Part shown: positions 1-64,000 of the stretch, in pieces | Position numbering within the stretch: position 1 is the first letter of the stretch | Layout: each line of letters opens with the position of its first letter | Origin: Nocardioidaceae bacterium | Lineage (GTDB): Bacteria; Actinomycetota; Actinomycetes; Propionibacteriales; Nocardioidaceae | Reading direction: 5' to 3' | Assembly: GCA_018672315.1 (NCBI GenBank) | Contig: CP076053.1 | Coordinates: 3,335,827-3,399,826, forward strand | DNA: 64,000 bases | The notes under the pieces: model-generated | Databases searched by the model: none | What the model was told of the DNA's origin: nothing | Seen by the model: the letters and a program-made list of their open reading frames with translations, nothing else | Position numbers and translations under genes: made by a program

Positions 1-1
1 C

Positions 2-964
2 GACCCGGCGCCGATCCGGCTGGCCGACGGGGAGATCGAGGGCTACTCGACCCCGTCGGTGCCGAAGGACGTGCGCGGCATCTACGACGACGTCATCGAC
101 CGCGGTGCGGGGATGCCGCGCGACGACGCCGACGTGCCGGACACCGTCGAGGGCACTCCGCGGTTCTTCGCCGACCTGCCGCCGCTGAGCCGTGACGAGC
201 GCGAGGCGCTCCGCGAGGTCACCCGCCAGCGCGCCGAGGCGATCCACGTCGTCGACCAGCAGGTCGAGCGGTTGGTGGATCAGCTCGAGGAGTCGGGGGA
301 GTGGGAGCGCACGGTCTTCGTGTTCGTGTCCGACAACGGCTACTTCCAGGGCGAGCACCGGCAGCGGGCCGGCAAGATGAAGGCCCACGAGCCGTCGCTG
401 CGCATCCCGCTCGTCGTCGCCGGTCCGGGGATCGAGGCCGGTCGCGACGTCTGGGAGCCGTTCACGCTCGTCGACCTCACCGCGACCCTGCTCGACGCGG
501 CGAACGCACGCCCGCCGCACACACCCGACGGCGCCTCGCACTGGGAGACGCTGCGCGGCTCACCGTCGCCGGGGTGGCGCCACGCCGTGCTCACCCAGGG
601 GGCGTGGGGGGAGCAGAAGCTGACCAGGCCCCTGCGGCCCCTCGAGCGGCGACGGGGCTTCACCGACGTCCGCGTCTCGATCGGACTCCGGACGGCGCAG
701 TACTCCTACACCCGGTACGCCGACGGTTTCGTCGAGCTCTACGACCTGCTCGCCGACCCGCTGCAGCTCGACAACGTCGCGCGCGATCCCCACCGACGCG
801 AGCTCGTGAGGACGCTGCGGGGCCTGTGGGACGACTACAAGGACTGTGTCGGGGCCACGTGTCGGGTGGACCTGCCCGGTCCTCTCCGGGCCGACCGAGG
901 CGAGGCGGAGCGCATGGGGCGGGCGTACTGGCGGGCCGTGGACGCGGCGTACGGCTGGGACTGA
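2..964 (+). CDS. Sulfatase family hydrolase, C-terminal part (5' truncated by window edge)
   Basis: This is the C-terminal 320 residues of an alkaline-phosphatase-superfamily sulfatase, which would hydrolyse sulfate esters, probably of extracellular glycans. The frame is open to the window edge, so the GTG at 59 is not taken as the start. The visible part has the late metal-site motif S-D-N-G-Y-F-Q-G-E-H, the following K-x-x-x-E-P-S-x-R-I-P-L block, and the C-terminal E-L-Y-D-L-x-x-D-P signature with N-V-A after it. The Cys/Ser-x-Pro-x-Arg site that becomes formylglycine lies outside the window, so activity and substrate cannot be judged. It is convergent with a secreted glycoside hydrolase, so both may act on carbohydrates. 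Confidence 0.85.
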   Translation, partial: DPAPIRLADGEIEGYSTPSVPKDVRGIYDDVIDRGAGMPRDDADVPDTVEGTPRFFADLPPLSRDEREALREVTRQRAEAIHVVDQQVERLVDQLEESGEWERTVFVFVSDNGYFQGEHRQRAGKMKAHEPSLRIPLVVAGPGIEAGRDVWEPFTLVDLTATLLDAANARPPHTPDGASHWETLRGSPSPGWRHAVLTQGAWGEQKLTRPLRPLERRRGFTDVRVSIGLRTAQYSYTRYADGFVELYDLLADPLQLDNVARDPHRRELVRTLRGLWDDYKDCVGATCRVDLPGPLRADRGEAERMGRAYWRAVDAAYGWD

Positions 965-993
965 CGCGCGGCCCGCCCCCGTGCTCACTGTGG

Positions 994-2697
994 TCACCTC
1001 GTGATCGGCGCGTACGTCAGGAGCAAGCGGGGGCGTACGTCGACGTTGGCGTGCTCGCGGGAGCAGAACCGGAGCGCGTCGCCCCCGTTGTTGCTCACCA
1101 TCAGCGACGTGCGACCGCCGTTCGCGGAGAACGCGGCGGGGTTCAGGTCGATGGCGTAGCGACGCCCGCGGTCGGGCGCCCGGAACGAGCCGATGTCGGC
1201 GATGCCGCGCGGCTGGGTCCGCCAGGTCAGACCGGTCTCCGACCACCCCGCGGCGGTGAGGCGTACGACGTGGGTGTCGACGCTGCCGCCGTCGGTGGAG
1301 CCCTCGGAGCTGATCAGCATCTGGACCCGTGCGAGGCGCGTGCCCGCCGGGGCTGCAGGCAGGTCGAACGCGAGGTAGCTGCGCTCGCGCGGGGAGCCGT
1401 CCGAGCTCAGCGACCAGGCGCCGGCGTGATTGCTGGTGGGGGCGCGCTGACCGACCCAGGCGTCCGCGACGGCGTCGACGGACACCGTGGAGGGCTGCGG
1501 CTCGGGCGTGGGCTCGGGCGTGGGCTCGGGCGTGGGCTCGGGCGTGGGCTCGGGCGTGGGCTCGGGCGTGGGCTCGGGCGTGGGCGAGCCGGCGAGCGTC
1601 GCCACTGCCGTGAGCGCGGGGCGGGGGGAGAAGTCGCGGTTCATCAGACCGTAGCCGTCCTGGTGGATGTCCCCGGAGCCCTTGTCGCGGGAGTTGTACC
1701 AGATGGCCAGCGTGACCTGGGGCCACCGCGAGGCGATGTGCTTCATGCTGCGCACCAGGAAGTCCGCCTGCTGGGCGGCCGTCACGCCGCGGCTCCAGTT
1801 GGGCTGTCCGGGCGCGTTGACGTGCGTCGACCAGCCGAACTCGGTGAAGTAGATCGGCTTGTCGCCGTCCCCGTGCCGGGCCATGAGCCGCACCAGCTCG
1901 TCGGTGTGCCCCATCGTCCACATGGTCCCGTCGTCGGGCACCTCGGGTGCCTGGTCGGCGACCCCCATGTAGGGGTGCACGGCCATGACGTCGAAGTAGC
2001 CGTGGGCGCCGGCGGCGTACGTCTTCGCTATCCAGTCGGTGTCGACGTACATGGGTCCGCCGTAGACGATCGTGACGTCCGGGTCGACGGCGTGGGCTGC
2101 GGTGTACGCCGCCTTGAGCAGCGCCGTGTACTGGACCGGGTCGGCGCCGACGAGGAAGTCGCCGGAGTTCGGCTCGTTCCAGATCTCCCACGCCTCGACC
2201 TTGTCGCCCCACCGGTCGACCAGCCAGGCGAGCGCCTTGCCGTAGTCCGCGGGGTCGGTCGGGGCGACGCGTTCGCCCTTGCCGCCGTTGGCCCAGGAGG
2301 GGGTCAGCCAGAACGTCAGCAGCACCTTCAGACCCCGCGCACGGGCCGCGTCGATCTGCCGCTCGACGAACGGCACGGCCCAGACGGTGTCGAAGCTGTC
2401 CCGCTTCGGCTGCAGCATCGCCCAGCCGACGTCGATGCGGACCCAGCCCGTGCCGTGCGCGGCGAGGGTGTCGACCTCTCGGGTCCGGTCCGAATCGGTC
2501 TGTCCGCTCCAGGTTGCGTGCCACTGGCTCCCGAACTCCAGGCGAGGCGACGGCGCGGTGTCGGCTCGCGCAGAGCCCGCCACACCGGGGAGGAGCGTGG
2601 CGCAGAGCAGCATGACTCCGAGGATGACGGCCAGGTGGGTGGAGCGGCGGGGGAGCGCGGCCTGCTGGGGCACGCCGGGAGCGCGGTCGTGGAACAC
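994..2697 (-). CDS. Secreted clan-A glycoside hydrolase with PTPE linker and DNRLRE-type C-terminal domain
   Basis: A 567-residue secreted glycosidase resembling GH39/GH5-type cellulase-fold enzymes. I start it at the GTG at 2697 because GGAAGG lies about 8 nt upstream. An in-frame ATG at 2763 would add 22 residues with no ribosome site. A signal peptide occupies about residues 17-45. The (beta/alpha)8 domain runs to about 365, with acid/base Glu175 in W-N-E-P-N and nucleophile Glu286 in Y-F-T-E-F-G-W. A (PTPE)n linker follows, then about 160 residues resembling the DNRLRE family found on secreted proteins. The substrate is not evident from sequence. The linker is encoded by perfect 12-bp repeats that could vary in number. 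Confidence 0.85.
   Translation of the reverse strand: MFHDRAPGVPQQAALPRRSTHLAVILGVMLLCATLLPGVAGSARADTAPSPRLEFGSQWHATWSGQTDSDRTREVDTLAAHGTGWVRIDVGWAMLQPKRDSFDTVWAVPFVERQIDAARARGLKVLLTFWLTPSWANGGKGERVAPTDPADYGKALAWLVDRWGDKVEAWEIWNEPNSGDFLVGADPVQYTALLKAAYTAAHAVDPDVTIVYGGPMYVDTDWIAKTYAAGAHGYFDVMAVHPYMGVADQAPEVPDDGTMWTMGHTDELVRLMARHGDGDKPIYFTEFGWSTHVNAPGQPNWSRGVTAAQQADFLVRSMKHIASRWPQVTLAIWYNSRDKGSGDIHQDGYGLMNRDFSPRPALTAVATLAGSPTPEPTPEPTPEPTPEPTPEPTPEPTPEPQPSTVSVDAVADAWVGQRAPTSNHAGAWSLSSDGSPRERSYLAFDLPAAPAGTRLARVQMLISSEGSTDGGSVDTHVVRLTAAGWSETGLTWRTQPRGIADIGSFRAPDRGRRYAIDLNPAAFSANGGRTSLMVSNNGGDALRFCSREHANVDVRPRLLLTYAPITR
1501..1584. repeat. Seven perfect 12-bp tandem repeats encoding the PTPE linker
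   Basis: The 12-mer CTCGGGCGTGGG repeats seven times without mismatch (plus-strand reading). On the coding strand it gives alternating Pro-Thr and Pro-Glu. Unit length is a multiple of three, so copy changes alter linker length but keep the frame. Confidence 0.95.
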
Positions 2698-2772
2698 GTG
2701 GGGGCCTTCCGTGGCGGGATGAGGCCACGAGAGTGCGGTCGCGAGGGCACCTGCCGCGCTCACTTCCCGGTT

Positions 2773-2800
2773 CCTTGACCAAGGCTTTGGACCCGGGTCC
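2773..2800. promoter_or_regulatory. Two adjacent palindromes upstream of the glycoside hydrolase
   Basis: CCTTG-AC-CAAGG at 2773-2784 is a 5-bp inverted repeat with a 2-bp centre. GGACCCGGGTCC at 2789-2800 is a perfect 12-bp palindrome. Both lie about 75-100 bp before the chosen start, where an operator would sit. No regulator gene is adjacent, so a regulatory role is inference. Confidence 0.3.
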
Positions 2801-2989
2801 TACGTCCTGAACCGGACGGGCTACTCGGCCTGGTCCTGAACGCCACCGAACAACGCCCAGGGGTAGTCCTCGAGCCTGGTCCACCAGTCCGCGTCGCCTA
2901 GACAGGCGGGCGGCCACGACACCGCCCCACTGACACCGTCGACGTCCCACGACCGTACGGGCACGACCGGTCGCGCCCGGACGACGACC

Positions 2990-4270
2990 TCAGCCTCGTC
3001 CCTGCGTGAAGGTGATGGTGCCGTCGCGTTCTCGACGATGCTGGTAGCGGCCGTCGTGGATGCGGCGGTGGTGGAACGCGCACAGCGAGACCATGTCGGC
3101 CAGGTCGGTGGTGCCGCCGTGGGACCAGGGTCTGGCGTGGTGCAGCTCGGTCCAGGCGTACGGGGTCTGGCACCCGGTCGCGGCGCAGGTGGTGTGCCGG
3201 GTCGCTCCCGCGAGGCGTTGGGCCTCGGAGAACAGGCGCCGCTGCCGGCCGAGGTCCAGCGGCTGGGACTCCCCACCGAGCACCACGGGCACGAGACCGG
3301 AGCTGCACGCGAGCCGCCGGGTGGTCGCGGCAGAGAGCCGCTCACCGGTGTCGATCCCAGCCGCCTTCACCGCCCCCGCGAGCGTGGTGTGGTCCATCGT
3401 CACCACGAGCGTGGTCGCGGTCTTGCCCGAGAGCCGGTCGGTCGGCAGGTGCTCCAGGAGGTCCGCGAACGCGACCCCCCGCTCGTGCGCCCAGTCCCGA
3501 TCGATGCTCTGACCGCCCCGCGCGTGTGATGCTCCCAGGGCGGCGCGGCGGGGGGCGGTCATCGCGGCCAGGATCTTCCGCAGCACCGACCCCGCCAGGT
3601 GCGGGACGGTGAAGTGACCGGTCACAGTGCCGTCAGCGTTGTCATGCACCGTCAACCGCGCCTTGGCCAGGGCCCGGGTCTCCTCATCGACCAGCTGGGC
3701 GTCCTCGTGGGCGTCGACCACGGCGGGGTCGGGTTCGACGACCTCGAGGACCCGGCGGGCGTGGCGTCGCAGCTGGGTCGGGTCCAGGGTGCGGCTGCGC
3801 TCGACGAGCCGCTGCTCCACGATGGCCTTGTCCTGCGCGGACAGCCCGGCAGGGAGCTGCGCGGTGGCGTGCGCGATCACCGCGGCGTGCTCACGCGAGA
3901 CCAGCCCCGCGTCTAGGGCCTGACTCGTCGCGGGAAGGCGGTCATCGAGGTCGGAGGCCAGACCCACGGTGCGGGCAGCGGCTGCACCGGTGGTGCGGGT
4001 GCGAGCAGCCAACCAGTCACTGGTGGTACGCACCCCCGCATCAGAGGCCACGGTGGTCTTCGCGGCCGCGGCGACCAGCCGCAGCTCGTACGCCTGCAAC
4101 CGCGCCCTCGCCCGAGCGACCTCCGCGATCAACGCGTCACACTCCCGCGATGACAACCCTTCGACCGGACCCGCAGCGTCGAGGGCGTCATGAACCGAGC
4201 TGACCGTCTCCCGAGCACCCCGCTCACGCGACCGCCCAGCGATCGGGGTGGGGTCGAGGAGCGAGGTCAT
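2990..4270 (-). CDS. DUF222 domain HNH endonuclease (13E12 repeat family)
   Basis: A 426-residue protein with the DUF222 region in about residues 30-310 and an HNH nuclease module at the C-terminus. The module has C-x4-C (C-A-A-T-G-C), W-x-E-L-H-H, then L-C-A-F-H-H-R-R-I-H, the expected metal and catalytic residues. The family is common and repeated in actinobacteria and includes the M. tuberculosis REP13E12 genes. The ATG at 4270 has TAGTGT at 4282-4277, 6 nt upstream, fitting a leaderless mRNA. The spacer upstream of that -10 carries a perfect TCGAAC-N4-GTTCGA SOS box, so I infer LexA repression and DNA-damage induction. The gene lies just downstream of tRNA-Leu. Its cellular substrate is unknown. 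Confidence 0.9.
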   Translation of the reverse strand: MTSLLDPTPIAGRSRERGARETVSSVHDALDAAGPVEGLSSRECDALIAEVARARARLQAYELRLVAAAAKTTVASDAGVRTTSDWLAARTRTTGAAAARTVGLASDLDDRLPATSQALDAGLVSREHAAVIAHATAQLPAGLSAQDKAIVEQRLVERSRTLDPTQLRRHARRVLEVVEPDPAVVDAHEDAQLVDEETRALAKARLTVHDNADGTVTGHFTVPHLAGSVLRKILAAMTAPRRAALGASHARGGQSIDRDWAHERGVAFADLLEHLPTDRLSGKTATTLVVTMDHTTLAGAVKAAGIDTGERLSAATTRRLACSSGLVPVVLGGESQPLDLGRQRRLFSEAQRLAGATRHTTCAATGCQTPYAWTELHHARPWSHGGTTDLADMVSLCAFHHRRIHDGRYQHRRERDGTITFTQGRG

Positions 4271-4276
4271 GCATAC

Positions 4277-4282
4277 ACACTA
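4277..4282 (-). promoter_or_regulatory. -10 element TAGTGT, leaderless DUF222-HNH gene
   Basis: TAGTGT on the minus strand is followed by 6 nt (GTATGC) and then the ATG at 4270, so the first transcribed base would be at or next to the start codon. It directly abuts the SOS box. Confidence 0.7.
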
Positions 4283-4283
4283 C

Positions 4284-4299
4284 TCGAACACACGTTCGA
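4284..4299. promoter_or_regulatory. SOS box (LexA operator), TCGAAC-N4-GTTCGA
   Basis: The sequence TCGAACACACGTTCGA exactly fits the mycobacterial LexA consensus TCGAAC-N4-GTTCGA, a perfect inverted repeat. It starts 1 bp upstream of the -10 of the DUF222-HNH gene, so bound LexA would occlude RNA polymerase. M. tuberculosis 13E12-family genes are known to carry LexA sites, which supports the call. Confidence 0.85.
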
Positions 4300-4335
4300 A
4301 AGACCTCGAACGCGCCGACCTGGGGAGAAGCAGAG

Positions 4336-4358
4336 ACCCCAGGTCATGGACCTGGGGT
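4336..4358 (-). terminator. Hairpin downstream of tRNA-Leu
   Basis: ACCCCAGGTC and GACCTGGGGT form a perfect 10-bp stem with a 3-nt loop, beginning 5 bp past the tRNA 3' end. There is no U-tract, as is usual in actinobacteria. Confidence 0.75.
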
Positions 4359-4363
4359 GTCGG

Positions 4364-4448
4364 TGTCCGAGGGGGGACTTGAACCCCCACCCTCTATACG
4401 AGGACTAGCACCTCAAGCTAGCGCGTCTGCCTATTCCGCCACCCGGAC
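4364..4448 (-). tRNA. tRNA-Leu(GAG)
   Basis: An 85-nt class II tRNA. The acceptor stem pairs GTCCGGG with CTCGGAC (one G-T) and the discriminator is A. The anticodon stem CTAGC/GCTAG encloses TTGAGGT, giving anticodon GAG, which reads CUC. A long variable arm precedes the T arm GGGGG-TTCAAGT-CCCCC. CCA is not encoded. Confidence 0.95.
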
Positions 4449-4558
4449 GAGTGGTGCGTACGCAGCCCTCACGGGGCCACCTGCGCGGCCGCAACTGTAG
4501 CAGCAGAGAGGCCTGCCTCCGGGTGGTGCCCCCACCGCTCGGATGCCACGATGGCGGC

Positions 4559-5905
4559 ATGGCAGGTGACAGCGACAACCAGACCGCGGGCCCGGACCAC
4601 GTGACGGCAGCTGACGAGGTCGTGCAGATGTGCTCGGACCTCATCGGCATCGACACGACGAACTACGGGGACGCCGGCGGGCCGGGGGAGCGCAAGGCCG
4701 CCGAGCACGTCGTCGGGCTGCTCGACGAGGTGGGCATCGAGGCCACGATCCACGAGTCCGAGCCCGGTCGCGCCAGCGTCCTCGCGCGGTGGGGTGGTGA
4801 CGTCGGCGATCCGCTGCTGATCCACGGGCACCTCGACGTCGTTCCCGCGGAGGCCGACGACTGGCAGGTGCACCCGTTCTCGGGCGAGGTCCGCGACGGC
4901 ATGGTCTGGGGCCGCGGCGCCGTCGACATGAAGGACTTCGACGCGATGCTGCTGTCGGTCGTACGCCAGCGTCAGCGCGAAGGACGCGTACCCGACCGAC
5001 CCGTGCTGCTCGCCTTCACCGCCGACGAGGAGGCGGGTGGCCACAAGGGCGCGGAGTACCTCATCGAGAACCACCGCGACTTCTTCGACGGTGCCACCGA
5101 GGCCGTCGGCGAGGTCGGCGGCTTCTCCGCGACCATCCGCGGACGGCGCCTGTACCTCATCGAGACCGCAGAGAAGGGCATGGCCTGGATGCGGCTGACC
5201 GCGAAAGGTACCGCTGGCCACGGCTCGATGCGTCACCCCGACAACGCCGTGACCGCCCTGTCCGCGGCCGTCGCACGCGTCGGGGCGTACGACTGGCCGG
5301 TGCAGCTGACCCCGACGATGGAGACCCTGCTCGGGGTCGTCGCCGAGATGGCCGGCACCCAGGTGACGCCCGACAACGTCGAGGACCTGGTCGCCGAGTT
5401 CGGCTCGGCGAGCCGCATGCTCGGCGCGGTCATCAAGAACACGACCAACCCGACCATGCTCGACGCGGGCTACAAGGTGAACGTGATCCCGCAGAAGGCC
5501 GAGGCCTCGATCGACGGACGCTTCCTGCCCGGGCAGCGCGAGCAGTTCCTCGCGACCATGGAGGACCTCGTGGGCGAGGACATCGAGATCGGCTTCCACA
5601 GCCTGCAGGACCCGCTGGAGACCTCCTTCGACGGCCGTATCGTCGACGGCATCCGTACGGCGCTCGCCGCCGAGGACCCCGAGGCGCTCGTGGCGCCGTA
5701 CGTGATGAGCGGTGGCACCGACGGCAAGCACTTCAACAAGCTTGGCATGCGGTGCTTCGGGTTCGCGCCGCTGCGGCTGCCCGAGGACCTCGACTTCACC
5801 GGCCTCTTCCACGGCATCGACGAGCGGGTCCCGGTCGATGCACTGCAGTTCGGCACGCGGGTCTTCGACAGGTTCCTCGACGAGGTCGCCACCGCGCGGT
5901 CATGA
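4559..5905 (+). CDS. M20 family metallopeptidase
   Basis: A 448-residue zinc-dependent peptidase or deacylase of the M20/M25/M40 family, the ArgE/DapE/CPG2 fold. Metal ligands are visible: H91-x-D93 in H-G-H-L-D-V-V-P, bridging D123 in W-G-R-G-A-V-D-M-K-D, and catalytic base E157 with metal ligand E158 in F-T-A-D-E-E-A-G-G. The late G-T-D-G-K-H-F motif supplies the last histidine. I start at the ATG at 4559 rather than 4451 because homology begins there and a degenerate -10 (CACGAT, 4547-4552) lies 6 nt upstream. The substrate is unpredictable within this family. An ArfB-like gene follows closely. Confidence 0.88.
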   Translation: MAGDSDNQTAGPDHVTAADEVVQMCSDLIGIDTTNYGDAGGPGERKAAEHVVGLLDEVGIEATIHESEPGRASVLARWGGDVGDPLLIHGHLDVVPAEADDWQVHPFSGEVRDGMVWGRGAVDMKDFDAMLLSVVRQRQREGRVPDRPVLLAFTADEEAGGHKGAEYLIENHRDFFDGATEAVGEVGGFSATIRGRRLYLIETAEKGMAWMRLTAKGTAGHGSMRHPDNAVTALSAAVARVGAYDWPVQLTPTMETLLGVVAEMAGTQVTPDNVEDLVAEFGSASRMLGAVIKNTTNPTMLDAGYKVNVIPQKAEASIDGRFLPGQREQFLATMEDLVGEDIEIGFHSLQDPLETSFDGRIVDGIRTALAAEDPEALVAPYVMSGGTDGKHFNKLGMRCFGFAPLRLPEDLDFTGLFHGIDERVPVDALQFGTRVFDRFLDEVATARS

Positions 5906-5912
5906 GCCGGTC

Positions 5913-6335
<423 letters not shown>

Positions 6336-6339
6336 GGCG

Positions 6340-6567
6340 CTAGACGAAGAGCTCCTCGCGCCGCTGGCGGATGATCTTGCGGCGCAGCTTCACGCGGCGT
6401 ACGCCGTCGTTGCCGATACGGACCCGGTCGAGCTCCCAGCCGCCGGTCTCGGCGTGCTCGACCAGGACCTTGCGGACGACGTTGCGTGACAGGGTGCGGT
6501 CCAGGAGCACCGAGCGGAACTCCCACTCGATGCCGGGTCGGGTCGCGCGGCGGTCCTTGGCTGCCAT
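6340..6567 (-). CDS. DUF5703 family small protein
   Basis: A 75-residue very basic protein matching the actinobacterial DUF5703 family, with W-E-F-R-S-V-L-L, then H-A-E-T-G-G-W-E-L, and a closing L-R-R-K-I-I-R. No function is known. No membrane segment or signal peptide is visible. The ATG at 6567 is preceded at 7 nt by CACACT, a degenerate -10 in the leaderless position. It lies tail to tail with arfB and only 15 bp after the aldo/keto reductase stop is reached on the other side, so it may be its own unit. Confidence 0.8.
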   Translation of the reverse strand: MAAKDRRATRPGIEWEFRSVLLDRTLSRNVVRKVLVEHAETGGWELDRVRIGNDGVRRVKLRRKIIRQRREELFV

Positions 6568-6582
6568 GCGAGCCAGTGTGCC

Positions 6583-7587
6583 TCAGGCCCGGGAGAGCGA
6601 CGTGGGCCCCGCGCCGCCCGGGCTCGCCACCCCGCCGGCGAAGCCGACCGAGACGTCGTCGAGGGCGGAGGCCAGCGCGGGCGGCAACGACAGCTCCTCG
6701 GTGGCGAGAGCCCCGCGGAGCTGGGCGGCCGTGCGTGCCCCCACCAGGGGAGCCGTCACACCGGGGCGGTCGCGGACCCAGCAGAGCGCGACCTCCAGCG
6801 GCGTCCACTCCAGACCGTCGGCGGCCTTGCTGACTGCCTCGACCACCCCGCGGGCACCGGCGCCGAGGTACGGGGCGACGAAGCCCGCGAAGTGGTCGGA
6901 CCCGCCGCGGGAGTCGGCCGGTGTGCCGGTGCGGTACTTGCCGGTGAGCACCCCGCGCCCCAGCGGCGACCACACGAGCGCGCCCATCCCCAGGGAGTCG
7001 GCCGCCGGGAGGACCTCGTGCTCGATGCCGCGGGACAGCAGCGAGTACTCCACCTGGGCCGCCACCAGGGTCGGCGAGGCGTCGCGCAGCTCGCACAGCG
7101 TCGCGGCCCGAGCGGTCTGCCAGCCGTTGTAGTTCGAGACACCCACGTACGCGGCACGGCCGGTCGAGACGGCGGTCTCCAGCGCCGAGAGCGTCTCGGC
7201 CAGCGGCACGTCGTCGGACCAGGTGTGCAGCTGCCACAGGTCGACGCTGTCGACGCCCAGGCGGCGCAGCGACCCGTCGAGCGCGCGCAGCAGGCCGCCG
7301 CGGGAGAGGTCGACCTCGCGTACGCCGCGGCGCCGCCCCAGGCCCGCCTTGGTCGCGACCACGACGTCGTCGCGTGCGACCACGTCGCCGATCAGCGACC
7401 CGAGGAGCTCCTCGGAGGCACCGTCGCCGTAGCCCGCGGCGGTGTCCACGAGCGTGCCGCCGGCCGCGGTGAAGTCGCGCAGCTGCTCGCGCGCCTCGTG
7501 CTCGTCGGTGTCGCGCCCCCACGTCATCGTGCCGAGGCCCAGGCGCGAGACGCGCAGTCCCGAGGCTCCGACGTGGCGCTGCTGCAT
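6583..7587 (-). CDS. Aldo/keto reductase
   Basis: A 334-residue NADPH-dependent oxidoreductase with the TIM-barrel aldo/keto reductase fold, which reduces carbonyls to alcohols. The catalytic tetrad is present: Asp48 and Tyr53 in V-D-T-A-A-G-Y-G-D-G, Lys80 in V-V-A-T-K-A-G, and His121 in W-Q-L-H-T-W. The late S-P-L-G-R-G-V-L-T-G-K-Y block is also typical. The ATG at 7587 is chosen over an upstream candidate at 7632 because TAGCGT (7600-7595) lies 7 nt before it, implying leaderless transcription. It is divergent from uppP, with shared promoter DNA. The substrate cannot be inferred. Confidence 0.88.
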   Translation of the reverse strand: MQQRHVGASGLRVSRLGLGTMTWGRDTDEHEAREQLRDFTAAGGTLVDTAAGYGDGASEELLGSLIGDVVARDDVVVATKAGLGRRRGVREVDLSRGGLLRALDGSLRRLGVDSVDLWQLHTWSDDVPLAETLSALETAVSTGRAAYVGVSNYNGWQTARAATLCELRDASPTLVAAQVEYSLLSRGIEHEVLPAADSLGMGALVWSPLGRGVLTGKYRTGTPADSRGGSDHFAGFVAPYLGAGARGVVEAVSKAADGLEWTPLEVALCWVRDRPGVTAPLVGARTAAQLRGALATEELSLPPALASALDDVSVGFAGGVASPGGAGPTSLSRA

Positions 7588-7594
7588 GAGGCTC

Positions 7595-7600
7595 ACGCTA
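7595..7600 (-). promoter_or_regulatory. -10 element TAGCGT, leaderless aldo/keto reductase
   Basis: Minus-strand TAGCGT is 7 nt before the ATG at 7587. It is 38 bp from the plus-strand -10 of uppP, so the two divergent promoters share their upstream DNA. Confidence 0.65.
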
Positions 7601-7638
7601 CTGCGAGCGTCGGGCCCTGACCGGCAGCCCACGCGCCC

Positions 7639-7644
7639 TACGCT
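7639..7644 (+). promoter_or_regulatory. -10 element TACGCT, leaderless uppP
   Basis: TACGCT is 7 nt before the GTG at 7652. CTGACC at 7617-7622, 16 bp upstream, is a plausible -35. Confidence 0.65.
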
Positions 7645-7651
7645 GACCTGC

Positions 7652-8503
7652 GTGATCGACTACCTGCAGGCCATCGTGCTCGGCACCCTCCAGGGGCTGA
7701 CGGAGTTCCTGCCGATCTCCTCGAGCGCCCACCTGCGCATCTTCCCCGAGCTGTTCGGGTGGGGCGATCCCGGCGCAGCGTTCACCGCGGTGACCCAGAT
7801 CGGCACCGAGGTCGCGGTGCTGCTCTACTTCCGCAAGGACATCTGGAACATCGCGACCACCTGGACGCAGTCGCTGTGGAAGCCCGAGCTGCGCGGCGAC
7901 CTGAATGCGCGCATGGGGTGGTACGTCATCATCGGGTCCCTCCCCATCGTGATCCTGGGGCTGCTGCTGCAGGACGTCATCCGCGACCAGTTCCGCTCGC
8001 TGTGGATCGTCGGCACCACCCTGATCGTCTTCGGCATCGTGCTCGGCATCGCCGACCGGGTCGGGTCGACGGAGAAGACCGCGAAGGACCTCACCTGGCG
8101 CCACGCGGTGCTCTACGGCCTCGCGCAGGCCGCGGCGCTCGTGCCCGGCGTCTCACGCTCGGGCGGCACCATCTCGATGGGACGGTTCCTCGGGTACGAC
8201 CGTGCGGCCGCCACGCGCTTCGCCTTCCTGCTCGCCATCCCGGCCGTCATCGGCGCCGGTGTCTTCGAGCTCAAGTCCGTGCTCGAGTGCAACGCGGGGT
8301 CGGCCGCGGAGGAGTGCGTCAACGCGTACACGAACGGCCAGACGCTCGCCGCGACGGTCGTGGCCTTCGCCGTGGGCTACGTCGTCATCGCCGCCCTGCT
8401 GCGCTACCTGCAGAGCAACACCTTCTCGCCCTTCGTGATCTACCGGATCATCCTCGGTTCGGGCGTGCTCGTGCTGCTCTCGGCGGGCGTTTTGGCCGCC
8501 TGA
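7652..8503 (+). CDS. uppP: Undecaprenyl-diphosphatase UppP (BacA)
   Basis: A 283-residue polytopic membrane enzyme that dephosphorylates undecaprenyl diphosphate, recycling the lipid carrier for peptidoglycan and other envelope polymers. It also lowers bacitracin sensitivity. The N-terminal active-site motif G-L-T-E18-F-L-P-I-S-S-S-A-H27 and the second motif P-G-V-S-R-S-G-G-T-I are intact, with several hydrophobic helices between. The GTG at 7652 is chosen because Met-Ile-Asp-Tyr-Leu-Gln-Ala-Ile is the usual family N-terminus and because of the -10 7 nt upstream. It ends about 65 bp before a 20-bp perfect hairpin that also closes the convergent symporter gene. Confidence 0.95.
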   Translation: MIDYLQAIVLGTLQGLTEFLPISSSAHLRIFPELFGWGDPGAAFTAVTQIGTEVAVLLYFRKDIWNIATTWTQSLWKPELRGDLNARMGWYVIIGSLPIVILGLLLQDVIRDQFRSLWIVGTTLIVFGIVLGIADRVGSTEKTAKDLTWRHAVLYGLAQAAALVPGVSRSGGTISMGRFLGYDRAAATRFAFLLAIPAVIGAGVFELKSVLECNAGSAAEECVNAYTNGQTLAATVVAFAVGYVVIAALLRYLQSNTFSPFVIYRIILGSGVLVLLSAGVLAA

Positions 8504-8518
8504 CCCCCCCCGTACGCC

Positions 8519-8569
8519 GAGAGGTCACTTCCCGCGAGAGGTCACTTCCCGCGAGAGGTCACTTCCCGC
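8519..8569. repeat. Three perfect 17-bp tandem repeats between uppP and the symporter gene
   Basis: GAGAGGTCACTTCCCGC is repeated head to tail at 8519-8535, 8536-8552 and 8553-8569. A fourth copy begins (GAGAGGTC) and runs into the adjacent hairpin, so repeat and hairpin share a core. The whole array is intergenic. Confidence 0.95.
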
Positions 8570-8617
8570 GAGAGGTCGATTGTCGCGGCTTTACGGTCGC
8601 GACAATCGACCTCTCGC
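8568..8617. terminator. 20-bp perfect hairpin, bidirectional terminator or repeat element
   Basis: Arms at 8568-8587 and 8598-8617 are perfect reverse complements and enclose a 10-nt loop. It lies between the 3' ends of convergent uppP and the SSS symporter gene, which ends 7 bp away, so it can stop transcription from both sides. The arm contains the GCGAGAGGTC core of the neighbouring 17-bp repeats. Confidence 0.8.
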
Positions 8618-8623
8618 CGGGGG

Positions 8624-10363
8624 TCAGGCGTACGCCCAGACGAGGCCGGCGGTGCACAGCAGCAGGATCACGCTGAGCACCCGGTAGTTCGCCCAGACCG
8701 GCACCGACTGCTCCTTCAGCCGCGTCGTCTCCTCGGTCCAGTAGCGGTTGTCCCAGGTGAGCTCACCGGTCTTCTCGGTGTCCGGCGTCTCTCCCAGCGC
8801 GCTGATGAGGAACAACAGCAGGACCGACAACGTCAGACTCATGCCCGCGACGTAGAGGAACTGCAGGGGGATGTCGAAGGTCGAGAACTCGATCAGCCCC
8901 GACGGGTAGGGCACCGGCAGCGTCTCGAAGACGCCCATCACCTCGATGAGCACGAACGTGAGAGCCCCGAGCGGCTGCATGATCACCAGCGTGCTGAACG
9001 CCGCGGTCGCGTTGATGCGCTTGACCGCGATGCCGAGCAGGAACACGGCCACCACGGGCGGCACCAGGTAGGACAGCACCGACTGCAGGTAGCCGTACAA
9101 CGTGTCGAACTGCGCGATCGTCGGCGCCCACACCACCGCGACCACCAGGGCGCCCACCGTGGAGAGCTGTCCCACGCGGACGAGCTGCTGCTGGCTGATG
9201 TCGGGCTTCACCGGCTTGACGAAGTCCATCGTGACGATGGTGGAGGCGGAGTTGAGGATCGAGTCCACCGTCGAGGTGATCGCCGCGATGACCGCGGCGA
9301 GGATCAGCCCTCGCAACCCCACCGGCAGCAGGTCGAAGACGAGCGTCGGGAAGACCGTGTCGGGGTTCTGCAGGTTCGGGTAGAGCACCAGCGCCATCAC
9401 GCCGGGGAAGATGAACAGGAACAGGAACGCGAGCTTGATGAAGCCGGCCAGCAAGGAGCCCCACCGGCCGTGGTCCAGGCTCTTCGCCCCGAGGCTGCGC
9501 TGCACGACGAGCTGGTTGGTCGTCCAGTAGTAGAGCCCGATCACGATGACGCCGGTGATCAGCCCGGGCCACGGGAGGTCGGGGTCGCCGGGCGGCAGGA
9601 TCAGGCTCATCCGTCGGTCGCCGGCGGCCTCGCGCACGTTCTCGAACGACCCGACGGCCTCGAGGGTGAAGAAGAAGACCAGCGCGCCGCCGACAATCGT
9701 GATGGTCGCCTGGATCGAGTCGGAGATCATGACCGCGCCGAGACCGCCGATGACCGTGTAGACGGCGGCCAGCAGGGCCAGCGCGGCGATCGACACCCAG
9801 ATCGGCACCTGCGGGTAGATCGCCTTGATGAGGATCGCGCCGGCATAGAGCGCCGCCGCCATGTCGATGAACATGTTGGCGAAGAGGTTGAAGCCGGCGA
9901 ATGCCTTGCGGGAGCGGTGGTCGAAGCGGTTCTCGAGGAACTCCGGCAGCGTGAAGACCTTGCTGCGCAGGTAGAAGGGCAGGATGAAGAAGATGAAGAT
10001 GACGAGGATGACCGCGCTCATCCACTCGTAGGCGAAGATCGAGATGCCCTGGTCGTACGCCCCGCCGGCCAGGCCGACGAACGTCGCACCGCTCATGTTG
10101 GTCGCCACCAGCGACAGGCCGACGAACGGCCACAGGAAGTTGCGGCCGCCGAGGAAGTACTGCTCGGACTCGTCGCCGCCCTCCTCCTTGTTCTTCTTCG
10201 AGGCCCGCTGGGAGAACACGAGCGGGATGATGCGGCTGAGGATGAGGTAGCCGATGATCACCGACAGGTCGATCCAGCCGACGGCGAAGTTGGGGGCACC
10301 ACCGCCCCCGCCGCCCTCGGCGGCGAGCAGGACCTCGTCCGTGGTGGCGTTCAGCAGCCTCAT
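8624..10363 (-). CDS. SSS family sodium:solute symporter
   Basis: A 579-residue inner-membrane transporter of the solute:sodium symporter family, closest in look to SGLT-type sugar carriers. It has about 14 hydrophobic segments. Family features include the N-terminal Y-F-L-G-G-R-N-F-L-W-P block after the first helix, L-V-A-T-N-M-S-G-A-T-F, and the sodium-site region A-A-I-T-S-T-V-D-S-I-L-N-S-A-S-T. The ATG at 10363 follows GGAGGG and overlaps the uspA stop (TGATG), so the two genes are co-translated; the 10396 start would add 11 non-homologous residues. A poly-glycine run follows the N-terminus. The transported solute (sugar, myo-inositol or other) is not evident. Confidence 0.88.
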   Translation of the reverse strand: MRLLNATTDEVLLAAEGGGGGGAPNFAVGWIDLSVIIGYLILSRIIPLVFSQRASKKNKEEGGDESEQYFLGGRNFLWPFVGLSLVATNMSGATFVGLAGGAYDQGISIFAYEWMSAVILVIFIFFILPFYLRSKVFTLPEFLENRFDHRSRKAFAGFNLFANMFIDMAAALYAGAILIKAIYPQVPIWVSIAALALLAAVYTVIGGLGAVMISDSIQATITIVGGALVFFFTLEAVGSFENVREAAGDRRMSLILPPGDPDLPWPGLITGVIVIGLYYWTTNQLVVQRSLGAKSLDHGRWGSLLAGFIKLAFLFLFIFPGVMALVLYPNLQNPDTVFPTLVFDLLPVGLRGLILAAVIAAITSTVDSILNSASTIVTMDFVKPVKPDISQQQLVRVGQLSTVGALVVAVVWAPTIAQFDTLYGYLQSVLSYLVPPVVAVFLLGIAVKRINATAAFSTLVIMQPLGALTFVLIEVMGVFETLPVPYPSGLIEFSTFDIPLQFLYVAGMSLTLSVLLLFLISALGETPDTEKTGELTWDNRYWTEETTRLKEQSVPVWANYRVLSVILLLCTAGLVWAYA

Positions 10364-10818
10364 CAGCGGTCCCTCCTGACGACGAGCACCGGGCACGGCG
10401 CATGGCGTACGACGGACTCGGCGTCGGAGCCGAGCAGCACCCGGGTGAAGGTGTTCAGTCCTCGCGACCCGAGGACGATCAGGTCGGCCTCGATCTCGTC
10501 GCGCAGCCGCAGGATCTGGTCGACGGCGCGCCCCACCCGTACGTGCTCGTGCAGGTCCAACCCGGGGTCGACCGTGCGCAGGTGGGCGACCTCGGCGTCG
10601 AGCATGACGCGGGCCTCCTGCTCGACGCGGTCACGTTGCTCGCGGTTCAGCGTCTTGGAGTTCGTCCACGCCGAGAGCAGGCCGACGTGCAGCACGTGGA
10701 GCTCGCTGCGCGTGTCGTGCACCAGGGCGAGCGCGTGGTCGCGGGCGAGGTCGGAACTGGCGGAACCGTCGACCGCGAGCAGCACGCGGGTCGGGAACCT
10801 CGGGGTCGGTCGTGGCAT
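10363..10818 (-). CDS. Universal stress protein (UspA family)
   Basis: A 151-residue cytoplasmic single-domain Usp with a Rossmann-like nucleotide fold. The ATP-binding signature G-x2-G-x9-G-S is present near the C-terminus (L-G-S-R-G-L-N to L-L-G-S-D), so it is likely an ATP-binding type. The first strand V-L-L-A-V-D-G-S-A is also conserved. The ATG at 10818 has AGGAGG 7 nt upstream, better than the candidate at 10878. The stop overlaps the symporter start by one base, an arrangement suggesting that the Usp domain regulates or reports on the transporter, as Usp proteins linked to transporters do elsewhere. That role is inference. Confidence 0.88.
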   Translation of the reverse strand: MPRPTPRFPTRVLLAVDGSASSDLARDHALALVHDTRSELHVLHVGLLSAWTNSKTLNREQRDRVEQEARVMLDAEVAHLRTVDPGLDLHEHVRVGRAVDQILRLRDEIEADLIVLGSRGLNTFTRVLLGSDAESVVRHAPCPVLVVRRDR

Positions 10819-10903
10819 CGGGTCCTCCTGGCTCGGGACGATTCCGACGCCCGTGCCCGCATGACGTACCTCACACACGCCTCACGTCGGGGTCGCCGCA
10901 GAC

Positions 10904-10922
10904 CGGTATCTCATCGATACCG
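10904..10922 (-). terminator. Small hairpin downstream of corA
   Basis: CGGTATC and GATACCG form a 7-bp stem with a 5-nt loop, 14 bp beyond the corA stop on the minus strand. The stem is short, so termination is only plausible. Confidence 0.4.
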
Positions 10923-10935
10923 ACACGCGTACGTG

Positions 10936-11913
10936 TCAGAACCAGCCGGAGCGCTTGAAGAAGAAGAGGAGCACCAGCGAGGTCACCGCCATCAGACCCA
11001 GCGCGTACGGGTAGCCGTAGGTCCAGTCGAGCTCGGGCATGTTCGTGAAGTTCATGCCGTACACCGCCCCGATCAGCGTCGGTCCGGCCACCAGCGCCAC
11101 GGCCGCCGACAGTCGGCGCATGTCGTCGTTCTGCTGCACGCCGATCATCGCCAGGTGGGCGTTGAACGCCGTGGAGAGCAGGTCGTCGAGCGAGTCGATG
11201 ATCTCCGCGACCCGGTCGACGTGGTCCGCGACGTCCCGAAAGCCCTGCGAGGACGCAGGGTCGATGCCCTGGACCCGCCCGCCCGCGAGGCGGCCGATCG
11301 GCTCGCGCAGCGGCATCACCGCACGTCGGCACTCCAGGATCTCGCGCTTGAGCGTGTAGATGCGCCGGGAGTCGTTCGTACGCTCCTCGGAGAACACGGC
11401 CGCCTCGACCTCGTCGACGTCGACGGTGAGCTCGGTGGCCACGGCCTCGTAGCCGTCCACGACCGAGTCGGCCACCACGTAGACCACGGCCGAGGGCCCC
11501 CGGGCGTCGGTGCGCAGCCGCTGGTCGATGCGCCGCCGGGCGTCGTGCAGCGGGTTGCCCTCGCCGTGGCGCACGGTCACCACGAAGTCCGCGCCGATGA
11601 ACAGGGCGATCTCACCGGTCTCCACGGCGTCGCGCTCGTCGAAGTACCACAGCGTCTTCAGCACCATGAACTGCAGACCCTCGTACGCCTCGAGCTTGGG
11701 CCGCTGGTGAGCCTTCAGGGCGTCCTCGACCGCGAAGGACGGCAGGTCGTAGACCCGCTCCACCTCGGCCAGCTCCTCGGTGGTCGGCTCCCACAGGCCG
11801 ACCCAGGTGAAGTCGCCCTCGCGCGCACGGTCACGGACCCCCGCGAGATCGTCGGCATCGCAGCCGACGTCGACCCGGGCGCCGTCGCGGTAGAGCGCGT
11901 TGTCCTGGAGCAC
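10936..11913 (-). CDS. corA: CorA family Mg2+/Co2+ transporter
   Basis: A 325-residue divalent-cation channel. The long N-terminal cytosolic alpha/beta and coiled-coil region is followed by two C-terminal membrane helices. The signature Y-G-M-N-F precedes N-M-P-E-L in the periplasmic loop and the protein ends in a basic F-F-K-R-S-G-W-F tail. The GTG at 11913 is chosen because TAGAGT (11926-11921) is 7 nt upstream. A GTG at 11922 would overlap that -10 and cannot be first on a leaderless mRNA. CorA proteins form pentamers gated by cytosolic Mg2+. The gene stands alone, divergent from the histidine phosphatase operon. Confidence 0.92.
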   Translation of the reverse strand: MLQDNALYRDGARVDVGCDADDLAGVRDRAREGDFTWVGLWEPTTEELAEVERVYDLPSFAVEDALKAHQRPKLEAYEGLQFMVLKTLWYFDERDAVETGEIALFIGADFVVTVRHGEGNPLHDARRRIDQRLRTDARGPSAVVYVVADSVVDGYEAVATELTVDVDEVEAAVFSEERTNDSRRIYTLKREILECRRAVMPLREPIGRLAGGRVQGIDPASSQGFRDVADHVDRVAEIIDSLDDLLSTAFNAHLAMIGVQQNDDMRRLSAAVALVAGPTLIGAVYGMNFTNMPELDWTYGYPYALGLMAVTSLVLLFFFKRSGWF

Positions 11914-11920
11914 GGGCGTC

Positions 11921-11926
11921 ACTCTA
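11921..11926 (-). promoter_or_regulatory. -10 element TAGAGT, leaderless corA
   Basis: Minus-strand TAGAGT is 7 nt before the GTG at 11913. It rules out the alternative start at 11922, which it overlaps. Confidence 0.6.
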
Positions 11927-11979
11927 GGTGTCCGCGGGGGCGGGGGAGCGGCGCGCGACGCACGGACAGGCCGTCTGGC

Positions 11980-11985
11980 TAGTCT
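11980..11985 (+). promoter_or_regulatory. -10 element TAGTCT, leaderless phosphatase-DUF3090 operon
   Basis: TAGTCT is exactly 6 nt before the GTG at 11992. Confidence 0.65.
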
Positions 11986-11991
11986 CGACGC

Positions 11992-12762
11992 GTGCCCACT
12001 CTCGTCCTGGCCCGTCACGGCCGCAGCACCGCCAACACCGGCGGCGTGCTCGCGGGCCGCACCCCGGGGGTCCACCTCGACGACACGGGCGTCGAGCAGG
12101 CGCGTGCGGCGGGTTCCCGCCTGGCCGGGGTGCCGTTGGCTGCCGCGGTCAGCTCCCCGCTCGAGCGCTGCCGAGAGACCGCGGCGGAGATCCTCGGCCG
12201 CCAGGCGTACGCGGGCGAGCACGACGCGCCCCCGACGCCCGTCCTCACGGGGGAGCCGGGACTCGTGGAGTGCGACTACGGCGACTGGTCGGGCCGCAAG
12301 ATCACCGAGCTCACCGGCGAGGACACCTGGAAGGTCGTTCAGGCGCATCCCTCGGCCGCGGTCTTCCCCGGTGGCGAGGCCATGGCGGACATGGCGCACC
12401 GTGCCGTCGAGGCGGTCCGCCGCCACGACTCCCGCGTCAAGGAGGAGCACGGCGACCACGCGGTGTGGCTCGCGGTCAGCCACGGCGACGTCATCAAGGC
12501 GATCCTCGCCGACGCGCTCGGGCTGCACCTCGACAGCTTCCAGCGGATCATGGTCGACACCGCCTCGCTGTCGGTGATCCGCTACACGGCCACCCGCGCC
12601 TTCGTCGTGTCCAGCAACACCGTCGCGGGCGACCTGACCTCCCTGTACGCCCCACCCACCGAGGGTGAGACGGCGGCCGCGAGCAGCGACGCGGTCGTCG
12701 GCGGCGAGACCGGCGTACGCACCGATGAGACCCCCGCGAGCCCCACGAGCGAGGAGAGCTGA
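11992..12762 (+). CDS. Histidine phosphatase family protein (MSMEG_4193 type)
   Basis: A 256-residue phosphoglycerate-mutase-like phosphatase. The catalytic L-A-R-H9-G motif, the S-S-P-L-E-R-C-R-E-T block, C-D-Y-G-D-W and the second histidine in V-S-H-G-D are all present. The last 45 residues are a low-complexity acidic/Ser/Thr tail without predicted fold. This class is conserved in actinobacteria just upstream of DUF3090 and mshC, as here, but its substrate is unknown. The start is the GTG at 11992, leaderless by the -10 6 nt before it. The stop is directly followed by the DUF3090 ATG, so the genes are translationally coupled. Confidence 0.88.
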   Translation: MPTLVLARHGRSTANTGGVLAGRTPGVHLDDTGVEQARAAGSRLAGVPLAAAVSSPLERCRETAAEILGRQAYAGEHDAPPTPVLTGEPGLVECDYGDWSGRKITELTGEDTWKVVQAHPSAAVFPGGEAMADMAHRAVEAVRRHDSRVKEEHGDHAVWLAVSHGDVIKAILADALGLHLDSFQRIMVDTASLSVIRYTATRAFVVSSNTVAGDLTSLYAPPTEGETAAASSDAVVGGETGVRTDETPASPTSEES

Positions 12763-13368
12763 ATGGCGCCCGTGACCCACACCTACGACCCTCCGGAGCG
12801 GTTCGTGGCCGGCACCGTCGGCGAACCGGGCGCGCGCACGTTCTTCCTGCAGGCCCGCGCGGGTACCCGCATCACCTCGGTGGCCCTGGAGAAGCAGCAG
12901 GTCGAGATCCTCGGCCAGCGCGTCGACGAGCTCCTCGACGAGGTCATCAGCTCGTCGGGGGACGACACCGAGGCCGTCGTGCCGGCCGTGACCCCGCACG
13001 AGCTGCTCGACGACGCACCGCTGGAGCAGCCCATCGACGAGGAGTTCCGCGTCGGCACGATGACGCTGTCGTGGGAGCCGGCCGACGCCCGCGTCGTGCT
13101 CGAGATCTTCTCGGTGGCCGAGACGCAGGTGACGGTGCTCGAGGAGTCCGAGGACGGCACCGAGGCCGAGGTCGAGGTCGAGGAGGGGGAGCCGGGCGAG
13201 CTGTTGCTGGTGCGGTTGAGCGCCGGGCAGGCCCGTGCCTTCGCCTCCCGCGCGGAGAAGGTCGTCTCCGCGGGCCGTGCGCAGTGCCCGTTCTGCAGCG
13301 AGCCGATGGACCCGAACGGTCACCTGTGCGTCCGCGCGAACGGGTTCCGACGCTCCGGCGGTCGCTGA
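12763..13368 (+). CDS. DUF3090 family protein
   Basis: A 201-residue conserved actinobacterial protein of unknown function. It opens with the family hallmark P-P-E-R-F-V-A-G-T-V-G-E-P-G-x-R-T-F-F-L-Q. The C-terminal end holds C-P-F-C and, after P-N-G-H-L, a third Cys, together likely a small zinc site. The middle is strongly acidic (E-E-S-E-D-G-T-E-A-E-V-E-V-E-E). The ATG follows the phosphatase stop with no gap, and the stop touches the next GTG. The conserved neighbourhood with mshC and a histidine phosphatase suggests a shared pathway, but no reaction can be assigned. Confidence 0.88.
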   Translation: MAPVTHTYDPPERFVAGTVGEPGARTFFLQARAGTRITSVALEKQQVEILGQRVDELLDEVISSSGDDTEAVVPAVTPHELLDDAPLEQPIDEEFRVGTMTLSWEPADARVVLEIFSVAETQVTVLEESEDGTEAEVEVEEGEPGELLLVRLSAGQARAFASRAEKVVSAGRAQCPFCSEPMDPNGHLCVRANGFRRSGGR

Positions 13369-14184
13369 GTGACAGCCGACACCGCTGGCGCCGCTGCGCG
13401 GATCGAGAGACTCCTGCGGGGAGAGCTCGCGGTGCTGGGTCGCATCCGGCCCGCGTCCAACGTGGCGTTCCTCGGTGAGGTCGAGACCGGGGCGGGCGAG
13501 CCCGTCCGCTGCATCTACAAGCCCGTCTCGGGCGAGGCCCCGCTGTGGGACTTCCCGCACGGGCAGCTCGCGGGACGCGAGCTCGCCTCGTTCCTCGTCT
13601 CGGACGCGCTGGGCTGGCACGTGGTCCCTCCCACGGTCCTGCGCGACGGTCCCGCGGGCACCGGCATGGTGCAGGAGTGGCAGGACGTGGTGCTCGAGGG
13701 ACACCCGGTCGACGTCGTACCGGCCGGTGCCGTGCCGCCGGGGTGGCACGCGGTCTTCGACGGCTTCGACGGCGCCGAGAACGAGGTGACCCTGGTCCAC
13801 GACGACTCCGACGCCCTGCGCCGCATCGCGCTCTTCGACGTCATCGCGAACAACGCCGACCGCAAGGGGAGCCACGTGCTGCGTACGGCCGAGGGGCGCA
13901 CCCTCGGCATCGACCACGGTCTGACCTTCCACCACCAGCCGAAGCTGCGCACCGTGCTGTGGGGGTGGGCGGACGAGCCGCTGACCGAGGCCGAGGTCGA
14001 CGACGTCGCGGGCCTGCTCGAGCAGCTGCTCGACCCCGCGGCGCCCCTGACCGAAGCGCTGTCGGCCCTGCTGGTCGACCTCGAGCTGCAGGCCCTGCGC
14101 GGTCGGTGCCAGCGGCTGCTGCGCACGCGCGTGCTCCCCGAGCCCGGAGATGCCTGGCCGGTCATCCCCTGGCCGCCGATCTGA
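13369..14184 (+). CDS. SCO1664 family protein (PI3/4-kinase-like fold)
   Basis: A 271-residue protein of the SCO1664 family, whose core resembles phosphatidylinositol 3/4-kinase folds. Visible kinase-like elements are a lysine strand (R-C-I-Y-K-P), F-D-V-I-A-N-N-A-D-R-K-x-x-H as a catalytic-loop equivalent, and G-I-D-H-G-L-T-F as a metal-binding DFG equivalent. It may be a kinase, but neither activity nor substrate is shown. The GTG at 13369 directly follows the DUF3090 stop. It ends a three-gene operon, and mshC behind it has its own leaderless promoter. Confidence 0.85.
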   Translation: MTADTAGAAARIERLLRGELAVLGRIRPASNVAFLGEVETGAGEPVRCIYKPVSGEAPLWDFPHGQLAGRELASFLVSDALGWHVVPPTVLRDGPAGTGMVQEWQDVVLEGHPVDVVPAGAVPPGWHAVFDGFDGAENEVTLVHDDSDALRRIALFDVIANNADRKGSHVLRTAEGRTLGIDHGLTFHHQPKLRTVLWGWADEPLTEAEVDDVAGLLEQLLDPAAPLTEALSALLVDLELQALRGRCQRLLRTRVLPEPGDAWPVIPWPPI

Positions 14185-14222
14185 GCGACCGGTCTGAGCG
14201 CCGGGCGGCCGAGCTGCCTCGA

Positions 14223-14228
14223 TAGGCT
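14223..14228 (+). promoter_or_regulatory. -10 element TAGGCT, leaderless mshC
   Basis: TAGGCT is exactly 6 nt before the ATG at 14235. Confidence 0.65.
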
Positions 14229-14234
14229 CGCCGC

Positions 14235-15482
14235 ATGCGTGCCTGGACGTCCCCGACCTTCCCCGACCAGACGCCGTGGGACGCCGCCGACGCGGGACCC
14301 GTACGCCTCTTCGACACCGCCCGCGGTGAGGTCATCGCCACGGACCCGGGGGAGCGGGCACGGCTCTACGTCTGCGGCATCACGCCGTACGACTCGACCC
14401 ACCTGGGGCACGCCGCGACCTACGTCGCCTTCGACCTGCTGGTGCGCGCGTGGCGTGCGGCCGGCCACGAGGTCCTCTACGCCCAGAACGTCACCGACGT
14501 CGACGACCCGTTGTTCGAGCGGGCGACCCGGGACGGTGTCGACTGGCGCGAGCTGGGGGAGTCCCAGACCGATCTCTTCCGCGGCGACATGGAGGCCCTG
14601 CGGGTCATCGCGCCCGACCACTACACCTCGGTCACCGAGGCCGTGCCGCAGATCGTCGCGCTGATCGAGGGCCTGGAGCAGGCAGGGGCGACGTACACGG
14701 TCGACGGCGACGTGTACGCCTCCGTCACCGCCGACACGGCCTTCGGTGCGGTCTCGGGGTGGGCCCGGGAGCGCATGCTCGAGGTCTTCCCCGAGCGGGG
14801 CGGCGACCCCGACCGGGCGGGCAAGCGCGATCCCCTCGACGCGCTCGTGTGGCGCGCCCACCGCGAGGGCGAGCCTTCCTGGGACTCGCCCTGGGGGCCC
14901 GGCCGCCCCGGCTGGCACATCGAGTGCTCCGCGATCGCGTACGACCACCTCGGCGGCACGTTCGACGTGCAGGCCGGCGGGTCCGACCTCGTCTTCCCGC
15001 ACCACGAGATGAGCGCCGGCCACGTGCAGGTGGCCCACGGGGAGCCGTTCGCCAAGGCGTACGCGCACGCCGGCATGGTCGCCCTCGACGGCGAGAAGAT
15101 GAGCAAGTCGCTGGGCAACCTCGTCTTCGTCTCGAAGCTGGTCAGAGCGGGGCGGGACCCGATGGCCGTACGCCTCGTGCTCCTCGCGCAGCACTACCGC
15201 AGCGACTGGGAGTGGACCGAGCAGCTGCTGCTCGCGGCCGAGGAGCGGCTCGCGCGCTGGCGACGGGCGGTGCAGCTGGACTCCGCCCCGGACGCGCGCG
15301 CGACCGTGCGCGAGGTGCTCGCCGCGATGGCCGAGGACCTCGACGCCCCCCGGGCGGTGGCCGCGGTCGACGCGTGGACCGCGCAGGCACTCGCCGGCGA
15401 CGCAGCGAGCGGCGAGACGACCTCGGCGGCCGGGGGAGACGTACGCACGCTTGTCGACGCCTGCCTCGGCGTCGCCCTCTGA
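14235..15482 (+). CDS. mshC: Cysteine:1D-myo-inositol-2-amino-2-deoxyglucoside ligase MshC
   Basis: A 415-residue ATP-dependent ligase that joins cysteine to GlcN-myo-inositol, the penultimate step of mycothiol synthesis. It is a paralogue of cysteinyl-tRNA synthetase. The zinc ligand Cys47 is in [10 protein letters not shown], the HIGH-like motif is T-H-L-G-H-A, further ligands occur in W-H-I-E-C-S and F-P-H-H-E-M-S, and the K-M-S-K-S loop is intact. It lacks the tRNA anticodon-binding domain of CysS. The N-terminus M-R-A-W-T-S-P and W-D-x-A are MshC-specific. Presence of mshC indicates a mycothiol-making actinobacterium. It is tail to tail with the PAC2 gene. Confidence 0.95.
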
Positions 15483-15510
15483 CCTCCCGGTCGGGGCCGT
15501 GGAGGAGCGG

Positions 15511-16362
15511 TCAGAAACCGTCGAGGTCGCGGCGGCGCAGGTAGCGCTCGAACTCGCGGGCGATCGCGTCGCCGGACGCCTCGGGGAGCTCTGCGGTGTC
15601 GCGGTTCTCCTCCAGGGCGCGCACGTAGTCGCCGATCTCCTCGTCCTCCTCGGCGAGCTCGTCGACGCCGCGCTCCCAGGCGCGTGAGTCCTCGGGCAGC
15701 TCGCCCAGCGGGACGCTGACCTCGAGCACGTCCTCGAGCGAGCCGATCAGCGCGAGCACCGCCTTCGGGCACGGCGGCGCCGAGACGTAGTGGGGGATCG
15801 CCGCCCAGAACGACAGCGCCGGGATGTCGAGGCGTACGCACGCGTCCTGCAGCACCCCCACGATGCCGGTGGGGCCCTCGTAGTTGGACTGCTCGAGCTT
15901 CAGGCGCTCGGCGAGGTCGGGGTCCGACGCCGTGCCGGAGACCGGGATCGGGCGCGAGTGCGGGGTGTCGCTGAGCAGGGCGCCCAGGGTCACGACGAGC
16001 TCGACACCGAGCCGCTCGGCGGTCTCGAGGATCTCGGCGCAGAAGCCTCGCCAGCGCATGTTGGGCTCGATGCCGCGCACCAGCACCACGTCGCGCCAGG
16101 ACCCCGGTGGGCGGACGACCGCCACCTGCGTCGAGGGCCACGTGAGGCGACGCTCGCCGTCGATCTCGGTGCCCACGACCGGGCGGTTGACCTGGAAGTC
16201 GTAGTAGTCCTCGGGATCGATCGCCGCGACGACCCGGGCGCCCCAGACGTCGATGAGGTGGTCGATGACACCGGTGGCGGACTCCGCGGCGTCGTTCCAG
16301 CCCTCGAACGCGGCGATGAGCACCGGATCGACCAGCGCACCCACGTCCTCGATCTCGATCAC
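15511..16362 (-). CDS. PAC2 family protein (proteasome assembly chaperone 2-like)
   Basis: A 283-residue PAC2-fold protein. Family features seen are A-F-E-G-W-N-D-A-A near the N-terminus, [13 protein letters not shown], and the [14 protein letters not shown] block. The C-terminus is charged, ending [11 protein letters not shown]. Bacterial PAC2 proteins share the fold of eukaryotic proteasome-assembly chaperones, but no such role has been demonstrated here, even though a proteasome locus lies 7 kb away. The GTG at 16362 has TAGGCT 6 nt upstream. It is divergent from metH with the two -10 boxes only 31 bp apart. Confidence 0.88.
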
Positions 16363-16368
16363 GTCCGC

Positions 16369-16374
16369 AGCCTA
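16369..16374 (-). promoter_or_regulatory. -10 element TAGGCT, leaderless PAC2 gene
   Basis: Minus-strand TAGGCT is 6 nt before the GTG at 16362 and back to back with the metH -10. Confidence 0.65.
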
Positions 16375-16405
16375 GTCGCGCGATCCGCCGATGCCGAGCA
16401 CGCCG

Positions 16406-16411
16406 TACGCT
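16406..16411 (+). promoter_or_regulatory. -10 element TACGCT, metH
   Basis: TACGCT is 8 nt before the GTG at 16420. With no leader, there is no room for a cobalamin riboswitch in front of metH. Confidence 0.55.
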
Positions 16412-16419
16412 GGTGCGTC

Positions 16420-20237
<3,818 letters not shown>

Positions 20238-20241
<4 letters not shown>

Positions 20242-20900
20242 CCGACCCCGGTCCCTGGCCGGCAGCGGTGCTCTGGGACATGGACGGCACCCTCGTCGAC
20301 ACCGAGCCGTACTGGATGAACGCCGAGTACGCGCTGGTGCACGAGCACGGCGGCACCTGGACCCACGAGGACGCGATGAGCTGCGTCGGCAACGACCTGC
20401 TCGTCACGGGGCAGACGCTCCGCGACCGCGGCGGGGTCCCGCTGCAGCCGCGCGAGATCGTCGAGCGACTCCTCGACGCGGTCGTCGCCCAGGTCGAGAC
20501 CGAGGTGCCCTGGCGGCCGGGGGCCCGGGAGCTGCTGTCCGGACTCGCTGTGTCGGGCACTCCGTGCGCTCTGGTCACGATGTCGTGGGAGCGCCTGGCC
20601 CGACCGGTCGTCGGGGCGCTGCCCGAGGGCACCTTCGCCACCGTGGTGACCGGCGACCAGGTGCAGAGGGGCAAGCCGGACCCGGAGGCGTACGCCCTGG
20701 CCTGTGCCCGCCTCGGTGTGGCCCCCGAGGACGCGCTGGCGATCGAGGACTCACCCACGGGCGCCGCCTCGGCCGAGGCCGCGGGCTGCACCGTGCTCGT
20801 CGTGCCCTGCCACGTCGAGGTGCCCACGGGGGAGCGGCGGAGGTTCCGTGACTCCCTCGCGGGCCTGGACGTGGCGTCGTTGGCTGCCGTGCGCGCATGA
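20238..20900 (+). CDS. HAD superfamily hydrolase (beta-phosphoglucomutase/phosphatase-like)
   Basis: A 220-residue HAD-IA phosphatase. Motif I L-W-D14-M-D16-G-T-L-V-D-T-E supplies the nucleophile and the acid/base Asp. Motif II is the Thr in L-V-T-M-S, motif III the Lys in R-G-K-P-D-P-E, and motif IV E-D-S-P-T-G, so the active site is complete. A C1 helical cap lies between motifs I and II. The GTG at 20238 overlaps the metH stop and its own stop overlaps the protease start (ATGA), so the three genes form a coupled operon. The substrate is not predictable, and a link to methionine metabolism is only positional. Confidence 0.88.
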
Positions 20901-22027
20901 GCACCTCCCGCGACCCCGGATCGTCGGTCACGGGCCTGCGGATCGCCCGCATCGGCGGGGTGCCCGTCCACGTCAGCGCCTCCTGGCTGGTCCTGGCCGC
21001 GGTCATCGCCGTGGCGCTGGCTCCGGTCGCCACGCGCTTCTCGCCCGGGGTCTCCGTGGTCGGGGCGTACGCCGTCGGCCTCCTCCTCGCCGTGCTCCTG
21101 GCAGCGTCGATCCTGCTCCACGAGCTGTCCCACGCCGTGGTCGCCAGACGGTTGGGGATGCCGGTGCACGGCATCACGCTGCACTTCCTCGGTGGTGTCA
21201 CCCAGGTCGGTGAGGAGTCGCGTACGCCGGGCCGGGAGTTCGTGGTCGCCGTGGTCGGACCGATCACCTCGATCCTGGTCGGGCTCGCGGTGCTGGCCAC
21301 GGAGCTCGTCGTCCGCCCCGACGGTCTCGCGCTGCTGGTGATGCGCGGCCTCGCCGGGGTGAATCTCTTCGTCGGGGTGTTCAACCTGCTGCCGGGCCTG
21401 CCCCTGGACGGTGGGCGCCTGCTGCGCGCCGTGGTCTGGAAGGTCACGGGCGACAACGACCGCGGTCTGCTGGTCGCGGGCCTCACGGGTCGGGTCGTCG
21501 CCGTGCTCGCTCTCGCGCTGCCGCTCCTCCTGCTGGTCCAGGGCACGCTGACGGTGCTCGACCTCGTGGTCGGCGTGGTCATCGCAGCCTTCCTGTGGCA
21601 GGGCGCCAGCGCGGCGGTGTCCGTGGCGCGGTGGCGGGCGCGGATGCCGGCCCTGCGCGCCGGGGACCTCGCACGGCCCTGTGAGAGCGTCCCGGCCGAC
21701 CTCTCGCTCGCCGAGGCGCTCGCCCGGGCGCGACAGTCCTCGGTCGGCGGCATGGTCACCACCCGTGGCGGCGGGATCCACGGCGTCGTGAGCGAGGAGG
21801 CCGTGGCGGCGACCGAGCCCGCCGTACGCCACGCCCTCACCGCGGGGGACGTCGCGCGCACCCTCGAGGACGGCCTCGTGCTCGGCGCCGACCTCGCCGG
21901 GATGGACCTCCTCGGGGCGCTCCAGGCCACACCCGCCACCGAGTACGTCGTCCTCGCCGACGGCGCGCTGCACGGCGTGCTGGTCACCGCCGACGTCGAG
22001 CGGGTGCTCCGCCGGTCGGCCCCCTGA
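20897..22027 (+). CDS. Site-2 protease family (M50B) membrane metalloprotease with CBS-like tail
   Basis: A 376-residue intramembrane zinc protease. The metal motif H75-E76-L-S-H79 lies in a hydrophobic helix and the third ligand is in N-L-L-P-G-L-P-L-D-G-G-R. About six membrane segments cover residues 25-240. The last 130 residues are soluble, with a pattern suggestive of a degenerate CBS pair (R-A-G-D-L-A-R and L-T-A-G-D-V-A-R-T-L). Family members cleave membrane-bound regulators such as anti-sigma factors. No substrate gene is adjacent. The ATG overlaps the HAD stop by 4 nt. trmI follows from its own promoter 38 bp downstream. Confidence 0.9.
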   Translation: MSTSRDPGSSVTGLRIARIGGVPVHVSASWLVLAAVIAVALAPVATRFSPGVSVVGAYAVGLLLAVLLAASILLHELSHAVVARRLGMPVHGITLHFLGGVTQVGEESRTPGREFVVAVVGPITSILVGLAVLATELVVRPDGLALLVMRGLAGVNLFVGVFNLLPGLPLDGGRLLRAVVWKVTGDNDRGLLVAGLTGRVVAVLALALPLLLLVQGTLTVLDLVVGVVIAAFLWQGASAAVSVARWRARMPALRAGDLARPCESVPADLSLAEALARARQSSVGGMVTTRGGGIHGVVSEEAVAATEPAVRHALTAGDVARTLEDGLVLGADLAGMDLLGALQATPATEYVVLADGALHGVLVTADVERVLRRSAP

Positions 22028-22053
22028 GGGTCTGACGAGGCGACCGCGCCTCG

Positions 22054-22059
22054 TACGCT
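22054..22059 (+). promoter_or_regulatory. -10 element TACGCT, leaderless trmI
   Basis: TACGCT is 6 nt before the GTG at 22066. CTGACG at 22032-22037, 16 bp upstream, resembles a -35. Confidence 0.7.
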
Positions 22060-22065
22060 CGCCCG

Positions 22066-23007
22066 GTGACCGACCAGCCTGACCGTCCCGCACCGCTCGC
22101 CGGTGTCCGCTCCGGACCCCTCGTCGAGGGGGAGTGGGTGCGCCTCGTCGACGCGAAGGGCCGCAAGCACAACCTGCGGCTCGAGGCCGGCAAGGGCTTC
22201 TTCACCAACAAGGGCGCCATCAGCCACGACGACCTGATCGGCCGCGAGGAGGGCTTCACCCTCAGCTCCACGCACGGCGGCGACTACCTGGTCTTCCGCC
22301 CGTTGCTGAGTGAGTTCGTGGTGTCGATGCCGCGCGGCGCCGCGGTGATCTACCCGAAGGACTCCGCGCAGATCGTCGCCGCCGTCGACATCTTCCCCGG
22401 CTGCACCGTGGTCGAGGCCGGGGCGGGATCCGGAGCCCTGACGTGCTCGCTGCTGCGTGCGGCCGGCGAACGCGGCACGGTCTCCAGCTTCGAGCGCCGC
22501 GAGGAGTTCGCCGCGGTGGCCGAGAAGAACGTCACCCAGTTCTTCGGCGGGCGCCCGGAGTCCTGGCGGCTCACGGTCGGCGACCTGGTCGAGGACCTGC
22601 CGCGTACGCACGACGCCCACAGCGTCGACCGCGTCATCCTCGACATGCTCGCCCCGTGGGAGTGCGTCGACGTCGCCGCCGACGCGCTGCGGGGCGGCGG
22701 CATCCTCTGCGCGTACGTCGCCACGACCACCCAGCTGAGCAAGTTCGTGGAGACGGTGCGGGTGCACGGGGAGTTCACCGAGCCGCACTCCTGGGAGTCG
22801 CTGGTGCGCGACTGGCACGTCGAGGGCCTGGCGGTGCGTCCGGACCACAAGATGAACGGCCACACGGCCTTCCTCGTCACCGCGCGCCGGATGGCGCCAG
22901 GCGAGAAGGCCCCGCGCAAGAAGCGGCGACCGGCACCCGGGGCGTACGGGCCCGACTACGCCGGCCCCCGGCCGCCCGGGGTGCCGGAGGAGCCCGCCGA
23001 GGACTGA
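22066..23007 (+). CDS. trmI: tRNA (adenine-58-N1)-methyltransferase TrmI
   Basis: A 313-residue S-adenosylmethionine-dependent enzyme that forms m1A58 in the T-loop of tRNAs. It has the N-terminal TrmI domain (F-F-T-N-K-G-A-I-S-H-D-D-L-I-G) and a Rossmann methyltransferase domain with motif I E-A-G-A-G-S-G-A-L-T and the catalytic-site block L-D-M-L-A-P-W-E. The C-terminal 30 residues are basic and proline-rich. In many actinobacteria trmI lies directly before arc, as here. The GTG at 22066 is fixed by the -10 6 nt upstream. Confidence 0.93.
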   Translation: MTDQPDRPAPLAGVRSGPLVEGEWVRLVDAKGRKHNLRLEAGKGFFTNKGAISHDDLIGREEGFTLSSTHGGDYLVFRPLLSEFVVSMPRGAAVIYPKDSAQIVAAVDIFPGCTVVEAGAGSGALTCSLLRAAGERGTVSSFERREEFAAVAEKNVTQFFGGRPESWRLTVGDLVEDLPRTHDAHSVDRVILDMLAPWECVDVAADALRGGGILCAYVATTTQLSKFVETVRVHGEFTEPHSWESLVRDWHVEGLAVRPDHKMNGHTAFLVTARRMAPGEKAPRKKRRPAPGAYGPDYAGPRPPGVPEEPAED

Positions 23008-23060
23008 GCGGCGCTCCGCGGCGAGGAGCGCGGGTCCCGCCGAACTGCCGGGCACCTGGG

Positions 23061-23066
23061 TAGGGT
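23061..23066 (+). promoter_or_regulatory. -10 element TAGGGT, arc
   Basis: TAGGGT lies about 40 nt before the arc ATG, leaving a short leader that contains the AGGGAG ribosome site at 23089-23094. Confidence 0.55.
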
Positions 23067-23100
23067 CGAGCAAAGACGTCCTCGGATGAGGGAGAGCTCG

Positions 23101-24861
23101 ATGTACGACGCGAACGACCGGCCCGGAGAGCGCACGCGCGAGGAGCTCGAGCTGCAGCTGCGCTACCTCCGCGAGGAGGTCGAGAGCCTGCGGCACCGCG
23201 TACGCACCGCCCCGGCGGAGTCGCGCTCGCTCGAGCAGCGGCTCGGCGAGACCCAGCGCAACCTGGCGGCGGTCTCCTCGCAGAACGAGCGCCTGGCGAC
23301 CACGCTGCGCGAGGCCCGTGACCAGATCACGACGCTGAAGGAGGAGGTCGACCGGCTCGCCCAGCCGCCCGCCGGCTTCGGCACCTTCCTGCAGCGCAAC
23401 GACGACGACACGATCGACGTGTTCACCGGCGGGCGCAAGCTGCGGGTCAACGTCAGCCCGAGCGTCGAGCTCGACGATCTCCGCCGCGGCCAGGAGGTCA
23501 TGCTCAACGAGGCGCTCAATGTCGTGGAGGCGTTGCAGTTCGAGCGCGTGGGCGAGGTCGTCATGCTCAAGGAGCTGATGAGCGACGGAGAGCGTGCGCT
23601 CGTCGTCGCCAACGCCGACGAGGAGCGTGTCGTGCAGCTGGCCGAGCCGCTGCAGCAGATGACGCTCCGGGCCGGCGACAGCCTGCTTCTCGACACCAAG
23701 GCCGGCTACGTCTACGAGAAGGTGCCGAAGTCCGAGGTCGAGGAGCTCGTCCTCGAAGAGGTCCCCGACATCGCGTACGAGGCCATCGGCGGTCTCGGCG
23801 GGCAGATCGAGCAGATCCGCGACGCGGTCGAGCTGCCGTACCTGCACCCCGACCTGTTCACCGAGCACCAGCTCAGCCCGCCGAAGGGCGTCCTGCTCTA
23901 CGGGCCTCCCGGCTGCGGCAAGACCCTCATCGCGAAGGCCGTCGCCAACAGCCTCGCCAAGAAGGTCGCGGCCAGGACCGGGCAGGAGGGCAAGAGCTAC
24001 TTCCTCAACATCAAGGGCCCCGAGCTCCTGAACAAGTACGTCGGCGAGACCGAGCGCCACATCCGTCTGGTGTTCCAGCGGGCGCGCGAGAAGGCGTCGA
24101 TGGGCACGCCGGTCATCGTGTTCTTCGACGAGATGGACTCGCTGTTCCGCACGCGCGGCTCGGGGGTCTCCTCCGACGTGGAGAACACGATCGTCCCCCA
24201 GCTGCTCAGCGAGATCGACGGCGTGGAGCTGCTGGAGAACGTGCTGGTGATCGGCGCCTCCAACCGCGAGGACATGATCGACCCCGCGATCCTGCGTCCG
24301 GGTCGCCTGGACGTGAAGATCAAGATCGAGCGTCCGGACGCCGAGTCGGCCCGCGACATCTTCAGCAAGTACCTGGTGGCCGACCTGCCGCTGCACCCCG
24401 ACGACCTCGCCGAGTTCGGCGGCGACCGGGCGGCGACCGTCGACGGCATGATCCGGGCGACGGTCGAGCGGATGTACAACGAGACCGAGGAGAACCGCTT
24501 CCTCGAGGTCACCTACGCCAACGGCGACAAGGAGGTCCTGTACTTCAAGGACTTCAACTCCGGCGCGATGATCCAGAACATCGTCGACCGCGCGAAGAAG
24601 ATGGCGATCAAGGACTTCCTGGAGTCCGACATGGACCCCGCTCAGAAGGGTCTGCGCGTCGGTCACCTGCTGCAGGCGTGCGTGGACGAGTTCAAGGAGA
24701 ACGAGGACCTCCCGAACACGACCAACCCTGATGACTGGGCGCGCATCTCCGGCAAGAAGGGTGAGCGCATCGTCTTCATCCGCACGCTGATCTCGGGCAA
24801 GCAGGGATCGGAGCCGGGCCGTTCGATCGACACCGCCAGCAACACGGGGCAGTACCTCTGA
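23101..24861 (+). CDS. arc: Proteasome-associated AAA+ ATPase (Arc/Mpa)
   Basis: A 586-residue hexameric unfoldase that recognises Pup-tagged proteins and threads them into the 20S core. The N-terminal coiled coil (about residues 10-80) binds Pup. Two OB folds follow. The AAA domain has Walker A G268-P-P-G-C-G-K-T, Walker B F-F-D-E-M-D and the R-P-G-R-L-D arginine region. The C-terminal G-Q-Y-L tail, with its penultimate Tyr, is the motif that docks in proteasome alpha-ring pockets. The ATG at 23101 is preferred to the one at 23086 because AGGGAG lies 6 nt before it. A micropeptide gene follows before a strong hairpin. Confidence 0.96.
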
Positions 24862-24908
24862 GGCCCACCCTCAGGGGTCTGACCTGCGGTTTCGTGCGGC
24901 AGCCGGAC

Positions 24909-24922
24909 CCAGACCGGTCTGG
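24909..24922. repeat. 14-bp perfect palindrome between arc and the micropeptide gene
   Basis: CCAGACCGGTCTGG is its own reverse complement, 48 bp after the arc stop and 78 bp before the micropeptide start. It could be a protein-binding site or part of a processing hairpin. Its role is unknown. Confidence 0.4.
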
Positions 24923-24999
24923 CCGGGAGCGTAAGTGTCTCTCGCAGGGGTAGGTAGCGATCACGACAGACCGTCGCCATCCCCGACACGGAGGTAATC

Positions 25000-25068
25000 G
25001 TGCTCTACACGATCCTGATCGTCCTGGCCATCATCGCGCTCGCACTCTTCATCTGGCGTCGGGTCTGA
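25000..25068 (+). CDS. 22-residue single-helix membrane micropeptide
   Basis: A very short frame, GTG to TGA, encodes [15 protein letters not shown], then L-F-I-W-R-R-V. It is one hydrophobic helix of about 18 residues ending in two arginines, so an N-out, C-in membrane peptide is predicted. GGAGG sits 5 nt before the GTG, a strong Shine-Dalgarno, and a 16-bp-stem hairpin follows the stop by 20 bp, so the reading frame is framed like a real gene. It lies between arc and dop in the Pup locus. I do not recognise a characterised family. It might modulate a membrane protein or a membrane-bound proteasome pool, which is speculation. Confidence 0.6.
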
Positions 25069-25088
25069 GCACTCGACCCTCGACCCTC

Positions 25089-25121
25089 GAGAGCCGTCCA
25101 CCCCCGGGGTGGGCGGTTCTC
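25089..25121 (+). terminator. Hairpin between the micropeptide gene and dop
   Basis: Arms 25089-25104 and 25106-25121 pair over 16 positions with two G-T wobbles; the innermost pairs must open to form a loop. It ends 2 bp before the dop -10, so it separates the arc unit from dop. Confidence 0.65.
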
Positions 25122-25122
25122 G

Positions 25123-25128
25123 TACGCT
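25123..25128 (+). promoter_or_regulatory. -10 element TACGCT, leaderless dop
   Basis: TACGCT is 7 nt before the ATG at 25136 and directly follows a hairpin terminator. Confidence 0.65.
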
Positions 25129-25135
25129 CCGGGAC

Positions 25136-26647
25136 ATGACCGTGCGACGCGTGATGGGCACCGAGATCGAGTTCGGCATCTCGGTGCAGGGCCAGCCACG
25201 GGCCAACCCGATGCTCGCCAGCACCCAGCTCGTCAACGCGTACGCCGGCGTCACCCCGCGGGCCCGACGCTCGCGGTGGGACTACGAGGAGGAGTCGCCG
25301 CTGCGGGACGCGCGCGGCTTCGAGGTCGGTCGCGAGGAGGCCGACCCGAGCCAGCTCACCGACGAGGACCTCGGCCTGGCCAACATCGTGCTGACCAACG
25401 GGGCGCGGCTCTACGTCGACCACGCGCACCCGGAGTACTCCACGCCGGAGTGCACCAACCCCCGCGACGTCGTGCTGTGGGACAAGGCGGGGGAGACGGT
25501 CATCGTCGAGGCGGCGCGGCTGGCCGCGCAGGTGCCGGGCTCGGACCCGATCACGTTGTACAAGAACAACACCGACAACAAGGGTGCCTCCTACGGCGCC
25601 CACGAGAACTACCTGATGAAGCGGTCCACGTCGTTCGCCGCGATCGTGCGCCACCTGACCCCGTTCTTCGTGTCGCGCCAGGTCGTCACCGGTGCCGGAC
25701 GGGTGGGGCTGATGCAGGACGGACGCGTGCACGCCTTCCAGCTGTCCCAGCGTGCGGACTTCTTCGAGGTCGAGGTCGGCCTCGAGACCACGCTCAAGCG
25801 CCCCATCATCAACACGCGCGACGAGCCGCACGCCGACCCCGAGACGTGGCGGCGCCTGCACGTCATCGTCGGTGACGCGAACCTGTCCGAGATCTCGACC
25901 TACCTCAAGGTCGGCACCACGGCCCTGGTCCTCGACATGATCGAGGCGGGTGCGATCGACCGGGACCTGCGGCTCGCCGACCCGGTGGCCGCGCTGAGGG
26001 CGATCTCCCACGACCCGTCGTTGAACCTGACCGTCGAGCTCCGTGACGGGCGCAGGCTCACCGCGTTGCAGATCCAGCGCGAGTACCTCGAGATGGCCCG
26101 GAAGCACGTCGCGGCCACACAGCCCGACGGTGCCGACGAGCAGACCGAGGACGTGCTCGCGCGGTGGGAGTCCGTGCTGGACCGCCTCGAGACCGATCCG
26201 ATGCTGCTGGCCGAGGAGCTGGACTGGGTCGCGAAGCTGAAGCTGCTGAACTCCTACCGCTCGCGCGACGGCCTGGACTGGGACGACCCGAAGCTGCACC
26301 TCATCGACCTGCAGTACGCCGACCTGCGACCCGAGAAGGGCCTCTACCACCGCCTCGTACGCCTCGGTCGCATGCAGCGGCTGCTCGGCGAGGAGGAGGT
26401 CGCGGCAGCGGTGCACGCGCCGCCGCGCGACACCCGGGCGTACTTCCGGGGCCGGGTGATGGAGAAGTACGGCGAGCAGGTCGCGGCCGCGTCCTGGGAC
26501 TCGGTCGTGCTCGACCTGCCCGGGCGCGAGACCCTGCAGCGGATCCCGACCACCGACCCGCTGCGTGGCACCGCCGAGACCGTGGGCGACCTCATCGACG
26601 CCAGCGACACGGCCACCGACCTGTTCCGGGGGCTGACGCGTCGCTGA
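25136..26647 (+). CDS. dop: Depupylase/deamidase of Pup (Dop)
   Basis: A 503-residue glutamine-synthetase-like enzyme. It converts the C-terminal Gln of Pup to Glu and also removes Pup from conjugates. Mg-ligand Glu10 is in G-T-E-I-E-F-G, and the catalytic Asp95 is in [11 protein letters not shown], the position reported for M. tuberculosis Dop. The Dop-specific loop, absent from PafA, spans about residues 40-80 ([14 protein letters not shown]). ATP-binding N-N-T-D-N-K-G and [11 protein letters not shown] are shared with PafA. The ATG at 25136 is fixed by the leaderless promoter. Confidence 0.96.
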
Positions 26648-26659
26648 CCGCCTCCTGAC

Positions 26660-26665
26660 TAGGTT
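26660..26665 (+). promoter_or_regulatory. -10 element TAGGTT, pup
   Basis: TAGGTT lies 41 nt before the pup ATG. The leader has GAGGAG at 26695-26700, 6 nt from the start, so pup is translated from a strong Shine-Dalgarno rather than leaderless. Confidence 0.6.
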
Positions 26666-26706
26666 GGGTCTGGGCAGCCGGGCCCCGCACCGCAGAGGAG
26701 CAGCAG

Positions 26707-26910
26707 ATGGCGCAGGAGCGCAAGCAGTCGCGCAAGTCCACCGAGTCCGAGGACACCGAGGTCGACACCACCTCGGCCGAGGAGTCCGTGGCCGAGCGCA
26801 AGGAGCAGCTCGACGAGGACATCGACGCGATCCTCGGCGAGATCGACGACGTGCTGGAGACCAACGCAGAGGACTTCGTGAAGTCCTTCGTGCAGAAGGG
26901 TGGCCAGTGA
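26707..26910 (+). CDS. pup: Prokaryotic ubiquitin-like protein Pup
   Basis: A 67-residue intrinsically disordered protein tag. The central and C-terminal part ([13 protein letters not shown]) forms a helix when bound to the Arc coiled coil. It ends in K-G-G-Q, so Dop must deamidate Gln67 to Glu before PafA can ligate it to target lysines. The composition is highly acidic, as in the family. The stop overlaps the prcB GTG by 4 nt, linking tag and core-particle synthesis. Confidence 0.97.
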
Positions 26911-27773
26911 CCTCCCACGACACCGGCCGCACCCAAGGGGCGTTCCACGGCGGCCTGCCGCCGGCCTACCGCGCCACCGGTTCCGCCTCCTTCACCGAGT
27001 TCCTCGACGCCCAGCAGCCTGACCTGCTGCCGGGCCGCCGTCGGCTGCCCGAGGGCGCGAGCGGTGCCGACCTCGCCCCCCACGGCACCACGATCGTCGC
27101 CGCGACGTTCCCCGGTGGCGTGGTGATGGCCGGCGACCGTCGCGCCACCATGGGCAACATCATCGCCCAGCGCGACATCGAGAAGGTCTTCCCGACCGAC
27201 GAGTACTCCGCCGTCGGCATCGCCGGCACGGCCGGCATCGCCGTGGAGATGGTGCGGCTCTTCCAGACCGAGCTCGAGCACTACGAGAAGATCGAGGGCA
27301 CCACGCTCTCCCTCGACGGCAAGGCCAACCGCCTCTCGGCCCTCATCCGCGGCAACCTGGGCCTGGCGATGCAGGGGTTGGCTGTCGTGCCGCTCTTCGC
27401 GGGCTACGACCTCGTGGCGGACCTTGGCCGCATCTTCTCCTACGACGTCACCGGCGGCCGCTACGAGGAGACCGCGTTCCACGCGGTCGGCTCGGGTTCG
27501 CTCTTCGCCCGCGGGGCCCTGAAGAAGCTCTACCGTGAGGACCTCGACGCCACCGGCTGCGCCACCGTGGTGCTGCAGGCGCTCTACGACGCGGCCGACG
27601 ACGACTCCGCCACGGGCGGACCCGACATGTCGCGGCGCATCTTCCCGATCGTGCACGTGCTGACCGCCGACGGTCAGACCCGCATGAGCGACGACGCCGT
27701 CGCAGCGCTCGTCGACGACATCGTCGCCGCCCGACACGTACGCCCCGACGGACCGCACGCCCCGCTGACCTGA
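26907..27773 (+). CDS. prcB: 20S proteasome beta subunit PrcB
   Basis: A 288-residue threonine protease precursor. The propeptide is about 60 residues and cleavage is expected at H-G/T61-T-I-V-A, freeing the catalytic N-terminal Thr. The fold contains [11 protein letters not shown], where the equivalent Asp and downstream Lys/Arg support catalysis, and [10 protein letters not shown] with the conserved Gly-Ser-Gly. Fourteen copies form the two inner rings. The GTG at 26907 overlaps pup. prcA follows 33 bp downstream with GAGGA before its start. Confidence 0.96.
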
Positions 27774-27806
27774 TCCGTCTTCTCCCAGAACTGCCGAGGA
27801 CCCCTG

Positions 27807-28517
27807 ATGAGCTCGCCGTACTACGTCTCACCCGAGCAGCAGATGAAGGACCGTGCGGACTACGCGCGCAAGGGCATCGCCCGCGGCCGGTCGGTCGTGG
27901 TGCTGCAGTACGCCGAGGGCGTCCTCTTCGTCTCCGAGAACCCCTCGCAGGCGCTGCACAAGATCTCCGAGATCTACGACCGCATCGCCTTCGCCGCGGT
28001 CGGCCGCTACAACGAGTTCGAGAACCTGCGGATCGCCGGGGTCCGGCACGCCGACATGCGGGGATACGCGTACGACCGTCGTGACGTCACCGGCCGCGGA
28101 CTCGCCAACGCGTACGCGCAGACCCTGGGTGCGATCTTCTCCTCCGGGGGCGAGAAGCCGTACGAGGTGGAGCTGTTCGTCGCCGAGCTCGGCGAGTCCG
28201 CCGAGCTCGACCAGATCTACCGCCTCACCTACGACGGACAGGTCGCCGACCAGCACGGGTACGCCGCCATGGGTGGTGCCGCGGACGACGTGGCGGCCTA
28301 CCTCTCCGAGCACTTCAGCGACGGGATGGCGCTGACCGACGCGTTGCGACTGGCCGTCACGGCCCTGGGCCACGGCAGCGAGGGGGAGGCCCGCGACATC
28401 CCGGCCCCCGACCTCGAGGCCGCGGCGCTGGACCGCACCCGCACCCTGACGCGCAAGTTCGTGCGTCTCTCGCCCGCCCGACTCGAGGAGCTGCTCGGGC
28501 AGACCGCGTCGTCGTGA
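27807..28517 (+). CDS. prcA: 20S proteasome alpha subunit PrcA
   Basis: A 236-residue structural subunit of the outer proteasome rings, which gate entry and bind the Arc C-terminal tails. The N-terminus [19 protein letters not shown] matches actinobacterial alpha subunits, with the segment that forms the gate followed by helix H0 ([12 protein letters not shown]). No N-terminal catalytic Thr is present, as expected. GAGGA lies 8 nt before the ATG. The stop overlaps the NUDIX start (GTGA). Confidence 0.96.
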
Positions 28518-29047
28518 CCGGTCGTGAGTGGCGGCAGGTCGGGCAGGACCGGCTGGCGTACGAAGGCTTCCACCGCATCTGGCAGCGCACGTACGAGCTG
28601 CCCGACGGCACGCTCGCTCAGTGGGACATGCAGGGTGTGCCCCCGACGGTCTCGGTGCTCGCCCTGACGCCGGACCGCGAGGAGGCCGTGCTGGTGCGTC
28701 AGTTCCGCACAGGTCCGGGTCGGCTGGTGGTCAGCCTGCCCGGCGGGTTGGTCGACGCCGGCGAGGAGGTCGCCACCGCGGCGGCCCGCGAGCTCCGCGA
28801 GGAGACGGGCTTCGCCTGCTCGCACGTGGAGGTCGTCGGGGCCACCCAGGCGCCGAACGCCGTCAACCCGCGGTGGTCCGCGATCGCGTACGGGTGCGTG
28901 CCCGACGGTGAGCAGCGCCTCGACGAGCTGGAGGACATCGAGGTCCTCACCTGGCCGGTGACCCGGTTGCGCGAGGAGCTGCGTACGGGCTCGCTGGGGA
29001 CGACCGAGCAGACCTACCTCGCCCTGGACCATCTCGGCCTGCTCTGA
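28514..29047 (+). CDS. NUDIX hydrolase (ADP-ribose pyrophosphatase-like) coupled to prcA
   Basis: A 177-residue NUDIX enzyme. The box runs from G78 to about F100: [10 protein letters not shown], then R-E-L-R-E-E-T-G-F, matching G-x5-E-x7-R-E-U-x-E-E-x-G-U with all metal-binding glutamates. The arrangement before the box, V-R-Q-F-R, with P-G-G directly in it, resembles ADP-ribose/ADP-sugar pyrophosphatases. The GTG overlaps the prcA stop by 4 nt, so it is the last cistron of the pup-prcBA unit, followed by an 18-bp hairpin. Why a nucleotide-diphosphate hydrolase is co-expressed with the proteasome is unknown. Confidence 0.88.
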
Positions 29048-29064
29048 CCTGTCTCCTGCGTCAT

Positions 29065-29105
29065 CGGGGAGCGTGGGACACAGCATGTGTGTCCCACGCT
29101 CCCCG
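29065..29105 (+). terminator. 18-bp perfect hairpin ending the pup-prcBA-NUDIX unit
   Basis: Arms 29065-29082 and 29088-29105 are perfectly complementary with a 5-nt loop, then TTGTGTGT. It starts 17 bp after the NUDIX stop and 34 bp before the pafA -10. Confidence 0.85.
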
Positions 29106-29138
29106 TTGTGTGTCCGCGTTCCTCGCTGGTAGCGCGTC

Positions 29139-29144
29139 TAGGGT
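29139..29144 (+). promoter_or_regulatory. -10 element TAGGGT, leaderless pafA
   Basis: TAGGGT is exactly 6 nt before the pafA ATG at 29151 and downstream of a strong terminator, so pafA is transcribed separately from prcBA. Confidence 0.7.
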
Positions 29145-29150
29145 GGGGAG

Positions 29151-30512
29151 ATGGACCGCCGCATCTTCGGGATCGAGAACGAGTACGGCGTGACCTGCAC
29201 CTTCCGTGGTCAGCGGCGCCTGAGTCCCGACGAGGTCGCGCGCTACCTCTTCCGCAAGGTCGTGTCGTGGGGCCGCAGCTCCAACGTGTTCCTCGGCAAC
29301 GGGTCGCGCCTCTACCTCGACGTCGGCTCGCACCCCGAGTACGCGACGCCGGAGTGCGACGACATCGGCGAGCTCGTGGCCCACGACAAGGCCGGCGAGC
29401 GCATCCTGGAGGGCCTGGTGGCCGACGCCGAGAAGCGTCTGGCCGACGAGGGCGTCAACGGTGACGTCTACCTGTTCAAGAACAACACCGACTCCGCCGG
29501 CAACTCCTACGGCTGCCACGAGAACTACCTCGTCAGCCGCGAGGGGGAGTTCTCCCGACTGGCCGACGTGCTCATCCCGTTCCTCGTGACCCGGCAGATC
29601 ATCTGCGGCGCCGGCAAGGTCGTGCAGACCCCGCGCGGGGCGACGTACGCGGTGTCTCAGCGCGCCGAGCACATCTGGGAGGGGGTGTCCTCGGCGACCA
29701 CGCGCTCGCGCCCGATCATCAACACCCGCGACGAACCGCACGCCGACGCCGAGCGCTACCGCCGCCTCCACGTCATCGTCGGCGACTCCAACATGTCGGA
29801 GACCACCACGATGCTCAAGGTCGCGACCTGCGACCTGGTGCTGCGGATGATCGAGGAGGGCGTCGTGATGCGCGACCTCACCCTGGAGAACCCGATCCGG
29901 GCCATCCGGGAGATCGCCTCGGACATGACCGGCCGTCGCACCGTGCGGCTCGCCAACGGACGCGAGGCGAGCGCCCTGGACCTGCAGCGCGAGTACCACG
30001 CCAAGGCCGCCGCCTTCGCCGACCGCCGTGGCCTCGAGGACCCGGTCGTACGCCGCGCCCTGGAGCTGTGGGACCGCACCCTCACCGCCCTGGAGACCGA
30101 CGACCTCGGCCTCGTCGAGCGCGAGATCGACTGGGTGATCAAGTGGCGGCTGATCGACCGCTACCGCCACCAGCACGACCTGCAGCTGTCGAACCCCCGC
30201 ATCGCGCAGCTCGACCTCGCCTACCACGACATCAACCGGCGACGCGGGTTGTACTACCTGCTCGAGAAGCGCGGCGCCGTCGCACGCACCGCGACCGACC
30301 TGCAGATCTTCCGGGCCAAGACGGTGCCCCCGCAGACCACGCGCGCCCGGCTGCGTGGCGACTTCATCAAGCGCGCCCAGGAGCGCCGCCGCGACTTCAC
30401 CGTCGACTGGGTGCACCTGAAGCTCAACGACCAGGCTCAGCGCACCGTGCTGTGCAAGGACCCCTTCCGTGCCACCGACGAACGGGTCGCACGACTCGTG
30501 GAGAGCATGTGA
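29151..30512 (+). CDS. pafA: Pup-protein ligase PafA
   Basis: A 453-residue ATP-dependent ligase that joins the C-terminal glutamate of deamidated Pup to lysines of target proteins. It is homologous to Dop and glutamine synthetase. Glu9 in I-E-N-E-Y-G is the metal ligand and Asp57 in [10 protein letters not shown] is the conserved catalytic residue. [12 protein letters not shown], and [11 protein letters not shown] are shared with Dop, but the Dop loop is absent. The ATG is fixed by its leaderless promoter. An FKBP lipoprotein and pafBC follow. Confidence 0.96.
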
Positions 30513-30562
30513 GGCGGAGTCCCACGCCTGGGCGCCTGAGCGTCGTCCTCAGCCTCGGCCAG

Positions 30563-30568
30563 TAGTCT
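30563..30568 (+). promoter_or_regulatory. -10 element TAGTCT, FKBP lipoprotein gene
   Basis: TAGTCT lies 33 nt before the GTG at 30602. GAGGA at 30592-30596 is the ribosome site in the short leader. Confidence 0.5.
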
Positions 30569-30601
30569 CGAACCGCCCTGCCCCCGTCACCGAGGATCAC
30601 C

Positions 30602-31627
30602 GTGCGCCGAAGCCCCCGTCGTCCCGCCCTGGCCAGCGTCGCCGTCGCCGCCGCGCTCACGGCCACGCTCGCCGCCTGTGGCGGTGGCGCGGAGAACGAG
30701 ACCCCCGACGCCTCCGGGACGCCCTCGGCCTCGACGTCCGCCGACGACGGCGGAGGCACCAGCGGTGTCTCCGGCGAGTTCCCCCTCGAGGTGTCCGGCG
30801 ATCTCGGCAGCGAGCCCGAGGTCGAGTTCGACTCCCCGCTGGACCTCGACGAGACCGTCTCCGAGATCGTCATCGAGGGCGAGGGCGAGCCCGTCGCCGA
30901 CGGCACCCCGGTGCTCCTGGACCTGTGGCTGGCCAACGCCGAGACCGGCGAGACCATCGGGTCCTCGCACGAGAGCGGCACCCCGGTCGCCACGACACTG
31001 TCCGCCGACGCGGTCTTCCCCGCGGCCTACGAGGCCCTCTCGGGTCAGCCGGCCGGCACTCGCGTCGCGATCGTCGCGCAGCCCGAGGACGGGTACGGCC
31101 CGGAAGGCCAGCCCCAGCTGAACCTCGAGGCGGGCCAGGACCTCGTCGTCGTGGTCGACCTGCTCTCCGCCGCGCCCACCGAGTACCCCCGCCTCCCGCA
31201 GGGCGAGCGTCAGGACGTGCCGGACCTCCTGCCGAGCATCGAGACCGAGAACGGCGCCGTGACCGGCCTCGACTTCTCCGACGCCGCCGCCGAGCCGCCG
31301 CGCGGGCTCCAGCTGTATTACCTGATCCGTGGTGACGGCCCCGAGATCGAGGCGCCGAGCTTCGCCGCCTTCAACTACTTCGGACAGGTCTGGGGTGCCG
31401 ACGAGCCGTTCGACCAGTCCTTCGACGCCGATCCGCTCGTGCAGCCGATCGGCCTCGGCCAGTTCATCCAGGGCTGGGACCAGGGCCTGGTGGGCGTGCC
31501 GGCAGGCAGTCGTGTCGCGCTGGTGGTGCCACCGGCCCAGGGCTACGGCGAGCAAGGTCAGCCGAGCGCCGGCATCGGGGGCGACGACACGATGCTCTTC
31601 ATCATCGATGTGCTCGCTGTCTCCTGA
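30602..31627 (+). CDS. FKBP-type peptidyl-prolyl isomerase lipoprotein, two FKBP domains
   Basis: A 341-residue exported foldase. The signal peptide ends in lipobox L-A-A-C26, so the mature protein is lipid-anchored outside the membrane. A Ser/Thr/Gly/Asp-rich linker (about 27-60) follows. Two FKBP-like domains cover about residues 90-195 and 225-341. The second keeps the family core better: F-x-Q-S-F-D, F-I-Q-G-W-D-Q-G-L-V-G-V-P-A-G-S-R, P-P-A-Q-G-Y-G, and L-F-I-I-D-V. The first shows G-T-P-V-L-L-D-L and E-D-G-Y-G but lacks a clear W-D site, so it may be non-catalytic. Such genes commonly sit between pafA and pafB in actinobacteria. Confidence 0.9.
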   Translation: MRRSPRRPALASVAVAAALTATLAACGGGAENETPDASGTPSASTSADDGGGTSGVSGEFPLEVSGDLGSEPEVEFDSPLDLDETVSEIVIEGEGEPVADGTPVLLDLWLANAETGETIGSSHESGTPVATTLSADAVFPAAYEALSGQPAGTRVAIVAQPEDGYGPEGQPQLNLEAGQDLVVVVDLLSAAPTEYPRLPQGERQDVPDLLPSIETENGAVTGLDFSDAAAEPPRGLQLYYLIRGDGPEIEAPSFAAFNYFGQVWGADEPFDQSFDADPLVQPIGLGQFIQGWDQGLVGVPAGSRVALVVPPAQGYGEQGQPSAGIGGDDTMLFIIDVLAVS

Positions 31628-31648
31628 CGGCAGGAAGCGCTGGGCACG

Positions 31649-32632
31649 GTGACCACGACGAAGAGCGAGCGTCTGCTCAACCTCCTCATCGCGATGCTGG
31701 TGCAGCGCCACTTCGTCTCCAAGGAGACGATCCGGCAGGTCGTGCCGCAGTACCACGGTGACACCGACGAAGCGTTCGAGCGCAAGTTCGAGCGCGACAA
31801 GGACGAGCTGCGCAGCCTCGGTGTGCCGATCGAGGTCGGCTTCATGGACTCCTACTTCGAGGACGAGCAGGGTTACCGCATCCGGCCCGAGGCGTACGCG
31901 CTGCCCGAGGTCACCCTCGACGGCGACGAGGCGGCCGTCGTCGGACTCGCGGCGCGGGTGTGGCAGAACGCCGGACTGGCCTCGGCCACCTCCGACGCCC
32001 TGATGAAGCTGCGTGCGGCCGGCGCGGACGTCGACCCTTCGGGGCTCGACGTCGTCTCACCGCGCGTCGCGGCGCCGGAGCCCGCGTTCGACCCGGTGTG
32101 GGAGGCCCTCGGCTCGCGCACCCGCATCGCCTTCGACTACCGGCGCGGCGACAGCAGCACGCCCGAGACACGGCACGTGGAGCCGTGGGGGGTCGTGAGC
32201 GTGCGCAGCCGGTCCTACCTGGTGGGCTTCGACCGTGACCGCGACGACCACCGTGTCTTCCGCCTCTCCCGCGTCGTCGGGCCGGTGCGCCCCGAGGGCG
32301 GCCCAGGCGCGTACGACGTGCCGGCGGACACCGACGTCCGCGGTCTCGCGGCGAAGGTCGTCCGCGACACCGACCGGTTCACCGCCCGCCTGCGCGTCCG
32401 TCCGGGTCGCGGTCACGGTCTCCGTCGACGGGCGGTCTCCACGACGTCCGGCGGCGACGGCGATCGTCGCTGGGACGAGGTCGCGGTCGAGCTGACCGAC
32501 CTCGATGCTGCCGCGGACGAGGTGCTGTCCTACGGCTCCGACGTCGTCGTCGACGCACCCGACGCGCTCCGCGAACGCGTGGTGGGGAGGCTCCGGGTGC
32601 TGACCGTCACCGGGGCGGGGGAGACCCGGTGA
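31649..32632 (+). CDS. pafB: WYL-domain transcriptional regulator PafB
   Basis: A 327-residue regulator with an N-terminal winged helix-turn-helix (S-E-R-L-L-N-L-L-I-A-M-L, then V-S-K-E-T-I-R-Q-V-V) and a central WYL domain (F-D-Y-R-R-G, W-G-V-V-S-V-R-S-R-S-Y-L-V-G-F-D, F-R-L-S-R). With PafC it forms the activator of the LexA-independent DNA-damage response in mycobacteria. The GTG at 31649 starts 21 bp after the FKBP stop. Its stop overlaps pafC by 4 nt, consistent with a fixed heterodimer ratio. Confidence 0.95.
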   Translation: MTTTKSERLLNLLIAMLVQRHFVSKETIRQVVPQYHGDTDEAFERKFERDKDELRSLGVPIEVGFMDSYFEDEQGYRIRPEAYALPEVTLDGDEAAVVGLAARVWQNAGLASATSDALMKLRAAGADVDPSGLDVVSPRVAAPEPAFDPVWEALGSRTRIAFDYRRGDSSTPETRHVEPWGVVSVRSRSYLVGFDRDRDDHRVFRLSRVVGPVRPEGGPGAYDVPADTDVRGLAAKVVRDTDRFTARLRVRPGRGHGLRRRAVSTTSGGDGDRRWDEVAVELTDLDAAADEVLSYGSDVVVDAPDALRERVVGRLRVLTVTGAGETR

Positions 32633-33624
32633 GCGGCTCGGCCAGCGGGTCCGCCGGCCAGCTGCGACGCCTCCTGACGCTGGTGCCGTGGGTGCAGGCC
32701 GAGCGGGAGCTGCCGCTGGCCCTGGCGGCGGAACGGCTGGGCACGACCCCGAAGCAGCTCATCAAGGACCTCAAGGTGCTGTGGATGTGTGGCCTGCCCG
32801 GGCTGTTCGGCGGCGACCTCATCGAGGTCGACATCCCCGCGGCGGAGGAGGCCGGCGTGCTGCGCGTCAGCAACGCCGACTACCTCGCCCGACCGCTCCG
32901 CCTCGGCGCGACCGAGGCCGCGGCGCTGGTGGTGGCGCTGCGTACGCTCCGTGACGCCGTGACCCCGGAGGTGCGCGAGCTCGTGGACCGCACGCTGGTC
33001 AAGCTCGAGGCCGTCGCCGAGGACGGCAGCGACCTCGCCGACCGTGTGGAGGTGACCGTGGGCGAGGAGGGCACCGACCCCCGCACCCGGGCCGTACGCG
33101 TCGCGCTCGAGGACGCCCTGGCCCGGTCGCGACGGGTGCGCTTGTCCTACTGGACGCCCAGCCGCGACGAGACGACCGAGCGCGACGTCGACCCGTTGGA
33201 GATCCTCACCGGCGAGGGAGCCGAGGGCCGGGACTACCTCGACGGCTGGTGCCACCTCGCGGAGGGCCGTCGTACGTTCCGGCTCGACCGGATCGTCGAG
33301 GTCCACGTGCTCGACGTGGCGGCCGACCCGCCACGACTCGCGCCGTTGGACGTCTCCGAGGGCATCTTCCAGGGCTCGCCCGACGCGGCTCTCGCGACGC
33401 TCCGGCTGGGGCGGGAGGCCCGCTGGGTCGCGGAGTACTACCCCGTCGTCGACGCCGAGGAGGTCGCCGGGGGTGGCCTGCGGGTGACGCTGCAGGCCTC
33501 GGACCCGCAGTGGCTCGTACGCCTCGCGCTGCGCCTGGCACCCCACGCGGAGATCGAGAGCCCGGCCGCACTCGCCGACGCCGTCGGAGCCGAGGCGCGG
33601 CGTGCCCTGGCGGCGTACACCTGA
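32629..33624 (+). CDS. pafC: WYL-domain transcriptional regulator PafC
   Basis: A 331-residue partner of PafB with the same architecture: N-terminal winged helix (G-Q-L-R-R-L-L-T-L-V-P-W-V), then a WYL domain (V-R-L-S-Y-W-T-P-S-R-D-E-T, G-W-C-H-L-A-E-G-R-R-T-F-R-L-D-R-I) and a C-terminal WCX-like extension. PafBC activates many mycobacterial DNA-repair genes after damage and is thought to sense it through the WYL domain. The GTG overlaps the pafB stop. In this window the other damage-response signal, a LexA box, sits at the DUF222-HNH gene. Confidence 0.95.
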   Translation: MSGSASGSAGQLRRLLTLVPWVQAERELPLALAAERLGTTPKQLIKDLKVLWMCGLPGLFGGDLIEVDIPAAEEAGVLRVSNADYLARPLRLGATEAAALVVALRTLRDAVTPEVRELVDRTLVKLEAVAEDGSDLADRVEVTVGEEGTDPRTRAVRVALEDALARSRRVRLSYWTPSRDETTERDVDPLEILTGEGAEGRDYLDGWCHLAEGRRTFRLDRIVEVHVLDVAADPPRLAPLDVSEGIFQGSPDAALATLRLGREARWVAEYYPVVDAEEVAGGGLRVTLQASDPQWLVRLALRLAPHAEIESPAALADAVGAEARRALAAYT

Positions 33625-33666
33625 GGGACATCCCGCGGAACCCACGCGGACACCGCGTGGTCGTCG

Positions 33667-33734
33667 CCCGTTCGCGACTGGCGACGTACGATGACCGGGA
33701 CGGCTGGTCGTCGTCGACCGCAGTCGCGAACGGG
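33667..33734. promoter_or_regulatory. 14-bp inverted repeat flanking the tatA promoter/leader
   Basis: CCCGTTCGCGACTG at 33667-33680 and its perfect complement CAGTCGCGAACGGG at 33721-33734 are 40 bp apart. A possible -10, TACGAT, is at 33687-33692. The right arm runs into the tatA ribosome site (GGGAGAG before the ATG at 33743). It may be an operator pair or, if transcribed whole, a structure that hides the ribosome site. Confidence 0.5.
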
Positions 33735-33742
33735 AGAGAACA

Positions 33743-34033
33743 ATGAACCTCGGTGCTCAAGAGCTCATCATCATCGCGATCATCCTCGTGCTGCTCTTCG
33801 GCGCGAAGAAGCTGCCCGAGCTCGCCCGGGGCTCCGGTCGAGCCCTGCGCATCTTCAAGGCCGAGACCAAGGGCCTGCACGACGACGATGACGACCGGGA
33901 CGACTACGACGACGCCGAGCAGGCCGATCGCACGCGTGCGATCCGTCAGCAGCCCGACACCCGCCGTGACGACGTCCTCGACGCCGAGTCCGACCTCGAG
34001 AGCCGGCCCGAGAGCCGCAGCACCGAGCGCTGA
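33743..34033 (+). CDS. tatA: Sec-independent translocase subunit TatA
   Basis: A 96-residue component of the twin-arginine translocase. After N-L-G-A-Q-E comes one short membrane helix ([13 protein letters not shown]), then the hinge and amphipathic helix [19 protein letters not shown] with the conserved F-G, P-E-L and F-K. The tail is very acidic and disordered. TatA oligomers form the pore-like passage for folded proteins. tatC follows 17 bp downstream. Confidence 0.93.
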
Positions 34034-34050
34034 GAGTCGGCTGAGGCCCC

Positions 34051-34896
34051 GTGTCCCTCAAGGGGTTCCTGCGACTCTTCAGCACCCGTCCCCACTCCGG
34101 CACCGCCGCCGGTCCCGGCGGCCAGATGGCACTCGGTGACCACCTGCGCGAGCTGCGCGCCCGTCTGCTGCGCAGCATCGTGGTCGTCGTCGCCGGGTTC
34201 ATCGTCTCGCTGTTCTTCTACGACCAGCTGTACGCCCTGCTCCTCGGCCCCTACAACGACGCCCGCGTGGCGCTGGGCGAGGACGTCGTCACCGAGCCGG
34301 TGCTCAGCGGCATCGGCGGCCCGCTGCTGCTGCAGCTGAAGCTCTGCGGAGTCGCCGCGCTGATCGCGACGGCGCCGTGGTGGACGGCGGAGATCTGGGG
34401 CTTCATCGTGCCGGGCCTGCACGACCAGGAGCGCAAGTGGACGCGCGTGGTCGTCGCCGTCGCCGGGCCGCTGTTCATCCTCGGGGTGCTCACCGGCTAC
34501 TACGTGCTGCCGACCGGCATCCGGGTGCTCATCGGCTTCACGCCCGAGGGCTTGACCAACCTGGTCGAGTTCGGTGAGTACTTCGGCTTCATCTCCAAGA
34601 TGCTGCTCGTCTTCGGGATCGCCTTCGAGATCCCGCTCTTCGTCATCATGCTCAACCTCGCCGGCGTGGTCTCCGGCAAGACGCTGGGCCGCCACCGCCC
34701 CTGGATCATCCTCGGCACCTTCATCTTCGCCGCCGTGGCGACCCCGTCGACCGACCCGTTCTCGATGCTGATGCTGGCGATCCCGATGACGTTGCTGTTC
34801 TTCGTCTCCGAGGTCGTCGCGCGGGTCGTGGATCGTCGCCGTCAGCGCGACGATCCGTTCGCCGAGCTCGCCGACGACGAGATGTCACCGCTGTGA
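34051..34896 (+). CDS. tatC: Twin-arginine translocase subunit TatC
   Basis: A 281-residue polytopic receptor for twin-arginine signal peptides with six membrane helices. Family motifs present are the N-terminal cytosolic M-A-L-G-D-H-L-R-E-L-R-A-R-L, whose Glu contacts the signal peptide, G-F-I-V-P-G-L after helix 2, and F-E-I-P-L-F before helix 5. The C-terminal tail is charged. Tat substrates are not identifiable within this window. The stop overlaps the next gene (GTGA). Confidence 0.95.
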   Translation: MSLKGFLRLFSTRPHSGTAAGPGGQMALGDHLRELRARLLRSIVVVVAGFIVSLFFYDQLYALLLGPYNDARVALGEDVVTEPVLSGIGGPLLLQLKLCGVAALIATAPWWTAEIWGFIVPGLHDQERKWTRVVVAVAGPLFILGVLTGYYVLPTGIRVLIGFTPEGLTNLVEFGEYFGFISKMLLVFGIAFEIPLFVIMLNLAGVVSGKTLGRHRPWIILGTFIFAAVATPSTDPFSMLMLAIPMTLLFFVSEVVARVVDRRRQRDDPFAELADDEMSPL

Positions 34897-35339
34897 GCGC
34901 ACCCGCGCCGCTGGTCGAGCCGGCCGAGTCGGACCCGTTCGACCTGCCCGAGTGGCTCGCCCAGGGTGCCGTGGTGTGGGCGGCGGAGGACTCCTCGCGG
35001 GGGGTGGCACGTGCCGTCGGTGCGCTGCGACCGCTGGACCTCGCCGAGGCCACGCGGCGTACGGACCCGGCCGACACGCTGCTGGCCTGCGACCTGCTCG
35101 CCGTCGACGTGGCGCACCCGCGCGCTCTGGTGAGCGAGCGGTGGCGAGCCCGCGCCCACGCGGACTGGGCCCGCGGCGAGGTGCTGCTGCTCGACGGAGG
35201 CGCCGGAGACCGGGAACGGCTCGTGCTCGCGTGCCCCGCGTACGCGTTCGACGCCGACCTGGTGCTCGAGGCGCTGGGGAGACTGGCGCGCGCGGTGGGC
35301 GTGCGCCAGGACACCTTCCGCGCGCTGCTGCGTCCCTGA
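34893..35339 (+). CDS. Small uncharacterised protein between tatC and helY
   Basis: A 148-residue protein without signal peptide or membrane helix that I cannot assign to a family. It is rich in Ala, Leu, Arg and Asp. Visible strings are D-P-F-D-L-P-E-W-L-A-Q-G-A-V-V-W-A near the N-terminus, a repeated L-A-C-D-L-L and L-V-L-A-C-P motif, and a helical C-terminus. The GTG overlaps the tatC stop by 4 nt, and codon use matches its neighbours, so it is translated with Tat genes. Position suggests a conserved actinobacterial gene linked to tatC. Function is unknown. Confidence 0.75.
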   Translation: MSAPAPLVEPAESDPFDLPEWLAQGAVVWAAEDSSRGVARAVGALRPLDLAEATRRTDPADTLLACDLLAVDVAHPRALVSERWRARAHADWARGEVLLLDGGAGDRERLVLACPAYAFDADLVLEALGRLARAVGVRQDTFRALLRP

Positions 35340-35362
35340 GCCTGATCTGAGCCCCTGCGGGC

Positions 35363-35368
35363 TAGTGT
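35363..35368 (+). promoter_or_regulatory. -10 element TAGTGT, helY
   Basis: TAGTGT is 33 nt before the helY ATG. No clear Shine-Dalgarno lies in the leader. Confidence 0.4.
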
Positions 35369-35401
35369 CGCAGTCGCACCCGGACCCGACCTCCACCGCG
35401 A

Positions 35402-38209
35402 ATGCGAGCCGCCGTGAGCACCCCCGCCGAGCGCTACGCCCGGTCCCGCCAGCGCGCCCAGCACCCTGTGCTGGCCGACTTCGTCGGGCTCTACTCCTTC
35501 GGGCTGGACGAGTTCCAGCTCGAGGCCTGCCGTGCCCTGGAGGACGGCGACGGTGTCCTCGTGGCCGCCCCCACGGGGTCGGGGAAGACCCTCGTCGGCG
35601 AGTTCGCCGTGCACCTCGCGCTCGAGCAGGGACGCAAGGCCTTCTACACGACGCCGATCAAGGCGCTGAGCAACCAGAAGTTCGCCGATCTCGTCGACCG
35701 CTACGGCCCCGAACGCGTCGGTCTGCTGACCGGGGACCACACCGTCAACGGCGAGGCGCCCATCGTGGTGATGACCACCGAGGTGCTGCGCAACATGATC
35801 TACGCGGGGTCCCGCACGCTCGACGGCCTCGGCTTCGTGGTCATGGACGAGGTGCACTACCTCGCCGACCGTCACCGCGGGGCGGTGTGGGAAGAGGTCA
35901 TCATCCACCTCCCCGAGTCCGTCGCCGTCGTCTCGCTGTCGGCGACCGTCTCCAACGCCGAGGAGTTCGGCGAGTGGCTGGGCACCGTCCGCGGCTCGAC
36001 CCGCACCATCGTCGAGGAGAGCCGACCCGTGCCGCTGTACCAGCACGTGATGGTGGGGCGACGCATCTTCGACCTCTTCGACGACCCGGGCGACGCCCGC
36101 CCCGGTGACGCCGCGTCGGCGAAGGTCAACCCCGACGTGCTGCGCATCAGCCGCGACGACGCCCAGCGCTCGCGCATGCGCGACTACCGCGGCAAGAAGG
36201 GGTCCGGGGGAGCGGGACGGCACGGCCGCAAGCCCACCAGCCAGCGCGGGCCCGGGGTGCCGAGCCGCTTCGAGGTGGTGGACCGGCTCGCGGGCGCCGC
36301 CCTGCTGCCGGCGATCTACTTCATCTTCAGCCGGGTCGGGTGCGACGCCGCCGTACGCCAGTGCCTCGACGCCAACCTGAGGCTGACGACCCCGGCGGAG
36401 CGCGACACGATCATCGAGCTCGTGGAGAGCCGCTGCGCCCACATCCCCGCAGAGGACCTGCACGCGGTCGGGTACCACGACTTCCTCGACGGCCTCTCCC
36501 GCGGCGTGGCCGCCCACCACGCCGGTCTGCTGCCGACCTTCAAGGAGTGCGTGGAGACGCTCTTCGAGGCCGGCCTGTGCCGGGTCGTGTTCGCGACCGA
36601 GACCCTGGCCCTCGGCATCAACATGCCGGCCCGTTCGGTGGTCATCGAGAAGCTCAGCAAGTGGAACGGTGAGACCCACGCCGAGCTGACGCCGGGGGAG
36701 TACACCCAGCTGACCGGTCGTGCCGGGCGACGCGGCATCGACGTGGAGGGTCACGGGGTCGTGCTCTGGCAGCCCGGGCTGGACCCCTCGGCGCTGGCCG
36801 GCATGGCGTCGACGAGGACGTATCCGCTGCGCTCGAGCTTCCGCCCGTCGTACAACATGGCGGTCAACCTGGTGCGGCAGGTCGGGCGGGAGACCTCACG
36901 ACAGCTGCTGGAGAGCTCCTTCGCCCAGTTCCAGGCCGACAAGGCCGTCGTGGGGCTGGCCAAGCAGCTGCGCAAGGCCGACGAGGCCCTCGCCGGGTAC
37001 GCCGAGGCGGCGAGCTGCGACCGCGGCGACTTCGCGGAGTACGACGCGCTGCGCCGTCGCATCTCCGAGCTGGAGAAGCGGGCGTCGAAGGTGCGCCGGG
37101 CCGACCGGCAGCAGGCGGCCTCGGAGTCCCTGACGAAGTTGAGGCCCGGCGACGTCATCGAGGTGCCCGCCGGCAAGTTCTCCGGGCTGGCGCTGGTCAT
37201 CGACCCGGGCAACCCGCACGACCGCGACGGGCAGCGGCCGTACGTGCTGACGTCCCAGGCGCAGGCGCGCCGGTTGGGCACCTTCGACTTCCCGACCCCG
37301 GTCGAGGCGCTCACCCGGATGCGCGTGCCGAAGTCCTTCAACGGACGCAACCCGCAGTCGCGACGGGACCTCGCCAACGCCTTGAAGGCGAAGACGCACG
37401 GCTTCCTGCTGCCGCCCGGGCAGCGCGGTCGTGACGCCCGCGACGCCATGCCCGACGTCGACCCGGCCACCCGCCGCGAGATCGAGTCCTTGCGCAACGC
37501 GCAGCGAGCTCACCCCTGCCACGGCTGCCCGGACCTGACCGACCACCTGCGGTGGTACGACCGCTGGCACAAGCTGGACCGCGACGCCTCGACGCTGCGC
37601 AAGCGCATCGAGTCGCGTACGCACACCATCTCCCGCCAGTTCGACCGGGTCTGCGAGGTGCTGACCCACCTGGAGTACCTCGACGGTGACCAGGTCACCG
37701 CCCGCGGCGAGCGGCTGCGCCGCATCTACACCGACATGGACCTGCTCGCGGCCGAGTGTCTGCGACGTGACCTGTGGGTCGAGCTCACGCCCTCGGAGCT
37801 GGCCGGGGCCCTCTCGGCCCTGGTGTACGAGGCCCGCCGCGCCGAGGACGGCCCGCCCCCGCGGCTGCCGGGTCGAGGCCCCCTGCCGGGGGTGCTCACC
37901 GACATGCACAGGCTCTTCGCCGAGCTGGAGGCTGTCGAGCGCGAGCACAAGGTCCAGTTCCTGCGCGAGCCGGACCTCGGTTTCGTGATGGCCGCCTACC
38001 GCTGGGCCGAGGGCGACGACCTCGACGAGGTGCTGCGCGTCTCCGGGCTGGCTGCCGGAGACTTCGTGCGCTGGACCAAGCAGATCCTCGACCTCGCCGG
38101 ACAGGTCGCCTCCGCTGCCGCGGGGACCCCGCTGCAGAAGACCGCGAGGCAGTGCCTGGACCAGATGCGACGCGGCGTGGTGGCGTACTCCTCGATGGCC
38201 GAGGTCTGA
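35402..38209 (+). CDS. helY: Ski2-like DEAD/DEAH-box helicase HelY
   Basis: A 935-residue superfamily 2 helicase. Motif I A-P-T-G-S-G-K-T is near residue 60, Ia is T-T-P-I-K-A-L-S-N-Q-K, II is M-D-E-V-H-Y, III is S-L-S-A-T, and VI is Q-L-T-G-R-A-G-R-R-G-I-D. A Ski2/Mtr4-like C-terminal helical region follows (DSHCT-like end). A four-element C-P-C-C-like cluster occurs at H-P-C-H-G-C-P. Such proteins unwind RNA and may serve RNA decay. The actinobacterial homologue is HelY of M. tuberculosis, about 906 residues. Start could also be the GTG at 35414. It is convergent with the SDR-like gene across a hairpin. Confidence 0.92.
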   Translation: MRAAVSTPAERYARSRQRAQHPVLADFVGLYSFGLDEFQLEACRALEDGDGVLVAAPTGSGKTLVGEFAVHLALEQGRKAFYTTPIKALSNQKFADLVDRYGPERVGLLTGDHTVNGEAPIVVMTTEVLRNMIYAGSRTLDGLGFVVMDEVHYLADRHRGAVWEEVIIHLPESVAVVSLSATVSNAEEFGEWLGTVRGSTRTIVEESRPVPLYQHVMVGRRIFDLFDDPGDARPGDAASAKVNPDVLRISRDDAQRSRMRDYRGKKGSGGAGRHGRKPTSQRGPGVPSRFEVVDRLAGAALLPAIYFIFSRVGCDAAVRQCLDANLRLTTPAERDTIIELVESRCAHIPAEDLHAVGYHDFLDGLSRGVAAHHAGLLPTFKECVETLFEAGLCRVVFATETLALGINMPARSVVIEKLSKWNGETHAELTPGEYTQLTGRAGRRGIDVEGHGVVLWQPGLDPSALAGMASTRTYPLRSSFRPSYNMAVNLVRQVGRETSRQLLESSFAQFQADKAVVGLAKQLRKADEALAGYAEAASCDRGDFAEYDALRRRISELEKRASKVRRADRQQAASESLTKLRPGDVIEVPAGKFSGLALVIDPGNPHDRDGQRPYVLTSQAQARRLGTFDFPTPVEALTRMRVPKSFNGRNPQSRRDLANALKAKTHGFLLPPGQRGRDARDAMPDVDPATRREIESLRNAQRAHPCHGCPDLTDHLRWYDRWHKLDRDASTLRKRIESRTHTISRQFDRVCEVLTHLEYLDGDQVTARGERLRRIYTDMDLLAAECLRRDLWVELTPSELAGALSALVYEARRAEDGPPPRLPGRGPLPGVLTDMHRLFAELEAVEREHKVQFLREPDLGFVMAAYRWAEGDDLDEVLRVSGLAAGDFVRWTKQILDLAGQVASAAAGTPLQKTARQCLDQMRRGVVAYSSMAEV

Positions 38210-38227
38210 CCACCCCTGACCACCATT

Positions 38228-38262
38228 GGCGCTCAGAGTGCGCTCAGAGAGCGCTGAGCGCC
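38228..38262. terminator. Inverted repeat between convergent helY and the NAD(P)-binding gene
   Basis: GGCGCTCAG at 38228-38236 pairs with CTGAGCGCC at 38254-38262; an inner GCGCTCAG at 38240-38247 can replace the left arm. It overlaps the last codons of the minus-strand gene. Confidence 0.45.
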
Positions 38263-38897
38263 TCCGGGATGCCGGTGTCGCCGCCGACGAGCTCGAACTG
38301 CTTGCCGACGGTGGTCGAGTCCTGCAGGCAACGGCGTACGACGTCCGCGACGTCCGCGCGCGGTATCTCGCCCCGCTCGACCTTCTCGGCCGCGGTGACC
38401 TTGCCGGTCGGGGCGTCGTCGGTGAGGCCGCCGGGACGGATGACCGTCCAGTCCAGACCCGAGTCCCGCAGGGCGGTGTCGGCGTCACGCTTCGCGTGCA
38501 CGTAGGCCTGCCAGACCTCTCCGGCGTCGTCGCCGGGGTCCTCGTCGACGCTGATCGCCGAGATCTGTACGAAGCGCGTGATGCCCGCGATCTTCGCGCC
38601 CTCGATCGACTTCAGGGACCCGCCCAGGTCGACGCTCTTCTTGCGCTCGACGTCGCCGTCGGGGCCACCACCGGCGGCGAAGACGACAGCGTCGCAGCCC
38701 TCGAACTGCTTGGCGAAGCCCTCGGCGTCGGTGTTCTCGATGTCGAGCATGCGGGCCTCGGCGCCCACCGCCTCGACGTCACCGACCTGCTCGGGCTTGC
38801 GGATGAGGGCCACGGGGGTGTTGCCGCTCTCCACCAGGAGGGGGTGGAGGTGCATGGCGATCTGGCCGTGGCCACCGACGACTGCGATTCGACTCAT
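38244..38897 (-). CDS. NAD(P)H-binding atypical SDR family protein
   Basis: A 217-residue protein with an NAD(P)-binding Rossmann fold of the atypical SDR (SDR_a5/NmrA-like) group. The nucleotide motif is V-V-G-G-H-G-Q-I-A near the N-terminus, followed by D-I-E-N-T-D and A-V-V-F-A-A-G-G-G. The classical Y-x3-K catalytic pair is replaced by Y-V-H-A-K-R-D-A-D, which does contain Tyr and Lys with that spacing. W-T-V-I-R-P-G-G-L-T-D is typical. The ATG at 38897 follows GGAG with correct spacing, so the start at 38918 is not used. It could be a reductase, epimerase-like enzyme or redox sensor. Confidence 0.85.
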   Translation of the reverse strand: MSRIAVVGGHGQIAMHLHPLLVESGNTPVALIRKPEQVGDVEAVGAEARMLDIENTDAEGFAKQFEGCDAVVFAAGGGPDGDVERKKSVDLGGSLKSIEGAKIAGITRFVQISAISVDEDPGDDAGEVWQAYVHAKRDADTALRDSGLDWTVIRPGGLTDDAPTGKVTAAEKVERGEIPRADVADVVRRCLQDSTTVGKQFELVGGDTGIPEALSAL

Positions 38898-38967
38898 AAG
38901 CGACTCCTGCCCGTTCACGGGCGAGGCACACGGCCTGTGGGCCGGGCGACAGCGTCAGCCGCGCGAC

Positions 38968-39912
38968 TCAGCCTCCGAGCGTCTCGGTCAGACGCTCGGC
39001 GGCAGAGCCCAGTCCCCATCGCTCGGTCAGTCCGGCCGCGGCCTCGGGGTCCACCGGACCGGTCGTCGGCAGCGTCAGGTCGGGGTCGCCGAGGTCGATC
39101 TCGCGAGCCACCGCGACCACCCGCGGCGCGACGTCGAGGTAGTCGGCCGCGTCCTTGACCTTGCGGCGTACACCCGGCGCCATGGCCGCGGCGGGGTCCT
39201 CCGCGGCGGCTCTGACGCCGTCCAGGTCACCGAACCTGCCCAGCAGGGTGGCGGCGGTCTTCTCACCCACTCCGGCTACACCGGGCAGACCGTCGGACGC
39301 GTCGCCGCGCAGGGTTGCGAAGGCGGCGTACTGCGCACCCGTCACGTCGTACTTCGCGCGCATCCAGGCGTCGTCGACCCGCTCGTGCCTCGAGACGCCG
39401 CGGGCGACGTAGAGGACCCGGACAGCCGGTGCGACGTCGGCCGGGGTCACGAGCTGGAACAGGTCGCGGTCACCGGTGACGACGTCGACCGGCATGCCGC
39501 GCCCGGCGTACGTCGTGGCCAGGGTCCCGATCACGTCGTCCGCCTCGTAGCCGTCCGCCCCGACGACCGGGATGCCCCAAGCGGCCAGCACGTCGCGGAT
39601 CACCGGCACCTGCGCAGCGAGCGGATCGGGCACCTCCTCGACGTCGGGGTCGGTCTCGACCTCCTCGACCACACGGTGCTCCTTGTACGACGGCAGCAGC
39701 TCGACCCTCCAGGCCGGACGCCAGTCGTTGTCCCAGCAGCAGGCCAGGTGCGTGGTCTCGTACTCACCCACCAGTCGGGAGATGAAGTCCATCAGGCCGC
39801 GCACCGCGTTGACCGGCGTGCCGTCGGGGGCGGTCACGGTGTCGGGCACCCCGTAGAACGCGCGGAAGTACAGCGAGGCGGTGTCGAGGAGCATCAGGCG
39901 CCGGTCGGTCAT
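38968..39912 (-). CDS. 5'-3' exonuclease (PolA N-terminal domain/FEN family)
   Basis: A 314-residue structure-specific nuclease equal to the N-terminal domain of DNA polymerase I but encoded alone. Acidic metal ligands appear in M-L-L-D-T-A, C-C-W-D-N-D, A-D-G-Y-E-A-D-D-V-I-G and T-G-D-R-D-L-F-Q-L, and the helix-hairpin-helix DNA-binding segment is G-D-A-S-D-G-L-P-G-V-A-G-V-G-E-K-T-A. Such stand-alone enzymes remove flaps or RNA primers. The ATG at 39912 has CAGGAT, a degenerate -10, 6 nt upstream. It follows a secreted nuclease gene, but the two look separately transcribed. Confidence 0.92.
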   Translation of the reverse strand: MTDRRLMLLDTASLYFRAFYGVPDTVTAPDGTPVNAVRGLMDFISRLVGEYETTHLACCWDNDWRPAWRVELLPSYKEHRVVEEVETDPDVEEVPDPLAAQVPVIRDVLAAWGIPVVGADGYEADDVIGTLATTYAGRGMPVDVVTGDRDLFQLVTPADVAPAVRVLYVARGVSRHERVDDAWMRAKYDVTGAQYAAFATLRGDASDGLPGVAGVGEKTAATLLGRFGDLDGVRAAAEDPAAAMAPGVRRKVKDAADYLDVAPRVVAVAREIDLGDPDLTLPTTGPVDPEAAAGLTERWGLGSAAERLTETLGG

Positions 39913-39941
39913 CCAGGCATCCTGCCACCGCCTCGACGCAG

Positions 39942-39979
39942 CAGGGCCGAGGAAGCGAATGAACGCCTCCTCGGCCCTG
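39942..39979 (-). terminator. Hairpin downstream of the ExeM-type nuclease gene
   Basis: CAGGGCCGAGGA (39942-39953) and TCCTCGGCCCTG (39968-39979) form a perfect 12-bp stem with a 14-nt loop, 17 bp past the nuclease stop on the minus strand. Confidence 0.7.
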
Positions 39980-39996
39980 TGCGGGCGTGCCGCGGG

Positions 39997-42900
39997 TCAG
40001 CGGCCCTTGCCGGGCTTGCCCTTCTCGGCCTTGCCCCTGTTGCCCTTGCCCTTGTTCCCCTTGCCCTGGTCGTGAGGAACGACCACGGTGTCGGTTGCAG
40101 TTGCGACGTTTCCGGCTGCGTCGGTCGCCGTCACGGTCACCGTGTACGTCCTGCCGTCGCCGCGCGGATCGCGCTCGGCACGCACCTCGAAGCCGTCAAC
40201 CTGGCTTCCCTGGACATCCCCCGGACGGTCGCCGCCGTAGAGCCCACGGTCGGCCTCGTCACTCGTGACGCCGACCTCGATCGTCGGCTCCTCGCCGGAG
40301 TCGTCGGTGGCCTCGATGTCGAGGGTCAGCGGCACGAGCCTGCCGTTCGGTGCCTTGATGCGGCCCGGTGAGACCGAGACCGTCACCTCGGGCGCCGTGG
40401 TGTCAGGGGTCGTCGGGTCAGGCGTCACCATCGAGGCGATCACCGGGTCGTGGTCGCTCGAGGCGTACGGACCGGGCGCGTCGTACGGGTCGTTGGAGTA
40501 CGCGAAGTACAGGTAGACGTACGGCTCGACCGAGTTGATCCGCCAGGCGGTGGCGTCGTCGAAGTTGTCGACGGCGCTCGGGGAGGCGAACAGGTCGTCG
40601 AGACGACCGACCGCCCCGTCGAAGCTGTAGGTCGGCTCGTTCTCACCGAGCTCGGCGATGAGGTCGACGTAGCCGGCGTCCTTGATCACCTGCACCGGCG
40701 GCTCCATCGCGTACGCGTTGAAGTCACCGCCGAGCACGTAGTCCGTGTCGTCCGTCCCGGTCGGTGAGCCCTCGAGCCAGTCGAGCAGCCGGTTCGCGGC
40801 GTAGACCCGGGTGTTGTTGCAGTTGCCCAGGAGCTCGGTGTCGGGGTCGCTCTCGAAGGCACCGGCGCCGGTGTAGGCGTCCGACGTGCGCGTGCCATCG
40901 CTCTCGCAGGAGGAGCCCTTGGACTTGAGGTGGTTCACGACCAGGGTCTGCTCCTCGCCCTCGATGTCGAAGGTCTGCGCGAGCGGCTGCCGGTTCTTGA
41001 AGGCCGGAGCACCGCTGCCGTCGACCAGGAACTCGTCGAGGTCCGTGGTGGCCGCGGTACCGACCTCGGTCGCCGTCTCGGGCCGGTAGAGGATGCCGAC
41101 CGCGATCTCGTCGGTGCCCAGCTCACCGTTCTGCAGCGCGGCGCCCGGGTCGACGTACGCCCAGGAATCGTTGGTCTCGCCGTCGTCGGCCGCGTCGAGG
41201 GCGTCGACGAGCTGCGCGATCGAGGACAGTTCTCCGTCGCCGTAGTCGTTCTCGATCTCGATGACCCCGACGACGTCGGCGTCGAGGTCGTTGACGGCGG
41301 TGACGATGCCGTCGAGCTGCGCCTCGTACTCCGCAACGCTTCGAGCACCGCGAGCGCCGGGGAACCCGGTGCCGTCACCGTTGCCGTTGAACAGGTTGAG
41401 CACGTTGAACGTGGCCACCCGCGGGCCGTCTGCGTCGAGCTCGGGCGCCTCGGGACGCGGCATCTCGACCAGGTCGGGAAGCACGGTGGGCTCGAGCAGC
41501 CACTTGCCGAAGCCATAGGACAGCGCCCCGGTGACCGACTCCACCGTGTCGCCGAGGCGTGCGCCGTCCTCACCGTCGAGGTACTTCGCGCGGGCCGCGT
41601 CCCGGTCGCCGGCGTCGTCGAGCACGATGCCGCGCTCGAAGTTCTGCTCGGCGACCTCCTGGGCGCCGTCGTCCACCGGGGCGACGTCGGTGGGCGTACG
41701 CAGCACGCCGTCGACGGACAGGCCGACCTCTCCGAAGCGCCAGGTGTCGAACAGGTTCGAGACCGTGAGGTCGGAGGCCGTGACCTGCATGCCCTCCAGC
41801 GACTCGCGCTCCTCCTCGGTCGCCGGGAGGTCGAGGTCGGTCGCCGCAGGCACGTCGACGCCGGTGGCGCAGACGGCGGCGGCCGTGACCTCGGTCAGCT
41901 CGGTGAGCTCGAAGAACTCGTCCACCGTGCCACCGACGGCGACCTGCTGACCGACGGCGACCTCGCCGACGCGGTCGCGGACCGAGTCGGCCTCCGCGCC
42001 CGCCGGGTCGCCGATGTAGACGAAGAGGCCCTCGGAGGTCGCGGGATCGTCGTCGACGTCGGCGGCCTCCTCCTGCACGAAGTAGCCACCGAGGTCGGGC
42101 GCGACCTGGGTGACCACGGCGTTCACGACGACCTCCTGGCCCTCGAGCGGCGAGGCGTCCCCCGGGCCCTGGACGGCCGAGATGAGCGTGGGTCCGGCGT
42201 CACAGCTCGGGGCGGGAGGGGCGACCGGGGGCTGCTCCTCCGCCTCCTCGCCGTTGACGATGCCCCGCGACGCCCTGGACGGCCCGGTCCAGACGCCGTC
42301 GAGCTTCTGGAGCGACTGGCCGACCGGGGTCGAGCCGGTCTCCGCGACGCCGATGTCCGTCGAGGTCGACCCGCTCGCCGGGCCGCCGGTCGCGGTGAAG
42401 TCGCCCTCGTAGGAGAGGAACTCGACGACCGTGCCGTCCGCGGCGACGAGTGCCCAGCCGTCGGGCTCGCCGTTCTGGATCCCGCTGTAGTCGAAGGCGA
42501 ACGCCTGAGTCGCGTCGCGCGCCTCACCGCTCACGGGGATCGTTCCGTAGACGATGCCGTTGCTGCCGTTGTAGAGGACCAGCGACCAGCCCTCGATGCT
42601 CGCGCCGACCGGCACGGTCACCTCGAGGAACTCCCCGACGTCACCGCCGTCGTTGTCGTAGTGGATCTCGGAGGTGTACGCGCCGTTGTCCGGGGAGGCG
42701 TCGAGAGCAGGCTCCTCGCCGTCACCGGGCTCACCACCGTCACCGGGCTCGCCGCCGTCACCGGGCTCACCACCGAGGCCCGGGTTGACCGTCCCCTTGG
42801 AGGAGGGATCCGTGACGGTCCACGTGCCGTCGGCCTGACGGGACAGCGAGGCCCCGGCGGGGCCAGTTCCGTCCTCCGCGACCCCGATGTCGGTCGAGGT

Positions 42901-43335
42901 CATGCCGTCGGCGGGACCGCCGACCGCGGTGAGCGTCCCCTCGTAGGACAGGAACTCGGCGACACTCCCGTCACCCCGCACGAGGGCGAGCCCGTCGGAG
43001 GCGCCGTTCTGGAGGCCGTTGGAGGGGTAGTCGAGCACGAGGACGCCATCGACGACGTCGGCGTCGGCCAACGTGCGGGCGGACCCGTACGGGGCGCCGT
43101 CGTTGCCGTTGTAGAGCACGACGGACCAGCCCTCGACGCTCGTGCCGTCCGGCACCTGCACCTCGATGAACTCGCCCGTGTCCGTGCCGGCGTTGTCGTA
43201 GTGCAGCTCGGAGACGAACGGCGTCGTGGGCACGGCGGCGTACGCGGGGGACAGGCCGGTCAGGCCGGCGGTGCCGCCGGCGACTGCGGCGGCACAGAGG
43301 ACGGCAAGGGCCGTCCGGGGAGATCGTGGGGTCAC
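39997..43335 (-). CDS. ExeM/NucH family secreted endonuclease with two lamin-tail domains
   Basis: A 1112-residue exported nuclease, probably digesting extracellular DNA. A signal peptide (about 1-33, ending A-Y-A-A) is followed by two lamin-tail (LTD) repeats at about 36-180 and 215-360. A G-G-E-P-G-D repeat linker separates them. An OB-fold region lies near 385-500, and an endonuclease/exonuclease/phosphatase domain at about 655-980 has A-T-F-N-V-L-N-L-F-N, I-E-I-E-N-D-Y-G, L-G-G-D-F-N-A-Y and S-S-D-H-D-P-V. An Ig-like domain and a Lys/Gly-rich tail close the protein, and no cell-wall sorting signal is seen. The GTG at 43335 follows GAGGA. Confidence 0.92.
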   Translation of the reverse strand: MTPRSPRTALAVLCAAAVAGGTAGLTGLSPAYAAVPTTPFVSELHYDNAGTDTGEFIEVQVPDGTSVEGWSVVLYNGNDGAPYGSARTLADADVVDGVLVLDYPSNGLQNGASDGLALVRGDGSVAEFLSYEGTLTAVGGPADGMTSTDIGVAEDGTGPAGASLSRQADGTWTVTDPSSKGTVNPGLGGEPGDGGEPGDGGEPGDGEEPALDASPDNGAYTSEIHYDNDGGDVGEFLEVTVPVGASIEGWSLVLYNGSNGIVYGTIPVSGEARDATQAFAFDYSGIQNGEPDGWALVAADGTVVEFLSYEGDFTATGGPASGSTSTDIGVAETGSTPVGQSLQKLDGVWTGPSRASRGIVNGEEAEEQPPVAPPAPSCDAGPTLISAVQGPGDASPLEGQEVVVNAVVTQVAPDLGGYFVQEEAADVDDDPATSEGLFVYIGDPAGAEADSVRDRVGEVAVGQQVAVGGTVDEFFELTELTEVTAAAVCATGVDVPAATDLDLPATEEERESLEGMQVTASDLTVSNLFDTWRFGEVGLSVDGVLRTPTDVAPVDDGAQEVAEQNFERGIVLDDAGDRDAARAKYLDGEDGARLGDTVESVTGALSYGFGKWLLEPTVLPDLVEMPRPEAPELDADGPRVATFNVLNLFNGNGDGTGFPGARGARSVAEYEAQLDGIVTAVNDLDADVVGVIEIENDYGDGELSSIAQLVDALDAADDGETNDSWAYVDPGAALQNGELGTDEIAVGILYRPETATEVGTAATTDLDEFLVDGSGAPAFKNRQPLAQTFDIEGEEQTLVVNHLKSKGSSCESDGTRTSDAYTGAGAFESDPDTELLGNCNNTRVYAANRLLDWLEGSPTGTDDTDYVLGGDFNAYAMEPPVQVIKDAGYVDLIAELGENEPTYSFDGAVGRLDDLFASPSAVDNFDDATAWRINSVEPYVYLYFAYSNDPYDAPGPYASSDHDPVIASMVTPDPTTPDTTAPEVTVSVSPGRIKAPNGRLVPLTLDIEATDDSGEEPTIEVGVTSDEADRGLYGGDRPGDVQGSQVDGFEVRAERDPRGDGRTYTVTVTATDAAGNVATATDTVVVPHDQGKGNKGKGNRGKAEKGKPGKGR

Positions 43336-43495
43336 GGTGGTCCTCGGTCATCGGTGGATGGGTGCGGGCCGCCCGATCGGCCGGACCCGAGCCAACGCGG
43401 TCGGGATGAACGCCAGGTGACGCCACGCCGCACGAAACAGGCAGGACACGCAGAGTTCACCCCTCGGCCCAGACCGGGACGACTCGGGCGGTCCC

Positions 43496-43501
43496 TAGGC
43501 T
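43496..43501 (+). promoter_or_regulatory. -10 element TAGGCT, leaderless amidohydrolase
   Basis: TAGGCT is 6 nt before the GTG at 43508. The divergent ExeM gene starts at 43335, leaving 172 bp between coding regions for both promoters. Confidence 0.65.
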
Positions 43502-43507
43502 GGGCGG

Positions 43508-45148
43508 GTGGCTGCCGACTCCTCACCGACGCGACGCACCCTGCTCCGCGGCGGTGTGGTGCACACCGGGCGCCACGACGAGCGGCACACCGCCCTCGCG
43601 ATCGAGGGCGACCGCCTCGTGGGCTCGGGGGACGACGCCTGGGCGTCCGCATACGACGGCGCGGACGAGGTCGTCGAGCTCGCCGGGGCCTGGGTCGCAC
43701 CGGCGTTCGTCGACGCGCACGTCCACACCGTGGCGACCGGCTTCCTCCGCACCCAGCTCGATCTCATCGGCCTGCCCAGCCTGGAGGCCTGCCTGCGCGC
43801 GGTCGCGGAGCACGACGAGCGGCAGCGCCGGGAAGACCCCGACCGATCGGGTGACGTGCTGCTCGGCACCGGGTGGGACGAGACCGCCTGGCCCGAGCGG
43901 CGAGCCCCCACCGGAGTCGAGCTGGACCGGGCCGCGCCCGGCCGGCCGGTCTACGTCGCACGTGTCGACGGGCACTCGGCGGTCGTCAGTGCTCGCTTCG
44001 CCGAGCAGGTCCCCGACGTGCGCTCCCTGCCCGGCTGGCACGACTCGGGGCTGGTCGAGCGGGAGGCGTACGCCGCCGTCAACGCTGCCCTCGGCACCCT
44101 GGTGGGTCCCGGCCAGCGCCTGGAAGCGGCCCGCGCCGCTGTCGCGGCCATGGCCGCAGCCGGCATCGCCGGGTTCCACGAGAACGCCGCCCCGCACCTG
44201 GGCCCCGCCGAGGAGATGAGCCTGGTGCGGCGCGCCGCCGAGGAGCGGGGGCTCCACGCGACCCTCTACTGGGGGGCCCGGGACGCCTTCGACGTGATGG
44301 ACGCGTACGGCGCCGTCGGGCTGGCGGGCGACCTCAACGCCGACGGCGCGATCGGCTCGTGCACCGCGGCGATGAGTACGCCGTACACGGCGCTCCCCGA
44401 CCACAGTCACGGTGACGGTCACGGAGAGGCATCGACCCACCGTGGCCACGAGTTCCTGAGTGTCGACGAGGTCGCAGCGCACGTGCTGGCCTGCACCTCC
44501 CGCGGTGTCCAGGCGGGATTCCACTGCATCGGTGACGCGGCGCTGGAGGTCGTGGCGGCGGGGTTCGAGTCAGCGGCGCGCACGGTCGGCGACGAGGCGC
44601 TGCGGGCCTGTCGGCACCGCCTCGAGCACGTCGAGATGCCCAGTGCCCGGGTCCGCGCCACGATGGCGCGCCTGGGCGTGGTCGCCTCCGTGCAGCCCGT
44701 CTTCGACGCGCTGTGGGGCGGCCCGCACGGCATGTACGCCGACCGGCTGGGGGAGCGGTGGCGCGAGATGAACCCGTTCGCCGCCATGCACGGCGCCGGT
44801 GTGCCGCTGGCGCTGGGCTCCGACGGCCCCGTCACCCCGGTGGGCCCGTGGGAGGCCACCCGCGCTGCCGTCGCGCACCGTACGCCCGGTCACGGCATCG
44901 ACGCCGCGACCGCCTTCGCGGCGCACACCCTCGGGGGCTGGCGCGCGGCCCGTGTCGACGACGCCGGGCGTCTGGCCCCGGGCTGGCGAGCCCACCTCGC
45001 CGCATGGCGTGTCCGGGAGGAGCCGACGGACTCGGGCTGGCTGCCGGGGACGCTCACGAGCTCTTCGTCGACGACGTCGGTGCCGGTCCCCACTTGCGAA
45101 TCGCTGTGGGTGAACGGCCGACGCGTCGACCGACATGACCCGAAGTGA
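43508..45148 (+). CDS. Amidohydrolase family protein (YtcJ/amidohydrolase-3 like)
   Basis: A 546-residue TIM-barrel metal hydrolase of the YtcJ-like group. Metal-site motifs are V-D-A-H-V-H-T-V, then G-F-H-C-I-G-D-A-A and C-R-H-R-L-E-H-V-E, with the final catalytic Asp in L-G-S-D-G-P-V. A lysine-type carboxylated bridge is not obvious, as in this subgroup. A His-rich insert (D-H-S-H-G-D-G-H-G) is at about residue 300. The C-terminus lacks the barrel and has a Ser/Thr-rich stretch. The substrate (an amide, formamide or enamide) cannot be predicted. It is not preceded by a related transporter. Confidence 0.87.
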   Translation: MAADSSPTRRTLLRGGVVHTGRHDERHTALAIEGDRLVGSGDDAWASAYDGADEVVELAGAWVAPAFVDAHVHTVATGFLRTQLDLIGLPSLEACLRAVAEHDERQRREDPDRSGDVLLGTGWDETAWPERRAPTGVELDRAAPGRPVYVARVDGHSAVVSARFAEQVPDVRSLPGWHDSGLVEREAYAAVNAALGTLVGPGQRLEAARAAVAAMAAAGIAGFHENAAPHLGPAEEMSLVRRAAEERGLHATLYWGARDAFDVMDAYGAVGLAGDLNADGAIGSCTAAMSTPYTALPDHSHGDGHGEASTHRGHEFLSVDEVAAHVLACTSRGVQAGFHCIGDAALEVVAAGFESAARTVGDEALRACRHRLEHVEMPSARVRATMARLGVVASVQPVFDALWGGPHGMYADRLGERWREMNPFAAMHGAGVPLALGSDGPVTPVGPWEATRAAVAHRTPGHGIDAATAFAAHTLGGWRAARVDDAGRLAPGWRAHLAAWRVREEPTDSGWLPGTLTSSSSTTSVPVPTCESLWVNGRRVDRHDPK

Positions 45149-45567
45149 CTATTGCGCACCAGCGGAGCGAGTTCGAATTCCCTGACGACACGCCCGCAAA
45201 CGTCGATGGCGCGAAAAATTCTCGGAGATTTCATGGACCGCGAGCTGCCCATGACCTGCAGGTTCTTCACGTTCCCCCAGGTCAGACCCGCCTTGACACC
45301 TCAGGGCCGAGATCAGAAAGTGATCCCCGTCATCCTGTGCAGAACGCCGAGGAAGAGTGCGGAAAGACGGAGTGGGAGCCGGGGTCGGGGGTCCACCGAC
45401 AGCCGGCACCACATCGCGCCGCGCGACCCGAGGCGGGGAGGGACCCGGAGGGGGCCCGCGTTCGCTAGACAACTTTCCGTACCGGCCATCCAGGTCGGCG
45501 CGGTCAGGTCCGAAGGACGCGGATCCCCTCCGGCACTGCGCCGGCCCCCTCACGTAGGTTGCCGGGC
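45149..45567. other. 419-bp gene-free stretch between the amidohydrolase and lnt
   Basis: I see no convincing gene here. The first 150 bp are clearly poorer in GC than the flanks (for example GCGAAAAATTCTCGG near 45212). Frames crossing it lack ribosome sites and any protein family I recognise. The only regulatory signal is the lnt -10 at its right end. A small RNA or a decayed gene is possible but unsupported. Confidence 0.6.
45555..45560 (+). promoter_or_regulatory. -10 element TAGGTT, leaderless lnt
   Basis: TAGGTT is 7 nt before the GTG at 45568, which excludes the further upstream start at 45559. Confidence 0.65.
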
Positions 45568-47187
45568 GTGACGTTCGCCCGCGCCTGCGCCGCCGTCGTG
45601 ACCGGCATGCTGCTCGCGGTCTCGGTCGCCCCGCTGTCCCTGTGGTGGGCGGCGCCGCTGGGTGTCGCAGCGCTCGGCCTGGCCGTCTGGCGGGCGAGGT
45701 TGCGCACGGCCGCCTGGCTGGGACTCCTCGCAGGCCTCGTCTGGTTCGGTGTGGCGGTCTCCTGGGTCTCGCGGGTGGCGTTCGCCGCCTGGCCCGGCCT
45801 GGCCCTCGTCGAGGGCGTGTACGTGGCCGTGCTCGCCGTGGGTCTCGCAGCACTCTCGCGCCTGCCGGCCGCTCCGTGGTGGCAGGCCGCGCTGTGGGCG
45901 ACGGTGGAGACCGTGCGCAGCAGCTGGCCGCTCGGTGGCTTCCCGTGGCTGCGGCTCGCGCACACCACACCCGACAGTCCGCTGTCCTCGCTGCTGCCGC
46001 TGCTGGGCGTCGTCGGCACGAGTCTCGCCGTGGCCCTGGTGGGCACCTCGCTGTGCGCGGTGCTGCTCGCGGCGTACGCCCGCCGGCCCCGCCGTGTGCT
46101 CGGCGCCACCGTGGGCGTCGTCGTCGTGGCCGGGACGAGTCTCGTGACGCTGCTGCTGCTGCCCGTCCACGCGGCGGCGGACACGGGCGTCGCGGGGGAG
46201 GACCTGCAGGTCGCGCTGGTGCAGGGCGGCATCACCGCCGGCTCCTCGACGATCTCCTCACCCGACATCGTGCTGGACAACCACGTGGCCGCCACGCTGG
46301 AGCTCGCGGCAGCGGTCGATGCCGGTGAGCTGCCGCCCCTGGACCTGGTGGTGTGGCCGGAGAACGCCTCGGACGACGACCCCTTCCGTGACCCCACGGT
46401 GTTCGCCGCCATCACGGGTGCTGTGCGTGCCGTGGGCGCGCCCGCCCTGACCGGCATCGTCGTCGACCGGGACCCGGCCTCCCGAGCTGCGGGACTGCGC
46501 TGGGCGAACCGGGTGCAGGTCTGGGACGCCGCGGGGGAGCCCCGCGGGTCCTACGACAAGCAGCACGGCGTGCCGTTCGGGGAGTACGTCCCGCTCCGCG
46601 ACCTGCTGACGCCGCTGTTCCCCCAGCTGGCGGCGGTGCCGCAGGACATGCGCCCGGGCATCAGACCGGGGGTGCTGGCGGTGCCCCGCGTCGGCGAGCG
46701 TGCTCCGGCCGGGGGCCAGGCACCCGAGGAGCAGCCCCGGACCCTCCCCGTCGGCGTGCTGATCTGCTTCGAGGTGGCCGACGTCGGCCTCGCCCGCGAC
46801 GCGGTGGCCGACGGCGCGCAGGTGATCGCCGTGCCGACGAACAACGCCACGTACCTCGGCACGCCGCAGCTCGCGCAGCAGCTCCAGATCGCCCGCACCA
46901 CGGCCATGGCGACGCATCGTCCGTTGCTCATCGCCGCCACGAACGGCCTCACCGCGCTGGTCGACGCCGACGGCGAGGTGCGTACGCAGCTGCCCCTGCA
47001 GGACACCGGCGTGCTGACCGCGGCGGTGAAGCCTCGCGCGGACCTCGTGCCCGCGGTCGCGCACGGGCTCCTCATCGACCGGATCGTGTGGCTCGTGGCC
47101 GCTCTCGGTGTGCTGCTCGCCGTCATGGCTGCGCGGCTGCGGGGCCGCCGGGAGACGTCCGTCCGGTCCGGCGGTGAGGCGGCGTGA
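45568..47187 (+). CDS. lnt: Apolipoprotein N-acyltransferase Lnt
   Basis: A 539-residue membrane enzyme that N-acylates the N-terminal cysteine of lipoproteins. About six N-terminal membrane segments precede a nitrilase-fold domain with the triad Glu265 (V-W-P-E-N-A), Lys331 (Y-D-K-Q-H-G-V-P-F-G-E-Y) and Cys400 (L-I-C-F-E-V). A final hydrophobic helix is at the C-terminus. In mycobacteria Lnt is fused to Ppm1; here they are separate genes with a 4-nt overlap (GTGA). One predicted substrate in this window is the FKBP lipoprotein at 30602. Confidence 0.93.
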   Translation: MTFARACAAVVTGMLLAVSVAPLSLWWAAPLGVAALGLAVWRARLRTAAWLGLLAGLVWFGVAVSWVSRVAFAAWPGLALVEGVYVAVLAVGLAALSRLPAAPWWQAALWATVETVRSSWPLGGFPWLRLAHTTPDSPLSSLLPLLGVVGTSLAVALVGTSLCAVLLAAYARRPRRVLGATVGVVVVAGTSLVTLLLLPVHAAADTGVAGEDLQVALVQGGITAGSSTISSPDIVLDNHVAATLELAAAVDAGELPPLDLVVWPENASDDDPFRDPTVFAAITGAVRAVGAPALTGIVVDRDPASRAAGLRWANRVQVWDAAGEPRGSYDKQHGVPFGEYVPLRDLLTPLFPQLAAVPQDMRPGIRPGVLAVPRVGERAPAGGQAPEEQPRTLPVGVLICFEVADVGLARDAVADGAQVIAVPTNNATYLGTPQLAQQLQIARTTAMATHRPLLIAATNGLTALVDADGEVRTQLPLQDTGVLTAAVKPRADLVPAVAHGLLIDRIVWLVAALGVLLAVMAARLRGRRETSVRSGGEAA

Positions 47188-48002
47188 CCCCGGCCTTCGC
47201 GGACCCGGACGCGGGTCCGGGTTCGGGGCCGGGCTCGGTCGTCGTGGTGGTGCCGACGTACGACGAGCGCGAGAGCCTGCCGCCGCTCCTGGACCGCATC
47301 GAGGCCCTCGAGCTCGCGGTGGAGGTGCTGGTCGTCGACGACGGCTCACCCGACGGCACCGGGGAGTACGCCGACCAGCGCGCCGCGCGTACGCCCTGGC
47401 TCCACGTCTTGCACCGCACGACGAAGGAGGGGCTGGGCGCTGCCTACCTGCACGGGTTCGCCTGGGCCCTGCGCCACGGTGCGGACGTCGTCGTGGAGAT
47501 GGACGCCGACGGCTCGCACCAGCCGGAGCAGCTCGTCCGGTTGCTGGCGGCTCTCGAGCACGCGGACGTCGTGATCGGCTCGCGCTACGTCCCCGGCGGG
47601 AGCGTCGAGGACTGGCCGCTGTCGCGCCGGCTGCTCAGCCGAGGTGGCAACCTCTACATCCGTGCCGCTCTCGGCGTGCCGTTGCGGGACAGCACGGCGG
47701 GCTTCCGCGCCTTCCGCCGCACTGCGCTGGAGACCATCTCGCTCGAGGACGTCGAGTCCCACGGCTACGTGTTCCAGGCCGACCTCGCCCGCCGCGCCAT
47801 CGCGCGCGGTCTGCGGGTCGTGGAGGTGCCGATCACCTTCGTCGAGCGCACCCGGGGCGAGTCCAAGATGACCGCGGACGTCGCCTGGGAGTCCCTGCGG
47901 CTGGTCACCCGATGGGGTGTGCGGGCCCGCGCGTCCGAGGCCGAGGACCGTGCGCGGCGGGCGTGGCGCCGCGTGCGGGGGTCGTTCTCGGCCACCTCCT
48001 AG
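47184..48002 (+). CDS. ppm1: Polyprenol monophosphomannose synthase Ppm1
   Basis: A 272-residue GT2 glycosyltransferase that makes polyprenyl-phosphate-mannose, donor for lipoglycan and protein mannosylation. The nucleotide-sugar site is V-V-D-D-G-S-P-D-G-T and the metal motif is E-M-D-A-D-G-S-H-Q-P-E. R-D-S-T-A-G-F-R-A-F-R and the late P-I-T-F-V-E-R-x-R-G-E-S-K-M are diagnostic of DPM1-type enzymes. No membrane helix is present, so it would associate with the membrane through its partner Lnt, as in the fused mycobacterial protein. The TAG stop overlaps the fxsA -10. Confidence 0.94.
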   Translation: MTPAFADPDAGPGSGPGSVVVVVPTYDERESLPPLLDRIEALELAVEVLVVDDGSPDGTGEYADQRAARTPWLHVLHRTTKEGLGAAYLHGFAWALRHGADVVVEMDADGSHQPEQLVRLLAALEHADVVIGSRYVPGGSVEDWPLSRRLLSRGGNLYIRAALGVPLRDSTAGFRAFRRTALETISLEDVESHGYVFQADLARRAIARGLRVVEVPITFVERTRGESKMTADVAWESLRLVTRWGVRARASEAEDRARRAWRRVRGSFSATS

Positions 48003-48005
48003 GCT
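48000..48005 (+). promoter_or_regulatory. -10 element TAGGCT, leaderless fxsA
   Basis: TAGGCT contains the ppm1 stop codon and is 6 nt before the ATG at 48012. A GTG at 48006 would touch the -10, so the ATG is preferred. Confidence 0.6.
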
Positions 48006-48011
48006 GTGAGC

Positions 48012-48611
48012 ATGTCCGCGCCCGGCTCCCGACGTCGCAGCGCCCCCTGGGGACTGCTGCTCGCGGCGTTCATCGTGGTCCCGCTGATCGAGATCTACCT
48101 GCTGGTGCAGGTCGGTCAGGTCATCGGCGCCGGGTGGACGATCCTGCTGCTCGTCTTCGACAGCGTGGTCGGGGTGGCGCTGGTGCGCCGCGAGGGCACG
48201 CGCGCCTGGCGTGACCTGCAGGCGACCCTGCAGGCCGGACGCGCGCCCACCACCGGGCTGGCCGACGCAGCGCTGCTGCTCATCGGCGCCACGCTGTTGG
48301 TGACACCCGGTTTCCTGACCGACGCCATGGGCCTCCTGCTCGTGCTCCCGGTGACGCGGCCGTTGCTGCGGGGCGCGCTCGCGAGGCGGCTCTCAGCCCG
48401 GGTGCAGACGATGGGTGGTCCCGCGGGACGCTTCGGCGGCGTGACGTTCGGACCCACGGCCGAGCCGGGCGCGTACGGCCGCCCGGGCCCCGGCCGGGGT
48501 CGTACGCCCCGCGACGGGGTCGTCGAGGGAGTCGTCGTGGAGTCCCACGAGGACGGGCAGGACCCGCCCGAGGCGGAGCGTCCTCCGGACGCGACAGCGC
48601 CCCGCCGCTGA
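48012..48611 (+). CDS. fxsA: FxsA family membrane protein
   Basis: A 199-residue integral membrane protein of the FxsA family (E. coli FxsA relieves phage T7 exclusion by F). Four hydrophobic segments cover about residues 12-125, including the family string P-L-I-E-I-Y-L-L and L-L-V-F-D-S-V-V-G. The T-P-G-F-L-T-D motif at the third helix is diagnostic. The C-terminal 70 residues are cytosolic and rich in Gly, Pro and acidic residues. Function in actinobacteria is unknown. It is convergent with rbpA. Confidence 0.9.
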   Translation: MSAPGSRRRSAPWGLLLAAFIVVPLIEIYLLVQVGQVIGAGWTILLLVFDSVVGVALVRREGTRAWRDLQATLQAGRAPTTGLADAALLLIGATLLVTPGFLTDAMGLLLVLPVTRPLLRGALARRLSARVQTMGGPAGRFGGVTFGPTAEPGAYGRPGPGRGRTPRDGVVEGVVVESHEDGQDPPEAERPPDATAPRR

Positions 48612-48634
48612 GCCGGAGCTCGTCGACGGGGCGC
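48597..48634. terminator. Inverted repeat between convergent fxsA and rbpA
   Basis: GCGCCCCG (48597-48604) and CGGGGCGC (48627-48634) are perfect complements with a 22-nt loop, bracketing the fxsA stop. Confidence 0.4.
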
Positions 48635-48642
48635 GGGAGACG

Positions 48643-49023
48643 TCAGGAAGCGCGTGACTTCTTCGTACGACGGTGCAGGTGCGCCGGACCGATCTGCCCG
48701 GTGCGGAGCAAGTCGATGCGCTCGGCGAGGATGTCTTCGAGCTCCTTCTCGGAGCGACGCTCGAGCAGCATGTCCCAGTGCGTACGCGCGGGCTTCTCGG
48801 CCTTCTTCTCCGGCTCGATGCCCTGCACGTTCATGCTGACCTCGCCGCAGCGCGGGCACTCCCAGGTCGCCGGCACGTCGGCCTCGGTCGACATGGTGAT
48901 CTCGAACTCGTGGTCCCTGGGGCACTTGTAGGCGATCTGCTGACGGGCGGCGAACTCGATGCCGCGCTCGTCCTCGAACGACTGCCCTCCGAGGCGTGCG
49001 CCTCGCAGTGTCCTCTCTGCCAT
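48643..49023 (-). CDS. rbpA: RNA polymerase-binding protein RbpA
   Basis: A 126-residue actinobacterial transcription factor that binds RNA polymerase and group 1/2 sigma factors and stabilises open complexes. It opens M-A-E-R-T-L-R-G-A-R-L-G. The zinc-binding-type core has C-P-R-D-H and C-P-R-C, and the C-terminal sigma-interaction region is E-R-R-S-E-K-E-L-E-D-I-L. GGGAGG lies before the ATG at 49023, so the longer frame from 49158 is rejected. A GGAAC-N18-GTT promoter sits about 80 bp upstream, matching the disulfide-stress sigma factor SigR/SigH known to control rbpA in Streptomyces. Confidence 0.94.
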   Translation of the reverse strand: MAERTLRGARLGGQSFEDERGIEFAARQQIAYKCPRDHEFEITMSTEADVPATWECPRCGEVSMNVQGIEPEKKAEKPARTHWDMLLERRSEKELEDILAERIDLLRTGQIGPAHLHRRTKKSRAS

Positions 49024-49100
49024 GGTTGTCCTCCCGGACTCGTGGTGTCGCCCGTCGATGCGTGACGGGCGGCGAGTGAGTCGTACCCGCTCAGGTGTGT

Positions 49101-49126
49101 AACGAACGGCGGCACCGGTGTGTTCC
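49101..49126 (-). promoter_or_regulatory. SigR/SigH-type promoter of rbpA (GGAAC-N18-GTT)
   Basis: On the minus strand GGAAC (49126-49122) is followed after exactly 18 nt by GTT (49103-49101), the consensus of the thiol-stress sigma factor SigR/SigH. It is 78 nt upstream of the rbpA ATG. S. coelicolor rbpA is a known SigR target. Confidence 0.7.
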
Positions 49127-49206
49127 ACCGACACCGCGTACGAATGCGACATTCGCACCAGTATGTCCGATTCGGGACCGCGCTGCCAGTCGAGGCGAGC
49201 CCGTGC

Positions 49207-50577
49207 TCAGCGCGCTGATGCGGAGCGGGCAGCGTCCCGCATGCCGCGCTCGGTGTCCACTCGGGAGAGCAGCAGCGCGCCGAGGCCGAAGAACGCGATC
49301 AGCGCGAACATCGCCGGCCGGTAGGAGCCCGTGATCTGGAAGACCACGCCGAAGGTGAGCGTGCCGAGCCAGGAGGTGCCACGGTCGGCTGCGTGGTAGA
49401 AGGCGAAGTACTCCGCCTCCTTGCCCACCGGGATGAGCACCGAGAAGTACGACCGCGCGAGCGCCTGACAGCCCCCGAGCACGACGCCGATGGCGACGGC
49501 GAGCACGAGGAAGGGCACCAGCGCCCCGGCGGGCACCACGAGGGCCGCGGTCACGATGCCGCCCCAGATCGCCAGACCCAGCAGGATGGCGTGCTTGGCC
49601 CCGATGCGCGCCGCCAGCCGTCCGAAGACGAGCGCGCCGGCGAAGGCGACGAACTGCACCAGCAGGATCGTCGCGATCAGCACCGACTGCCCGAAGTCGA
49701 GCTCCTCGGCACCGTAGGTCGAGGCCGAGGCGATCACGGTCTGGATGCCGTCGTTGAAGAAGAGGTACGCCAGGAGGAACAGCAGTGCCATCGGGTAGCG
49801 GGGGAGCTCGCGCAACGTGCCGGCGAGCTGCCCGAAGCTCTGCGAGACGATGCCGCCGGAGGGACGGCGCCGCTCGCTCAGCTCCACCGGCGGGTGGTCG
49901 CGCAGTCGCACGACGGGGATGATCGTGAACCCCGCCCACCACACGACCGCCGAGAGCATCCCCACCCGCACCGCTTCGCCCTCGGTGAGGCCGATCGCCT
50001 CGTGCGCGGTCACCACGACGAGGTTCAGGGCCAGCAGCAGCCCACCGCCGAGGTAGCCGAACGCCCATCCGCGCGAGGAGACCGCGTCGCGTCGCTCGGT
50101 GGAGGAGATCAGCGGCAGGATCGAGTCCTGCACGACCACCGATCCCGCGAACGCCAGGTTCGCTCCCACCAGCGCGATCGCCCCGATCTGCCAGTTGCCG
50201 TCGCGCGCGAACCACAGCAGCGACCCGAACGCCGCACCGGTCCAGGCGAGACCGCCGAGCAGCAGCCGCTTGCGCACCACCCTGTCGACGACCGGTCCGA
50301 GCAGGGGCAGCAGGACGGCCGAGAGCACCGTGGTCATCGTGATGAGGTACGACGGCAGCGCGCCCGGAGCCACCGACAGACCCAGCAGGCTCACCCGGTC
50401 GGTTCCCGCGGCCTCCGCCGCATCGCCCGCGACCGCGATGATGTACGGCGCGAAGAGCACCGTGACGACCGAGGTGTAGTACGCCGAGTTGGCCCAGTCG
50501 TACCAGTACCAGGCGCGCTGCTCCGCCCGGCGTTCCGGCGACTCGGGCGGCGGAGCCGTGGTGGCCCGGCTGCTCAC
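49207..50577 (-). CDS. MFS transporter (UMF1/Atg22-like)
   Basis: A 456-residue integral membrane protein with about 12 hydrophobic segments. The motifs fit the UMF1 family (Atg22-like, also bacterial YxiO): W-Y-W-Y-D-W-A-N-S-A-Y-Y-T near the N-terminus and the diagnostic L-A-Y-L-F-F-N-D-G-I-Q-T-V after the central loop. Substrates in bacteria are unknown; yeast Atg22 exports amino acids from vacuoles. The GTG at 50577 overlaps the stop of the upstream glycerophosphodiesterase gene (GTGA), so the two are translated together and may share a phospholipid-derived substrate, which is inference. Confidence 0.88.
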   Translation of the reverse strand: MSSRATTAPPPESPERRAEQRAWYWYDWANSAYYTSVVTVLFAPYIIAVAGDAAEAAGTDRVSLLGLSVAPGALPSYLITMTTVLSAVLLPLLGPVVDRVVRKRLLLGGLAWTGAAFGSLLWFARDGNWQIGAIALVGANLAFAGSVVVQDSILPLISSTERRDAVSSRGWAFGYLGGGLLLALNLVVVTAHEAIGLTEGEAVRVGMLSAVVWWAGFTIIPVVRLRDHPPVELSERRRPSGGIVSQSFGQLAGTLRELPRYPMALLFLLAYLFFNDGIQTVIASASTYGAEELDFGQSVLIATILLVQFVAFAGALVFGRLAARIGAKHAILLGLAIWGGIVTAALVVPAGALVPFLVLAVAIGVVLGGCQALARSYFSVLIPVGKEAEYFAFYHAADRGTSWLGTLTFGVVFQITGSYRPAMFALIAFFGLGALLLSRVDTERGMRDAARSASAR

Positions 50578-51410
50578 ACCGGTCCTCTCCAGGCGCCACG
50601 CTCGATGAGCACCGACCGCAGCGTGTCGGTGCGGTCGGTGAAGAGACCGTCCACGCCGAGGTCGAGCAGCCTGTGCATCTCCTCGGCCTCGTCGACGGTC
50701 CACACGTGCACGTGCTTGCCGGCGGCGTGGGCGCGGCGTACGAAGGCCGGCGTCACGACGTCGACCGGACCCCGTCGGGCCGGCACCTGGAAGACGCCGA
50801 AGTCGCCACCCTCCAGGAGCCGTGCGGCCCGCGGTGGGGCGAAGCGCCACGCGGCGACCTCGACCGGGTGTGCCGAGGTCGCGACACGACCCCCGGTGGC
50901 GCGTCTGAACGCCCGCAGCACCCGCGCGGAGAAGGAGCCGACGCACACGCGGTGCTCGGCACCGCGCCGCAGCACGGCGTCCGCGAGCGGCACCGCGGCC
51001 GCCGGGGACTTGATGTCGATGTTGAAGCGGACGTCGGGGAACTCCTCGAGCACCTCCGCGAAGGTCGGCACCGGCTCCCGACCCCCGATCAGGGCGCGAC
51101 GCACCTCCGCGAGGTCCAGGCCGGCGATCGCCCCGGTCAGGTCGGTCACGCGGTCCAGCACGTCGTCGTGGAAGACCAGCAGCACCCCGTCGCGGCTCAG
51201 GTGCACGTCGGTCTCCAGGCAGTCGTAGCCGAGAGCCACGGCGTGCCGGAAGGCGGCCGCGGTGTTCTCCAACCCCTCCAGCTCCGGGTGCCCCGCACCC
51301 CCGCGGTGCGCGAAGGCCATCACGCTGCCCGGCCGCTCGGCGACGACGTCGAGGAACGGCAGGCCGGTGTGCGGGGTCGCGCGCCAGTCGGGCGTCCGTC
51401 GGGAGAGCAC
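50574..51410 (-). CDS. Glycerophosphodiester phosphodiesterase
   Basis: A 278-residue TIM-barrel enzyme that would hydrolyse deacylated phospholipids to glycerol-3-phosphate and an alcohol. The HR-E-D-H signature is complete: H35-R36-G-G, E48-N-T, E66-T-D68-V-H, and H81-D-D. No signal peptide is visible, so it acts in the cytoplasm. It begins 13 bp after the MurA-like gene stop, probably in one transcript, and overlaps the MFS gene. The set murA-like/GDPD/MFS suggests cell-envelope turnover, though only by context. Confidence 0.92.
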   Translation of the reverse strand: MLSRRTPDWRATPHTGLPFLDVVAERPGSVMAFAHRGGAGHPELEGLENTAAAFRHAVALGYDCLETDVHLSRDGVLLVFHDDVLDRVTDLTGAIAGLDLAEVRRALIGGREPVPTFAEVLEEFPDVRFNIDIKSPAAAVPLADAVLRRGAEHRVCVGSFSARVLRAFRRATGGRVATSAHPVEVAAWRFAPPRAARLLEGGDFGVFQVPARRGPVDVVTPAFVRRAHAAGKHVHVWTVDEAEEMHRLLDLGVDGLFTDRTDTLRSVLIERGAWRGPV

Positions 51411-51423
51411 GTGGCCGGTCGGC

Positions 51424-52947
51424 TCAGTCGCGGAAGATCTCGATGCTCGCGCCCAGGGCGTTGAGCCGGTCGGCGAGGTCCTCGTAACCGCGGTTGATCA
51501 CGTACACCGAGCGCAGCACCGAGGTGCCCTTGCAGGCCAGCATCGCGAGCAGGATGACCACGGCGGGGCGCAGGGCCGGCGGGCACATCAGCTCGGCGCC
51601 GGACCAGTGCGTCGGGCCCTGGATCATCACGCGGTGGGGGTCCATCAGCTTCACGTCGCCGCCCAGCTTGTTGAGCTCGGTGAGGTAGATCGCGCGGTTC
51701 TCGTACACCCAGTCGTGCAGCAGCGTCTGGCCCTCGGCGACCGCGGCGATGGCGGCGAAGAAGGGCAGGTTGTCGATGTTGAGGCCGGGGAACGGCAGCG
51801 GGTGGATCTTGTCCAGCGGCGCGCGCAGCGGACCGGGCTTGGTGGTGACGTCGACCAGCCGCGTCCGCCCGTTGCCGGCGACGTACTCCTGGCTCAGCTC
51901 GTAGCGGAAGCCCATCTCCTCGAGCACGGCGAGCTCGATCTCCATGAACTCGATCGGCACCCGGCGCACGGTGACCTCGGAGTCGGTCACGATCGCGGCG
52001 GTGATGAGGCTCATCGCCTCGATCGGGTCCTCGCTGGGCGCGTAGTCGACGTCGACGTCGATCTCCTGGCGTCCGGTGACGGTCAGCGTGGTCGACCCGA
52101 TGCCCTCGACCCCGACCCCGAGCTCCTGGAGGTAGAAGCAGAGGTCCTGGACCATGTAGTTGGAGGAGGCGTTGCGGATGACGGTGGTGCCCGGGTGGAG
52201 CGCCGCTGCCATCAGGGCGTTCTCGGTGACGGTGTCGCCCCGCTCGGTGAGCACGATGGGCCGCGCCGGGCCGGTGCCCGGGGTGACCTCGGCCTGGTAG
52301 GCGCCGTCGGAGGGCTTGACCTCCAGACCGAAGGGACGCAGGGCGCTCATGTGCGGCTCGACGGTGCGCTCGCCGAGGTCGCAACCACCGGCGTACGGGA
52401 GGTCGAAGCGCTGCTCGCGGTGCAGCAGCGGGCCGAGGAACATGATGATCGAGCGCGTACGCCGCGCGGCGGTCTCGTCGATCGCGCTGAGGTCGAGCTC
52501 GGCCGGCGGCACGATCTCGAGGTCGTTCTGCGCGTTCAGCCAACGCGTCTCGACGCCGATCGAGTCCAGCACCTCGAGCAGCCGGTTGACCTCCTCGATG
52601 CGCGCGACCTTGCGCAGCGTCGTGCGGCCCTTGTTCAGCAGGCTGGCGCACAGCAGGGCGACGCCGGCGTTCTTGGAGGTCTTGACGTCGATGGACCCGC
52701 TGAGGCGGGTCGGTCCGGAGACACGCAGGTGCACGGGCCCGGACCCCAGGGACACGAGCTGGGAGTCGAGCACCTGGCCGATGCGGGCGAGCATGTCGAA
52801 GGTGAGCTCCTGGTGGCCCTGCTCGACACGCGCCACCGCGCCCTCGTCCATGCCCAGCTCCTCGGAGAGCTGCCGCTGGGTCCATCCGCGGTGGTAGCGG
52901 GCGTCGCGGATCAGGTGGCCGATGCGCTGACGGTGGTCGTCGGTCAT
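51424..52947 (-). CDS. MurA-like enolpyruvyl transferase with N-terminal XRE helix-turn-helix
   Basis: A 507-residue fusion. Residues 7-60 form an XRE-type helix-turn-helix (R-G-W-T-Q-R-Q-L-S-E-E-L-G). The rest is homologous to MurA, which transfers enolpyruvate from PEP to UDP-GlcNAc in peptidoglycan synthesis. Lys92-Asn93 (T-S-K-N-A-G) and Cys189 (A-G-G-C-D-L-G), the phosphoenolpyruvate-reactive position, are kept. The usual F-P-T-D-M-Q-A-Q motif is replaced by F-P-G-L-N-I-D-N-L-P-F, with a 3-residue insertion near the base Asp, so substrate may differ. The ATG at 52947 has TACCGT 6 nt upstream. It may be a second MurA or a regulator that senses a UDP-sugar. Confidence 0.9.
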   Translation of the reverse strand: MTDDHRQRIGHLIRDARYHRGWTQRQLSEELGMDEGAVARVEQGHQELTFDMLARIGQVLDSQLVSLGSGPVHLRVSGPTRLSGSIDVKTSKNAGVALLCASLLNKGRTTLRKVARIEEVNRLLEVLDSIGVETRWLNAQNDLEIVPPAELDLSAIDETAARRTRSIIMFLGPLLHREQRFDLPYAGGCDLGERTVEPHMSALRPFGLEVKPSDGAYQAEVTPGTGPARPIVLTERGDTVTENALMAAALHPGTTVIRNASSNYMVQDLCFYLQELGVGVEGIGSTTLTVTGRQEIDVDVDYAPSEDPIEAMSLITAAIVTDSEVTVRRVPIEFMEIELAVLEEMGFRYELSQEYVAGNGRTRLVDVTTKPGPLRAPLDKIHPLPFPGLNIDNLPFFAAIAAVAEGQTLLHDWVYENRAIYLTELNKLGGDVKLMDPHRVMIQGPTHWSGAELMCPPALRPAVVILLAMLACKGTSVLRSVYVINRGYEDLADRLNALGASIEIFRD

Positions 52948-52953
52948 GGGTGG

Positions 52954-52959
52954 ACGGTA
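52954..52959 (-). promoter_or_regulatory. -10 element TACCGT, leaderless HTH-MurA gene
   Basis: Minus-strand TACCGT is exactly 6 nt before the ATG at 52947. Confidence 0.65.
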
Positions 52960-53035
52960 TCTCGCCGGCGCCCCCGACAGCACGCGCGCGGCCCCGCTGC
53001 TTGAGCCGCGTCGCCCCGGGGGACAGGGTGTCGTG

Positions 53036-54778
53036 ATGAACGAGGAGACCGGGATCACCGGCGACGCCCGTCTGGTGCTGGGACCGCTGCTGCGGTACAC
53101 CGACACGACGACGGCCGCGGTGTGGGTCCAGACCAGCGACGACGCCGACGTGGCGGTCGTCACCGACCAGGGCACCTGGACGGCGCGCACCTTCGCCGTC
53201 CACGGCCACCACTACGCGCTGGTCGAGGTCGAGGGACTCGCGCCGGGCAGCGCCCCGGCGTACGAGGTGACCGTCGCGGGCCGGCACGTCTGGCCGCCCC
53301 CGCCCGATCCCGACCTCCCGTTGCCGCCCCCGGTGCTCGCGACGCTGGAGCCCGACAAGCCGTTGCGCCTGGCCTTCGCCTCGTGCCGCACCTCGGTCGC
53401 GCACGACGAGGAGGGCAACCGCACCCACGGCGTCGACGCCCTGCGGGCGTACGCGCTCGCGATGGCCGGCATCACCGAGCCCCCGGGCACGATGCGCTGG
53501 CCCGACGCGGCCCTGTTCCTCGGCGACCAGGTGTACGCCGACGAGACCACCGAGCCGATGCACGACTTCATCGCCGCGCGGCGTGACATCGAGCAGCCGC
53601 CGGGGGAGGAGCTCGCGGACTTCACCGAGTACGCCGAGCTGTACCGCCTCGCCTGGAGCGACCCGGCGAACCGCTGGCTGCTCTCGACGTTGCCGACCGC
53701 GATGATCTTCGACGACCACGACGTCCGCGACGACTGGAACACCTCGCTGCCGTGGCTGCAGGAGGTGCGCGCCGAGGAGTGGTGGCACGGTCGCATCGTG
53801 GCCGGCCTCGCGTCGTACTGGGTCTACCAGCACCTCGGCAACCTCTCACCGGCCCAGCGGGCGGCGGACGAGATCTACCGCGTGGTGCTCGATCACGACG
53901 GCGCCGAGGAGCTGGACCTCTCCGAGACCCTCGACGCCTTCGCCGAGCGCGTCGACCGTGCGCCGGAGACCTACCGGTGGTCCTTCGTCCGCGAGGTCGC
54001 CGGCTGCCGCCTGGTCGTCGTGGACTCCCGCGCCGGCCGACTGCTGCGCGAGGACCGCCGCGAGATGCTCGACGACGTCGAGATGGAGTGGCTGGACGGC
54101 CAGCTGACCGGCGACGTGGAGCACCTGCTCATCGGCACCTCGATCCCGTTCCTGCTGCCGACCGGCCTGCACCACATCGAGGCCTTCGACGAGGCGCTGG
54201 CCGAGGGCGCGTGGGGCCCGCGGTGGGCACGCGTGGGCGAGCGCATCCGCCAGGGGGTCGACCTCGAGCACTGGGCGGCCTTCCAGAGCAGCTTCCAGCG
54301 GGTCTGCGGCATGGTCGCCGAGGTCGCGACCGGCTCCCGCGGAGCCGCGCCCCGCACCGTCACCTTCCTCTCCGGCGACGTCCACCACAGCTACGTCGCC
54401 GAGGTCGTCGACCTGGGTGACGGCCGCGGCTCCGGGGTCCCCGACCGCAGCACCGTCGTGCAGGCCGTCTGCTCACCGATGCGCAACCCCCTGCACCGGG
54501 TCTACCGCCACGTCACCTTCGCGCTCGCCTACGGCGTCGCCGACGTCATCGGCCGCGTCACCCGGCGTACGAGGACCGCGCCCCGGTCACCGTGGCGCTG
54601 GGACCAGAAGGCAGGACCCTGGTTCGAGAACAACATCGCGACGTTGGACGTCACCGCGTCCGGGTTGCGGATGTGGTGGGCGACCGGAGACGTGGTCGAC
54701 GACGACCACGGCCGACCGGTGCTGCGCCTGGCCGCGGACGTGCACGTCGACGAGACCGGCGTACGCACGGTGCGCTGA
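53036..54778 (+). CDS. PhoD-like (alkaline phosphatase D family) metallophosphoesterase without signal peptide
   Basis: A 580-residue metallophosphoesterase of the PhoD type. It opens with an Ig-like N-terminal region (T-T-T-A-A-V-W-V-Q-T), then metal-site motifs F-A-S-C-R-T, L-F-L-G-D-Q-V-Y-A-D-E, F-D-D-H-D-V-R-D-D-W-N, V-D-S-R-A, and S-G-D-V-H-H-S-Y. Classical PhoD is a Tat-exported phosphodiesterase, but this protein starts M-N-E-E-T-G with neither a twin-arginine motif nor a hydrophobic stretch, so it is predicted to be cytosolic. The ATG at 53036 begins at the first conserved strand. It is divergent from the MurA-like gene. Confidence 0.88.
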   Translation: MNEETGITGDARLVLGPLLRYTDTTTAAVWVQTSDDADVAVVTDQGTWTARTFAVHGHHYALVEVEGLAPGSAPAYEVTVAGRHVWPPPPDPDLPLPPPVLATLEPDKPLRLAFASCRTSVAHDEEGNRTHGVDALRAYALAMAGITEPPGTMRWPDAALFLGDQVYADETTEPMHDFIAARRDIEQPPGEELADFTEYAELYRLAWSDPANRWLLSTLPTAMIFDDHDVRDDWNTSLPWLQEVRAEEWWHGRIVAGLASYWVYQHLGNLSPAQRAADEIYRVVLDHDGAEELDLSETLDAFAERVDRAPETYRWSFVREVAGCRLVVVDSRAGRLLREDRREMLDDVEMEWLDGQLTGDVEHLLIGTSIPFLLPTGLHHIEAFDEALAEGAWGPRWARVGERIRQGVDLEHWAAFQSSFQRVCGMVAEVATGSRGAAPRTVTFLSGDVHHSYVAEVVDLGDGRGSGVPDRSTVVQAVCSPMRNPLHRVYRHVTFALAYGVADVIGRVTRRTRTAPRSPWRWDQKAGPWFENNIATLDVTASGLRMWWATGDVVDDDHGRPVLRLAADVHVDETGVRTVR

Positions 54779-54814
54779 CCGTTTGCCGGCCGCGACCCCG
54801 GGTACGTCGTGGTC

Positions 54815-55096
54815 ATGACCGATTCGAACATCTCTTCGAACCAGACCCCGACGACCAACGAGCCGATCGAGCGCGAGCCGCTCGGTGCCGCCCGTCCCGA
54901 GGACGCGGACACCTCGGCGCAGAAGGACCCTGCCGCCTGGGTCACCGGAGACGAGCCGATGACCGAGGCGCAGCGCAGCTACCTCGACACCCTCGCCCGG
55001 GAGGCCGGCGAGCAGCTCGACCCGACGATGAGCAAGGCCGAGGCCTCCTCGCACATCGAGCGTCTCCAGGCAGCGACGGGCCGCGGCGACGGCTGA
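54815..55096 (+). CDS. DUF3072 family small protein
   Basis: A 93-residue soluble acidic protein. The C-terminal half is the DUF3072 domain: A-A-W-V-T-G-D-E-P-M-T-E-A-Q-R-S-Y-L-D-T-L, then S-K-A-E-A-S-S-H-I-E-R-L-Q, a helix-turn-helix-like pair of amphipathic segments. The first 40 residues are low complexity and probably disordered. Function is unknown. The ATG at 54815 is used over the GTG at 54809. It ends 9 bp from the convergent SGNH gene cluster and seems unrelated to it. Confidence 0.85.
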   Translation: MTDSNISSNQTPTTNEPIEREPLGAARPEDADTSAQKDPAAWVTGDEPMTEAQRSYLDTLAREAGEQLDPTMSKAEASSHIERLQAATGRGDG

Positions 55097-55105
55097 GCCC
55101 GGGCC

Positions 55106-56164
55106 TCACATCCCGAGCCGCTGCGCCAGCACCCCACCGACGTAGAGCGACCACGTGCGCGAGACGTGGGAGAAGTCGCGGTAGACGTAGGTGTCCGCCG
55201 CCGCCACCGGGCAGCGACGGCGCTCGCAGGTCAGCCTGTTGGCGTCGACATACCGGCCGCCGGCCGCGCGCGCTGCCGTGCGGTCGCGGTCGCGGATCGC
55301 GTTGTCACGGCGGTCCAGGCGGTTCTCGCACGGTGCGAGCCGGTCGTCCTCCCGTTCGAGACACCTGAGCGGACGGACCGCCGGCCCGCGTCGGGCCACG
55401 CTGCCGAGCACGACGACGTCGTCGGAGACCGCTCCGAGTCGCGAGACGAGACGTCGCATGCCCCTGGCGTACGTGCGCTCGTAGCGCTTCGAGCCCTCTC
55501 GCAGCTGACCGCCGCGGCCGTTGTCGATGTTGGTGTAGGAGTGGGTCGAGACGACCACGAGGTCGGGCGAGAGCTCGGCGATGCGCGCGAGCGCCCACTT
55601 CCGGTACTCCGCGCACGCCGGCCACGCCTTGCCGTACACCCGGGTGCGCATGACCAGCGGTGAGCAGCCGAACTTCACGAACGGCACCAGGCGTACGCCA
55701 CGGTCGGCCGCGGGACCCTCGAGGCCGTTCACCCACATCGAGGCGTGTGAGCTGCCGATGATGGCGACGGTCCGTCGACCCGAGGTGTCGCCCAGGGGGC
55801 AGATGTCGTGCTGGGTGTCGTCGATGTCGAGGCCGGCGATGCAGCGGTCCTCGAGGGTGCCGCGGTCGTCGACGAGTGTCTCCAGCGGGGGGCCGGTGCG
55901 CCGGGGCACACGCCGACCGCGGTCGGCGGCCTGCAGGGCGACGCGCAGCGACTCCCGCACCTGCGCCGCCGTGGCCGGCTGAGAGGACGGCGGCGGGTCG
56001 GTGGTGGGCGGTGCACCGGGCTCCGGCTCGGGATCGGGATCGAAGGGCCAGGGCAGCAGTGTCGAGACGTCCGCCGCCGCCCGAGGCGCGCCCACTGCAC
56101 CCGCGGCCGGCGCCGCGAGAGCGAGGACGACCAGCACGGCCAGGGCCACCCGGACGGCTCTCAC
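55106..56164 (-). CDS. Stand-alone SGNH domain protein 1 (OafA-type SGNH), exported
   Basis: A 352-residue secreted or anchored protein, last of a six-gene SGNH cluster. A signal sequence (about 4-30) is followed by a Pro-rich spacer, then the SGNH domain. Block I is I-I-G-S-S139-H, with F-G-C-S-P-L and S-T-H-S-Y-T-N as the middle blocks, and Asp330/His333 in Y-R-D-F-S-H-V-S-R-T-W-S as the catalytic pair. Paired cysteines (D-I-C-P-L-G-D, K-F-G-C, C-E-R-R-R-C-P) suggest disulfides outside the membrane. It is most like its upstream neighbour, sharing G-K-A-W-P-x-C-A. Its start overlaps that gene's stop (ATGA). Acyl transfer to, or removal from, an envelope glycan is inferred. Confidence 0.85.
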   Translation of the reverse strand: MRAVRVALAVLVVLALAAPAAGAVGAPRAAADVSTLLPWPFDPDPEPEPGAPPTTDPPPSSQPATAAQVRESLRVALQAADRGRRVPRRTGPPLETLVDDRGTLEDRCIAGLDIDDTQHDICPLGDTSGRRTVAIIGSSHASMWVNGLEGPAADRGVRLVPFVKFGCSPLVMRTRVYGKAWPACAEYRKWALARIAELSPDLVVVSTHSYTNIDNGRGGQLREGSKRYERTYARGMRRLVSRLGAVSDDVVVLGSVARRGPAVRPLRCLEREDDRLAPCENRLDRRDNAIRDRDRTAARAAGGRYVDANRLTCERRRCPVAAADTYVYRDFSHVSRTWSLYVGGVLAQRLGM

Positions 56165-57204
56165 AGCACCACCCGCAGCTCGCGGGCCAGCAGCGGGCCG
56201 ACGTGCAGTGACCAGGTGCGGGTCACGTGGGAGAAGTCGCGGTTGACGAAGTGGCCGGCAGCCACGACCGGGCAGCGGCGCTTCACGCAGAGCAGGCGGT
56301 TCGGGTCGTAGAACGAGGCGCCGACGGCGAGTACGGCGCGGCGGTCACGGGCGTTCATCGCCCGGGTGCGCTTGTCCAGACGCTGCACGCAGGGCTTCAG
56401 GCGCATGTCGTTGGCCTCGAGGCAGACCGTGGGTCGCGTGCGCGGCACGCGCGCCACCGTGTCGCCGAGGATGGTGACCTCGTCGGCGACCGCACCGAGA
56501 CGGCGTCCCAGCTTGCGGGTGCCGGCAGCGAACGCCTTGTCGTAGCGGGGCGTGTCCTCGCGGATCAGACGACCGTTGCGACCCTCGATGTTGACGTAGT
56601 GGTGGCCGGCGACGACGACGGCGTCGGGGCCCAGCTCCGCGATGCGGTCGAGCGCCCACTCCCGCCACGCGGCGCACTCTGGCCACGCCTTGCCGTCGAC
56701 CTGCGTCTTGCGCACGATCGGGGAGCAGCCGAACTTGAAGAACCCCACGAGTCGGGTGCCGCCCGCCGCGGCGGCTGCGTCGAGCCCGGGCACCCACATG
56801 GTCGCGTGGGAGGAGCCCAGGAGCACCACCGTGCGTTCGCCGGCGGGGTCACCGAAGGTGCAGATCTCGTGCCTGACCTCCCGCTTGTCCGCGCCGCAGC
56901 TGTCGGGGAAGCCCCACCCGTCCTCACCGAGCCGGCTGAACTGCGGGGTGGTGCGGGCAGGCGCACGGCGACCGGCGTCCGCCGCAGCCAGACCCCGGCG
57001 CAGCTGCCTGGACAGCGACGTACGGTCGTCGACGGCTGCCGACGCCGCGACGGTCGCCGTCGACGGGGCCACCGAGGCGGCCACCTGGGACGGCGGGGTG
57101 GCGGTGGCCGGGGCCGCCGCGAGCGCGAGCGACGCCGTCAGCGCCGTGAGGAGAGGGAGGAAGGCAGAGGGCACGGCGGACTCCGGGTGGGTCTGGTCGA
57201 TCAC
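56161..57204 (-). CDS. Stand-alone SGNH domain protein 2, exported
   Basis: A 347-residue protein with an N-terminal signal or anchor (about 12-35) and an Ala/Thr/Ser/Val-rich spacer to residue 60. The SGNH domain has L-L-G-S-S132-H-A-T-M-W, F-F-K-F-G-C-S-P, A-G-H-H-Y-V-N and Asp323/His326 in N-R-D-F-S-H-V-T-R-T-W-S. Close similarity to protein 1 over the whole domain indicates a recent tandem duplication. The GTG at 57204 is 16 nt after a possible -10 (TACCGT), and this is the only junction in the cluster without overlap, so proteins 2 and 1 may form a second transcription unit. The acceptor is unknown. Confidence 0.85.
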   Translation of the reverse strand: MIDQTHPESAVPSAFLPLLTALTASLALAAAPATATPPSQVAASVAPSTATVAASAAVDDRTSLSRQLRRGLAAADAGRRAPARTTPQFSRLGEDGWGFPDSCGADKREVRHEICTFGDPAGERTVVLLGSSHATMWVPGLDAAAAAGGTRLVGFFKFGCSPIVRKTQVDGKAWPECAAWREWALDRIAELGPDAVVVAGHHYVNIEGRNGRLIREDTPRYDKAFAAGTRKLGRRLGAVADEVTILGDTVARVPRTRPTVCLEANDMRLKPCVQRLDKRTRAMNARDRRAVLAVGASFYDPNRLLCVKRRCPVVAAGHFVNRDFSHVTRTWSLHVGPLLARELRVVL

Positions 57205-57220
57205 TGACGCTGCGAGAGGA

Positions 57221-57226
57221 ACGGTA
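57221..57226 (-). promoter_or_regulatory. Possible -10 TACCGT for the SGNH2-SGNH1 pair
   Basis: Minus-strand TACCGT lies 16 nt before the GTG at 57204, in the 87-bp gap after the oafA-type gene. A small CGGCCC-GCA-GGGCCG hairpin (57236-57250) just upstream may end the preceding transcript. Confidence 0.4.
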
Positions 57227-57235
57227 GTCCCGGGA

Positions 57236-57250
57236 CGGCCCGCAGGGCCG
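57236..57250 (-). terminator. Small hairpin after the OafA-type gene
   Basis: CGGCCC, a 3-nt loop and GGGCCG form a 6-bp GC stem, 42 bp downstream of the acyltransferase stop. Too short for certainty. Confidence 0.35.
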
Positions 57251-57291
57251 AGGTCGCGCGACGCGTGACCGAATCGCGTCGTTCGGGCCCT

Positions 57292-59544
57292 TCAGCCTGC
57301 TGATGCCGTCACGTCGTCGGACGAGCTCCCGGTCGTGTCGCCGCGTCCGATGTCGAGGTCCAGCCGCTCCCACAGGGCGGGCGCGGCGTACTCCGCCCAC
57401 GAGGCGCTCACGTGCTGCACGTCGCGGTAGACGCTGAGGTCGGCCGCCACGAGCGGGCACCGACCGTCCACGCACAACATGTCGGTCAGGGGCACCAGCT
57501 CGGCGCCGGTGCCTTCGAGAGCCTCCTGCGCCAGCTGGTCCATGGCGGTGACGGTGCGGCTGATCGGGAACGTGCAGTCGCCGATGGTGGCGTCGCGCCG
57601 GGAGAGGCAGTCGGCCGGACTCTGGTCGAGGAAGTTGAGGTCGCCGAGCAGACGTACCTCCTCGGTCACGGGGGCCAGTGCCTCAGCGGTGCGGCGTACG
57701 CCGTCGCTCCAGGCCGCGTCGCGGGCCGGCCCCTCGATGACGCTGCCGCCGGCGTCGAGCGCCTGGAAGTGGGTGTGCGTACCGAGGATCACAGCGGCCG
57801 GCTGGAGCTTCTCGATCTGGTCGAGCGACCAGTCGCGCCACTGGTCGCACTCGGTGTAGGACCGGTCGACGTCCACCCGGAGGATCTCGATGTCGATCGG
57901 GGTGCAGCCGAACTTGATGAGTGGCACCACGCGTACGCCGGCCTGGCTGGCGACCCGGTCGACACCCGGTGACCACATGTTCAGGTGGGAGTCGCCCATC
58001 AGCACGACGGTGGTCGCGGCGTCACGGTCGCCCGCGGGACAGATGTCGTGGCTGGTCTCGTCGGGCTCGGCGGTGCAGCGCTCGTCGAACTGCACACGGT
58101 CCTCGTTGAGCTCCAGCAGGTCCTGACCCAGCGGGAAGGGGATCGGCGCCTGCTGGGCGGCGTCGGAGGTGACCACGTCGAGCGCAGCCGTCAGGAGTGC
58201 GCCTGCGTCGGGCGCGTCCGCGCCGGCGACACCGTCGCCGGCAGACGGCGCCGCGGGCGCGCCCAGGGCCACGGTCGAGGCGCCGTTCGACTGCTGCGCC
58301 GCGACGTACCAGGTCGAGCCCTGCACCGCGAGCACCGAGATCGCGAGGGCTGCGGGCCACAGCACCAGCGAGCGGCGCTGACCTCGCAGGTCGAGCTCCT
58401 CCACGCCGTGGCGCCAGGGGTTCTCGATCAGGTAGTAGCTGATGGCGCCGACCGGGACCGCCAGCACCATCAGGCCCGTGGCCTCCCACACGGTGAGGTC
58501 GCGCCCGAGGTACGACGCGGTCACGATGAGCAGGGGCCAGTGCCACAGGTAGAGCGAGTAGGAGATGTCGCCGATCCAGCGCACCGGGGCGATCTCGATG
58601 AGACGGCTGGCGTACGTCGGACCGGGCATCGGGCGGAAGGACCCGTCGGGGTTGCGGGGGTGCGGCAGGCCGGCCGCGAGCATCGCCGCCGTGCCGAGCA
58701 CCGGCAGCAGGGCCCACGCTCCCGGCCACGGCGTGGTCGGGTCGACCGAGGCCAGGCCGATGACGATCGCGATCATGCCGCCGGCGGCGAGCACCTCGCG
58801 GCGGCGCGTGGTCAGCCACGCCGACAGGGGAGCGGCCACGCAGGCCAGCAGGGCTCCGACGCCGATCTCCCAGGCGCGGGCGAGGGTCGAGAAGTACGCC
58901 GTGCTGGGTGAGGTGCTCGTGGCGTACAGGGACCACGCGAAGCAGGCCACCACGGCGATGGCGGCCACGATGCCGACCGTGCCCGCGGTCGTGCGGCGCC
59001 CGCGTCGTGCGGCGACCCAGGCGAGGCCGAGCACCAGCACCGGCCAGACGATGTAGAACTGCTCCTCGACCGCGAGGGACCAGAAGTGCTGGAACGCCGA
59101 GGGGGACAGGTCGGCGGCGAAGTAGTCTACGCCCTGCAGGGCGTAGTGGATGTTGGCGGCGAAGAACGCCGCCCACAAGGCGTCGCGCCCGATCCGGTCG
59201 GCCTCCACGAAGGGGAGGATCAGCGCCGCGACAGCCACGGTGACCACCAGCAGCACCGTCGCGGCCGGCAGGATGCGGCGGGCGCGGCGGGCGTAGAAGC
59301 CGCCGATCGACACGGTGCCCGTCTTGCGCACCTCGCGCACCAGGAGCCCGGTGATGAGGAAGCCGGAGACCACGAAGAAGACGTCGACGCCGAGGAACCC
59401 GCCGCCGAAGCCGGGGACGCCGGCGTGGGCGAGGAGCACGAGCAGCACGGCGAAGCCGCGCAGGCCCTGGATGTCGCGGCGCGAGGCCTTCTCGCCCACG
59501 GGCAGGGTGCCGAAGCGCTGCCAGAAGCTGGCCGGGGCGCTCAC
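57292..59544 (-). CDS. OafA-type membrane acyltransferase-3 with C-terminal SGNH domain
   Basis: A 750-residue two-domain O-acyltransferase. The membrane AT3 domain (about 15-370, ten or so helices) has G-L-R-G-F-A-V, the active-site histidine in L-L-A-H-A-G, and G-V-D-V-F-F-V-V-S-G-F. A linking helix near 385 leads to the SGNH domain with Ser519 (M-G-D-S-H-L-N-M-W) and Asp708/His711 (Y-R-D-V-Q-H-V-S). In OafA/OatA relatives AT3 moves an acyl group across the membrane and SGNH transfers it to a glycan. The GTG at 59544 overlaps the upstream SGNH stop (GTGA) and follows GGAGGA. It is the only member of the cluster with an acyl-export domain. Confidence 0.93.
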   Translation of the reverse strand: MSAPASFWQRFGTLPVGEKASRRDIQGLRGFAVLLVLLAHAGVPGFGGGFLGVDVFFVVSGFLITGLLVREVRKTGTVSIGGFYARRARRILPAATVLLVVTVAVAALILPFVEADRIGRDALWAAFFAANIHYALQGVDYFAADLSPSAFQHFWSLAVEEQFYIVWPVLVLGLAWVAARRGRRTTAGTVGIVAAIAVVACFAWSLYATSTSPSTAYFSTLARAWEIGVGALLACVAAPLSAWLTTRRREVLAAGGMIAIVIGLASVDPTTPWPGAWALLPVLGTAAMLAAGLPHPRNPDGSFRPMPGPTYASRLIEIAPVRWIGDISYSLYLWHWPLLIVTASYLGRDLTVWEATGLMVLAVPVGAISYYLIENPWRHGVEELDLRGQRRSLVLWPAALAISVLAVQGSTWYVAAQQSNGASTVALGAPAAPSAGDGVAGADAPDAGALLTAALDVVTSDAAQQAPIPFPLGQDLLELNEDRVQFDERCTAEPDETSHDICPAGDRDAATTVVLMGDSHLNMWSPGVDRVASQAGVRVVPLIKFGCTPIDIEILRVDVDRSYTECDQWRDWSLDQIEKLQPAAVILGTHTHFQALDAGGSVIEGPARDAAWSDGVRRTAEALAPVTEEVRLLGDLNFLDQSPADCLSRRDATIGDCTFPISRTVTAMDQLAQEALEGTGAELVPLTDMLCVDGRCPLVAADLSVYRDVQHVSASWAEYAAPALWERLDLDIGRGDTTGSSSDDVTASAG

Positions 59545-60650
59545 GACAGCAGTCCTCCCGGCTCCCGGGGTGCGATGCCGATCTGCGGCGCCAGCAGCGG
59601 GCCGACGTGCTTGGACCAGGTGCGCGAGACGTGGAAGAAGTCGAAGTACATGTAGGTCAGGTTCGCGAGGATCGGGCAGCGCCCGCGCAGGCAGATGAGG
59701 TCGTTCGGGTCGTGGAAGTCCACGGGCGGGTCGAAGAGACGGGACGGCGCCTGCGCGACGGCGGTCGCGAGGATCTCGTTGTGGTGACGGGTGTCCGCGG
59801 TGACGGGGGACTCGCAGCGGCGCATCGAGGCGCGCTTGCGCTTCAGGCACTTCACCGGGTCCTCCTTCAGGTAGTTGATGTCACCGAGCACGACGACGCG
59901 GCCCGCTGAGTCCTGGAGACGCTCGATCGTCTCCGAGACACCGTCGAGGAACGCCTGGTCGCGCTCGTCCTCGGGCATCGGTGTCGTCTCGCCGTCCCGG
60001 CTCATGGTGAAGTTGCGGTGGCCCGAGGTCACCACGACGTCGGGGCGGATCTGCTCGATCTGCTCGTGGGCCCACTCCCGCCAGGTGAAGCACTCCTCCC
60101 AGGGACCCAGGTCGAAGCGCCACATCCGCAGCTCGTACGGCGGGCAGCCGAACTTGATGATCGGCAGGAGCCTGATGCCCGCCTCGCGGGCGGGACGCTG
60201 GATGCCCCGGATCCACATGTTGAGGTGGGAGTCGCCGAGCAGCACGACCGTGCGGTCGCCGTCGAGGTCCCCGAGCGCGCAGATGTCGGCCGTGGTCTCA
60301 CCGGGATCCGCCGTGCAGCGCGCGGGGCCGTTCCACTTGTTCTGCCGCAGCTTCTGCAGCCTCGGCTGCGTCCGGGGCGGGATACCCCGGCCGCGATCGG
60401 CGCGACGGAGGCTCGTACGCAGCTCGCGACGCAGCTGGGCCATGTCGGCGGCCGGCCCCCGGGTGCGCGCGACGAGCCGGAGATCGGCGCCGCTCGCGAC
60501 GCGGCTCGCCGCGTCGCTGGTGCCGCCGTCGGCCGACGTCGAGGTCGAGGAGGTGCCCAGCAGGGGGAGGAGACCGGCGACAAGCACCAGCAGGAGGGCT
60601 CGGATCACGGCCAGGAGCGTACGCCGCCGCGCGTCGTGCGTCCTGCTCAT
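59541..60650 (-). CDS. Stand-alone SGNH domain protein 4, exported
   Basis: A 369-residue protein. A basic start (M-S-R-T-H-D-A-R-R-R) and one hydrophobic helix (about 12-33) predict export or N-terminal anchoring. The SGNH domain keeps L-L-G-D-S141-H-L-N-M-W, I-I-K-F-G-C-P-P, T-S-G-H-R-N-F, V-V-L-G-D-I and Asp337/His340 in F-D-F-F-H-V-S-R-T-W-S. It and the OafA-type neighbour alone carry G-D-S-H; the other four have G-S-S-H. Its stop overlaps the oafA-type start, and its own ATG overlaps the stop of SGNH protein 5. The function is inferred as acyl transfer or de-acylation outside the membrane. Confidence 0.85.
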   Translation of the reverse strand: MSRTHDARRRTLLAVIRALLLVLVAGLLPLLGTSSTSTSADGGTSDAASRVASGADLRLVARTRGPAADMAQLRRELRTSLRRADRGRGIPPRTQPRLQKLRQNKWNGPARCTADPGETTADICALGDLDGDRTVVLLGDSHLNMWIRGIQRPAREAGIRLLPIIKFGCPPYELRMWRFDLGPWEECFTWREWAHEQIEQIRPDVVVTSGHRNFTMSRDGETTPMPEDERDQAFLDGVSETIERLQDSAGRVVVLGDINYLKEDPVKCLKRKRASMRRCESPVTADTRHHNEILATAVAQAPSRLFDPPVDFHDPNDLICLRGRCPILANLTYMYFDFFHVSRTWSKHVGPLLAPQIGIAPREPGGLLS

Positions 60651-61684
60651 CGGACACCCACCCGGGTCGCCATGAGGGAGCCCACCCGCTGGGACCAGAC
60701 CCGCGAGACGTGCGAGGCGTCGCGGTAGACGTAGCGACCGGCGGCAGCGACCGGGCAGCGGCCCTGAACGCAGATCAGGTGGTTGGTGTCGAAGAAGTCC
60801 GCACCCTCCGCGCGCACCGCGTCGCCGGTCGCCCGCACCAGGGCGCGGTGCGCCGGGTCCTCGGGCGACTCGCACCGGCGGTAGGACCGCTTCGTGCGCT
60901 GCAGGCAACGCTGCGGATCCCGGGTGCGGGGTGTCACGTCGCCGAGCACGACGACGTCGTCGGTGTGGGGGAGCACCCGGGAGACCAGGCGGGCCGCGCC
61001 CGCGGTCACCTCCTGCGTCCACGCCCGGCCCTCGAGGAGGGACCCGTCGTCGCCGAGCACGTCGAACGCGGAGTGCGACCCGACGATGACGGTGTCGGGA
61101 GCGATGCGCGCGATGGTGTCGACGGCCCACTCGCGGAAGTCCGAGCACGCCTGCCACTCGGTGCCGTCGCGGGTGCTGCGCAGGTCGTAGGGCGTGCAGC
61201 CGTACTTGAACAGGCCGACGACGCGCGTGCCGCGCCGCTCGGCCGCGGCGGTGAGCCCTGCCATCCACATCGTCATGTGCGAGCTGCCGAGCGCTACGAC
61301 GGTGCGGTCTCCGGCGACGTCGCCGAAGGTGCAGATGCCGTGGCGCGAGGTCGTCCCCGAGCTCGCGCAGATGCCGGGTCCGTCCCACAGGTTCCTGCGG
61401 ATCCGGTCGACCGCGGGTCGGTGGCGCGCGGAGACGCGCCGGCCCTCGTCGGCCCGCGTCAGCGACTGGCGGAGCTGCGCGACGAGCCTGTCGGTCGCGG
61501 GCCGCACGAGCGCCTCGCGCTCGGCCACGCTCGGGAGCGGACGGTCCTGCGTGGCAGCGGCGGCGGGTGTCGCTGTCGGGACGGCCGCGGCGGTGGAGGC
61601 GGTGGAGGCGGCGCCGAGGGCCGTGGCAGCGGTGAGCAGGACCGTCGTCACGAGAGCTCGAGCACCGCCGCGTCCGGACCTCAC
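60647..61684 (-). CDS. Stand-alone SGNH domain protein 5, exported
   Basis: A 345-residue protein with an N-terminal signal/anchor (about 9-35) and Ala/Thr-rich spacer. The SGNH domain shows A-L-G-S-S135-H-M-T-M-W, L-F-K-Y-G-C-T-P-Y, V-G-S-H-S-A-F, V-V-L-G-D-V and Asp322/His325 in Y-R-D-A-S-H-V-S-R-V-W-S. The cysteine pattern (I-C-T-F-G-D, C-L-Q-R, C-E-S, C-V-Q-G-R-C-P) is common to the cluster. Both ends overlap their neighbours by 4 nt. Which polymer it modifies is unknown. Confidence 0.85.
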   Translation of the reverse strand: MRSGRGGARALVTTVLLTAATALGAASTASTAAAVPTATPAAAATQDRPLPSVAEREALVRPATDRLVAQLRQSLTRADEGRRVSARHRPAVDRIRRNLWDGPGICASSGTTSRHGICTFGDVAGDRTVVALGSSHMTMWMAGLTAAAERRGTRVVGLFKYGCTPYDLRSTRDGTEWQACSDFREWAVDTIARIAPDTVIVGSHSAFDVLGDDGSLLEGRAWTQEVTAGAARLVSRVLPHTDDVVVLGDVTPRTRDPQRCLQRTKRSYRRCESPEDPAHRALVRATGDAVRAEGADFFDTNHLICVQGRCPVAAAGRYVYRDASHVSRVWSQRVGSLMATRVGVR

Positions 61685-62904
61685 CGCATCAGTCCGACAC
61701 GCTCGGCGAGCGCGGCACCCACGTGACGCGCGTACGTGGCGGAGACGTGACCGAGCCGGTCACGGAAGACGAAGCGTCCACCTGAGGCGACGGGGCAGCG
61801 GGCGTCGAGGCACACGAGCTCGCCCGGGTCGTAGTAGTCGCCTCCGGCTCCCTCGGCCGCCTCACGCGTCAGGTCGTTGAGGTGCACGGTGTCCAGTGTG
61901 ATGCGCTGCTCGCACCGCCCGTAGTTGCCGCGCCGCGACTCCGCGCAGCGTCCCGGGTCGAGGGTGCGGCGCGTGGTGTCACCGACCACCGTGACCCGGC
62001 CGCCCGCGTCCGTCACCGGCGCCAGCCTGGTGACGAGTCCGCTGACGCCCCCGCGCCAGGCGTCGTCGAAGGAGGACCCGGTCAGTGCCGATCCGCTCGG
62101 TGAGGAGATGTCGACCCAGGCGTGCGAGCCGGCGATGACGAGCTCGGGCCGTTGCGCGACGGCGTCGTCGATCGCCCAGTCGCGCCACTGCATGCACTCC
62201 GTCCACGGGACGTAGCCGCGCCGCATCGTGAACGTGTACGGCGCGCAGCCGTACTTGACGTAGACGAGGAGGCGTACGCCGGCACGCTCGGCCTGGTCGC
62301 GGAGGCCCGGGAGCCACATCATCACGTGGGAGGAACCGATGAGCACCGCGGTGCGGTCGCTCGCCCGGTCACCGACGGCACACACCTGGTGGCGCGACTC
62401 CCCGGGCTCGGCGGTGCACCGGGCCGGGAGGGGACGGGCGTCGTCCCGCAGAACCGAGCCCTGCTCGGCGAGCCCGCGGGGGAGACGCTCGCGCCGGTCG
62501 GCCCGTTGCAGGGCGTCGCGCAGGTCGCCCTCGATGGCGCTGACGGGGCTCGGCGTCTCGGCCGGGGCGACCGCGGAGGTCGTACCGACGCCCACCTGCG
62601 GCGTGCCGAGCGCACCACCGGCTCCGGCGGGCACCGAGCGCGGGCCGGCCGCGCGGGAGGCCCGCTCGGTCGTCAGGGGCGTGACCAGCCCCGCGTACGT
62701 CGCGTCGAAGCGCCCCACGGCGACCGTGGTGACCGCCGTGCTGACGGCGGAGTCGACGGCCGGCGCGATGCCGGTGGAGGGTTCGGACCTGGCGGTGGAC
62801 CAGCCGATCATCGCCGCGACCAGACCGAGGGCGCCGACGACCGCCGCGCCGCGACGCACGTGGCGCCGAGGCGTGGTCTCGTCGGCTCGCGGGCCTGGCG
62901 TCAC
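61681..62904 (-). CDS. Stand-alone SGNH domain protein 6, first gene of the cluster
   Basis: A 407-residue membrane-anchored protein. Cytosolic residues 1-18 are basic, one helix spans about 19-36, and a long Ala/Thr/Val/Pro-rich stalk runs to 120. The SGNH domain has L-I-G-S-S192-H-V-M-M-W, V-K-Y-G-C-A-P-Y, A-G-S-H-A-W-V-D and V-V-G-D-T. The catalytic pair reads F-R-D382-R-L-G-H386-V-S, three residues between Asp and His, where all five paralogues have two, so it may be inactive or differently built. The GTG at 62904 follows GGAGA, with a -10 (TACCGT) further upstream. It overlaps SGNH5 by 4 nt and heads the operon. Confidence 0.83.
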   Translation of the reverse strand: MTPGPRADETTPRRHVRRGAAVVGALGLVAAMIGWSTARSEPSTGIAPAVDSAVSTAVTTVAVGRFDATYAGLVTPLTTERASRAAGPRSVPAGAGGALGTPQVGVGTTSAVAPAETPSPVSAIEGDLRDALQRADRRERLPRGLAEQGSVLRDDARPLPARCTAEPGESRHQVCAVGDRASDRTAVLIGSSHVMMWLPGLRDQAERAGVRLLVYVKYGCAPYTFTMRRGYVPWTECMQWRDWAIDDAVAQRPELVIAGSHAWVDISSPSGSALTGSSFDDAWRGGVSGLVTRLAPVTDAGGRVTVVGDTTRRTLDPGRCAESRRGNYGRCEQRITLDTVHLNDLTREAAEGAGGDYYDPGELVCLDARCPVASGGRFVFRDRLGHVSATYARHVGAALAERVGLMR

Positions 62905-62958
62905 TGGTCGGTCTCCACGTCGGGACGGCCCCGCCGTGGCGGGTCGAGGGCAGGATCC

Positions 62959-62964
62959 ACGGTA
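62959..62964 (-). promoter_or_regulatory. Possible -10 TACCGT for the SGNH operon
   Basis: Minus-strand TACCGT lies 54 nt before the GTG at 62904. The leader would contain GGAGA, 7 nt from the start codon. It is the only plausible promoter in the 145-bp gap after the malic enzyme gene. Confidence 0.4.
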
Positions 62965-63049
62965 GACGATCCGCCGGAGTGCCCGGGGCTGTTTGCGCGA
63001 CCTTGGAGGGGCTTGGGGCGAAATGCCGCAGCAGCCGGTCTCGGGGTGT

Positions 63050-64000
63050 TCAGTCCTTCTCGTCCCCCGCGATGGCCTCGGCGACGCTGGTGACCACCTG
63101 GGAGTCGAAGACGCTCGGGATGATGAAGCTCGCGTTGAGCTCGTCGTCGCCCACCACCCGGGCGATCGCGTCGGCGGCCTTGAGCATCATCTCGACCGTG
63201 ACATCGGTGGCGCGGGCATCGAGAAGGCCTCGGAAGACACCGGGGAAGACGAGCACGTTGTTGATCTGGTTGGGATAGTCCGACCTGCCGCTGGCCACGA
63301 CCGCCGCGTGACGGCCGGCCACCGCCGGATCGATCTCGGGGTCGGGGTTGGCGAGGGCGAAGACAATGGGGTCCGGCGCCATCGTGGGGATCCACTCCTC
63401 CGCGAGGATGTCGGGCGCGCTGACCCCGATGAAGACGTCCGCCCCCTGCAACGCCACGTCGAGCCCGCCGGTGAGGCGGCGCGGGTTCGTGCGTGAGGCG
63501 AGCTCGGCCATGGCCGGTGCCAGGGACGTGTCATCGCGGCTAAGCACGCCCTCCTTGTCGACCACGACGACCTCGCCCACCCCGCCGGCCAGGAGCAGGG
63601 TGACGATGGCCGAGCCGGCGGCTCCGGCGCCCGCGACCACGACGGTGACGTCGCTCAGGTCCTTCTCGACCACCCTCAGCGCGTTCTTCAACGCTGCGGT
63701 GACCACGATCGCCGTGCCGTGCTGGTCGTCGTGGAAGACGGGGATGTCGAGCATCTCCTGCAGGCGACGCTCGACCTCGAAGCATCCCGGCGCCGCGATG
63801 TCCTCGAGATTGATGCCGCCGAAGCCGGGCGCGATCATGGCGACGGCCTGCACGATGTCGTCGGGATCCTGGCTGGCCAGACAGATCGGCCAGGCGTCGA
63901 TGTCCGCGAAGCGCTTGAAGAGCGCGGCCTTGCCCTCCATCACCGGCAGCGCCGCCCCGGGGCCGATGTTGCCGAGACCCAGCACGGCGGATCCGTCCGT
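63050..64000 (-). CDS. NAD-dependent malic enzyme, C-terminal part (5' truncated by window edge)
   Basis: The visible 316 residues belong to malate dehydrogenase (oxaloacetate-decarboxylating), which makes pyruvate, CO2 and NAD(P)H from malate. The frame is open to the window edge; the GTG at 63985 is internal, since T-D-G-S-A precedes V-L-G-L-G-N-I-G-P as in full-length enzymes. Metal-site residues are in N-L-E-D-I-A-A-P and F-H-D-D-Q-H-G-T-A. The NAD fold is G-A-G-A-A-G-S-A, and N-P-D-P-E-I-D and N-Q-I-N-N-V-L-V-F-P-G are diagnostic. The N-terminal catalytic Tyr is outside the window. It is upstream of and separate from the SGNH operon. Confidence 0.92.
   Translation of the reverse strand, partial: TDGSAVLGLGNIGPGAALPVMEGKAALFKRFADIDAWPICLASQDPDDIVQAVAMIAPGFGGINLEDIAAPGCFEVERRLQEMLDIPVFHDDQHGTAIVVTAALKNALRVVEKDLSDVTVVVAGAGAAGSAIVTLLLAGGVGEVVVVDKEGVLSRDDTSLAPAMAELASRTNPRRLTGGLDVALQGADVFIGVSAPDILAEEWIPTMAPDPIVFALANPDPEIDPAVAGRHAAVVASGRSDYPNQINNVLVFPGVFRGLLDARATDVTVEMMLKAADAIARVVGDDELNASFIIPSVFDSQVVTSVAEAIAGDEKD

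What the first reader, a model, noticed from the sequence alone, without database searches (positions are those of the whole stretch)
8519..8617. 17-bp tandem repeats merging into a 20-bp perfect hairpin
Three exact copies of GAGAGGTCACTTCCCGC run into a hairpin whose arm starts GCGAGAGGTC, the repeat core. A perfect 20-bp stem is far more than a terminator needs. It looks like a REP/BIME-like or miniature mobile unit that has taken over the uppP/symporter terminator.
Basis: partly seen in the sequence, partly recalled or inferred. Interest (0 to 1): 0.55.

Follow-up and report, generated by a model that had tools for sequence, protein, structure and literature searches.

The report
Dispersed tandem hairpin repeats behind stop codons
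A short repeat between two genes turns out to be one of about 25 similar clusters scattered through this bacterium's genome, most of which start just after a gene's stop signal and point the same way as the gene, so it looks like a gene-end repeat family whose means of spreading is not known.

Summary
In detail: 3.5 exact 17-bp repeats run into a perfect 20-bp hairpin between convergent uppP and a symporter gene. It is not a one-off terminator. The unit GAGRGGTCACTTCYCG occurs 60 times in the 3.6-Mb genome, reversed control 0; I read 25 loci. In four Nocardioidaceae genomes (periods 17, 22, 22, 21 bp) arrays lie in sense within 15 nt after a stop codon in 23/31, 22/44, 21/23 and 10/17 tested cases, against 6.6, 5.3, 7.3 and 2.8 expected; facing arrays are > < in 39 of 39. 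There is no T-tail, and of 26 readable uppP ends only the own genome's carries units. Against my reading: G004 folds better on the antisense strand, and pairing is not kept by compensating changes. Best reading: a RAYT-less, REP-like family acting at mRNA 3' ends, duplicated locally, dispersed by an unknown route. Mycobacterial MIRUs are a second close comparison. New variant of a known kind.

The parts
7652..8503 (+). uppP/BacA gene, stop TGA 8501-8503
   Evidence: codon-model gene call; Pfam BacA 5e-84
8497..8508 (+). left arm of outer 12-bp perfect inverted repeat, contains the uppP stop codon
8518..8534 (+). sense unit 1, 14 nt after the uppP stop
8535..8551 (+). sense unit 2 (exact copy)
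8552..8568 (+). sense unit 3 (exact copy)
8568..8587 (+). variant unit = left arm of the perfect 20-bp stem
   Evidence: variant core only in these two arms among the 25 site loci
8588..8597 (.). 10-nt loop between the arms
8598..8617 (-). inverted variant unit = right arm of the stem; sense orientation for the symporter gene, its unit core 7 nt from that gene's stop
8619..8630 (-). right arm of outer 12-bp inverted repeat, contains the symporter stop codon (TCA 8624-8626)
8624..10363 (-). sodium:solute symporter family gene, convergent to uppP
   Evidence: gene call; Pfam SSF 3.9e-71

Best explanation
This is one site of a dispersed, REP/BIME-like repeat family of Nocardioidaceae that works without a recognisable RAYT. 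The element is a short imperfect palindrome (core GAGRGGTCANTTC) repeated head to tail. Arrays mostly begin a few nucleotides after a stop codon and read in the same direction as that gene; where two genes converge, two arrays can face each other (> > > < < <). SHOWN: dispersal, head-to-tail repetition, the stop-codon and orientation bias, the > < order of neighbouring arrays, patchy copy number in the family, no PF01797 match. INFERRED: the arrays are transcribed with the upstream gene and act at the mRNA 3' end. At this site the facing units would form a 20-bp, T-less hairpin in both transcripts, most likely a bidirectional terminator or 3'-end stabiliser for uppP and the symporter. Also inferred: copies multiply locally by tandem duplication and spread between genes by gene conversion or an unidentified transposition route.
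For: 60 exact units in the genome, reversed control 0; 122 at up to 2 mismatches, control 2. In sense within 15 nt after a stop codon: 23/31, 22/44, 21/23, 10/17 tested arrays in four genomes against 6.6, 5.3, 7.3, 2.8 expected; 0, 0, 0 and 1 of 20,000 simulations as high. Commonest stop-to-unit gap in the own genome is 3 nt, 9 of the 26 sense arrays. Facing arrays are + then - in 39 of 39. Units within an array are a little more alike than between arrays (0.865 v 0.825; 0.896 v 0.852; 0.809 v 0.803; 0.863 v 0.821; no significance test). Perfect stems of 18-20 bp occur at 4 of 14 unit-bearing convergent junctions and at 0 of 9 without units, where the longest is 9. In a shared gene neighbourhood G004 has its array at another junction, not behind uppP. 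The sense strand folds better than the antisense in three of four genomes. Clusters of U-less hairpins close to stop codons are described as bacterial intrinsic terminators (PMC8355165, passages read).
Against: No expression or termination data. In G004 the sense strand folds better in only 3 of 43 arrays. Not behind a same-strand stop: 16 of 45 G004 arrays, 5 of 31 own-genome arrays and 3 of 20 N. albus arrays outside called genes (gene calls use a codon model trained on the window). Changes inside the unit are not compensatory: position 3 is A in 133 of 134 units while its partner 15 is C in 73, so the single hairpin is not what is conserved. Counting weak units, reverse (- +) neighbours occur, 5 in G000 and 1 in G004. 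Facing arms do not in general match each other more than arms of other sites. No consensus terminator here.
Confidence: 0.55

Rival explanations
1. A selfish miniature element mobilised in trans by an enzyme not yet recognised, which inserts near stop codons (or survives best there); any effect on transcripts is a by-product.
For: Patchy high copy number among family genomes at up to 2 mismatches: 122, 74, 66, 56, then 33, 33, 32, 26, 26, 16, a few of 10-14, and mostly 0-5 elsewhere. Arrays at different junctions in some shared neighbourhoods. Outer ends of facing arrays in G004 look like inverted termini (by eye).
Against: No PF01797 match in 20 genomes; other transposase families were not searched. 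The sense bias is not expected of free insertion. No target duplication or empty site was shown. The two-unit pattern had no hit in viral contigs.
Confidence: 0.2
2. A DNA-level binding array for a nucleoid protein, gyrase or regulator; gene ends are merely the tolerated places.
For: The sequence, not its pairing, is conserved; folding on the sense strand is not favoured in G004.
Against: A tie between orientation and the gene read is not needed for DNA binding. The adjoining genes that were scanned look unrelated in function (no enrichment test).
Confidence: 0.12
3. A stop-codon-proximal hairpin that stalls the terminating ribosome, as reported for E. coli REPs within 15 nt of a stop codon.
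For: Most own-genome sense arrays start within 15 nt of the stop, the limit quoted in PMC12306157 (passages read).
Against: Arrays of several units extend well beyond 15 nt; the folded 19-nt form of the window's own unit is weak (-5.2 kcal/mol).
Confidence: 0.08
4. An ordinary single intrinsic terminator of uppP.
For: It lies in a convergent junction and folds strongly.
Against: Dispersed in many copies; no T-run; no units at the other 25 readable uppP 3' ends.
Confidence: 0.05

Closest known systems
REP / BIME / REPIN elements with RAYT (GTAG-tagged REPs)
   Same: Short imperfect palindromes, dispersed, intergenic, predominantly downstream of genes, units in opposite orientation side by side, uneven among relatives; GTAG REPs often supply a stop codon (PMC3733652, passages read), as the first unit's TGA does at 4 genes in N. 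nematodiphilus.
   Different: No PF01797 match in 20 genomes; no constant GTAG/CGTC tag seen. [quoted passage not shown] Orientation is tied to the gene read. 'actino' occurs 0 times in that paper's main text.
CGTC-tagged REPs
   Same: Dispersed palindromes that 'apparently lack a dedicated transposase' (PMC3733652, abstract and passages).
   Different: Mostly head-head dimers with 8-9 bp stems and a terminal CGTC; phyla named in the passages read do not include Actinomycetota.
Mycobacterial interspersed repetitive units (MIRU)
   Same: [quoted passage not shown] tuberculosis chromosome, 12 of them variable in copy number (PMC3914561 and PMC2734929, passages read). I recall, from no call, that MIRUs follow the direction of the adjoining genes and sit at overlapping stop/start codons.
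   Different: Units of 46-101 bp against 17-22 bp here. That MIRUs lie between genes of operons and are not built as facing palindromes is recalled, not checked.
Hairpin-cluster intrinsic terminators without U-tract
   Same: Close to the stop codon, several hairpins in tandem, no U-tract needed (PMC8355165, passages read).
   Different: Defined by structure; that paper found no sequence conservation within 25 bases of the stop codon, whereas here one sequence recurs genome-wide.
E. coli REPs within 15 nt of a stop codon; RepRanger REP predictions
   Same: Placement within 15 nt of a stop codon; RepRanger's table also lists predicted REPs in three Actinomycetota species (PMC12306157, passages read).
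   Different: There 446 of 4,072 predicted E. coli REPs (~11%) lie that close; here 23 of 31 tested arrays, in sense. RepRanger predicts from palindromes alone. No translation data here.

Membership tests
REP/BIME (broad sense: dispersed extragenic palindromes) | Short palindromic unit in many intergenic copies | tested here: met
   60 exact units, control 0; 2 of 33 own-genome arrays fall inside called genes
REP/BIME (broad sense: dispersed extragenic palindromes) | Units clustered in both orientations | tested here: met
   39 facing pairs of arrays in four genomes, all + then -; pairs with a single imperfect unit as one arm, such as the window's own, are not in that count
REP/BIME with RAYT (strict sense) | Cognate Y1/HUH RAYT transposase in the genome | tested here: not met
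   PF01797: 0 of 1, 0 of 20 genomes including the own and nine relatives with raised unit counts; the same search rings in 5 of 14 control genomes
REP/BIME with RAYT (strict sense) | Unpaired GTAG or CGTC tag at one end of the palindrome | tested here: inconclusive
   Judged by eye only: no constant GTAG in the printed arrays; CGTC appears where the gap reads GGCGTCA but is not constant
Canonical intrinsic terminator | GC-rich stem followed by a T-run | tested here: not met
   0 sites in 8400-8750
Hairpin-cluster (U-less) terminator | Tandem hairpins shortly after the stop codon | tested here: met
   fold of 8500-8630; placement
Hairpin-cluster (U-less) terminator | Transcripts end there | not testable with these tools
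   no RNA data
MITE / miniature transposon | Target-site duplication, empty sites | not tested
   one genome per species held; relatives too far apart for intergenic alignment
MIRU | 46-101 bp tandem units at scattered loci | tested here: not met
   periods 17, 22, 22, 21 bp; MIRU size
Known Rfam RNA | Match at gathering score | tested here: not met
   7500-9500: only sub-threshold microRNA-precursor matches to the hairpin

The most novel reading that the evidence does not exclude
A gene-end-anchored repeat system in actinobacteria, separate from RAYT-driven REPs, whose tandem units are copied into the few nucleotides after stop codons (sometimes supplying the stop codon) in the direction of transcription, implying a dispersal or selection mechanism that recognises gene ends or the transcript itself.
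Probability: 0.2. Interest if true: 0.75.

Novelty: new variant of a known kind. Interest (0 to 1): 0.45.

Why it matters
RAYT-driven spread is the standing hypothesis for GTAG REPs, and CGTC REPs lack a known mover (PMC3733652). Here a REP-like element is amplified in a family where no Y1 transposase match was found in any of 20 genomes, with a strong tie to stop codons and reading direction. That makes it testable, in named Nocardioides species, how such repeats spread and whether they are kept as gene-end signals.

Tried and rejected
RAYT association: no match. Phage origin: the two-unit pattern had 0 hits in viral contigs. Known RNA family: none at gathering score. Single hairpin conserved by compensating change: not supported. 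Sense-strand folding as a universal property: fails in G004. Mutual correction of the two facing arms: no general signal (same-site v other-site identity 12.11 v 11.93, 13.30 v 13.77, 13.89 v 13.53, 13.10 v 13.46 of 17), though the window site is identical in both arms. Functional bias of adjoining genes: 20 proteins were scanned (including the two window genes), 18 had a family match, and they look unrelated (Era, malate dehydrogenase, GatB, carbonic anhydrase, ThrE and others); no enrichment test was run. Class-wide spread of the exact core: 10 of 393 other genomes have one copy each, against 5 control hits by my count of the rows. A motif in g159 genomes (GGTACTRCGWWGTGC; 33, 8, 35, 43 hits v controls of at most 2): most of the copies that could be placed fell inside called genes, so it was not used as an analogue. 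Literature: the 13-letter string gagaggtcacttc is in no paper of the held library; two joint searches for Nocardioides or Actinobacteria with such repeats gave 0 papers; three wider listings (16 of 16 seen, 15 of 247, 15 of 27) showed no title or abstract start on such repeats in Nocardioidaceae, though one search lists a paper on M. tuberculosis tandem repeats. That covers only those searches.

Full report
CHECK. The sequence is as described: 3.5 perfect 17-bp copies at 8518-8577, merging into a perfect 20-bp stem, arms 8568-8587 and 8598-8617, loop 10 nt. The stretch 8500-8630 folds far better than its shuffles (z = -8.65, 0 of 200). It fills the gap between uppP/BacA (stop at 8501-8503) and a convergent sodium:solute symporter gene (stop at 8624-8626). 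An outer 12-bp inverted repeat embraces both stop codons.

DISPERSAL. In the own genome (G000, 3.6 Mb, one contig) GAGAGGTCACTTC occurs 27 times exactly (control 0), GAGRGGTCACTTCYCG 60 times (37 + / 23 -; control 0), and CGAGRGGTCACTTCYCG with up to two mismatches 122 times (control 2). A DNA search with the window stretch gives 34 places. I read 25 loci, 24 fetched plus the window's own; each holds seed units. Together they hold 143 units, 89 distinct as 21-mers.

PLACEMENT. With a codon-model gene caller trained on the window (54 genes, 94% of the window), 33 arrays were defined in G000 (two or more units, or one unit without mismatch; the window's single inverted unit, with one mismatch, is therefore not among them). 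Two lie inside called genes; 26 of the other 31 stand behind a same-strand stop codon, and nine of those start exactly 3 nt after it. The two largest gaps listed there (650, 1654) come from a weak end unit that overlaps the neighbouring gene; the stops themselves adjoin the arrays. The base after the stop is C in 79% of 28 gene ends flagged as unit-bearing v 38% of 165 others (two of the 28 look like chance matches of a loose pattern). Exceptions: L115, L119, L128 (minus array), L130 and L135 outside genes; L120 and L132 inside a called gene.

OTHER GENOMES. A genome-collection scan for two adjacent units gave 8 stretches from three species, Nocardioides nematodiphilus, N. albus and Sinomonas cellulolyticus (the window's own genome may be left out there); Sinomonas is Micrococcaceae, Nocardioides is Nocardioidaceae. 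That the own genome is Nocardioidaceae is inferred from N. albus (G249) being listed in its family. In the family, 5 of 294 genomes hold the exact unit; at up to two mismatches the counts in 288 genomes are patchy: 122 (own), 74, 66, 56, 33, 33, 32, 26, 26, 16, a few of 10-14, mostly 0-5 elsewhere, near their controls. Across 394 genomes of the class 10 others have one copy each, against 5 control hits. I fetched 23 regions of G004, 17 of G218 and 18 of G249. Their periods are 22, 22 and 21 bp. Same-strand stop behind the array: 29 of 45, 24 of 24, 17 of 20 outside genes. Against uniform placement and random orientation in each array's own gap, arrays in sense within 15 nt of a stop number 23/31, 22/44, 21/23 and 10/17 (expected 6.6, 5.3, 7.3, 2.8; 0, 0, 0 and 1 of 20,000 simulations as high). 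Left out of that test were 2 of 33, 1 of 45, 1 of 24 and 6 of 23 arrays, for want of a good unit or of two flanking gene calls, or because they lay in a called gene. Neighbouring opposed arrays are + then - in 6, 19, 6 and 8 cases and never the reverse; if weak single units are counted, + - neighbours number 9, 20, 9 and 10 and reverse ones 5 (G000) and 1 (G004). In G218 six of 24 gaps are -3, and at four genes the stop TGA is plainly the start of the first unit.

TURNOVER. Of 26 readable uppP 3' ends (30 examined) only the own genome's has units behind it. In the neighbourhood shared with G004 the array sits at another junction, whereas era carries arrays in both G000 and G218, and two further genes do in both G004 and G218. 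So some sites are shared and others are not.

STRUCTURE. The sense strand of arrays of two or more units folds better than the antisense in G000 (23 of 30), G218 (19 of 21) and G249 (18 of 23), but in only 3 of 43 in G004. Within units changes are not compensatory. Long perfect stems (18, 18, 19, 20) occur at 4 of 14 unit-bearing convergent junctions; the 9 without units reach at most 9. The hairpin has no T-tail. The variant core in the window's two arms was found nowhere else in the 25 site loci read, which fits one arm having been copied from the other here, but facing arms are not in general more alike than chance pairs.

MOBILITY. No PF01797 match in G000 or in any of 20 Nocardioidaceae genomes. 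No viral hit for the two-unit pattern. Other transposase families were not searched. Dispersal is therefore shown by distribution only; the route is unknown.

COMPARISON. GTAG and CGTC REPs (PMC3733652; outline and passages) share dispersal, location downstream of genes, paired opposite units and stop-codon overlap. They differ in tag, in the rarity of head-tail repeats, and (GTAG) in having RAYTs. RepRanger (PMC12306157; passages) quotes the 15-nt stop-codon rule for E. coli REPs and lists predicted REPs in three Actinomycetota species, so palindromes of this broad sort are not new to the phylum. MIRUs of M. tuberculosis (PMC3914561, PMC2734929; [quoted passage not shown] their gene-direction and stop-codon tie is recalled, from no call. 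PMC8355165 (passages) describes U-less hairpin clusters near stop codons as terminators. What the family works like: REP and hairpin-cluster terminator. Membership of RAYT-REPs: not met.

VERDICT. I rate it a new variant of a known kind.

Noticed in passing
L136, near the array at 3466-3499 (seen as L050): A sister array on the opposite strand with a different unit of about 21 bp (TGACGCCGAGAGGGCAGGAAA) whose repeat includes the TGA stop codon, facing a standard array across a perfect palindrome; read by eye.
   Followed up: partly
window 1499-1585: 7.2 perfect copies of a 12-bp tandem repeat GGCTCGGGCGTG.
   Followed up: no
L107, L109 (Sinomonas cellulolyticus): Arrays of very similar units at 19-bp spacing in a different order (Micrococcales), suggesting transfer or an older origin.
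   Followed up: partly
genomes G652, G654, G656, G659 (g159): A separate over-represented motif GGTACTRCGWWGTGC (33, 8, 35, 43 hits, controls at most 2), tandem behind uppP in L313/L317 but mostly inside called genes elsewhere.
   Followed up: partly
G154, G127 (g20): Units CGACGGGGCACTTCCCG and TGACGGGTCACTTCCCG at 22-bp spacing in the hit list; the sequence seems to drift between genera.
   Followed up: no
L116 4638-5564 and L255 3117-4121: The era gene carries arrays at its 3' end in two genera.
   Followed up: partly

Follow-up and report, generated by a model that had tools for sequence, protein, structure and literature searches.

The SGNH array and its single exporter

Can one membrane acyltransferase serve several separately encoded enzymes at the cell surface? 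The question is raised by a locus of a Nocardioidaceae bacterium in which six successive minus-strand genes occupy positions 55106-62904 of the window (the whole 64,000-nucleotide stretch of DNA that was analyzed). In a Pfam profile search, all six match PF19040 (E-values 7e-23 to 3e-34), an SGNH family whose description reads 'fused to AT3 domains', and only the gene at 57292-59544 also matches PF01757 (AT3; E 3e-29). This is the layout that the first-pass annotation had read from the letters: six OafA-type SGNH genes, one of them with AT3. We named the genes g6 to g1 in the order of transcription of the array, from 62904 to 55106:

63050..63985, minus strand: malic enzyme (part inside the window), upstream neighbor of the array; PF03949 and PF00390
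61681..62904, minus strand: g6, first gene of the array, 407 aa; putatively exported stand-alone SGNH; N-terminal hydrophobic stretch; block I GSSH, block V D-x3-H; PF19040 E 7e-23
60647..61684, minus strand: g5, 345 aa; putatively exported stand-alone SGNH; GSSH; PF19040 E 2e-28; overlaps g6 by 4 nt
59541..60650, minus strand: g4, 369 aa; stand-alone SGNH, putatively exported or anchored; GDSH; PF19040 E 3e-34; overlaps g5 by 4 nt
57292..59544, minus strand: g3, 750 aa; AT3-SGNH fusion (OafA type), sole AT3 of the array; PF01757 E 3e-29, PF19040 E 8e-28; overlaps g4 by 4 nt
57205..57291, minus strand: gap between g3 and g2, 87 nt, the sole uncoupled junction
56161..57204, minus strand: g2, 347 aa; putatively exported stand-alone SGNH; GSSH; PF19040 E 4e-29; 50% identity to g1
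55106..56164, minus strand: g1, last gene of the array, 352 aa; putatively exported stand-alone SGNH; GSSH; Pro-rich linker; PF19040 E 2e-29; overlaps g2 by 4 nt

All six frames are open and show a strong third-position GC bias, as in real genes. The junctions are those first annotated, four 4-nt overlaps (three GTGA, one ATGA) and one 87-nt gap, and a scan of this gap found no inverted repeat. In g3, the AT3 domain (24-370) and the SGNH domain (489-724) lie on one chain, and the AT3 motifs R29-x10-H40 and RxxR (at 86) are present. The five stand-alone proteins of the window score 82 to 119 bits against PF19040 (cut-off 27). In each, a hydrophobic stretch lies at the N-terminus, with none comparable further on, and export-type N-termini are found in all seven stand-alones of the genome, two of which lie outside the window. 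The sequence thus predicts that the stand-alones are exported, or else anchored on the outer side of the membrane, which agrees with the export proposed for the five in the window.

The source genome (3.60 Mb, one contig) contains eight PF19040 genes, all inside one stretch of about 18 kb. Their grouping is far beyond chance, and chance was ruled out as an explanation on this count. The array extends past the window through a pair of stand-alone SGNH genes, g8 and g7 (L010:7776-8822 and 8819-9868), about 8 kb beyond the window end; they score 86 to 91 bits, are coupled by a GTGA overlap like the array genes, and follow immediately after a sortase gene (L010:9896-10651, PF04203; read by eye as class E). 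The genome has one AT3-SGNH fusion, g3. Two further AT3 genes lie far from the array, one a stand-alone and the other fused to what was read by eye as an AMP-ligase/carrier-type protein. A profile search of the genome found no MBOAT exporter (PF03062), which rules out such a protein as the acyl donor. Nor does the cluster hold a PatA/PatB-like separate exporter without its own SGNH domain, since g3, the sole clustered exporter, carries one.

Detached halves of an OafA-type protein

In the alignment of all eight PF19040 proteins (g1 to g8), the catalytic Ser, Asp and His are invariant, and so are eight cysteines. The G-[DS]-S-H and K-[FY]-G-C blocks, the Asp/His pair and the matching cysteines on which the first-pass annotation had relied were found in all six window genes; D-x3-H replaces D-x2-H in g6 to g8. 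The block III Asn is absent from the stand-alones, in which a His is aligned with it, and likewise from g3. OafA and OafB also lack the canonical oxyanion residues (PMC7448272).

The spacing of the cysteines was compared with that of the OafA pairs (PMC7448272), the pairing in g1 being presumed. C108/C122 are 14 apart, as are C383/C397 of the OafA linker, and C313/C318 are 5 apart, as are C567/C572, while C167/C184 are 17 apart versus 14 for C439/C453; C268/C279 would form a further pair. Agreement is therefore exact for two of three pairs, one of them the pair in the SGNH-extension, the linker between AT3 and SGNH. By these spacings, the stand-alones resemble detached halves of an OafA-type protein, with part of the linker still attached. 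A fold search with one modeled stand-alone (g4, AF2, mean pLDDT 74) gave as its top PDB match the periplasmic domain of OafB, 6SE1 (E 3e-8), above GDSL esterases and PatB; a sequence search of the PDB returned noise only. Profile, disulfide spacing and fold thus all support the classification of the stand-alones as OafA-type.

Origin of the copies

Pairwise identity among the copies ranges from 28 to 53%. The trees place the seven stand-alones together in a single clade (support 100/99), which indicates that an OafA-type AT3-SGNH protein gave rise to the array through duplications within this lineage; judged by this clade, the stand-alones are one detached SGNH half that was multiplied. In contrast, g3 groups with the fused AT3-SGNH of a relative, G298 (bootstrap 82-83%). 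A tree in which all eight are constrained to one clade is not rejected (p-AU 0.229), and g3 itself as the source of the seven stand-alones is compatible with this value.

A listing of the closest relatives, drawn from 342 Nocardioidaceae genomes, consists almost entirely of fusions. No counterpart of the source array was found in the relatives searched, and a scan of named genomes with g4 as query found no relative. As the seven stand-alones are paralogues without such a counterpart, the gene set as such is not a conserved one. At the corresponding place, G298 has a single AT3-SGNH gene, also beside malic enzyme (a 56% identical neighbor, L104). Malic enzyme alone is shared, with one relative, and the neighborhood was dropped as a clue to the substrate.

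Recurrence in other genomes

The first-pass annotation had proposed to look in relatives for loci where one AT3 gene is accompanied by three or more stand-alone copies, and two Aeromicrobium genomes fit this description. In the complete listing of family genomes with at least four PF19040 matches, no genome other than these two and the source genome groups at least three stand-alones with one AT3-SGNH. The two are Aeromicrobium massiliense and Aeromicrobium sp. IC_218; one AT3-SGNH shares a stretch of about 15 kb with four stand-alones at L116 and with three at L117. These loci differ from the source array in that their stand-alones belong to another clade, so that, as far as the tree can tell, the Aeromicrobium array arose independently. 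They differ also in their contents: the genes are interleaved with two CDP-glycerol glycerophosphotransferase genes, of the type building teichoic acids, L116 having a glycosyltransferase gene as well. Several of the Aeromicrobium stand-alones start with lipobox-like signals (by eye) and look like lipoproteins.

A smaller module, in which an AT3-SGNH gene, a transglycosylase-like gene and a stand-alone SGNH gene follow in a row, is present in eight Nocardioides-like genomes. Here the trees of the fused and detached SGNH domains largely match, as expected for a jointly inherited unit, and the transglycosylase-like gene points to peptidoglycan, in this module only. In G026 and G081, the detached copy groups closest with the neighboring fusion, and the 81-row tree requires nine changes between the fused and the stand-alone state. 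Stand-alone and AT3-SGNH neighbors recur in many other genomes, and adjoining fused and stand-alone genes are found outside Nocardioidaceae in G581, G665 and G446. Some stand-alone PF19040 genes of other genomes are solitary, and no AT3 lies closer to them than about 9 kb; tandem stand-alone pairs with no adjacent AT3 are common; an adjacent AT3 is therefore not obligatory. Several short SGNH frames elsewhere, which are fused genes cut by contig ends, were left out of the counts.

Comparison with known systems

In the literature consulted, envelope acylation is described as following two plans, an MBOAT protein with a separate SGNH protein, or a single AT3-SGNH fusion (PMC12148441). Within the second, g3 has the same two-domain plan as the O-antigen acetyltransferases OafA and OafB (PF01757 and PF19040 with a structured linker), and the stand-alones share their profile, linker and core disulfide spacing, triad and fold. 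However, five to seven extra SGNH proteins are separately encoded here, and the host is a Gram-positive actinobacterium, in which no O-antigen is expected. The peptidoglycan O-acetyltransferase OatA, also an AT3-SGNH protein, splits the labor in the same way: acetyl-CoA is the source of an acetyl group that its AT3 domain loads onto an outward-facing Tyr and that the SGNH Ser then hands on to the glycan (PMC12148441). In contrast to the array, OatA is one gene, necessary and sufficient, has no detached SGNH paralogues, and keeps the block III Asn that is His here.

Exporter and SGNH transferase are likewise on separate chains in the MBOAT systems PatA/PatB, DltB/DltD and AlgI/AlgJ/AlgX. A single exporter, AlgI, can serve the two SGNH proteins AlgJ and AlgX (PMC9487903), and the operon of PatA/PatB-type systems may also contain an esterase gene (Ape1). 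The array differs from all these in that its exporter is of the AT3 type, its SGNH family is PF19040 and its SGNH partners are more numerous. That an AT3 protein can feed a separate SGNH protein was seen in a constructed strain, where the AT3-only WecH substituted for PatA with PatB (as reviewed in PMC9558356); the pairing was artificial there, whereas here it would be natural and one-to-many. For AT3 exporters, partnership with separate SGNH proteins is left as an open question in that review (PMC9558356).

Like the first-pass annotation, which had not recognized the arrangement as described, we found no match to an AT3-SGNH with detached SGNH proteins in the literature on envelope acylation (mainly PMC9558356, PMC9833829, PMC7448272, PMC9487903 and PMC12148441), reviews included. 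The array is real, unusual and lineage-specific, and it is part of a recurrent pairing that this literature does not describe. Such loci are natural cases of an AT3-SGNH encoded with detached SGNH proteins, some in conserved modules, and they make the question of AT3 partnership with separate SGNH proteins directly testable.

A possible route for the acyl groups

The explanation that we prefer, while giving it about an even chance, is that the extracytoplasmic half of an OafA-type protein has multiplied in this lineage, and that acyl groups exported by g3 are used on envelope glycans by its own SGNH domain and by the detached paralogues. The AT3 domain of g3 would accept an acyl group (probably acetyl) from cytoplasmic acyl-CoA and present it on the outer side. 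The catalytic Ser of the g3 SGNH domain, of g1, g2 and g4 to g6, and probably also of g7 and g8, would then transfer it to hydroxyl groups on glycans of the envelope, and the acceptor or the position probably varies from copy to copy. The hand-over from AT3 to a separate SGNH protein, the transferase direction and the identity of the acceptor are the steps that we infer. In favor of this explanation are the coupled genes, the single AT3, the lack of MBOAT, the intact triads, the OafB-like fold of g4, the stand-alone clade and the parallel pairings in relatives. Against it are the solitary and tandem stand-alones, the loss of the block I Asp discussed below and the fact that g3 already has an SGNH domain of its own.

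The acceptor also weighs against it, as no acceptor pathway was recognized adjoining the array and PF04464 polymerases are absent from the source genome. This absence rules out a TagF-type teichoic acid as the acceptor in this strain, and the teichoic-acid context of the Aeromicrobium loci is for the same reason not transferable to it. The joint system around one AT3 suggested in the first-pass annotation therefore survives in part: it is likely, but stand-alones far from any AT3 show that the association is not obligatory.

A more far-reaching proposal, which is possible although we lean against it, is a natural one-to-many distribution of acyl groups: a single AT3 exporter would supply a set of detached SGNH transferases, bringing the SGNH active sites to as many as eight, and each of the transferases would acylate a different envelope glycan or position. 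Duplication of the SGNH half would have produced this arrangement repeatedly within Nocardioidaceae. More generally, the array of this soil-type actinobacterium, with smaller layouts in related bacteria, suggests that a single exporter may work for several separate decorating or trimming enzymes.

Transfer or removal of acyl groups

The strongest rival to the preferred explanation is that some or all of the detached copies remove acyl groups. Most of the stand-alones might be O-acyl esterases, which would trim or edit what g3 has added, as Ape1 does beside PatA/PatB, so that the locus would be a write-and-erase cassette. The evidence centers on block I, which reads GDS only in g3 and g4, GSS in g1, g2, g5 and g6, and GNS in g7 and g8 (G-N-S-H and G-N-S-K, versus G-[DS]-S-H in the window genes). 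The Asp, lost in six of the seven stand-alones in favor of Ser or Asn, guards against water in S. aureus OatA, and its loss makes an esterase role a live rival, although we consider it unlikely. Not one of the 72 fused and 42 other stand-alone rows compared has GSS(H), and GNS is found in 12 of the fused ones; these rows contain some near-duplicates, and a few fusions were wrongly assigned to the stand-alones. Block I GDS is not required for membership of PF19040.

Further points in favor of esterases are that the majority of characterized SGNH proteins belong to this class, that ape1 lies within the pat operon (PMC12148441), and that solitary stand-alones are known. In S. aureus OatA, changing the Asp to Ala or Asn raised hydrolysis about 3.8-fold, but it increased transfer to sugar even more, 6.6- to 8.9-fold (PMC9487903). 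By analogy, the stand-alones devoid of this Asp are probably active, and they may discriminate less well against water or between acceptors. Moreover, g4 retains GDSH, the profile, K-[FY]-G-C block and cysteines are as in the fused protein, and the characterized members of the family are transferases (PMC9487903), all of which argues against a set of esterases.

Labor could also be divided within the array, some stand-alones transferring acyl groups and others removing them. The contrast between GDSH in g4 and GSSH, GNSH or GNSK in the others would fit such a mixed set, and the divergence of the copies leaves scope for differing roles; no sequence marker that we used, however, separates PF19040 transferases from esterases, and we regard this division as distinctly improbable.

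That the copies are redundant duplicates with little separate function, retained by chance, would agree with their descent from one ancestor by duplication and with the lack of a counterpart array in close relatives. Yet the copies are old, as their identities indicate, and have kept their frames, triad, eight cysteines and export signals, which needs selection and makes redundancy very improbable. Equally hard to sustain is an accidental grouping of secreted GDSL lipases or esterases unrelated to AT3: the general SGNH fold is common and GDSL esterases are among the fold matches, but the specific PF19040 match, the OafA-type linker cysteine pair, the top rank of 6SE1 and the 4-nt overlaps with the AT3 gene led us to reject it.

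Gene neighbourhoods of SGNH proteins in related genomes

A three-gene module, consisting of a fused AT3-SGNH, a lytic-transglycosylase-like protein and a stand-alone SGNH protein, is conserved in eight Nocardioides-like genomes (loci L113, L114, L122, L140, L141, L142, L144 and L151). The lytic-transglycosylase-like protein matches SLT_2 weakly, and the module suggests that peptidoglycan is the acceptor, in these genomes only. Each of two Aeromicrobium loci, L116 and L117, contains one AT3-SGNH, four and three stand-alone SGNHs, respectively, several of them with lipobox-like signals, and two CDP-glycerol glycerophosphotransferases, to which L116 adds a glycosyltransferase gene.

At nine loci (L118, L119, L120, L124, L125, L143, L145, L146 and L147), stand-alone SGNH genes form tandem pairs with no adjoining AT3, several being old paralogue pairs common to different genomes. 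In L167 (genome G127), an AT3 frame is directly followed by an SGNH frame in a different reading frame; this may be a fusion broken by a frameshift, or the two halves may be naturally separate.

Neighbouring genes in the source genome

Beyond the window (L010), the second SGNH pair starts 27 nt downstream of a sortase gene, whose own start is lipobox-like. Beyond the 3' end of the six-gene array, a PhoD-like phosphatase gene and a MurA-like open frame lie within the window.

L010:9896-10651, same strand as the second SGNH pair, sortase (PF04203)
Window 52946-54778, plus strand, PhoD-like phosphatase, convergent with the end of the array
Window 51424-53190, strand opposite the PhoD-like gene, MurA-like open frame (resemblance judged by eye from the translation)
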